From NCBI GenBank assembly GCA_026387235.1, contig JAPLMD010000025.1, forward strand, positions 1 to 33,361: 33,361 nucleotides of DNA, given 5' to 3'. Under the pieces are notes generated by a model, which worked only from the letters and a program-made list of their open reading frames with translations, was not told where the DNA came from and made no database searches. This document shows, one piece after another, positions 1 through 33,361 of this stretch. The position numbers and the translations under genes are program-made. The stretch is from Candidatus Omnitrophota bacterium. Its GTDB lineage: Bacteria; Omnitrophota; Gorgyraeia; Gorgyraeales; Gorgyraeaceae. Positions within the stretch are counted from its first letter, which is position 1; every line of letters begins with the position of its first letter.

Positions 1-465
1 TTCTTTAAGAAACTCCGGATTCGAGGCTACGTCAAAGCTTATGCCTCTTTTATTATTTATCCTCACAGTATGCTCAATCCAATTTCCGGTCTCGACAGGG
101 ACTGTGCTTTTTTCGATTATGAGGCGGTATGAAGGCATATTTTTCGCGATCTTGACGGCTACATTTTCAACATACGAAAGATCCGCTTCTCCGCCATGTT
201 TAGGAGGCGTGCCGACACAAATAAAAATAATCTGAGATTCTTTTACCGCATATTCAATGCTATCCATAAAAACCAACCGGCCCAGTTTCGCATTTTTCTT
301 AACCATCTTATCAAGGCCTTTTTCAAAAAAAGGCATCTTGAGTTTTTTTAAAAGGGCTATTTTTTCCGGGTCATTGTCAACGCAAATGACTTTATTACCA
401 AGTTCCGCGAAGCACGCGCTGGTTACCAGGCCGACGTAACCGGCTCCGATGATTGCAATGTTCAT
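1..465 (-). CDS. UDP-glucose 6-dehydrogenase, N-terminal part (3' end runs off the window)
   Basis: Own reverse-strand translation starts MNIAIIGAGYVGLVTSACFAELGNKVICVDND (Rossmann GxGxxG), followed by ..IIFICVGTPPKHGGEADLSYVENVA..IIEKSTVPVETG, typical of the UDPG/MDP dehydrogenase family. No stop in the window, so it is absent from the ORF track. Confidence 0.9.
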   Translation of the reverse strand, partial: MNIAIIGAGYVGLVTSACFAELGNKVICVDNDPEKIALLKKLKMPFFEKGLDKMVKKNAKLGRLVFMDSIEYAVKESQIIFICVGTPPKHGGEADLSYVENVAVKIAKNMPSYRLIIEKSTVPVETGNWIEHTVRINNKRGISFDVASNPEFLKE

Positions 466-514
466 ATTTTACTCCTGATTTACTTTTAGCGCGAAGCTTC
501 GCTTCGCTACTCCA

Positions 515-2620
515 TTATTTAGGATGAGGGTAGTAGTCTTTAAAATCAAACGGCACTTTGGGCGAGGCTTTGAGTTTCATGACAACCCAGAACGTAGTGC
601 CCCCGTCCCTATCAGAGCTAATGCTCGTCTCAGCCAGCCAGCAATGTAAATCTTTTATAACACCAAACTCTTTATTTTTAAATTCATTTATATATTTATG
701 CCCGTTTTCTTCCACTTCTTTCAGGTCATACCTGGAAAGAATCCTGAATGCCCATGCATTATTTAACTTATAAAATAATTCCGAGGTAAGCTCGCTGATT
801 TTATCCTGTTCATACCTGGATCCGAAACCAAACTGCCAGTCTTCGGTTTTATTAATATACAAATCCGTGTTCCAGGTCTGAAAATCTTCAGTATCAGGGT
901 CATATCTGGTATCTGATTCGAACCTGAGCCATTTAAAAGGCGTAAGTTCAAGGTCGCCTTTTATAGTTGAAAACTGGCTGCCCCGGCCTTCGGGCTTATA
1001 AAGATAATCGCCTGTTATTAATAGATACCCAAGGTCGATGGTTTTTAAAGTCTCTCCTATCATGCGTTTAGTCTGAAGCCTGTTTTCCAACCCAAGCGTA
1101 AAAGCGCTTTTCTGGTCGATAGCGTCTATATCGTCAAATTGTCCGAGTTTTACAGGATCAATCGACGGCTGATGAATATATTTATATTCTATCGTAGGTG
1201 TAACAATATGGTGCAGTTTATCAAAATCAACTCCCAAGAATTTGCCCGAGGCTTCATAAGTCTTGAAAAATTTCGCGCTTATGTCAACGCCTGTATAAAA
1301 GGCTGTCCTGAATTCATCTTCGCTGTCGTTCAAATCCCTGCTATAGATAGTATCTCTCATGCCTACAAACGGCGCCACGCTTAAGAAATTAACAAGTTTA
1401 AGCGGAGCGGATAATTTATTATATGTATCAAACCTGGTAACGCTTAAATCATTTGCATTATCGCTTATTTTTTTATTAAGATTAGTAAAGGTAGTGTCTG
1501 TTTTAAAGTAAATCGGCAGGTCAAAAAGTTTCTGGTCTTTAAGGTCGAACCTTGCTTCGGGAAGCCGCTCAGTAACTGTCTGAAAATGATTTACTCTTTT
1601 ACGCGCTAAAACACTAAGGGAGTACTCAGATTCCCTGTCCAGCGCATATATATAAGACTCGGGCGCAGATTCTCTTTCGTATTCCTCTCTATAAAAATAA
1701 TCTTTTGTCATGTTTGCATCGCTTGAGCGGTGATATTCCATGATAGCCATCGCATGGTCGTTTATATCCCAGCGATGACGCGCCTGGATTTGGTAACGCT
1801 GCTGTTCGCCCTTTTGGGATTCATTTCTATCTACATTACGCTGGTTTGTGTAGTAAGTCCTTAAAAGCCCTCCGCCAAAACCGTTTAAATAATACTTATA
1901 ATCAAAGCCTTCCGCAAGGCCCCATTTAGACCTCTCATCAACTCTCAAAGTAAGGCTATTTTTATCATCCATCTCGTACCTGTAACTATTTAACGCGAAA
2001 ACTCCCCATTTACTTTTCTTGCCCGGGATAACGTTTACGGCCGGCCAGCCTTCTGTTTTCAAGTTAAAATGATATTTGGGTAAATATGCGATAGGCGTAT
2101 TCCCGACTTTAACAGTAACGTCTTTGGCAGCTACTTTATTATCTGCGGTATTGATTGTAACGGTCTTGGCGGCTATTTTATAATGAGGCTTTAGAAGGCT
2201 GCAGCTTGTGATGTATCCATTTATGACCTTATAGGTGCTGTTTGATAAAAGTTCTATCTTGTCTCCGAACGCATACCATTCCCCTGATTTAGCCCTGGCT
2301 TTTAGGATAGTGCCGACTTTCGTGCCAAAATTATAGATTATCTTCTCGCCTTTTAATTCGGTTCCGGCAGTTTGTAAAACTACATTGCCTTCGGCTTCAG
2401 CGTCTTTTGTTTCAGTATAAACAGCTACTCTGTCGCAAGTGAGTTTCATGCCTTCATAATCGATCGAGACATTGCCCTTGCCTATTACCTTTTGTTCTTT
2501 GGGGAAAAATTCAATCTGGTCGCCGTTAACTTCTATGGGCTTACTATTATCTAATGCGTAAGAAATGCCGGCGAATAAAAATAATGCCAAAAATATGTTA
2601 TAAACTATAAATTTAACCAT
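515..2620 (-). CDS. lptD: LPS-assembly protein LptD (OstA-like N-terminal domain plus beta-barrel)
   Basis: Signal peptide; OstA repeats (IEVNGDQIEFFPKEQKVIGKGNVSIDYEGMKLTCDRVAVYTETKDAEAEGNV); 'YITSCSLLKPHYKIAAKTVTI' Cys motif; long beta-rich C-terminus. Confidence 0.88.
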   Translation of the reverse strand: MVKFIVYNIFLALFLFAGISYALDNSKPIEVNGDQIEFFPKEQKVIGKGNVSIDYEGMKLTCDRVAVYTETKDAEAEGNVVLQTAGTELKGEKIIYNFGTKVGTILKARAKSGEWYAFGDKIELLSNSTYKVINGYITSCSLLKPHYKIAAKTVTINTADNKVAAKDVTVKVGNTPIAYLPKYHFNLKTEGWPAVNVIPGKKSKWGVFALNSYRYEMDDKNSLTLRVDERSKWGLAEGFDYKYYLNGFGGGLLRTYYTNQRNVDRNESQKGEQQRYQIQARHRWDINDHAMAIMEYHRSSDANMTKDYFYREEYERESAPESYIYALDRESEYSLSVLARKRVNHFQTVTERLPEARFDLKDQKLFDLPIYFKTDTTFTNLNKKISDNANDLSVTRFDTYNKLSAPLKLVNFLSVAPFVGMRDTIYSRDLNDSEDEFRTAFYTGVDISAKFFKTYEASGKFLGVDFDKLHHIVTPTIEYKYIHQPSIDPVKLGQFDDIDAIDQKSAFTLGLENRLQTKRMIGETLKTIDLGYLLITGDYLYKPEGRGSQFSTIKGDLELTPFKWLRFESDTRYDPDTEDFQTWNTDLYINKTEDWQFGFGSRYEQDKISELTSELFYKLNNAWAFRILSRYDLKEVEENGHKYINEFKNKEFGVIKDLHCWLAETSISSDRDGGTTFWVVMKLKASPKVPFDFKDYYPHPK

Positions 2621-2629
2621 GCAATTCCC

Positions 2630-3529
2630 TCAACTTATCGTGAGTAATAAGGAGGCGCCAATGATGCCTGCGTCGGCGCCAAGCTTTGCCGGAACTATTT
2701 TTACGTGAGCAGCCTGGTCCTTCATAGCGCGCTTCCTGATTTCTTTTTTAAGCGGGTTTAAGATAAAAGGCCCTGCTTTGCTGACCCCGCCGCCGATCAC
2801 GATTTTATCCGGGTTTAATAAGTTTACTACCTGGCTGAGAGCTACGCTTAATTTTTCAGCAACATCTGTCCATATAGCCAAGGCTTTTTTATCTCCCAAT
2901 CCGGCTAATTCGCTTACTCTTTCAAGGGTAACGCTGTTACCGAATATCTTTTTAGCCCTTTCTAGTATATATCTATTGCCTATATATCTTTCAAGGCAAG
3001 CTATGCCGCCGCAATTACAGATAGGCCCGGTTTCATTAATAGGCATGTGCCCTACCTCGCCTGCTGTCATTGAACCGCCTCTATAAAGTTTACTATCTAT
3101 AATAATACCGCCTCCAACGCCTGTTCCAAGCGTAAGGCAAACTATATTGCGAGAGCCTTTACCAGCGCCAAATACGAATTCGCCGAGACTCATGGCGTTC
3201 ACATCATTATCAAGCATGACGGCTAAGCCCAGCTTTTTCTCTAGCATAGCTTTAAGCGGGACTTCTTTCCAGCCTTTTATGTTCGGGAAATAATGGACAA
3301 TGCCTTTTTTAGAATCTACAGGGCCTGGAACACCAATGCCGATGCCGGAAACCGCCTTACCTGACTCTTTTATTATATCTTTTACGTTATTTACGATTGA
3401 ATCTATAAGAAGGGTTTTATCAGCGCCCAGAGGGGTCTTGATTTTACGCCTGAAATAAACTTTGCCCCTATTATCTACAAGGCCGATTTTTACAAACGTT
3501 GCACCGAGGTCAATACCTATAGCGTACAT
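2630..3529 (-). CDS. ROK family sugar kinase (glucokinase-like)
   Basis: GIDLGATFVKIGLVD, TLGTGVGGGIIIDSKLYRG, zinc motif CNCGGIACLE. Confidence 0.92.
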   Translation of the reverse strand: MYAIGIDLGATFVKIGLVDNRGKVYFRRKIKTPLGADKTLLIDSIVNNVKDIIKESGKAVSGIGIGVPGPVDSKKGIVHYFPNIKGWKEVPLKAMLEKKLGLAVMLDNDVNAMSLGEFVFGAGKGSRNIVCLTLGTGVGGGIIIDSKLYRGGSMTAGEVGHMPINETGPICNCGGIACLERYIGNRYILERAKKIFGNSVTLERVSELAGLGDKKALAIWTDVAEKLSVALSQVVNLLNPDKIVIGGGVSKAGPFILNPLKKEIRKRAMKDQAAHVKIVPAKLGADAGIIGASLLLTIS

Positions 3530-3625
3530 AGCTAATTATATTACATTAATTTAGGGAAGAATGCAAATGATTTTTGTGGGAAAATAGGGGAAAATGGTCG
3601 CTGTCTATATTTTTTCTATTTTTCT

Positions 3626-4912
3626 TCACTCCACGCGGTTGCGGCCTTTTTCCTTGGCTTTATAGAGAGCTCTATCCGCTGATTCTATAAGGGAGCGTTC
3701 ATCCACTCCGTCTTCAGGAAAGCTGCTGATACCTATGCTGATGGTAATAGAAACCTTTTCATCATATGCTTTAAATACAGAATGTTCAACGCTTGAGCGG
3801 ATACGTTCCGCGGCCTGTAATGCCCCTTCTTTACCAATCCCAGCCAGAACAACAGTAAATTCTTCGCCGCCGTACCTGCCGATTATATCGATCTCGCGAA
3901 GGGTTGATTTAAGGACACTTGCGACTTCTTTCAGTATAACATCGCCTACAAGATGGCCGAATTTATCATTTTTTTCTTTAAAATAGTCCAAATCTATCAT
4001 AAGAAAAGACATGCTGGATTTTCTGCGCATGGATCGCCGGATTTCCTCCCTGAACCTTTCCAGAAAATAGCGCCTGGTAGAGACCTCTGTGAGCGAATCG
4101 GTTATTGCCATGTCCTGGACCTTTTTATACAGGATGACCTTTTGAAGCTGTATAGCAAACTGGCCTGCCAGGATAAAGAAATTTTCAAAATACGCCCTGG
4201 AAATATTTTCAACGTATAGGATGCCCGCTATCTTTTCCTCAGATATGAGTGGTATGGCTATCAACGTGTCAAAATCTTTTATGATGAAAAGCCTCCTGGA
4301 AAACCGCGTTTCTTCCATAGAAGAAATCAGGATTTCTTTCCGCTCCTGGAAAATCACTTCTATAAGCTCCCTGTCAAAATTATCAGGAGCCACTTTGGCA
4401 TAAGTGCGGCCAAGCTCAATCTCATAAACAGAATCTATCTGGTCATTGGGCTCTTTTAAAAGCACGAGCCTCGCGAGCCTGAATCTAAAAGATTTTCTAA
4501 GGACAGACGAGAATATGTCGAATATGTCCTCGAATGTGAGGCACTCGGACATCTCCTTCGAGATCTCGTATAAGGAAGAAACCTGCTGAGTTTTTCTTTC
4601 TATCTCAAGATTTGACTCCAGCTGCTTTTTATCGGCTTCCATAAGATTGTCGTAAGACTTTCTGACTGACCCGATTTCATTGCGCATTATGGATTTATAG
4701 GCGTTGAAATTCCTTTTGAATTTCTCCATGACAAAAGGAATGATGTTAAAAAATACGATAAATAAAATCGTTTCATACGATACATGCTTGAATTGAGCCG
4801 CTAACACGTATATGCTTATCAAAACAGAGCATGATAAGGACCAGCGGAGCTCTACTTTGTAGCTTAAAGGCAGAAGTATCACATAAAAAATAAAATATAC
4901 AAAAGGGTTCAT
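3626..4912 (-). CDS. Membrane-associated GAF-GGDEF diguanylate cyclase
   Basis: N-terminal hydrophobic helices; GAF-like region; RYGGEEF active site with REID (RxxD I-site) five residues upstream. Confidence 0.88.
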   Translation of the reverse strand: MNPFVYFIFYVILLPLSYKVELRWSLSCSVLISIYVLAAQFKHVSYETILFIVFFNIIPFVMEKFKRNFNAYKSIMRNEIGSVRKSYDNLMEADKKQLESNLEIERKTQQVSSLYEISKEMSECLTFEDIFDIFSSVLRKSFRFRLARLVLLKEPNDQIDSVYEIELGRTYAKVAPDNFDRELIEVIFQERKEILISSMEETRFSRRLFIIKDFDTLIAIPLISEEKIAGILYVENISRAYFENFFILAGQFAIQLQKVILYKKVQDMAITDSLTEVSTRRYFLERFREEIRRSMRRKSSMSFLMIDLDYFKEKNDKFGHLVGDVILKEVASVLKSTLREIDIIGRYGGEEFTVVLAGIGKEGALQAAERIRSSVEHSVFKAYDEKVSITISIGISSFPEDGVDERSLIESADRALYKAKEKGRNRVE

Positions 4913-6309
4913 AATATTGCTATTCTGTCTTTTCCTCCGCGCTTAGCTTTATAGAGGTTTTCATCGGCTTTTATGATCAACTCTTCATGGCTTTTGGCAT
5001 CCTCGGGAAAAGTAGCAACGCCGACGGAAAGCGTAATATGCGTCTTTATCCTGCGAAGTTCTATGCCTTCTTTTTTCACGGCCTTTCTGATATTATCGGC
5101 TATGCGCATCGCATCTTTTTTGGAAACATCCGGAAAAAATATTGAAAATTCTTCTCCTCCGTAACGACACGCTATGCCGCCGCTTACAAAATTTAAAAGC
5201 ACCTTGGAAATCAATTTTAACACCATATCGCCTGCCACATGGCCATACTCATCGTTATAATTTTTGAAATTATCTATGTCTATCATCAGAAAAGAACACG
5301 ATAAATTATTACGATAACAATAAAGCACATCCTGCTTCAATCTTTCCAGAAAATATCTTCTAAGATATAATCCAGTAAGGCCGTCTCTGATGGCAAGATC
5401 CAGGGTTTGCTTGTACAAAACCGAGTTCTGAAGGCTCACCGCGCCTATGTCGCATATGATACCCAAAAGCCTCAGGTCCTCGGAGGTATAGTGGTAAGGG
5501 TAAAAATTTTCCAGCCTCAAAATACCTATCACCTTATGGCCTTCCATTAATGGGCAGGAAATAATGGAACGGAACGACCTCTCGTACTTGCTGAATCTAT
5601 CCTCGCTGAATCTGAAATCTTTTTTTATGTCTTCCACCAAAAGGGCCTGGCGCTCTTTGAAAACCCATTCATCAAGTATGTCGCCCTTTTTTGTCTTTAT
5701 CTTATCAGGATGAGTCTTGTTTACCGAAAGGGCAAGATTTAATTCCTGTTTCGAGGTGTCCACCAGAAATAAAAGCCCCGAATCCGATTTACCGACAATA
5801 TTAAAAGCATTGTCCATTATATTTTTTACAACATCTTCCAGGGTTAATGTGGAATTAAGGACAGAGACGACGTCTTTCAGGGAGTTATATCTGTTGCCCT
5901 TCTTCTCTAAAGACACGGCTTCTTTCTTATGCTTATTATGTTCATCCTTAAGGACGTTGATATTTTCCGCTATTTCTTCGATGCGGGTCTTTACAATAAG
6001 AGTATAATAGTTGTGCTTTTTTATTTCATTGTCTGCAATTAAAAACGTTATGAAAAATACAGGGATATGCAAAACATACAAAAGATGAGTTGTGATCGAT
6101 ATGAGAATGGACAGAAAAACGCTGGCGCCCAGAAAGAAAAGAGTTCTATAGTAGCCGAGTTCGTGCAAGCTGAAGATTATGACCAGATTATATAAAAAAA
6201 GATTGGGAAGCTTGGGAAGGTTGGTGCGAAAAACAAGGTAGGAAACGATTACAAAGCTGACGCTGCATAATAATATTGTTATTAAAGTATTTTTATTGTC
6301 TGATTGCAT
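4909..6309 (-). CDS. Membrane-associated GAF-GGDEF diguanylate cyclase, paralogue of the neighbour
   Basis: N-terminal hydrophobic helices; GAF; RYGGEEF motif. The ORF track starts at GTG 6315; ATG at 6309 is a plausible start. Overlaps the next gene by 4 nt. Confidence 0.87.
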   Translation of the reverse strand: MQSDNKNTLITILLCSVSFVIVSYLVFRTNLPKLPNLFLYNLVIIFSLHELGYYRTLFFLGASVFLSILISITTHLLYVLHIPVFFITFLIADNEIKKHNYYTLIVKTRIEEIAENINVLKDEHNKHKKEAVSLEKKGNRYNSLKDVVSVLNSTLTLEDVVKNIMDNAFNIVGKSDSGLLFLVDTSKQELNLALSVNKTHPDKIKTKKGDILDEWVFKERQALLVEDIKKDFRFSEDRFSKYERSFRSIISCPLMEGHKVIGILRLENFYPYHYTSEDLRLLGIICDIGAVSLQNSVLYKQTLDLAIRDGLTGLYLRRYFLERLKQDVLYCYRNNLSCSFLMIDIDNFKNYNDEYGHVAGDMVLKLISKVLLNFVSGGIACRYGGEEFSIFFPDVSKKDAMRIADNIRKAVKKEGIELRRIKTHITLSVGVATFPEDAKSHEELIIKADENLYKAKRGGKDRIAIL

Positions 6310-6314
6310 AAGCA

Positions 6315-6352
6315 CCCTTCGACGCGCTCGCTATGTGCTCGCCTGCTCAGGG
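6315..6352. repeat. CCCTTCGAC...GCTCAGGG-type repeat in the intergenic gap
   Basis: cccttcgacgcgctcgctatgtgctcgcctgctcaggg; same end sequences as the grpE-tail repeat. Confidence 0.6.
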
Positions 6353-6358
6353 TTAGGC

Positions 6359-7462
6359 TTATATTATGGTTTCTTCTGTATCTTTATTAAAAAAGTGGGC
6401 CTTTGACATGTCAAATACAAGGTCTATATCCTGGTGGACTTCCGGTCTGTCGTGCCCGCCTACCCTCGCGATAAGCGAACTCTTGCCGACCGCGATATAT
6501 AGGAAGGCCTCCGCGCCCATCGGCTCTACTATCTCGACAACAGCTTTTACCGTATTTTCGGAGGAAGCTTGGGAAGTAAAAAGCTTATCGTATATATCTT
6601 CCGGCCTTATCCCGAAGAAAATTTCTTTACCGTCATACGCGGCCAGCTTTTTATACATGTCCTCTACTATTTTCACGATGAAGCCCTCGTCCGTAAAGAA
6701 AAACCTTGAGTCTTTTTTTATTATCTTGCCTTTTACAAAATTCATGGGAGGCGAACCCATGAAGCCCGCTACAAATTTATTGACCGGCTTATCGTAAAGT
6801 GTAATAGGATCCGCAACCTGGTGAATAATACCGTCTTTCATTACGACTATGCGGCTACCCATGGTCATAGCTTCTGTCTGGTCGTGGGTAACATATATCA
6901 TCGTTGACTGCAGCCTGATATGAAGTTTATTTAATTCTATTCTCATCTGGACGCGCATCTTAGCGTCCAAATTGCTCAAAGGTTCGTCAAATAAAAATAC
7001 CATGGGCTTGCGGACTATGGCTCTCCCCACCGCAACTCTCTGACGCTGTCCTCCAGAAAGTTCCCCAGGCCGCCTGTTTAAAAGCTTGATAATACCTAGG
7101 ATTTCTGCTGCTTCCTTGACCCTTGTTTCTATCTCTGATTTAGGATACTTGCGGAGCCTGAGAGCGAATGACATGTTCTCATAAACTGTCATGTGAGGAT
7201 AAAGCGCGTAATTCTGAAAGACCATGGCAATGTCCCTATCTTTCGGAGGAACGTCATTGACCATTTTATTGCCTATCCAGATCTCGCCTTTTGTAACATC
7301 TTCCAGGCCTGCTATCATCCTTAACGTGGTAGACTTGCCGCAGCCCGACGGGCCTACAAGGACTACGAACTCTTTATTTTCTACTCCAAGGCTCACATCA
7401 CAGACAGCTTCTATGTTGCCCGGATAAACCTTATAAACGTTTTTTAGACTTACCTGCGCCAT
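6359..7462 (-). CDS. ABC transporter ATP-binding protein, UgpC/MsmK/MalK type
   Basis: GPSGCGKST Walker A, LSGGQRQRVAVGRAIVRKP signature, VFLFDEP Walker B, C-terminal TOBE-like region. Confidence 0.93.
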   Translation of the reverse strand: MAQVSLKNVYKVYPGNIEAVCDVSLGVENKEFVVLVGPSGCGKSTTLRMIAGLEDVTKGEIWIGNKMVNDVPPKDRDIAMVFQNYALYPHMTVYENMSFALRLRKYPKSEIETRVKEAAEILGIIKLLNRRPGELSGGQRQRVAVGRAIVRKPMVFLFDEPLSNLDAKMRVQMRIELNKLHIRLQSTMIYVTHDQTEAMTMGSRIVVMKDGIIHQVADPITLYDKPVNKFVAGFMGSPPMNFVKGKIIKKDSRFFFTDEGFIVKIVEDMYKKLAAYDGKEIFFGIRPEDIYDKLFTSQASSENTVKAVVEIVEPMGAEAFLYIAVGKSSLIARVGGHDRPEVHQDIDLVFDMSKAHFFNKDTEETII

Positions 7463-7473
7463 AGATTTTTATT

Positions 7474-8325
7474 TTAAGAGGGCGTTAAATAGCTGATAAG
7501 CTGAGAGACAACGCTCCTGAGATTCTTGCGGTGTGCAATTATATCTATAAGACCGTGCGCTAAAAGAAACTCCGAGGTTTGGAAACCTTCGGGAAGTTTC
7601 TGGCGGATAGTCTGCTCTATTACTCTTGGGCCGGTAAAACCTATGAGGGCTTTAGGCTCAGCTATTATAATGTCGCCCAGGGTGGCAAAACTCGCAAGGA
7701 CTCCTGCCATCGTAGGATTGGTAAGTATAGAAATATATAGAAGTCCTGCTTTATTATGCCGTGCGAGAGCCGCGCTTGTCTTTGCCATCTGCATGAGAGA
7801 AATCATGCCCTCATACATCCTGGCGCCTCCGCCTGACCCTGATATTATTACCAGCGGCAGCTTATTTTCAGTGGCATACTCCGTAATCCTGGTAATCTTC
7901 TCGCCTACAACCTGGCCCATAGTTCCCATTATAAAACGCGAATCAGTCACGCCGATGGCAATAGGGCTTTTTTCGAGAAGGGCTTTGCCTATCACGCAGG
8001 CATCAATCATGCCGGTGGTTTTACGGTCTTCTTCCAGTTTTACGGGATATGCTTTGGGCCCTTTGAAATTTAAAGGGTCTCCCGATTTCATGTCTTTATC
8101 AAATTCTTCAAAACTAGCTTCATCCGTAAACTGACTTATGCGTTCGTACGCGGAAAGCGTGAAATGGAAATTGCATTTAGAGCAGACTTTGAAATTTTCA
8201 TCAAGGGTTTTTTTGTAGATCGTATCGCCGCAGTCCTCGCACTTTACCCACTGGCCGCCAGGCACGCCTTTGCGCTTCTGCGGGATATTGGTGACTGTAG
8301 ATTTTGGTTGACCAAATAGAGGCAT
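7474..8325 (-). CDS. accD: Acetyl-CoA carboxylase carboxyltransferase subunit beta
   Basis: C4 zinc finger CEDC..CSKC; SGSGGGARMYEGMISLMQMAKT; ILTNPTMAGVLASFATLGDIIIAEPKALIGFTGPRVIEQT. Confidence 0.95.
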   Translation of the reverse strand: MPLFGQPKSTVTNIPQKRKGVPGGQWVKCEDCGDTIYKKTLDENFKVCSKCNFHFTLSAYERISQFTDEASFEEFDKDMKSGDPLNFKGPKAYPVKLEEDRKTTGMIDACVIGKALLEKSPIAIGVTDSRFIMGTMGQVVGEKITRITEYATENKLPLVIISGSGGGARMYEGMISLMQMAKTSAALARHNKAGLLYISILTNPTMAGVLASFATLGDIIIAEPKALIGFTGPRVIEQTIRQKLPEGFQTSEFLLAHGLIDIIAHRKNLRSVVSQLISYLTPS

Positions 8326-8326
8326 A

Positions 8327-9535
8327 TTAGAATACGTTTATTACCAGGCCCGTGAGAACCTTAGGGTAAAAATACGTTGATTTCTGCGGCATGCGGTTGC
8401 CGAGAAAAGCAACGTCCCTGATTTCCGTGATCTTCACGGGGTTGACTAAAATAGCGAAACTGAATTTGCTGCTATTTACTTCCTTAATAGCATAATCTAA
8501 ATCTTTCGTAAAATCTATAAAAATTTTCCGGAGCGGATCTATGATAAGATTTTTAGCAATGGTAACGTCTAAGTCTATTTTACCCTTAAATATAAGGCCC
8601 GTGAATCTTTTTTGCCCGTAAATCACAAATCTGGCTTCGGTGGGTTTGGCTTTGGCTAGAAAAGCCTTGAGATCTTTTTTGGATTCAAGGGGTTTTGTAA
8701 TAAAATTTTTATTTAAACTTGCCTCCAGGGCGAGAAGCGCATCTTTATCCAGCCCTCCTATTAATCTATGATACGGCAATACCACAAGACCGTCTCCAAG
8801 AAGGTCTGTAAAATAGGTAAGTATGTAACCGTATTTAGGGTCTTTTTTAAATTTACTGAAAGCGAGCCCGACTTCATATCTATGATGGCCGTCCGCGATA
8901 AAAATCTTTTTATTTTTCATAAGGCCGGTAAGTATTGCGATTATATTTTTATCGGAGACCTGCCAGAATTTATTCCTGATGCCGTGGCTATCGACTATAT
9001 TTACTAACGGCCTGGGTTTCATCTGATTCTTCAGGATATCGGAAACAGCCCTGTCTTTATCTTCGAATATCGCGAATACAGGGCCGAGATTTGCCTCAAT
9101 GGCATGGATAAGCTTAGCCCTGTCTTCTTTCGGCGCAGCTAACGTATTTTCATGAGGATATATGGAAGATTTTTTCGTATCAAATTCTTCGAGCTTCAGA
9201 AGCGCGATAAAACCAATCCTTTTTTTAATATTTCCGTCGAGCTTGAATTCCTGCAGGTTTATGTATATGCTGGGATTTTTGTCTTGCTTAAGAATTTCTT
9301 TTCTCCGCCAATCTTTAAGGTATCGGCCGGCGCGGATATATTTATTGTCTTTATCATTGTCACCGGGCGAGGATTTTCCAAGAAGCATGCGGACGATATT
9401 ATATTGATTCAATTTATAAAGACAACCCTGTTCCTCTTCAGAGATCACATCATAAGGCGGGGCAACTACTTTTGAAAGATCTTTTATCTTTTCCTGATTA
9501 TAACTAGTGCCTTTAAAAGCGGCAATATTTGCCAT
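8327..9535 (-). CDS. DUF1015 family protein
   Basis: N-terminus 'FKGTSYNQEKIKDLSKVVAPPYDVISEEEQ' and 'IFIADGHHRYEVGLAF' characteristic of DUF1015. Confidence 0.87.
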   Translation of the reverse strand: MANIAAFKGTSYNQEKIKDLSKVVAPPYDVISEEEQGCLYKLNQYNIVRMLLGKSSPGDNDKDNKYIRAGRYLKDWRRKEILKQDKNPSIYINLQEFKLDGNIKKRIGFIALLKLEEFDTKKSSIYPHENTLAAPKEDRAKLIHAIEANLGPVFAIFEDKDRAVSDILKNQMKPRPLVNIVDSHGIRNKFWQVSDKNIIAILTGLMKNKKIFIADGHHRYEVGLAFSKFKKDPKYGYILTYFTDLLGDGLVVLPYHRLIGGLDKDALLALEASLNKNFITKPLESKKDLKAFLAKAKPTEARFVIYGQKRFTGLIFKGKIDLDVTIAKNLIIDPLRKIFIDFTKDLDYAIKEVNSSKFSFAILVNPVKITEIRDVAFLGNRMPQKSTYFYPKVLTGLVINVF

Positions 9536-9908
9536 AAAAAATAACTCCTATTGTTCCTCCGGCAAAATCTGTCATTAGATCAAAAATATCGCAGGTGCGG
9601 CACGATACAAAAAGCTGATGGAATTCATCCGACGCCCCGTAAGCCACAGCCGCCAGGACCGCCAGTATTTTAAAATTTTTATACAAAATCTCCCGTGGGG
9701 AACTTTTAAAAGCCCGGGCCGCGAGGATGCCGAAAACAGCATATTCAATTAAATGCAGAAACTTGTCAAAATAAGGTATGGAAATACCAGGCAGAGGCTC
9801 GGGTATGCTTGAAAAATAAAATATAATGCCGGCGTACAGGTATAAAGGCGCCCAGTATTTAAAGAATTTCTTGATCAATGTTTGCATCCTTCCTTGCACG
9901 TATGGCAT
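9513..9908 (-). CDS. VanZ-like family membrane protein
   Basis: 'FYFSSIPEPLPG...FDKFLHLIEYAVFGILAARAF...GASDEFHQLFVSCRTCDIFDLMTDFAGGTIG' VanZ-like motif. True start may be M at about 9887. Confidence 0.82.
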   Translation of the reverse strand: MPYVQGRMQTLIKKFFKYWAPLYLYAGIIFYFSSIPEPLPGISIPYFDKFLHLIEYAVFGILAARAFKSSPREILYKNFKILAVLAAVAYGASDEFHQLFVSCRTCDIFDLMTDFAGGTIGVIFYGKYCRF

Positions 9909-10138
9909 GGGCTGGATGGGCTGTCTTTTTTTGCCTTTTCCTTATAGCTGGAGCTCCTGTAATCAGTGGCATAAAACCCTGGGCCTTTGAATATAAAACC
10001 TCCGCCGAAACTTATTAGCCTTTTTACCTTGCCTTTACATTTTTTGTCAGGGCATGCAGTGATGGGTTTATCCTTTATACTCTGGGATATCTCAAACTTT
10101 TTTTTGCATTTCGCGCATTCGTATTCGTATGTCGGCAT
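9875..10138 (-). CDS. FmdB-family zinc ribbon protein
   Basis: MPTYEYECAKCKKKFE ... CPDKKCKGKVKRLIS. Confidence 0.9.
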   Translation of the reverse strand: MPTYEYECAKCKKKFEISQSIKDKPITACPDKKCKGKVKRLISFGGGFIFKGPGFYATDYRSSSYKEKAKKDSPSSPCHTCKEGCKH

Positions 10139-10147
10139 ATATAACTC

Positions 10148-11305
10148 CTATTTTTTGAATAATTTCTTTACCTTGTCCATAAAGGACGCGGATATCGGAT
10201 TAACATTTCCGTTGCATGATTTTTCGAATTCTTTTAAAAGGCGCTTTTGTTCTGAATTTAGACGGGCGGGGGTTTCCACCACCACCTTTACCATCTGGTC
10301 GCCCATGCCATATCCCCTGAGATTCTTCACGCCTTTTCCGCTAAGGCGAAATATCCTGTCTGACTGAGTGCCTTCAGGAATCCTCATCATTACATTGCCG
10401 GTAAGGGTAGGCACCTCTACTTCCCCGCCCAGAGAGGCCAGCGGAAAACTAATAGGAACTTCGCATATTATATCATAACCATGCCTCTGAAATATAGGAT
10501 GTTCTCTCACATTTATATAAATATACAGGTCGCCTGAAGGCCCGCCTCTTGCGCCGGAATCTCCTTCGCCCTGGACGCGCAAGCGCGAACCTGTGTCAAC
10601 GCCTGCAGGAATAGTTACCTCTATTTTCTGAGTGTTTCTGACCTTGCCGGCCCCGTCGCATTTAGAACATGGGCTTTTTATAGCAGAGCCTTCGCCCCTG
10701 CATTTAGGGCAGGTCTGGGAAACATTTATAAAACCTGCTGAATACAGGACCTGGCCCCTGCCATTGCAGGTAGGGCATTCAATTTTCTTAGTGCCTGGCT
10801 TAGCGCCGGAACCATTGCAGGCATCGCATGTCACCTGCCTTGGGATATTTATTGTTTTTTTAGTCCCGAACGCGGCTTCTTCAAAAGAGATTTCTATTTC
10901 ATATTCAAGATCTCTTCCTCTTCCGGCGCCGCGGTTCCGCCTGCGACCGGAGCCTCCAAACATTCCAAAACTGCCGAGGATCTCCTCAAACATGTCCCCG
11001 CCGACACCCATATCTTCAAAGATGCTTGAAAAATCAGCGTTTCTGAATATGTCTTCGGACGAATATTTAGAATCAATGCCTGCGTGGCCAAACTGGTCAT
11101 ATTGGCTTCTTTTCTGAGAGTCAGAAAGAACTGCGTATGACTCTGAAATTTCTTTGAATTTTTCTTCAGCTTCTTTTTTCTTATCAGTGGCAACGCGGTC
11201 AGGATGATATTTAAGCGCGAGATTCCTGTACGCCTTTTTTATATCATCTACGCTGGCGCCCTTCTGCACCCCCAATATCTCGTAATAGTCTCTCTTTGTA
11301 GTCAT
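10148..11305 (-). CDS. dnaJ: Chaperone DnaJ
   Basis: J-domain with HPD; G/F region; four CxxCxGxG-type zinc repeats; C-terminal domain. Confidence 0.97.
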
Positions 11306-11322
11306 ATTAAATCAGGGAAGGT

Positions 11323-13215
11323 TTATTTTTCTTTAAATTCTGCGTCAATGACGTCTTCGCCGTCTTTTTTCTTAGGCTCTTCGTCTGAACCCGCATCAGA
11401 AGGCCCTGGGCCTGCTGCGCTCGCGTCTCCTGCTCCTGGCTGACCTTTGGGGCCCTGTTTTGCCTGGGTAGCTTTATAAACCTCTTCTGCTAATTTATGA
11501 GAAGCTGTTCCGAGTTCCTCCATTGACTTTTTAATCTTTTCGACATCAGCACCTTTTAAAGCCTCTTTAAGGTCAGTGAGTTTTCTTTCGATATTAAGCC
11601 TGTCATCCTGGCTGACTTTGTCTCCGAAATCTTTCAAAGACCTTTCAACAGAATACGCAAGAGTGTCTGCCTGGTTCTTTATCTCGATTTCCTCTCTCTT
11701 CTTTTTATCCTGGTCGGCAAATTGCTCGGCTTGTTTTACCATCTTGTCTATCTCTTCCTTTGACAATTTGGTAGGGGCAGTGATCTTGATAGTCTGCTCT
11801 TTGCCTGTGCCTAAGTCTTTGGCTGAAACATGCACGATTCCGTCGCGATCAATATCAAATTTTACTTCAATCTGAGGTATGCCTCGCGCCGCCGGGGGAA
11901 TGCCTACTAAATCAAACCTTCCCAGTTCCACATTATCATCTGCCATTTGGCGTTCACCCTGCAAGACGCGTATGGTAACCGCGGTCTGATTATCTGCGGC
12001 AGTTGAGAAAATCTGGCTCTTCTGCGTAGGAATAGAAGCGTTCCTTTCTATTAATTTTGTATTTACCCCGCCTAGCGTCTCTATGCCTAAAGACAGCGGA
12101 GTAACGTCGAGAAGCAATACATCTTTCATGTCACCGGTAATAATCGCTGCTTGGATTGCCGCGCCGAGCGCAACGCATTCCATGGGGTCTACGCCGCGTT
12201 CGATCTTTTTGCCGACATAATCCTCTAAGAATTTCTGGACAATGGGCATCCTGGTCGGGCCGCCTACCATAATAATTCTATCGATATCTTTGGTGGAAAG
12301 ATTTGAATCCTTTATCGCCTGGTCAACAGGTTTTTTGCACCTGTCGACAATGGTCTTTACAAGGTCTTCAAGCTTTGCCCTTGATAAAGTCGTCGTCATG
12401 TGTTTTGGGCCGCTAGCATCCGCTGTAATAAAAGGAAGGCTGATATCCGTGCTGACAGTCGAGGATAATTCTATCTTGGCCTTTTCCGCAGCTTCGCGTA
12501 GCCTCTGCGCTGCCATCTTATCGTTCATAAGGTCAATGCCGGTCTCGCGTTTGAATTGTCCGGCCAGATACTCAAGCAAGACCTTATCCATATCCGTGCC
12601 GCCCAATTGCGTGTCGCCGGATGTTGATTGCACGTGGAATACGCCCTGATCCATTTCCATTATGGTGACGTCCAATGTCCCTCCGCCAAGATCAAAAACC
12701 ATGATCTTTTGCGCTTTTTGAGCCTTGTCTAAACCATAGGCTAAGCAAGCGGCTGTAGGTTCATTGATAATACGCAAGACCTTTAAACCGGCTATCTCGC
12801 CCGCGTCTTTGGTAGCCTGACGCTGGTTATCGTCAAAATACGCCGGGCAGGTGATTACCGCGCTTTCTACCTTCTCCCCAAGATATGCCTCTGCGTCCTG
12901 TTTTATTTTCTGCAGGATAAAAGCGGAGATCTGCTGAGGAGTATATTCTTTACCAAAAATCTTGAACTTGAAATCCGTCCCCATCTTGCGCTTGGCTGCC
13001 TGGACCGTGCCTTCGGCATTTATAGCTGCCTGGCGCCTGGCCGGCTCGCCTACGAGCTTCTGGCCGTCTTTGGTAAATGCCACGTAAGACGGGAAAGCCT
13101 TTCCGCTGGCCACTCCAGCGCCTTCTGCGCTTGGGATTATGACCGGGCGGCCGCCTTCCATTATTGACGCCGCTGAGTTAGATGTTCCTAGATCTATTCC
13201 GATAACTTTTGCCAT
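11323..13215 (-). CDS. dnaK: Chaperone DnaK (Hsp70)
   Basis: [58 protein letters not shown]. Confidence 0.97.
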
Positions 13216-13228
13216 AACACACCTCCCT

Positions 13229-13257
13229 AATTTTGTGAAACAAAATTTGATCCCGAG
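13229..13257. repeat. Dispersed hairpin repeat, copy 1 (aattttg-tgaaa-caaaatt + gatcccgag)
   Basis: Near-identical to 23397-23426; located just upstream of dnaK. Confidence 0.85.
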
Positions 13258-13291
13258 TCCGCCCTAGCTTTTTCCAACTAGCGACGAGGGG

Positions 13292-13912
13292 CTATTTTTT
13301 ATTTGACTTCCCCTCGGCTTCGTCCCTCGACGATGCTCGGGACTCCCCTGAGCTTGTCGAAGGGTCGCTCGGGGCTCCCTTCGGTCGTTTTGCCACTTTT
13401 ACCTTAGACGGCCTTATGACGCGGCCGTTAAAGGTATATCCTTTTTGCAATTCTTCTATCACATAATCCTCAGGATGAGCGTCTGTCTCCTCCTGCATCA
13501 TTGCCTCGTGCTCATGAGGATCAAACGGTTTTCCTTTGGCCTCTATTTCTTTAATGCCTTCTTCTTTCAAAAAATTCCTCAGGTCATTATGAATCATTTC
13601 TATACCTTTATATAGCACGTCAAAATCGTGCTTGGTCTTGCCCGCTTCTACAGCTCTCTCGAAATCATCTATTATCTTTAAGATTTCCGCGATGATTTCC
13701 TCGTTGGCGAATTTTATAAATTCTATTTTGTCCTTCTCGAGCCGTTTTTTATAATTGTCAAAATCTGCCTGGAGCCTGAGAAGCCTGTCAAAATACTCAT
13801 CAGACTTCTTTACCTTATCTTCTAACGCCTTGAATTCTTCCGAGGTCAGAAGTATTTTATTCTTTCTTATCCCTTTTGGTTCCTGTTCGTGATCGTGATT
13901 ATGTTCAGCCAA
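13292..13912 (-). CDS. grpE: Nucleotide exchange factor GrpE with a repeat-encoded C-terminal tail
   Basis: [50 protein letters not shown]; position between hrcA and dnaK. Confidence 0.95.
13323..13364. repeat. Imperfect inverted repeat inside the 3' end of grpE
   Basis: tccctcgacgatgctcggga (13323-13342) versus cccctgagcttgtcgaaggg (13345-13364), the latter being the CCCTTCGACAAGCTCAGGGG repeat in reverse. Confidence 0.8.
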
Positions 13913-14945
13913 GGTTTTCTAATTCCTTTCCGAGTTCATGCGAAATATACTTAAGAACCGATATGACCTTTCCATATTCCATTCTGGTAGGCCCTATCGC
14001 AGCAATCGCGCTTACTATTGTGCCATTGATCTTATAGTTGCAGGTAACTACAGAACAATCCTGCATCTCGCTATCGACATTTTCTTTTCCGATATGTATC
14101 TTTATGCCATCCCGCTCCATGTCTTCATTCAAAAGATTCAAAAGACCTTTTTTATCCTCACATGCCCTTAAAAATAATTTTGCCTTACGAATGTCGGTAA
14201 ATTCAGGATGGGACATTATACATGCCGCGCCTTCAAAATACAAGTGATCATCTGCCCTGAATAAACCCGGGATGGATAAGATATCGGTTGCTCTCTTCAA
14301 AAACGTGTAAAACGAATCCCTTTCTTCAAGGAGCTTGCGCGTAAGATATGATTTTATCTCGCCAAGCGATATGCCTTCCAGTTCGCTATTTAAAAATTCT
14401 GTTATGTGCGCAAGTTCCTGTTTTGTGATGCCCTCTTCAATGTCCATGATTGAATTCTTGATAAAACCAGAAGTCGTAACAATAACAGCAAGTATCCTGG
14501 AATCATCTATATTGAAAAGTTCTATATGTTTAAATATGCTTCTTTTTAACCTAGGCGTAAGGACTATGCCGACAACATTTGCTATGATGCTTATGGCTTT
14601 TGAGGCATTCTGCATTATATAATCAATATCATTGCCTGCTTGGTGGATGAGTTTATTTATTATGGACTCTTCTTCTTTCGTAAGATGCTCGGGCTCTAAT
14701 AAAGAATCCACATAGAACCTGTAACCTTTATCAGTAGGGACTCTTCCGGCAGACGTATGCGGATGCATTATCAATCCCATCTCTTCCAGATCAGCCATTA
14801 CGTTTCTTATGGTCGCAGGGCTTATAGTGTATCTAAACCTCTGGGAAATAGCCCTGGAGCCTACGGGCGTAGCAGTATCTACATAAGAATCGACTACTGC
14901 GCTTAATATGCTTTTACGCCTGGATTCAATATCAACATGTTTCAT
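13905..14945 (-). CDS. hrcA: Heat-inducible transcription repressor HrcA
   Basis: [46 protein letters not shown]; upstream CIRCE. The ORF track start is 14972; MKHVD (14945) is the likely start. Confidence 0.94.
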
Positions 14946-14973
14946 AATACGCCTCCCACACCTCTTAAACACA

Positions 14974-15000
14974 TTGGCACTCTAGCACTTAGAGTGCTAT
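14974..15000. promoter_or_regulatory. CIRCE operator (HrcA binding site)
   Basis: TTGGCACTC-N9-GAGTGCTAT, close to the consensus TTAGCACTC-N9-GAGTGCTAA, directly upstream of hrcA. Confidence 0.93.
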
Positions 15001-15007
15001 GTGTCAA
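14979..15007 (-). promoter_or_regulatory. Sigma70-type promoter of hrcA-grpE-dnaK-dnaJ, overlapping CIRCE
   Basis: Minus strand TTGACA (15007-15002), 17-nt spacer, TAGAGT (14984-14979). Confidence 0.7.
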
Positions 15008-15025
15008 GTAAAATCTTCGAGACAT

Positions 15026-16258
15026 CTATTGTATTAGATGCTTAAGACGGACCGGGATGGTTGCTTCCAGGTAAACTGATTCTGCTCTATCTTCTCTGTG
15101 GTTAACTTTGCCATTTTCGTAAATTAAATTTACCCTATCCATCCTATTATTAGGTATCTCTATTTTAATTTCAGTAACAAGGTCTGATAGCAACCCTTGT
15201 ATTTCATCTATAAGGCCAGCCATGCCATCGCCTGTCATGGCGGATACGAAAACAGAGTTTTGGAAATCTTTTTTTAGGCGAGCTATGCGACCAGGATCAT
15301 CTACGCAGTCGATCTTATTCAGGACATTTATGATAATCTTATCTTCCGCTTTTAACTCCTTTAATACCTTATATACAGCCTCGTCCTGTTCATGAATTTT
15401 TTCGTTTGAGGCGTCCAAGACATGTAAAAGTATATCAGCTGTCCTTACCTCTTCAAGCGTGGATTTAAAAGCCTCTACGAGATGATGCGGCAGATTATGC
15501 AGAAATCCCACTGTATCCAGAAACAAAATCTTCTGATTATTCGGAAGCACATAACTTCTAGCAATGGGATCCAGGGTGGTAAAAAGCCTATTGGCAACCA
15601 GTTTTTTAGAATTGGTCAGCTGGTTCAAAAGAGTAGTTTTACCAGCATTGGTATAGCCTATTATGGATATAGCTGTTAGAAACGCATCGCTGCGAGTTTT
15701 CCGTAAAGCTGTGCGCCTTTTTTCTATATCCAGCAATTTTTCTTTTAATTTTGCAATCTGGTCCCTGATTCTGCGTCGATCGTATTCCAGGATCTTTTCG
15801 CCAGGGCCTCTGGTTCCTATGCCGCCTCCAAGCCTTGAAAGATGTATACCTTTTCCCGTAAGCCTCGGGAGTAGATATTCCAGCTGCGCCAGCTCTATCT
15901 GAACCTTACCTTCTACGCTTCTGGCATTCCTGGCAAAGATATTCAGTATAAGCTGAGTCCTGTCAATAGTCCTGGTGTCATCCAGCCCTCTTTCTATATT
16001 TCTAAGCTGGGTAGGTGTAAGATCATTATTAAATATAACCAGATTGGCTTTTTTCTCTCGAACAAGCTGGCATAATTCTTCAAACTTCCCTTTGCCTATA
16101 AATAAATCAGGGGCAGGCTTTTCCTTATTGCATAATATCTCAGCTATTACCAAAGCCCCACTAGAACGCGCAAGTTCCTTAAGCTCCGCCGCCCTCGCCT
16201 CGAGCGGCCACTCCCCTCTTTCTTTCAAATCAACTGTCACTAATACCGCTTTTTCCAT
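15026..16258 (-). CDS. hflX: GTPase HflX
   Basis: LGGGIGTRGPGEKILEYDRRRIRDQIAKLKEKL, IIGYTNAGKTTLLNQLT, DTVGFLHNLPHHLVEAFKSTLEE. Confidence 0.95.
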   Translation of the reverse strand: MEKAVLVTVDLKERGEWPLEARAAELKELARSSGALVIAEILCNKEKPAPDLFIGKGKFEELCQLVREKKANLVIFNNDLTPTQLRNIERGLDDTRTIDRTQLILNIFARNARSVEGKVQIELAQLEYLLPRLTGKGIHLSRLGGGIGTRGPGEKILEYDRRRIRDQIAKLKEKLLDIEKRRTALRKTRSDAFLTAISIIGYTNAGKTTLLNQLTNSKKLVANRLFTTLDPIARSYVLPNNQKILFLDTVGFLHNLPHHLVEAFKSTLEEVRTADILLHVLDASNEKIHEQDEAVYKVLKELKAEDKIIINVLNKIDCVDDPGRIARLKKDFQNSVFVSAMTGDGMAGLIDEIQGLLSDLVTEIKIEIPNNRMDRVNLIYENGKVNHREDRAESVYLEATIPVRLKHLIQ

Positions 16259-17127
16259 AATAAAATCTTCACCCCGCCGGGAGAAAGCCAGATTATGCGT
16301 TGGTCAGGACGGAACCAGGTCAATTGGCGCTTGGCAAAATGACGGGTGTTTTTCTTTAAAAGTTCCTTTGCTTTCTCTAAAGAATATCTACCTTTCAAGT
16401 AGCCAAGGACTTCGCCGTATCCCAATGCCTTCCGGGCTGTGAGACTTAATTTTTTCTTTGAAAGTTTTTTTACTTCTCTCACGATGCCTCTTTTGAACAT
16501 ATCTTCAACCCTATCATCTATGTTTCTATAAAGTTCTTCCCTGGCTATGTTTAAGCCGAAAATCTTAAAATCATATTTTAAAGGCTCTGTGTTTATTTTT
16601 AATTCAGACGGCTTCTTTTTTTCTGTGTGATAAATTTCAAGGGCCCTTATTACGCGCCTCAAGTCATTGGGGTGAATTTTCTTGGCGCGCTCAAGGTCTA
16701 TTTTTTTTAACTTCTTATACAAATAAGCCTTTCCGTACTTTTTTGCAAAGGCTTCCTGCTTTTTTCTAAACTTTAAGTCTTTTTCAGCTGACGGGAAAAG
16801 GCCTTCTGTTACGGCTTTAACATAAAGGCCGCTGCCTCCTACAAATAAAGGAATTTTTCTACGCCTTAAGATATCTTTTATCTTCTCAAGCGCCATACGG
16901 CGGTACTCGGCAACGCTAAATTCCCTGGTAGGCGGAATTATATCTATAAGGTGATGTTTTACTTTTTTTCTGCCGCATAGAGAAGGTTTGGAAGTAAGTA
17001 TATTCATGCCCTTATAAACGCACATGGAATCACAGGATACAATCTCCGCATTTAACTTTCGCGCAAGTTTTATCGATAGATTAGTTTTTCCGGATGCGGT
17101 AGGGCCTACTAAAAAAATTACTGGCAT
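16240..17127 (-). CDS. miaA: tRNA dimethylallyltransferase MiaA
   Basis: LVGPTASGKTNLSIKLARKLNAEIVSCDSMCVYKGMNI; HHLIDIIPPTREFSVAEYR; GGSGLYVKA; AKRQLTWFRPD. Confidence 0.95.
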   Translation of the reverse strand: MPVIFLVGPTASGKTNLSIKLARKLNAEIVSCDSMCVYKGMNILTSKPSLCGRKKVKHHLIDIIPPTREFSVAEYRRMALEKIKDILRRRKIPLFVGGSGLYVKAVTEGLFPSAEKDLKFRKKQEAFAKKYGKAYLYKKLKKIDLERAKKIHPNDLRRVIRALEIYHTEKKKPSELKINTEPLKYDFKIFGLNIAREELYRNIDDRVEDMFKRGIVREVKKLSKKKLSLTARKALGYGEVLGYLKGRYSLEKAKELLKKNTRHFAKRQLTWFRPDQRIIWLSPGGVKILLWKKRY

Positions 17128-18284
17128 CTTTTGCTTGATGATATATCTCTCTGTAATTTTAAAAGCAGCGCGTGGCGTTTTTCTTTTTCCCCGAGACTTA
17201 CGTCGTCTTTAAATTTAGCGGCCTTTGTAATGGGCCTGGGAGAATATTTAAAGATATAAGCAGCGCCAAACCGAAGCTCTCTAACTACATTTAAGGTATC
17301 TTTGAAGTCTTTTTCTGTTTCGCCGGGAAAGCCTACAATAATATCGCTGCTGACATTACCATTTTTAACAATCTTTCTAAAATCATCTACAAGCTTTTTG
17401 TACCTGGCTACAGTATATTTTCTATTCATTTTATTTAGGATTTTATCCGATCCGGATTGGATAGGTAAATGCAAGTTTTTTGATACGGATTCCAGGTCTC
17501 TCATTGTCTTAAACAAACTTAGGCTCGCGTCCTTTGGATGGCTGGTAAGAAAATTTATTTTAACACAGCCTGTCCACCTGCCAGGTGAGCCAATTGGCTC
17601 ACCTGGCAGGTGGACCAATTTATCTATTTTCGTCAGAAGCGCGACAAAATTAATTTTTTCTTTCAGGCCCTTACCATAAGAATTCACATTCTGGCCTAAA
17701 AGCGTGATTTCTTTCACACCTTTATCTATCAGTTTTTTAATTTCATCCAATATATCTCTTGAAGGCCTGCTTCTTTCCCTGCCGCGCACATACGGCACGA
17801 TGCAATATGAACAAAAATTATCGCATCCTTCCATTATTTTTACATACGCAGTTTTGCCTGTTTTTCTATTTTTGGAAAATGCCGGGATTATTTTTGACTT
17901 ATACCCCTCCAGATACATGATATGCCCGGCGCCAAGCCTGATTTTATCAATAATATCCGGCACCTTGTCTAAATCAGCAGGCCCGCATAAAAAATCCACG
18001 ATTGGAAACCTCCTGATGATTTCATCCTTCCGGGCCTCTGCCATACATCCTATGATACCTATTATAAGACCAGGTTTCTTTGCCTTTAATTTCTGAAGTT
18101 CGCCTATCTTGCCATAAACCCTGTCTTCCGCGTGTTTCCTAACGCTGCACGTATTAAAAATAGCTACATCAGCGTGCTCAAGCCTATCGCAAAAAACATA
18201 GCCCTTTTCCAAGAGCAAGTCTTTTAGCCTCGCAGAATCATGCTCGTTCATCTGACAGCCGAAAGTTTGAATAAAGGCTTTCAT
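17118..18284 (-). CDS. miaB: tRNA-2-methylthio-N6-dimethylallyladenosine synthase MiaB (radical SAM methylthiotransferase), no visible TRAM domain
   Basis: TFGCQMNEHDSARLKDLL, GCMAE, EGCDNFCSYCIVPYVRGRERSRP, SSDIIVGFPGETEKDF; adjacent to miaA. Confidence 0.9.
   Translation of the reverse strand: MKAFIQTFGCQMNEHDSARLKDLLLEKGYVFCDRLEHADVAIFNTCSVRKHAEDRVYGKIGELQKLKAKKPGLIIGIIGCMAEARKDEIIRRFPIVDFLCGPADLDKVPDIIDKIRLGAGHIMYLEGYKSKIIPAFSKNRKTGKTAYVKIMEGCDNFCSYCIVPYVRGRERSRPSRDILDEIKKLIDKGVKEITLLGQNVNSYGKGLKEKINFVALLTKIDKLVHLPGEPIGSPGRWTGCVKINFLTSHPKDASLSLFKTMRDLESVSKNLHLPIQSGSDKILNKMNRKYTVARYKKLVDDFRKIVKNGNVSSDIIVGFPGETEKDFKDTLNVVRELRFGAAYIFKYSPRPITKAAKFKDDVSLGEKEKRHALLLKLQRDISSSKRCQ
17572..17615. 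repeat. Perfect 44-bp palindrome inside miaB
   Basis: gtccacctgccaggtgagccaa|ttggctcacctggcaggtggac: 22-bp arms, no loop. Both strands translate to VHLPGEPIGSPGRWT in the relevant frames. Confidence 0.97.
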
Positions 18285-18379
18285 ATTATCTATATTGCAT
18301 ATTGGATAAGGCTTCCAAGATAAAAGGAGAAAATTTCGCCGGTATCTTTCTTAGGTTTCCTGCTATGAATCCTAAATTG

Positions 18380-18859
18380 TTATCTATTTGGTTTCACAGA
18401 TGCTTTTAGTTTAGAAATAGTGTTTAAGCTTTCGTCTATCATGTCATTTAAATCAGTAAAATATCCTTCCATCTTCTGGGCATGCCTTAGAGTGCCGGCT
18501 TCCAGGTCAGAAGGAAACGACTTTAACGATTTTAGATTAATCTCGTCTGTATTTTTTATCTTGGTCAACCAGAGTTCAAGATAAGTCACGGCCTCTTCAT
18601 TCCACTTATCTTTACTAACAGCATCAAATATGCCCATCATAAAAAAGTATGCGTCCAGCTGAGTCATGGTTACAATGCAAGCGTCCCACATATTATTTAA
18701 CAAGACAACATTCTTCGAGTTTCTTAAGAGGGCTTTTATATCCTTTGACTCGTCAAAAAGCTTATTACGCAGGTCGAGGAGCTGGTTATTATCCATGGCG
18801 TAGGCATTAGAATATAACAGGATAATCAATATCATAATAAGATAGAATATCTTCTTCAT
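18380..18859 (-). CDS. Small predicted exported protein at the end of the T2SS cluster, function unknown
   Basis: 159 aa with signal peptide MKKIFYLIMILIILLYSNAYA; no recognisable family. Confidence 0.65.
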   Translation of the reverse strand: MKKIFYLIMILIILLYSNAYAMDNNQLLDLRNKLFDESKDIKALLRNSKNVVLLNNMWDACIVTMTQLDAYFFMMGIFDAVSKDKWNEEAVTYLELWLTKIKNTDEINLKSLKSFPSDLEAGTLRHAQKMEGYFTDLNDMIDESLNTISKLKASVKPNR

Positions 18860-18885
18860 TTAGCATACCTCCCTATTTTAATTAC

Positions 18886-19443
18886 CTACGGCATAACTAT
18901 TTTTGATATAGTCATACTGCACTGCGCAACCGTCGACTCTTTTGACTTCGGATTAATCTGATATTTCGCTATCATCAAAAGCTTATCTGAATTCTCTATA
19001 TTAAACATGAAATTGACTATCTGTTCCATCTGCGCCTCGCAATTTAACAACACTATGTATTTTTTAGCCGAACCGACGTCCTTTACGCCTCCCGGTTTCA
19101 GATCTACGAGATACACAGAATTCTTGCTCGCCAAATCCTCTATATCCCTCAGTAAAGAAGTAAATTCTTCCTCTTCAGAAACCCCTTTAGTTACAAAAGA
19201 GCTGTATTCCCGGCTCTCAGCGGATATCCTGTCTTTTTGAGCAAGTATCCGCAGGCTCTTGTTTATATTGGCCTCCCGTTTCTTTATCTCTTCATTAAAC
19301 GACTTGATCTTGGAATAGATAGGGTTTACCATTAGGCGCTCAAATAACACTATGGATAAAAAAATCGCCACGACGTAAAAAATAAACCTTTCTCTTTTGT
19401 TCAGGCGCGATAAAAATACGGATATTGACTTTATATTCAACAT
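18886..19443 (-). CDS. GspM/PilO-like type II secretion inner-membrane protein
   Basis: Single N-terminal TM (FIFYVVAIFLSIVLFERLMVNPIYSKI), coiled coil, ferredoxin-like C-terminus; adjacent to the GspL/PilM-like gene. Confidence 0.72.
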   Translation of the reverse strand: MLNIKSISVFLSRLNKRERFIFYVVAIFLSIVLFERLMVNPIYSKIKSFNEEIKKREANINKSLRILAQKDRISAESREYSSFVTKGVSEEEEFTSLLRDIEDLASKNSVYLVDLKPGGVKDVGSAKKYIVLLNCEAQMEQIVNFMFNIENSDKLLMIAKYQINPKSKESTVAQCSMTISKIVMP

Positions 19444-19449
19444 ATATTA

Positions 19450-20931
19450 TTATTCTTTCTCTCTCTCAAGCGCAGCGACTATCTCAAAATCAGTCACATC
19501 CCTGCCTTCCTCTTTCCTCTTTGTGGTATACTTGGTTTTTACATCTTTAAAATATTTCGACTTTTCCATTCTGTCCACAAACGAAAAAACAGCTGACATT
19601 GAATTAGCTACCCCCCTTACAGAAAATCTGTCCTGATCGTCAAATTTAATGTCCCCTGCCTCGATATCTAATGAAATAAGGCTGTATAACTCGTTCAAAA
19701 CATCTAAAGAATAACCACGGCCGGAGAGGTATTTTCTCACTAAACCTATTTCTGCAAAATTCTTCTCTAGTATATCCGCCCCTTTGCTTAATTCCTGCTC
19801 TTTGGCAGACAGTCGCGCAAGATAAGAACTTTTAAAATAAATCTTGCTTACCAATATAAAACATGCCAGGACTAAAAGCGTAAGCACGAATATTCCTGCC
19901 TTAATCAGGTCCCTGCCTCTTTCTTCCACTAATTTGCTGAGCTTTGCCTCTTCAGGCATAAGGTTTACTTTTATATTCTCCCGGCCTAAAATAGAGGCAA
20001 TTACATTTAAAAAAGACAGATGCTTATTAACGGGAGCCTTTCCTAAGGCATCGCTTACTATCGAGAAATGTTTATAATATTGCTCTACCTTGACAGGCAG
20101 ATGTAACCCGTTGTTCAATGCGACGTCTAAATTTTTAATATCTTCTATTGCGCCGCTCAGAACCACCATATCCGGGTTTTTTTCTATGCTCTCATTCTGA
20201 TAAGCCTCCAGAGACCGCCTCAATTCTTCTACAAACTTTGCTTCGTACTTATCCCTCTCGTTTATCAAATGCTGCGCGCCTATAGGTATAGACCTTACAA
20301 ATACAGGCCTGTCATTAAAAATAACCACAAAATCTGCGATCGACTCATCTATATGAACTATGCTGCGCGGAGATTTGACTGTTTCCAGCTTTAACATCTT
20401 TGAAACAAACCACACTAAACCCTCCGGCGCGAATAATATGTTATCTAATCCAAAACCTGCCTTGGCCAATATATCGAACTGCCTCTTTATGGCGCCCCGA
20501 GTCACTATGACTAACAGGACCTTGCTATATTTGTGTTTATAAGTGCCTATGTCTATATAATCGACGATTATTTCTTCCCGGGAATAAGGGGTATGCCTGC
20601 CTGCCTGCAGGTTTATAATTTCCTTGATTTCCTGAGGATCGCTCGAAGGTATTTCTATATTTTTAGTTATTACCAGATTAGAAGGCACAATATTTACTAT
20701 GCAATAGTTTTTCAGCTTCAAATCGTTAAATGCAGATCTCAGGAGTTTTGAGATATCCGCATCGCTGAATCCGTTTATATTCCAGCTGAAAAGATGAGCT
20801 ATCTCCATTTTATTGTATCCCGGCCTTATGTGCGCGACTTTCAAGGTGTTGCTGTCAAAATCCACGCCTATGAACTCGCGGCCGCCCGCTATGGACAAAG
20901 GATTCATCTTTCTGATATCAATACCGCGCAT
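19450..20931 (-). CDS. GspL-like protein: PilM-like actin-fold domain fused to TM/PilN-like region
   Basis: FIGVDFDSNTLKVAHIRP start, SIVHIDESIADFVVIFNDRPVFVRSIPIGA, one TM segment at about residue 340, PilN-like C-terminus. Confidence 0.8.
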   Translation of the reverse strand: MRGIDIRKMNPLSIAGGREFIGVDFDSNTLKVAHIRPGYNKMEIAHLFSWNINGFSDADISKLLRSAFNDLKLKNYCIVNIVPSNLVITKNIEIPSSDPQEIKEIINLQAGRHTPYSREEIIVDYIDIGTYKHKYSKVLLVIVTRGAIKRQFDILAKAGFGLDNILFAPEGLVWFVSKMLKLETVKSPRSIVHIDESIADFVVIFNDRPVFVRSIPIGAQHLINERDKYEAKFVEELRRSLEAYQNESIEKNPDMVVLSGAIEDIKNLDVALNNGLHLPVKVEQYYKHFSIVSDALGKAPVNKHLSFLNVIASILGRENIKVNLMPEEAKLSKLVEERGRDLIKAGIFVLTLLVLACFILVSKIYFKSSYLARLSAKEQELSKGADILEKNFAEIGLVRKYLSGRGYSLDVLNELYSLISLDIEAGDIKFDDQDRFSVRGVANSMSAVFSFVDRMEKSKYFKDVKTKYTTKRKEEGRDVTDFEIVAALEREKE

Positions 20932-20932
20932 A

Positions 20933-21988
20933 TCAAGACTCCTGCCAGTAAAGTATTTTTCCGTTTTTATCCATTACGCAAACAAGGCGCGCCGTATACT
21001 TTTTATTATTCAAATGCGCGGCGCACTTAACCGTAAAACTCTCTGAAGTAGCGGCTAAATAAAGTTCCGACACAGTATTCAATCCTGCTAAATCCGATTC
21101 TGACAACTGAGTAAATTCGTTTATCCTGACCGGTATGTCAGCAGGTATTTCAAAAATATTATCGTCAACTGTTCCGTCCAGCTTGTCCTTTCCGGATCTG
21201 AAGGAGATAATTATATCCGCCATGTCCTTACTCAATCCTAAAGCCAATAATACAGTTTTTGAAGCAGTGTTGACATTGATTCTCCCTGCCCCGTAAATCG
21301 TTATATAGCCCCTTAATTTCTCCAATATATCGGAACCCATGCCTTTAACCAGCAGAAGTTCATCTATGGATTCGATATCTGCATTTTTCGCCTCATAAGG
21401 ATACGCGGAATCCCTGTAATATGAATTTTCCGCGCTGCCTATAGGTATGGAAAGCATGCTGTCAGCATCCCGCCAGTCAATGATAGAAGCTGCTAATTCC
21501 TGAGAACTCATTTCATCGAAGCCAAGCGCAAGCTGAAAAAGGCGCTCCAGTACCTGAGCGTCTGCCTTGTTTATGTTTATCTTTCTGTTTTCGTCTACAA
21601 TGCCATAACGCGCCTCCAAAGATCCGCTATCTTCATTAATATGATCATAAAAAAAATCTATAACTCCCTCCCCTATCATTACGTCCTTGAACGCAGCCGG
21701 ATCATTATTCCACGCATCTTTTAGGCAGTCGCATACAGTTCCCTCCGATGCCTTTTTAAATTCTAAAAAAGCTTTCTGCGCCCCAGCCTCTAAAATAAAA
21801 GATAATTTATCATTCTCATCCAGGCGTTTAACTAACATCGCCTCTTGCCTCACGCCATAAGCCAATATCACGCTGAATATGGACAATAGAGAAATTGACC
21901 ATAGAGAAATTATCAATATACTGCCTCTGGAATTAACCGGCAATGGGGATATTGACTGTCTTGCTGAATTTAAATACCTTGTCTCCAT
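20933..21988 (-). CDS. GspK-like minor pseudopilin (start uncertain)
   Basis: Pseudopilin N-terminus RGSILIISLWSISLLSIFSVILAYGVRQEA; ININKADAQVLERLF; INVNTASKTVLLALGLSKDMADIIISFR helix-hairpin-helix. Confidence 0.82.
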   Translation of the reverse strand: METRYLNSARQSISPLPVNSRGSILIISLWSISLLSIFSVILAYGVRQEAMLVKRLDENDKLSFILEAGAQKAFLEFKKASEGTVCDCLKDAWNNDPAAFKDVMIGEGVIDFFYDHINEDSGSLEARYGIVDENRKININKADAQVLERLFQLALGFDEMSSQELAASIIDWRDADSMLSIPIGSAENSYYRDSAYPYEAKNADIESIDELLLVKGMGSDILEKLRGYITIYGAGRINVNTASKTVLLALGLSKDMADIIISFRSGKDKLDGTVDDNIFEIPADIPVRINEFTQLSESDLAGLNTVSELYLAATSESFTVKCAAHLNNKKYTARLVCVMDKNGKILYWQES

Positions 21989-22499
21989 CTGTAATCTCCA
22001 CCTCTAACCACACTGCCAATGGCAGGTTTTCCTTAAGCCATCTATCCTGCCAGATGTATTCTTTTCTCTCGATATCGTAAGAATAATACTTAAATTCCAG
22101 CGATTTTATATTTTTTAACACCTCTCTGACCACGCCTCTTGCTCCGGCGTAGACACAGGCAAAGTCCCTTTCTTCTTTATATGCCGATCCTGTTTTAGGG
22201 TCGTAAAAATAAGATATGCTGCCCACCGTCCTTTTGCGCAGCCTTGGGCTATTCACAATCGCCGCGAAATCAAGCTGGTTCTCCATACCGGAAAAATTAA
22301 TGCCCTTAAACTTCAGGGAATTCCTGAGATCGGACGCAAATTTATCGAAAAAAATGTATAAATCCTGCTCAGGCACTTCCTTGTTCAGCCGCTGCCAAAT
22401 CTTTATGCCGTTATTAAATGTAGAATATATGCCCAAGGAAATTACGCATAATAACGCAGTAACTATGAGCATCTCTATCAACGTGAAAGCGTTATACAT
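21933..22499 (-). CDS. GspJ-like prepilin-type pseudopilin
   Basis: Prepilin motif AFTLIEMLIVTALLCVISLGIYSTF; likely start M at 22499. The ORF-track extension to 22619 is repeat-encoded. Confidence 0.82.
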   Translation of the reverse strand: MYNAFTLIEMLIVTALLCVISLGIYSTFNNGIKIWQRLNKEVPEQDLYIFFDKFASDLRNSLKFKGINFSGMENQLDFAAIVNSPRLRKRTVGSISYFYDPKTGSAYKEERDFACVYAGARGVVREVLKNIKSLEFKYYSYDIERKEYIWQDRWLKENLPLAVWLEVEITDGDKVFKFSKTVNIPIAG

Positions 22500-22501
22500 T
22501 C

Positions 22502-22588
22502 GCGGCCACAAAACCGCACCCTTCAGGGTGTGGATGGAGTATGGCCGCTCAGTATTTCGCTTCAGGAAATCGCGGGCTTTAGCCCGCG
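22502..22588. repeat. REP/hairpin-type repeat cluster between gspI-like and gspJ-like genes
   Basis: gcggcca (22502-22508)/tggccgc (22542-22548) enclosing caccc-ttca-gggtg; and cgcgggct-tt-agcccgcg (22571-22588). Confidence 0.8.
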
Positions 22589-22593
22589 AAGCT

Positions 22594-22995
22594 TCATTTT
22601 TTTTCCACATATTTTGCAAATGCGGTCCGAGACACCTTTATATCCCTGGGCCCCTCCCGCCACGACACATCTAAAACTATTTTATACAGGTCCTGGGTAT
22701 CGTAGGCCAAATCATATGAAAGATTCCAGGCGAAATCCTTATTTCCGGCTTTAAATTTTCCGTCTCTGGCCATATTGGCCAAAGGCCCTGACTGCCTCAG
22801 GTTATCCTGTACGCTCCATATCTTTTCGTCTAGCCAATATCCGACGCTAAAATAATTATGGCAATAATTGAACGTATCAAGCGACTTAAAAAATACCTCG
22901 TGTATCAACACTGCCCCCAACGATAACACCATAGTCGCAAGCATTACCTCTATCAGGGTAAAGGCCCGCTTCTTACTCCCAGTTTTTAACATCAT
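22594..22995 (-). CDS. GspI/GspH-like prepilin-type pseudopilin
   Basis: Prepilin motif RAFTLIEVMLATMVLSLGAVLIHEVF. Confidence 0.8.
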   Translation of the reverse strand: MMLKTGSKKRAFTLIEVMLATMVLSLGAVLIHEVFFKSLDTFNYCHNYFSVGYWLDEKIWSVQDNLRQSGPLANMARDGKFKAGNKDFAWNLSYDLAYDTQDLYKIVLDVSWREGPRDIKVSRTAFAKYVEKK

Positions 22996-23389
22996 CAGAA
23001 CCCTCTATTCCATCCTTGCCAAGAGAATATAAATCATAATCAGATTGGCGATGGTCGCCCGGCGATTTATATTTATATTCCCTGCCCCACGGATCAAAAG
23101 GCTTTTTTTCCAGATACGGGCCGTTCCAATTACCGGCTGAAGACGGTTTGCTCAATAAGGCGTTAAGCCCTTCCTCCGAGGAAGGGAAACCACCGTTATC
23201 CAATTCGTAAAGCTTCAGGCCGGTTGAGATATTCGCCTGTATATCCGCTTTTGCCGCAGCCACTCTTGCCTGCTCTCCACGGCCCGTGAATCTGGGCATC
23301 ACCATTGCAACCAAGGCGCCTATAATTATAACTACCAGCATGAGTTCTATAAGCGTAAAACCCGCACTTTTCTTACTTATCCGAATCAT
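22973..23389 (-). CDS. gspG: GspG, major type II secretion pseudopilin
   Basis: MIRISKKSAGFTLIELMLVVIIIGALVAMVMPRF...PFDPWGREYKYKSPGDH..YDLYSLGKDG; ATG 23389 preceded by GGAGG. Confidence 0.93.
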   Translation of the reverse strand: MIRISKKSAGFTLIELMLVVIIIGALVAMVMPRFTGRGEQARVAAAKADIQANISTGLKLYELDNGGFPSSEEGLNALLSKPSSAGNWNGPYLEKKPFDPWGREYKYKSPGDHRQSDYDLYSLGKDGIEGSDDVKNWE

Positions 23390-23396
23390 ATATCCT

Positions 23397-23426
23397 CCAA
23401 ATTTGTGAAACAAATTTGATCCTGAG
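23397..23426. repeat. Dispersed hairpin repeat, copy 2 (aaatttg-tgaaa-caaattt + gatcctgag)
   Basis: Near-identical to 13229-13257, including loop and flank. Confidence 0.85.
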
Positions 23427-23484
23427 GTAGCGTAAAGAAATGCGAGCAAAGCGAGCATTTTAGCTGCCGAAGGACCTTCTTATC

Positions 23485-24351
23485 TCAGCCTTCCTCCAAA
23501 TATTGCCTCCACTTTAAATCTAATTCTTCGATATCCTTTATGTATGTCGTATACGCGGCCCTGAATGCGTCCTCTAGCGACTTGCCGTCCCGCAATTCTC
23601 TGCAAAAATACGCAAAACTATCCGAGCCATATTTCTCTATCAAGAAACTTACCAAAGAAGCAGCCTCTAAGTAATAGGTGCTTATTATATTCTCGGCGCT
23701 TAAAAATAAAACCCCCGATTCGCCCTTTTTTGTGCGCGTCGCGCGTATATAAATCCTGCCGATCTCTTTAAAATCATCCAGGTTTATCTCCATCATATCT
23801 TTCATCGAAAGCAGCAAATCTTTTTCAAAAAAATTCTTGGCCGCCGCTTTTACAATCTGCCTTCTTGCCTCTTCTTCTCTCTGCGCCACGCCCTCATCCA
23901 GCCAAAGAGGTATCTGCCCCTTAAAACCTACAAAATCCCTGAAAACAAGATGGGCAATTTCATGCGGCAGCAGGGATTCCAGAAAATCCTTGCTCCAGGC
24001 ATAACTTACTATCTGTTTTTTTCTGTATTCCGCAATGCCCTGGGACCATTGGGGCTGGCCTGTTGCCTTTATAAAAGAAGGGTGGTCAGGGTATATGTAG
24101 ATCTTCACCCTTTTATCCCAAAGCCAAAAATCAGTATAACGGGCATAACCCAGATCTGACGCGATATTGCGGTAATACACCTCTGCCTTGTCTAACGCGT
24201 CTTTGGCGAATTTCTGATCCTGGATAAAATAAACAATAAAATGCTCTCCCTTAAACTCCTGCCAGTTTTCCTCAGCTGTAACAGCATGGCTCCAGCCCGC
24301 CGCCAGCGCAATATTCAAAATGATTAAAAATTTCAGCGCTTTTACGCTCAT
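23485..24351 (-). CDS. Exported gluzincin-type metallopeptidase (peptidase MA-like)
   Basis: Signal peptide; LLPHEIAHLVF (HExxH) ... PLWLDEGVAQREEE (downstream Glu). Confidence 0.8.
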   Translation of the reverse strand: MSVKALKFLIILNIALAAGWSHAVTAEENWQEFKGEHFIVYFIQDQKFAKDALDKAEVYYRNIASDLGYARYTDFWLWDKRVKIYIYPDHPSFIKATGQPQWSQGIAEYRKKQIVSYAWSKDFLESLLPHEIAHLVFRDFVGFKGQIPLWLDEGVAQREEEARRQIVKAAAKNFFEKDLLLSMKDMMEINLDDFKEIGRIYIRATRTKKGESGVLFLSAENIISTYYLEAASLVSFLIEKYGSDSFAYFCRELRDGKSLEDAFRAAYTTYIKDIEELDLKWRQYLEEG

Positions 24352-24368
24352 AAATTACGCGGCCTGCA

Positions 24369-25595
24369 TCACTTTACCACCACGTTAATTTCAAATATCG
24401 GCAGAAGCATCGCTATGACAATAAAACCCACTATCAGCCCTGTTACCAAAATCATGAGCGGCTCTAAAAGATTAGTCATTACCTTCATTGCCTCGTCTGT
24501 CTCGCGTTCATAAATATTGGCTACCTCTGACAATGCATCGTCCAACCTTCCTGATTCTTCTCCTACTATTATAAGATTAGTCACGAACAAAGGTATTAAT
24601 TTCGATTCCTTTAAACTTTTACCAAAAGAGCCCCCCTGCTCTAAATCCTTATAGCTGCGCTTTAACTGATTTTTTATCATTTCATTTCCCAGGACAGGTA
24701 TAGCGATATCTATTGCCTTCAATATGGGGATGCCGTTCCTTATCAATAATTCAAGGGTGCGGCTGAAACGCGCAAGTTCTGATTTAAAGACAAACTTGCC
24801 AAATACTGGGAATCTCAGCTTAAATGCGCTGAAAAATATCCTGCCATTCTGCGTGTTTAATTGCTTTCTTACTGACAGTGCTGCAATTGCCAGAATCAAA
24901 ATCATCCAGGGCCATGATTGGCGCAGCCCAGCGCTTACAGAAATTAAAATCTTTGTAGGCATCGGCAAGGCTTGGCCGATACTTGTAAATATGTTTGTAA
25001 GCCGCGGCACTACAAAGGTAAGCATAAAAACTACCGTGGCTATGCCCATGACCGCCATAAGAATAGGGTATGCCAGCGCCATTCGTATGTGGGAAAACAT
25101 TTCTTCCTGTTTCGCGCGATATTCAGCTATCCTGAGAAGCGCGTCAGGCAGAGATCCGCTATCCTCCCCTGCGTTAATTATAGCGATGTAAAGGTAAGAA
25201 AATGACTTCGGGTATTTCATAAGCGCTGAAGAAAAACTGGATCCGTCTTTTACAGCATTATAGATATTGTAGAGCATTATTTTCAGGTTAGCATTTTCTG
25301 ACTGTTCTGATATTATGCTAATCGCCTTTAATATGGGCACCCCTGCCCTCAAAAGGCTGGCTAAATTGCGGCTGAATAAGGTAATTTCGCTTTGCGGTAT
25401 CCTGCCAAACATCCTGGTGCCTAAAGAACTCGATGCTTGTGTCTTGGGCTCGGACCGCAGGCATTCTTCTATATACAGCGGAACGCATCCCATCTGGTGT
25501 ATCTTTTCAATAGCATCTTTCTCTGACTGCGCCTCGATCTTCCCATCCTCTACATGATCCAGGCCCTTTTTTGCGCGATATTTATATATAGCCAT
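24369..25595 (-). CDS. gspF: GspF/PilC type II secretion inner-membrane platform protein
   Basis: MAIYKYRAKKG..EGKIEAQ-like N-terminus, FSRNLASLLRAGVPILKAISII..., duplicated T2SSF domain, GLIVGFIVIAMLLPIFEI. Confidence 0.93.
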   Translation of the reverse strand: MAIYKYRAKKGLDHVEDGKIEAQSEKDAIEKIHQMGCVPLYIEECLRSEPKTQASSSLGTRMFGRIPQSEITLFSRNLASLLRAGVPILKAISIISEQSENANLKIMLYNIYNAVKDGSSFSSALMKYPKSFSYLYIAIINAGEDSGSLPDALLRIAEYRAKQEEMFSHIRMALAYPILMAVMGIATVVFMLTFVVPRLTNIFTSIGQALPMPTKILISVSAGLRQSWPWMILILAIAALSVRKQLNTQNGRIFFSAFKLRFPVFGKFVFKSELARFSRTLELLIRNGIPILKAIDIAIPVLGNEMIKNQLKRSYKDLEQGGSFGKSLKESKLIPLFVTNLIIVGEESGRLDDALSEVANIYERETDEAMKVMTNLLEPLMILVTGLIVGFIVIAMLLPIFEINVVVK

Positions 25596-25598
25596 ACA

Positions 25599-27743
25599 TC
25601 ACTCCATTTCTGCCACTACATATTTATTAATCCTGGCCATGCCTGAACTGGTTATATCCAGGAAACAAACAGCGATATTATAATTTTTTTCCTCTTCTGC
25701 ATCTTCTACCCTCACTACCTTAGCCAGGCATTCTATAGGTTTTTCTCCGTCGGGCAATTCTATGGTAATTTCTAATATGGAGTCTACCGGCAATGCCTCT
25801 ATAGAAACAAATAATAGCCCTCCTCCGGAAATATTCTTTGTAACGCTCAGCTCTTCAGGCGTAAATCCGCGCTCAATCAATTCCTGCCTGGATTTGAATA
25901 CCTTGTAACGCAGATTAATGTTTTTATCCAGGCGGCCATACGCTCTATGGTCTGAAACAGGAGGTGCTGAGATAGCATCAGCCGCTTCGCTATCCGAAGC
26001 CAACTCAGCATTACTCGCGGCTGAAGAAGGCTCTTTGTTTAAAGTTATATTCATAACTTCTTCCGGGGTTGTAAGGCCTTTTATTACCTTGCGCCAGCCG
26101 TCCTGCCGTATCGTCTCCATACCTTTCGATCTGGCTATTTTATTTATCTGACTAGAGGAGGCTTTCTTTAAAATTAAATCTTTCATTGCATCGTCCAATA
26201 ATAGAAGCTCATATATAGCTGTCCTTCCGTAGAAGCCTGTGTGGTTACAATTTATGCATCCCTTGCCCCTGAATACTTTTATATCCCTTGGCTTCAGACC
26301 TAAGTCTTTTGCAATCAAATCCTTCACCTCAACCGGCGTTGATTTATCCTCGTATTTACAATCCGGGCAGATTAATCTTATTAAGCGCTGGGCTATGAAT
26401 GCCTCTACGCTTGAAACTATCAGATACGGCTCAACCCCTATATCTACCAGCCGCGTAATGCCGCTCGCGGCATCATTTGTATGAAGCGTGGACAGGACAA
26501 GGTGGCCGGTCAAAGCAACTCTTATGGCAATATCCGCCGTCTCTAAATCTCTCACTTCTCCTACCATTATTACATCAGGATCATGCCTCAATACGCTCCT
26601 GAGGCCTCTTGCAAAATCCAAACCAATCTCAGGCATGACCTGAATCTGCGTTATTCCTGACATCTCATATTCAACAGGGTCTTCTAAGGTAATAATCTTG
26701 CGCTCTTTTGTATTTATCCTGTTTAAACACGCGTATAGAGAAGTGGTCTTCCCGCTGCCTGTAGGCCCTGTAACAAAGATTATACCATGCGGCCTCTGAA
26801 TCAGTTTTTCAAAAATCTGTAAATTCATTTTTGAAAGGCCTAATTTTTCCAGGCTGTAAAGCATCTGCACGGGCAATATCCTTATAACTACGCTCTCTCC
26901 GTAAGGCGTGGGTAAGGTAGATATCCTAAGGTCAAGCACCTGTTCCTGGACTTTTACCACAGCTCTTCCGTCCTGGGGCAGCCTTCGCTCTACTATATTC
27001 AGGTTTGACATTATTTTTATGCGCGATATTATGGCGCTCAAAAAATTCTTGATCTCAGGGGGGACATTTGCGTCATAAAGCAAGCCGTCTATCCTGTAGC
27101 GAAGCGACAGTTTCTGCCTGTACGGCTCGATATGTATATCAGTAGCGCGCTTCCTGTACGCCTCCAGGATTATCTGGTTGACTAATTTTATCACCGAAGC
27201 GTCGCCCGCTAATTTCTCAATATCTTCCACTCTATCCTGAGTTGCTTCTCCGGCATAACTTTCCGAGCGGGCCGCATCCAGGCTTATTTTTTCCAATGTC
27301 TCAGTCGCAAAACCATAATATTTCTTTAATCCGTCCGATATATCTGCCTGGCAGGAAAGTATCACGTCTATATCGTAACCCAGCTGCGCGCGTATCTCAT
27401 CCTGCGTCTTTATTTCCAAAGGCGCTGATGCGGCAATCGTCAAAACCCTGTCTTTTATATCAATAGGCAGGAATTTGTAATATGCGGCTATCTTGACAGG
27501 CACTTTCTCGAGGATTGACTTATTTATTGAAAGTGTCCTGATATCAACGCATATAAGCCCTATCTTTTCGGAAAATATTTTCAAAATTTCTTTCTCAGCC
27601 ACCGCGCCGCTCTTTATTAAAGCCTGGCTAAGGTCCTGGCCTGTCGTCTCCATCTCCTTGATCAAACTATTTAATTTTTCCTTGGAGATAATTCCTTTTT
27701 CTATCAGGGCGTCATATAAAATCTTGTCGTATTTTTTTATCAT
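25599..27743 (-). CDS. gspE: GspE/PilB secretion ATPase with N-terminal MshEN domain and C-terminal PilZ domain
   Basis: GPTGSGKTTSLYACL, VGEVRDLETADIAIRVALTGHLVLSTLHTNDA, CPDC..CINCNHTGFYGRTAIYELL; C-terminal RAYGR + NISGGG PilZ motifs. Confidence 0.94.
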   Translation of the reverse strand: MIKKYDKILYDALIEKGIISKEKLNSLIKEMETTGQDLSQALIKSGAVAEKEILKIFSEKIGLICVDIRTLSINKSILEKVPVKIAAYYKFLPIDIKDRVLTIAASAPLEIKTQDEIRAQLGYDIDVILSCQADISDGLKKYYGFATETLEKISLDAARSESYAGEATQDRVEDIEKLAGDASVIKLVNQIILEAYRKRATDIHIEPYRQKLSLRYRIDGLLYDANVPPEIKNFLSAIISRIKIMSNLNIVERRLPQDGRAVVKVQEQVLDLRISTLPTPYGESVVIRILPVQMLYSLEKLGLSKMNLQIFEKLIQRPHGIIFVTGPTGSGKTTSLYACLNRINTKERKIITLEDPVEYEMSGITQIQVMPEIGLDFARGLRSVLRHDPDVIMVGEVRDLETADIAIRVALTGHLVLSTLHTNDAASGITRLVDIGVEPYLIVSSVEAFIAQRLIRLICPDCKYEDKSTPVEVKDLIAKDLGLKPRDIKVFRGKGCINCNHTGFYGRTAIYELLLLDDAMKDLILKKASSSQINKIARSKGMETIRQDGWRKVIKGLTTPEEVMNITLNKEPSSAASNAELASDSEAADAISAPPVSDHRAYGRLDKNINLRYKVFKSRQELIERGFTPEELSVTKNISGGGLLFVSIEALPVDSILEITIELPDGEKPIECLAKVVRVEDAEEEKNYNIAVCFLDITSSGMARINKYVVAEME

Positions 27744-27755
27744 GGCTAAAGGCCT

Positions 27756-28223
27756 CTATTCTAAAAGTTTACCTATCTTGCTCTTCATGCTTTCCTTGTA
27801 CCTTCGGATAGCGTCTTGCATGTCCTCTTCGGAAACCAGCACAAACTTCAATTTAAATCCGCTCGTAGCCTCTTCTGCTTTCTTTATGCGCCACGCGTCC
27901 AGAGGATTGGTTATGGCAATGGTTATCCCGTCTTTGTCTTTAAGTATCGGGAAGCACTTTGAGTCCAAAATAAACGACGGGTTAAACTGTTTTACAAAAT
28001 CCCAGTCAATGTATTTATTTTTGAGCAGAGCGAGCGGCATATTAAACTGCTCGGACAGCGCCTTTAACAAATCCTTTTCCTTAATCTGAAATTTTCTGAC
28101 TAATATAGCTCCTAAAAATTCTTTTGTTTTGCGCTGCTCGGCCAGGGCATATTCAAGCTGTGCATTATTTATAATGCCTTTTTCTATCAAAATATCGCCT
28201 AATAGTTTTTCTTTCCTATCCAT
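27756..28223 (-). CDS. Stand-alone MshEN / GspE N-terminal-domain protein
   Basis: LGDILIEKGIINNAQLEYALAEQRKTKEFLGAILVRKFQIKEKDLLKALSEQFNMPLA matches the GspE/MshE N-domain pattern; no ATPase domain. Confidence 0.85.
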   Translation of the reverse strand: MDRKEKLLGDILIEKGIINNAQLEYALAEQRKTKEFLGAILVRKFQIKEKDLLKALSEQFNMPLALLKNKYIDWDFVKQFNPSFILDSKCFPILKDKDGITIAITNPLDAWRIKKAEEATSGFKLKFVLVSEEDMQDAIRRYKESMKSKIGKLLE

Positions 28224-28226
28224 GCT

Positions 28227-29642
<1,416 letters not shown>

Positions 29643-30497
29643 TTAATGCTTGCTGACGAATAATAATCTAGCGCTGAACAGCTCCCTCATATTTCTGTCG
29701 ATCAACTCATGCCTGACTCTGAAATATTCAAGCCTTACCTTCTTGTCCATATCTTTTAAACGCTGCGAGCTTTCTTCAAGGTGCATAAACCTGGCTGCAA
29801 ATTCCGCAAGGCGGCTTAAACCAAATATATCGTATAGCTTCTGGCCCATGTAGAGATACAACAGATACTCCACGATATCCCCCGGGTCTGATTCAAATAT
29901 CACTTCTGAAAATATTTCTTTAGCAGCTTTTGTGTCTTTTGGTTTTTCGGAAAAAGGCAAAAACGAAACAGTCCTTACCTCTTGCACCGTCAATGAAACA
30001 GGGTGAGAGTAAATAACCTTCAGGTATCCTGCGGAATTCTCGTAAACCTTGCCCAGGACGTAATTGCGCAGCTGCATTGCCTGGCTATATCTTTCTTCAT
30101 CTTTAATGCCGCTAAACGCAGCGAAGGGTATACCGGCCTCGCGCGCATAAATCCTGCCGCGCTCTCCTACGATTACCAGCTTGCCCGGAATTTGTTTCAA
30201 CTGCTGAATAGCTGTATTTACTACCATCATATTAAGCCCGCCCAAAAGCCCGCTATCCGAAGTAACAGCTATGACTATCTGCAGCCTGTTTGAAGGTTTT
30301 AAAAACGGGTGATTGATTTTTGCGAGGTCTATAAACTTTAAAAAATTTTCAAATGTTAAGTCGAATTTTTCGTATGCCTTAATCTTCTGCTCCAGGGCTC
30401 TGAACTGAGCTACGGAAATTGTCTTTAACGTTTCGATCAAAGAAGAAAGGCCATTATTAAATTCCATGTCTTTTTTTATATTAGAAAGGGTTTTCAT
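29643..30497 (-). CDS. F-type ATPase subunit gamma, divergent alternate type
   Basis: Gamma fold pattern: N-terminal helix, VTSDSGLLGGLNMMVVNTA, C-terminal FAARFMHLEESSQRLKDM; location between alpha and beta. Confidence 0.85.
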   Translation of the reverse strand: MKTLSNIKKDMEFNNGLSSLIETLKTISVAQFRALEQKIKAYEKFDLTFENFLKFIDLAKINHPFLKPSNRLQIVIAVTSDSGLLGGLNMMVVNTAIQQLKQIPGKLVIVGERGRIYAREAGIPFAAFSGIKDEERYSQAMQLRNYVLGKVYENSAGYLKVIYSHPVSLTVQEVRTVSFLPFSEKPKDTKAAKEIFSEVIFESDPGDIVEYLLYLYMGQKLYDIFGLSRLAEFAARFMHLEESSQRLKDMDKKVRLEYFRVRHELIDRNMRELFSARLLFVSKH

Positions 30498-30507
30498 GGT
30501 CTTTCTG

Positions 30508-31995
30508 TTATTTCATTATTTCATTGAAGTATTTTTTAAAACCCTCTTGTAATTGAGTCTTGAGTTCGTCATCTAATTCCCTTGCATTGCGAAGGTTAGC
30601 GCAAAACTGAGGATACTGCTTTAACATAAACGAGAGTATGTCTCTTTTAAAATCCCTTACCTGGTTTATTGATATGTTATCCAATATTCCCTTGTTAAAT
30701 GCATATAGATATATCACCTGCTCCTCGAGCGAAACAGGCTTGTTCTTATCCTGGATTATAAGCTGGTTCATCACTTCTCCGCGTTTCAATTTTAACTCTG
30801 CTTCCTTGGAAAGCCCTGTAGTGCGCAGCTGAGTCATCTGCACTAATTCCTTATACTGCAGATAATCCAAGCGCAGGGACTTGCTTAATTCCTTCATCGC
30901 AGGCCACTGCGCCTTGTTTCCTATACGCGAAACAGAAAGGCCGAAGTCGATTGCGGGCTTAAATCCCTTATTAAAAAGCGATGTGGAAAAATACAGCTGG
31001 CCGTCAGTCATGGAAATAATGTTTGTGGAGATGTAGCCTGTGACATCGCCTTGCAGTATCTCCACGATAGGGAAAAAAGTCATAGAGCCTCCGCCTAATT
31101 CAGGTTTTAAAAAACCCGCGCGCTCCATGAGCTGTGAATGTATATAAAAAATATCTCCCGGATACGCCTCTCTTCCAGGCGCCCTCTCAAGCAACAGGGA
31201 TATCTGCCTGTATACCCAGGCGTGCTTGGTAAGGTCATCAAATATCACTAAAACATCCTTACCTTTATTCATAAAATATTCGCCTAATACGCAGGCGGAA
31301 TAAGGGGCAAGATACTGCTCTCCTACCGACAACGAAGCTATGCCGCTGACTACTATCGTATAACTAAAGGCCTCTTTTTCTTTAAAAGTCTCCAGTATTT
31401 TCAAAAAACTGGAGTAAGGTTTGCCTATGCAGCAGTAGATGCAGATAACGCTTTTCCCTTTCTGGTTCAATATAGCGTCTATGCCTATTGTGGTCTTGCC
31501 TGTAAGCCTGTCTCCGATAATTAACTGCCTCTGGCCTTTGGCAATAGGTATTACCGCGTCTAAAATCAACGTGCCTGTTTCAAGCGTTTCTTTTACAGGC
31601 GCCCTGTCCATAACGCCCGGCGCCACTGTGAAGACAGGATAAAATTCTTTTGCTTCTATAGGGCCTTCGTTGTCCTGAGGCTGGCATAAGCTATTTACTA
31701 TGCGGCCTAAAAATCCGTCTGATACAGGCAATGTCAATGACTTGCCTTTATTATAAACCTCGTCGCCTGAACGTATGGCAGTAGCATCGCCCAGGACAAG
31801 CACCTGAACCCTGTCTTCGTTGAAGCCCATGACAAGGCCGGGGGTACCGTTAGCAAATTCAACTATCTGGCCGTTCATGCAGGAAGGAAGGCCTTTTACA
31901 ATGACTATGAATTTGCGGACTGACTCAACCTGGCCTACTTCTCTGATCTCAAAGTTTGTACTGACGCTGACTTTTGTTTTAATCTGGGATTCCAT
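30508..31995 (-). CDS. F-type ATPase subunit alpha, divergent alternate type
   Basis: IIGDRLTGKTTIGIDAI, LLLERAPGREAYPGDIFYIHSQLMERA, TNIISMTDGQLYFSTSLFNKGFKPAIDFGLSVSRIGNKAQ. Confidence 0.94.
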   Translation of the reverse strand: MESQIKTKVSVSTNFEIREVGQVESVRKFIVIVKGLPSCMNGQIVEFANGTPGLVMGFNEDRVQVLVLGDATAIRSGDEVYNKGKSLTLPVSDGFLGRIVNSLCQPQDNEGPIEAKEFYPVFTVAPGVMDRAPVKETLETGTLILDAVIPIAKGQRQLIIGDRLTGKTTIGIDAILNQKGKSVICIYCCIGKPYSSFLKILETFKEKEAFSYTIVVSGIASLSVGEQYLAPYSACVLGEYFMNKGKDVLVIFDDLTKHAWVYRQISLLLERAPGREAYPGDIFYIHSQLMERAGFLKPELGGGSMTFFPIVEILQGDVTGYISTNIISMTDGQLYFSTSLFNKGFKPAIDFGLSVSRIGNKAQWPAMKELSKSLRLDYLQYKELVQMTQLRTTGLSKEAELKLKRGEVMNQLIIQDKNKPVSLEEQVIYLYAFNKGILDNISINQVRDFKRDILSFMLKQYPQFCANLRNARELDDELKTQLQEGFKKYFNEIMK

Positions 31996-32006
31996 TATAA
32001 GCTATT

Positions 32007-32684
32007 TTATAAGCTGAGTTTCTTGGCTTGCTCCTGTATTTTATTTTTGAAACTGCCGTCTAAAACCAAGCTGCCTATAAGAGTAATGTCCCGGCTCAAC
32101 ACCTCTTTTATCTTCTTGGATAATAGCTTGCGCTGTTCTTCATTTAAATCAAATGCCGACTTGATGTTTATCTCATGAATATCTTCTGCGACAGACAATC
32201 GCTCCAGTTGATTAAAACCATTTTTAATAAGTTCGTTAAGCCAGTGGATATGCACAATTTGCTTGAACTCCTCAGGGAGAACATACTGGGTTAGCTCGCA
32301 AGCCTTGCTAACTGCTTCTCTTGCAATTCTCTCTTCTATCTCCGAGATAAGAAGCTGGCGCGACTTGTCCGCCTGTTTCATCATTTCTTCGCCTTTAACC
32401 CTGGTCTTGCTCAATATGTCATCCCTCTCTTTTTCTGCCTGTTTAATAATGCTTTCTTTGAGCTGCTGAGCTTCGCCCTGGGCCTTAGATAATATCTCCT
32501 GGGTTTTCTGCTTTAAATCTTCGAGCCTTTTTTGGAGATCTTGTTCTTTTTTGGAATAATCCTGATTCAATTCGTCGAGATGTTTTGTAGCCAATATCAC
32601 GTTCTGATTAAGTATTCGGCGCAGAATAAATATAAGGCCGCCAAATATAACGATTTGCAATAATACTAACGAAGCAATAAGCAT
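32007..32684 (-). CDS. F-type ATPase b-delta fusion-like peripheral stalk subunit
   Basis: N-terminal TM + long charged coiled coil (b-like), then delta-like C-terminus INIKSAFDLNEEQRKLLSKKIKEVLSRDITL...VLDGSFKNKIQE. Confidence 0.82.
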   Translation of the reverse strand: MLIASLVLLQIVIFGGLIFILRRILNQNVILATKHLDELNQDYSKKEQDLQKRLEDLKQKTQEILSKAQGEAQQLKESIIKQAEKERDDILSKTRVKGEEMMKQADKSRQLLISEIEERIAREAVSKACELTQYVLPEEFKQIVHIHWLNELIKNGFNQLERLSVAEDIHEINIKSAFDLNEEQRKLLSKKIKEVLSRDITLIGSLVLDGSFKNKIQEQAKKLSL

Positions 32685-32708
32685 ATTATTCCCCCATCTT
32701 TATGAAAG

Positions 32709-32736
32709 ATTATATCATATCCAGTATATTAGTCAA
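32709..32736 (-). promoter_or_regulatory. Predicted strong sigma70 promoter upstream of b-delta
   Basis: Minus strand TTGACT (32736-32731), 16-nt spacer, extended -10 TGATATAAT with TATAAT at 32714-32709; ATG at 32684 preceded by a G-rich RBS-like stretch. Confidence 0.78.
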
Positions 32737-32778
32737 ATATATAAGAATAAGGAGGCCTTTTGAAAAGTTACATTAGTA

Positions 32779-32938
32779 TCTTTCTGGCTGGCAGGCTTTC
32801 GAAAAGACGTTTGGACGCCCCAGCGAGGCGTCCTGCACTCACTGTTTCTTCTCGCTCGCCCGATATCTTTGAGCTTTCGGCGGGCACCCTGCCCGCTCGA
32901 AGAAACAATGCTTTTCTCAAACCTGCCAGCTAGAAAGA
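32779..32938. ncRNA. Candidate structured RNA / complex inverted-repeat element A
   Basis: Nested stems: 32779-32798 with 32919-32938 (18/20); 32801-32806/32911-32916; 32813-32819/32827-32833; 32843-32851/32899-32907; 32880-32886/32890-32896. Confidence 0.6.
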
Positions 32939-32966
32939 GCTAACATTTTACAACGTATATCTATGA

Positions 32967-33147
32967 GCCAGGCTGGGGCCTGAGGCACATTTGAGAGGTT
33001 TCGGCATAATTGATTCTTTGGATATAGGTGCGCAAGGGATTACGGCGAAGTTTTTTATACTGTCAAGACTACCTGCAGTATAAAAAACGAGCCGTAAACC
33101 GTAGTGCACGGCGAAACCATCTCTGTGCCGAACGGCCCCAGCCTGGC
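32967..33147. ncRNA. Candidate structured RNA / complex inverted-repeat element B
   Basis: Nested stems: 32967-32980/33134-33147 (14 bp); 32984-32989/33124-33129; 32993-33003/33112-33123 (one bulge); 33028-33031/33106-33109; 33040-33046/33091-33097; 33050-33062/33076-33088 (13 bp). Confidence 0.65.
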
Positions 33148-33204
33148 CAGGGCTGGCGAAAGCAATTAGTGTCACCTGACTGAAAGTATTACAATAAGGA
33201 TGGG

Positions 33205-33361
33205 TTAAGAAGCGGTGAATAATTGAAAGACTATAAGCATGGCAATGACTGACAATGCCTGAGCAAATAAAAGAGCGATAACCATTGCGGTAAATATCTT
33301 TGGCGCGCTGGAAGGATTTCTGCCTAAAGCATTGATGCTGGCATAACTGCTGGCGGCAAAT
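33205..33361 (-). CDS. F-type ATPase subunit c, C-terminal half (5' end outside window)
   Basis: Own translation: FAASSYASINALGRNPSSAPKIFTAMVIALLFAQALSVIAMLIVFQLFTAS*; loop GRNP plus TM2 alignable with c subunits (ARQP..AxAE-S/A..). No ORF-track entry because the start is off-window. Confidence 0.82.
   Translation of the reverse strand, partial: FAASSYASINALGRNPSSAPKIFTAMVIALLFAQALSVIAMLIVFQLFTAS

Follow-up and report, generated by a model that had tools for sequence, protein, structure and literature searches.

A probable family of interspersed palindromic DNA repeats in Omnitrophota, with one copy between the c and b-delta genes of an atp operon

The atp site and its two repeats

The window, by which we mean the whole 33,361-nucleotide stretch of Candidatus Omnitrophota DNA that was analysed, ends within an F1Fo operon carried on the minus strand. 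The c-subunit gene, recognised by the motif LGRNPSSAP and cut off by the end of the contig, has its stop codon at 33205-33207, and the b-delta-type gene downstream encodes a product without a Pfam match. The gap between the two genes is 520 bp and contains two palindromic repeats (Table 1), here called E and B, of which B was not mentioned in the sequence-only reading. Judging from matches to the b-delta gene across the genus, which were strong in G000 and G008 only and weak in G011, this operon seems to be patchily distributed.

Table 1. Genes and repeats at the atp site, in window positions
Feature	Position	Strand	Remarks
b-delta-type gene, downstream, 225 aa	32007..32684	-	start at 32684
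Palindromic repeat B	32757..32958	+	arms 32779-32806 and 32911-32938
E copy (imperfect palindrome, ~181-190 bp)	32967..33147	+	arms, folding, genome copies, covariance model
Outer stem P1, 5' arm (GCCAGGCTGGGGCC)	32967..32980	+	lineage-variable, complementarity kept
Stem P2, 5' side (GGCACATTTGAGAGGTTTCGGC, bulged)	32984..33005	+	predicted structure
Stem P3, 5' side GTGCGC-AAG-GG-A-TTACGGC	33028..33046	+	first six pairs covary class-wide
Inner hairpin P4, 13-bp arms	33050..33088	+	lineage-dependent sequence
Stem P3, 3' side GCCGTAA-A-CC-GTA-GTGCAC	33091..33109	+	within most conserved stretch
Stem P2, 3' side	33110..33129	+	predicted structure
Outer stem P1, 3' arm	33134..33147	+	lineage-variable, complementarity kept
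atp c-subunit gene, 3' part, truncated by contig end	33205..33361	-	motif LGRNPSSAP read from sequence

The nested palindrome that had been read from the letters is real, with exact outer 14-bp arms and exact inner 13-bp arms (33050-33062/33076-33088). Its plus strand, which is the strand reading CCGTAAACCG and is antisense to the atp genes, folds as RNA at -101.8 kcal/mol (z -11.8) and its minus strand at -94.8 kcal/mol (z -12.5), and on both strands none of 200 shuffles folds as well. The overlapping 75-aa ORF had been judged an unlikely explanation. Its translation has no Pfam match, and the frame would not be kept because E copies differ in length by 1-3 nt. In G008 the orthologous E copy occupies the corresponding position; both partners have changed in at least two pairs of P1 and in one of P4, with pairing kept, and only the right end of B remains there. 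The c-b gap of G023 is about 70 bp long and is without E.

Copies, architecture and placement of E

A nucleotide search of the 1.5-Mb genome to which the window belongs returned about 28 E copies, full or partial, most of them at 83-100% identity and several interrupted by contig ends; a covariance model returned 23. The contigs of G000 that end in or beside E are L002, L008, L018, L019, L020, L023, L026, L027 and L029, and because so many do, the true copy number is probably above that counted, with E itself breaking the assembly. Repeat B is present in the genome as 4-6 partial copies. Beyond this genome, nucleotide-level matches to E were found in 21 of 99 genomes, 10 of them among the 12 genomes of the genus (own included), and of 285 genomes sampled from the phylum the covariance model found E in 63, every one of which belongs to the window's class. 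A scan of 84,980 named species genomes with a 25-base core pattern yielded at least 80 loci, and the 80 matches listed carry Omnitrophota titles except for one "uncultured bacterium" and one "bacterium" MAG. Viral contigs, plasmids and phages gave no match to E. The Rfam search that had been proposed also came back empty: no covariance model matched the window's E at gathering score, E-values of up to 10 brought chance matches only, and E in 20 loci of relatives had no match either, so that E was rejected as an Rfam RNA. The open-access literature contained no description of such repeats in Omnitrophota. The E family is apparently undescribed and apparently occurs in Omnitrophota genomes only.

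Most E copies are about 165-250 bp long and share one order of parts. From the outside inwards these are P1, a short loop, the bulged P2, a linker AAAN that is sometimes longer, P3, GA..GA and the hairpin P4. Conservation is highest in the P3 stem and its loops, with the family consensus GTSYGC/AAG/GG/N/TTACGGC against GCCGTAA/A/CC/GNA/GCRSAC, and a GNAG motif is conserved at the foot of P3, where it is internal and variable (GTAG, GCAG, GAAG). Terminal inverted repeats, the arms of P1, are present in nearly all copies. They usually span 10-30 bp, with a maximum of about 45 bp, and their sequence varies among lineages and among copies within one genus (GCCAGGCTGG.., GTCTTTTTGCC.., GATATTTTGC.., TTTGCGC.., CGGTAGC..) with pairing retained. 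The sequence of the P4 hairpin likewise varies among lineages. Distant P4 hairpins (L050, L085, L122, L045, L092) have in common the motif GAA(A)CTGACCG..GGGAATT(T)C, which, if transcribed, could fold into an internal loop of kink-turn type.

The neighbours of E include purH, uvrA, tmk, pgk and many other genes. Among 107 classified intergenic copies, 86 lie in co-directional, 15 in divergent and 6 in convergent gaps, one further copy lying inside an ORF, and in the 86 co-directional cases the upstream stop codon is the closer gene end 60 times; all these counts rest on gene calls that were simple, uncurated ORF choices. Background gaps of at least 150 bp at the same loci are similarly distributed (129, 15 and 3), so the placement of E mostly follows the genome.

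Orientation is unusual. Of 64 copies outside the window's family, 60 take the majority orientation of their own genome (shuffled mean 49.9; 0/5000), which is antisense to genes in most genomes and all sense in G173, G218 and one other. Within the window's family the orientation is mixed, 23 to 22. Of the 22 copies on long contigs, the C-rich strand carries 21, and the remaining one belongs to G173. In G143, G202, G248, G161 and G173, one strand carries about 90% or more of the gene length over 20-40 kb, and these stretches show a replication-type GC3 skew, a very strong co-orientation of genes with replication. Nearly all genes run with replication, so replication and transcription are inseparable as the cause of the orientation. 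The pattern would fit insertion through single-stranded DNA, a step that we infer; uniform orientation could instead come from selection on the transcript.

Orthologous junctions vary in their content of E. Between purH and folC, E is present in G000, G001, G002, G008, G009 and G010 and absent from G006, G007 and G011, a short remnant of B perhaps being kept in G006. In G003 the site is cleanly empty, with stop and start codons a few nucleotides apart, and in G004 it holds B without E. The junction in G020 (L205) carries a different repeat, ATTCCGGCGAAAGCCGGAAT, at a place that E uses elsewhere, and the site after purH is an insertion hot spot. On the 3' side of uvrA, no copy is present in G011, a single one in each of G000, G001 and G006, and a tandem pair in G010; another palindromic insert splits the copy of G004. 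A near-perfect palindrome, GGGACAGCG..CCATTT ... AAATGG..CGCTGTCCC, breaks E copies at L210 and L039/L131 (G004), and represents a third repeat family. Since both junctions are empty in some relatives and occupied in others, E copies appear to come and go, a movement read from comparing junctions rather than from a transposition event caught directly. In several genomes E lies inside the apical loop of B (L199, L200, L201), and at L197, the purH-folC locus of G004, B stands alone; E may prefer, or form part of, hairpin tips.

Watson-Crick covariation and the structured-RNA alternative

The pairing of E was followed in 18 diverse sequences, in which 92.2% of cells pair. Double changes affect 15 pairs (shuffles: 7.7) and 56 cells (shuffles: 17.4), values reached by 0/500 shuffles, and one-sided changes are confined to 3 cells. 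The sequence-only reading had put forward a structured RNA whose homologues would show compensatory changes; such changes do exist, and the proposal is not refuted from that side, but they almost never pass through G-U. G.T makes up 0.8% and A.C 0.6% of E stems (100 strand-correct rows, two loop positions omitted). The control was RNase P RNA from the window's class, with 11.7% G.T and 1.1% A.C (tRNAs and the small SRP RNA yielded too few sequences). At pairs switching between A-T and G-C, intermediates number 5/491 in E versus 82/781 in RNase P. Since the model shaped the E alignment and each genome contributes related copies, these cells are not independent, and what carries the argument is how large the contrast is. 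Two further observations on RNAs were made in passing: RF00169, the Rfam small bacterial SRP RNA, had no match in any of the 79 relatives searched (G000-G078), and a c-di-GMP-I riboswitch lies near an E copy in G018 (L043:1306-1402, minus strand).

Wobble pairs also bear on the strand that matters. In 205 copies they divide 72 versus 82 with respect to the transcribed strand, with no enrichment, and on the plus strand G.T stands slightly above A.C (115 to 75). An earlier small sample had leaned towards RNA (Fisher p 0.06), and this lean is gone in the 205 copies. Because the covariation of E is strictly Watson-Crick, with G.T and A.C equally rare, the constraint looks like one on a DNA palindrome and not like that on an ordinary structured RNA.

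A structured RNA family, whether an mRNA 3' hairpin or a free small RNA, that is incidentally multicopy and acts in transcripts either way round is nonetheless the rival that survives best, and we regard it as unlikely. Conserved internal loops, strong folding, a position mostly inside operons with the upstream stop codon nearer, and uniform orientation in many genomes would all suit such an RNA, and a hairpin needed in both transcript orientations would avoid G-U just as a DNA palindrome does, so that E may also act at the RNA level. Against it stand the near absence of G-U, the independence of wobble from the mRNA strand, the lack of any Rfam match for the window's E or for E in 20 loci of relatives, and a polarity that differs between lineages, with both ways nearly balanced in the window's family, which is unexpected for a sequence-specific RNA.

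Mobility and comparison with known repeats

E occurs in multiple copies, its structure is maintained by covariation that is strictly Watson-Crick, and its orthologous junctions are polymorphic. The window's E is best read as a member of a family of non-autonomous palindromic DNA repeats interspersed in Omnitrophota genomes, at a probability of about 0.72. On this reading E spreads as a repeat family and is no switch of the atp operon. The sequence-only reading had also raised a mobile element, and multiplicity and polymorphism agree with that suggestion; the target-site duplications it predicted are absent. Among 128 copies, none has a duplication of at least 6 nt at the palindrome ends, and 5-nt direct repeats number 4 against 1 expected. 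An autonomous parent, carrying a gene within P4 or between half-cores, was absent from the loci examined, where the P4 spacer is at most 104 nt.

As a means of spread, we infer an enzyme encoded elsewhere that would act in trans, recognising the conserved core with its fixed mismatched loops. The recognised form would probably be a single-strand or cruciform hairpin, which the enzyme would copy into new intergenic sites. E would then persist mainly in operon-internal gaps, where it may do little harm, and once transcribed would form a strong hairpin that may alter the stability of adjoining mRNA segments, as reported for ERIC. A dedicated role in the atp operon is unnecessary. More tentatively, E might be a new type of mobile DNA hairpin, in which mobility is signalled by the conserved, mismatched centre instead of the ends. 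An Omnitrophota enzyme would then recognise the folded single strand, copy it with a strand polarity that replication determines, and accept any outer arms as long as they pair.

Two established kinds of mobile repeat are improbable sources. A REP/REPIN-type repeat moved by Y1 (RAYT) transposases would be in keeping with the Y1 genes of 80/98 relatives, the conserved GNAG at the foot of P3 and an orientation bias that would suit a single-strand mechanism. REPs also resemble E as extragenic, non-autonomous hairpin repeats whose arms vary with pairing kept. However, none of 20 Y1 genes has E or B within about 1.5 kb, whereas REPs are described as flanking RAYT genes in every case (PMC2817692); G019 has E and no Y1 match; and E, at about 180 bp against 20-40 bp, is several times the length of a REP, its GNAG being internal and not a GTAG-type head. 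E was rejected as a REP on length and on the absence of RAYT genes nearby. A slightly poorer candidate is a MITE derived from an ordinary DDE transposon, the parent having been lost or left unassembled. Size, inverted-repeat ends, multiplicity and intergenic location fit, and bacterial MITEs such as Correia/NEMIS and RUP are likewise short and non-autonomous, but E has neither the target-site duplication nor, among the loci examined, a parent with an internal gene. Moreover, its ends, unlike ordinary transposon ends, are not common to lineages, and an architecture of fixed centre and free ends is the reverse of ordinary MITEs; on the lack of duplication and the conserved centre, both defining features, E was rejected as a MITE. 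Least credible of all is the earlier proposal of an operon-internal riboregulator setting the ATP synthase c:F1 ratio, for which the position between c and b-delta and the pairing-preserving changes in G008 could be cited, but which is unsupported because the same E sits in many unrelated operons and which the E-free gap of G023 also speaks against.

Other known systems share single features with E. Integron attC sites have arms that vary yet stay Watson-Crick paired around conserved unpaired positions. The arms of E do likewise, although E lies between housekeeping genes and not in cassette arrays. Rickettsia palindromic elements are lineage-restricted long stem-loops of 105-146 bp for which target-site duplication is not established; they are known inside protein genes, whereas E is almost entirely intergenic. 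The closest likeness is to ERIC/IRU, imperfect palindromes of 100-200 bp that occur in tens of copies, are lineage-restricted and lie between genes in transcribed regions, as E probably does with 86/107 of its copies in co-directional gaps. ERIC has 7-bp terminal repeats, TA ends and a target-site duplication (PMC2229807); E differs in its long variable arms, its lack of duplication and its fixed core with mismatched loops. Orientation-dependent effects on mRNA have been reported for ERIC-type repeats (PMC2229807, PMC10969869). Compared with ERIC by description, E appears to be most like these palindromic repeats and would be a new family within this broad category, unusual in its architecture.

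E is a repeat family dispersed widely through a phylum that has been little studied. A test for covariation that is Watson-Crick only distinguishes DNA palindromes from RNA genes, and it carries a caution, namely that covariation by itself can mislabel repeats as structured RNAs. Finally, the fixed orientation of E within genomes makes single-strand, replication-linked mobility directly testable.

Follow-up and report, generated by a model that had tools for sequence, protein, structure and literature searches.

F-type ATPase genes lying beside type IV pilus clusters have been described in Omnitrophota as 'symbiotic' (sF) F-type ATPases, with attachment and motility proposed for those loci; the same study grouped their alpha subunits with Mycoplasma type 2/3 and reported giant ORFs as a separate trait of the phylum (Seymour et al. 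2023, PMC10066038). In the main text of that paper we saw no mention of the c subunit, its carboxylate, a missing a subunit, a fusion of b with delta, or a link to giant proteins. Our search turned up no previous account of the missing a subunit, the lost carboxylate or the giant-protein partner described below; the locus itself was reported in 2023.

The F1-like X0 ATPases of Mycoplasma are related to this question. Type 2 is the gliding G1-ATPase of M. mobile, for which mechanical work has been proposed, and Type 3 goes with MIB-MIP (PMC3369863, PMC12994834). Alpha in these F1-like ATPases is without the N-terminal helix to which delta and b normally bind (PMC12994834). In the ordinary complex of Bacillus PS3, a single cE56Q substitution in the c10 ring ends synthesis, pumping and DCCD-sensitive ATPase activity (PMC8809890, citing Mitome 2004). 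The ProAD survey flagged c/K subunits lacking Glu or Asp as 'non-catalytic' in 20 F/N-type and 41 A-type candidates (PMC11738941), and the c subunits with which we are concerned resemble those in having no Glu or Asp. We found no lineage or mechanism given there for the 20 F/N-type candidates. ProAD required an a subunit for a functional F- or N-type complex, so complexes without one fall outside the survey.

The gene examined here is cut by the end of a contig from an Omnitrophota genome. We consider it, with a probability of roughly 0.7, to encode the c subunit of an F-type rotary ATPase that has been repurposed and translocates no ions.

An F-type operon beside pilus-type genes

The window, by which we mean the whole stretch of DNA analysed, is the entire contig (G000:C69; 33,361 bp) of a 1.5-Mb genome that is 95% complete. 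Every feature named here is on the minus strand. The 3' two thirds of the c gene (33205–33360) are followed by a b/delta fusion predicted to form the stator stalk (32007–32684), then by the F1 subunits alpha (30508–31995), gamma, the central shaft (29643–30497), and beta (28227–29624). Next come a protein with an MshEN domain, which is of the c-di-GMP-binding type (27756–28223), a GspE/PilB-like ATPase with MshEN and PilZ domains (25599–27743), a GspF/PilC-like inner-membrane platform protein (24369–25595), and a conserved neighbor with a peptidase-like LPHEIAH motif (23485–24351) whose family occurs in 53 loci. The series continues with a GspG major pseudopilin scoring above the TIGR01710 cut-off (22973–23458), minor pseudopilins (GspJ-like, GspK-like and one unnamed prepilin; 20933–22995), and PilM/GspL-like and GspM-like assembly proteins (18886–20931). 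This arrangement fits the published sF locus, in which the F1 genes of an Omnitrophota genome, separate from a respiratory F-ATPase, lie no more than about 10 kb from genes of the pilus type.

Across Omnitrophota, the conserved order is a giant exported protein bearing a single TM helix at its C-terminus, epsilon, c, the b/delta fusion, alpha, gamma, beta, GspE, GspF and pseudopilins. The part from epsilon to beta, in that order or in a truncated or slightly shuffled form, was present in about 123 loci, and the order of the operon is held across many families. Nearly all public records matching the loci are Candidatus Omnitrophota, and no relatives were found on viral contigs. Epsilon is directly upstream of c in relatives, being adjacent in the two that we used most for comparison, G013 (alpha 96% identical to that of the window) and G007 (67% identical). 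It is short, and its recognised part is the N-terminal beta-sandwich only. Neither epsilon (E ≤ 1) nor the gene that precedes it in relatives, called the partner below (E ≤ 1e-8), was found in the genome of the window; both would lie past the contig end. Two loci are arranged differently (L039, G015:C26; L041, G001:C181), with beta apart from gamma, two sensor-like membrane proteins after gamma, and epsilon on another contig. Between c and b/delta, the window has a spacer of 520 bp (32685–33204), compared with roughly 350 bp in G013 and roughly 20 bp in G007. The spacer may represent the insertion of a repeat element; Rfam recognised no RNA family in it or anywhere else in the window.

The b/delta protein consists of an N-terminal TM helix, a coiled coil and the C-terminal half of delta. 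Its delta part fits only the C-terminal half of delta profiles, and the G013 orthologue gave partial matches to the NCBIfam b and delta families. The window copy is 15 residues shorter than that orthologue, the missing residues being part of the conserved delta motif, through either an in-frame deletion or an assembly fault. Some b/delta profile matches contain one in-frame stop, though in many cases this may be the genuine stop codon or one lying immediately ahead of the start.

The F1 head looks alive, judging by its catalytic residues. In the window, alpha has a Walker A motif (GDRLTGKT) and the arginine finger (SVSRIG), and beta has a Walker A motif (GGAALGKS) and the catalytic Glu in GERIREGNE. 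Among the loci, beta retains the Walker A in 97 of 98 and the catalytic Glu motif in 96 of 98, and alpha retains its arginine finger in 114 of 123; truncated genes are among the exceptions. Both window subunits score above the cut-offs for ordinary F1 (alpha, TIGR00962, 552 vs 484; beta, TIGR01039, 557 vs 463), and their best relatives among solved structures are ordinary F1.

The complex thus resembles ordinary bacterial F1Fo in these scores and in the usual order of c, b, alpha, gamma and beta. It differs in having no a subunit, a lost carboxylate, b fused to the C-terminal half of delta, a short epsilon, and an N-terminal extension of alpha of about 16–18 residues compared with 27 in the ordinary alpha of G017. 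Of what defines an ion-translocating F1Fo, catalytic alpha and beta are there; the a subunit (PF00119) and the membrane Glu/Asp of c (Gln in the window, G013 and G007) are not. Assignment to the N-ATPases failed on all three profiles tried (TIGR03324, 506 vs 750.5; TIGR03305, 473 vs 752; TIGR03323, 42 vs 282 bits for alpha, beta and gamma, respectively). Of the N-ATPase gene arrangement (atpQ, atpR and a beside c), the a gene is not present at the loci, and epsilon is adjacent to c in G013 and G007.

NCBIfam scores, a comparison by profile rather than by tree, lend no support to the published grouping of these alpha subunits with Mycoplasma type 2/3. The profiles for the Mycoplasma Type 2/3 pairs MMOB1660/MMOB1670 and MSC_0619/MSC_0618 were missed (410 vs 600, 418 vs 850, 297 vs 520 and 406 vs 570 bits). 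The two kinds of complex share an F1 head apart from ion pumping and a shortened alpha N-terminus, and clusters of both kinds encode a large protein with a C-terminal TM segment (helices in Mycoplasma, with a signal peptide in Type 2). The Mycoplasma complexes have no c, b, delta or a, and instead have X0 proteins with many TM helices, including a 12-TM protein. The Omnitrophota complex, in contrast, has a true c and a b/delta stalk, and no conserved polytopic protein of the 12-TM type. On profile scores, then, the Mycoplasma F1-like ATPases appear to be analogues and not members of the same family.

Repeated loss of the c-subunit carboxylate within one clade

The carboxylate in TM2 of the c subunit is required for ion translocation. 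On the minus strand, positions 33205–33360, in the frame one base in from the window end, translate to FAASSYASINALGRNPSSAPKIFTAMVIALLFAQALSVIAMLIVFQLFTAS, followed by a stop. The 5' part of the gene is missing because the assembly ends there. Against Pfam ATP-synt_C, the fragment scored 23.5 bits, just below the 24-bit cut-off; the complete orthologue in G013 scored 28 bits. In the alignment, the position of the ion-binding Glu is occupied by a CAG codon (33259–33261), so the sequence-only reading was right that Gln takes its place, and equally right that the visible part of TM2 is free of Asp and Glu. The full c subunit of G013 is MSRNVALVIIFGLSLLGPCAVFAASSYASINALGRNPSSAPKIFTAMVIALLFAQALAVIALLIVFQLFTAS, and the stretch absent from the window reads MSRNVALVIIFGLSLLGPCAV... 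in G013; its TM1 contains no acid. G007 also has Gln at the site and a TM1 without acid, and the more distant G015 (alpha 52% identical) has Glu. Reading CAG as a sequencing error for GAG, or as chance, does not hold, since Gln recurs at the same column in G013, G007 and about 20 other loci from many species. The suggestion that a normal second F-type c paralogue might be present also failed, as the other c/K subunits found in the genome are all those of V/A-type ATPases. Genes for these are carried by two further contigs (G000:C67 and G000:C39), giving two other rotary ATPases in the genome.

We read the site residue in 117 c genes located beside a b/delta gene. It was Glu in 88, Gln in 21, Val in 3, Ala in 2, and Phe, Met and Gly in 1 each. 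The single Gly comes from a locus with tandem c genes (L226; 6406 and 6645), one with Glu and the other with Gly. A further, partly masked locus (L159), additional to the 117, also reads Gln. Ordinary c subunits recovered near an a subunit in the same class served as a control and had Glu in 22 of 22 cases; nine further control loci with an a subunit gave no c.

The carboxylate has been lost repeatedly within one Omnitrophota clade. On a tree of alpha, every non-Glu case falls within a single clade of 66 rows. The site column of its 63 c sequences reads Glu 36, Gln 21, Val 2, Ala 2, Phe 1 and Met 1. On a more careful tree of this clade, whose bootstrap was not yet fully settled, we counted 13 changes between Glu and non-Glu (12–14 in bootstrap trees), at least 8 of them forced by well-supported branches. 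Outside the clade, Glu was found in 47 of 47 readable c subunits, and those loci also lack an a subunit. Gln is not fixed in the family, and because Glu was lost many times within one clade, the Glu-bearing homologues do not refute its replacement in the window. The cytoplasmic loop of c, which contacts gamma/epsilon in known F-ATPases, is invariant in the clade with losses (LGRNPS in 63 of 63), and the C-terminal QLF is nearly so.

Absence of the a subunit and competing readings

With the a-subunit profile PF00119 at E ≤ 1, we obtained no match in the genome of the window or in G013, G007, G015 or G001. The same profile matched at E = 4e-46 in G017, a genome of the same genus with an ordinary F-ATPase. 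A profile of the b/delta fusion matched in 233 of 386 genomes of the class (E ≤ 1e-6); ordinary subunits are among the weak matches (G017 is an example), and we examined about 120 strong cases further. In these loci the F1 head, gamma, epsilon, the fused b/delta stalk and c are encoded together, and an a subunit was detected in none of the approximately 123 operon regions by the profile that detects it in the control locus L040. Elsewhere in the genome, an a subunit is encoded in 52 of the 111 genomes with an operon locus. Restricting the count to high-quality genomes (≥90% completeness, ≤5% contamination) left 31 of 65 with no a anywhere, among them G071, assembled as a single 1.97-Mb contig. 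These absences are profile results from genomes most of which are MAGs, many of them incomplete; a very divergent a could escape the profiles, and an unrelated membrane protein might take its place.

The missing a subunit bears on what a c-ring with Gln could do. The proposal that the rotor does not pump ions in the conventional way is supported, and strengthened, by this absence; the supposition that the complex is an ordinary ATP synthase is not, and a separate, non-respiratory F-type complex takes its place. ATP hydrolysis would turn gamma, epsilon and the c-ring freely in the membrane. The ring would turn with no ion flux, since without a there would be no path by which ions could load and unload. 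The half-channel needed for deprotonating the site would likewise be missing. A Glu in that position would then be expected to stay protonated, and a neutral residue could replace it. Gln would be a near-isosteric stand-in for protonated Glu. The chief objection to simple neutrality is that all clades except one have retained Glu, though their loci also have no a. Such conservation is not explained by neutrality alone, which suggests that in those clades Glu may be needed structurally or may interact with a stator partner that has escaped recognition.

That same conservation (47 of 47) speaks for a ring that continues to move ions by way of a highly divergent a subunit not yet recognised, with Gln-type rings binding ions by backbone and polar side chains. 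The b/delta stalk, which normally anchors to a, is also retained, and in apicomplexans, stator subunits that are cryptic or highly diverged are known (PMC6133553). We nevertheless think this unlikely. Besides c and the GspF family, the operon neighborhood has no conserved polytopic membrane protein. Rings with Val, Ala, Phe or Met have no acid at the site and no relocated acid, and a single Gln ends pumping in ordinary FoF1 (PMC8809890).

Another way to retain ion translocation would be to borrow the a subunit of an ordinary ATP synthase encoded elsewhere, as about half of the operon-bearing genomes would allow. This is highly improbable given that the 31 good genomes without a include that of the window and those of its nearest relatives. 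Where an ordinary a is encoded, it shows no clear link to the site residue: Glu is equally common with it (45) and without it (43), and Gln is not commoner where it is present (8 with, 14 without). In the single-contig genomes G041 and G311, moreover, the a gene is about 0.5 Mb from the operon.

We give very little credence to the idea that the operon is a decaying paralogue in the course of being lost, with c drifting neutrally. The 15 residues of delta motif missing from the window b/delta and the variable site residue are what such decay might leave behind. However, gene order is kept from family to family, catalytic residues are conserved, the loop and C-terminus of c are nearly invariant, and the frames remain open in species where alpha identity is as low as 52–67%. 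The remaining alternative, an ordinary ATP synthase whose carboxylate has moved to TM1, has a precedent in the E. coli suppressor D61G/A24D, a relocation which that organism tolerates, and can be dismissed, since there is no a subunit and the central part of TM1 is free of acids in every non-Glu c, including the full-length G013 and G007 orthologues; any Asp or Glu in a non-Glu c subunit lies at the N-terminus, the end of the loop (L169) or the C-terminal end (L119, and L162, where c is truncated).

A candidate partner for the rotor

If the complex does not translocate ions, torque would be spent mechanically. The best candidate recipient would be the product of the conserved gene immediately upstream of epsilon, a single-TM protein that is either joined to a giant exported repeat protein or encoded beside one; the pilus or type II secretion-like machinery of the same operon would be an alternative. 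The partner family occurs in 103 loci, mostly directly upstream of epsilon, and is also present in other classes of the phylum. In some cases it forms the end of a giant exported protein; in others it is a stand-alone protein of some 270 residues, often encoded after a giant gene. Partner-bearing open frames of 3,000–4,700 residues are common, and the domain was also seen in frames of 12,861 (G193:C1), 11,907 (G413:C27) and 9,738 (G290:C33) residues. The presence of the domain within such frames suggests that some Omnitrophota giant proteins may belong to this operon.

The conserved C-terminal part of the partner has a beta-sandwich and a helical bundle together with one TM helix, in which two Trp residues are invariant (consensus TxTWxVIFxIIxFxGLLxGVFFFTWxRQ). 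AlphaFold2 modeled this part with a pLDDT of 89. A fold search of the PDB with the model gave no match at E ≤ 0.001, and weak matches to receptor and MS-ring folds were discarded as not meaningful. No Pfam family scored above its cut-off for the partner or for the giant-protein part tested.

The rotor is probably coupled to the giant surface protein or to the pilus-like machinery. The link to the giant protein is one of neighboring genes and not of contact, and both rotation and ATPase activity are predictions. Such an assembly would serve attachment, movement on surfaces or export in bacteria that are small and possibly predatory. We tentatively raise the further possibility that a whole F-type rotor with a true c-ring has been turned, phylum-wide, into a purely mechanical transmembrane motor, whose carboxylate-free ring might drive or anchor a giant extracellular protein via the single TM helix with its two Trp residues.

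To our knowledge, the c-ring carboxylate and the a subunit are regarded as the heart of every rotary F-ATPase. In these bacteria, nature has in effect run the deletion experiment several times, with a and the carboxylate gone and F1 and the ring intact. The loci offer a natural test of the function of a c-ring that is unable to carry ions, and they suggest a route by which rotary motors may be recruited to mechanical work. They also tie together, in one operon, two puzzling traits of Omnitrophota, their giant proteins and their non-respiratory F-ATPases.
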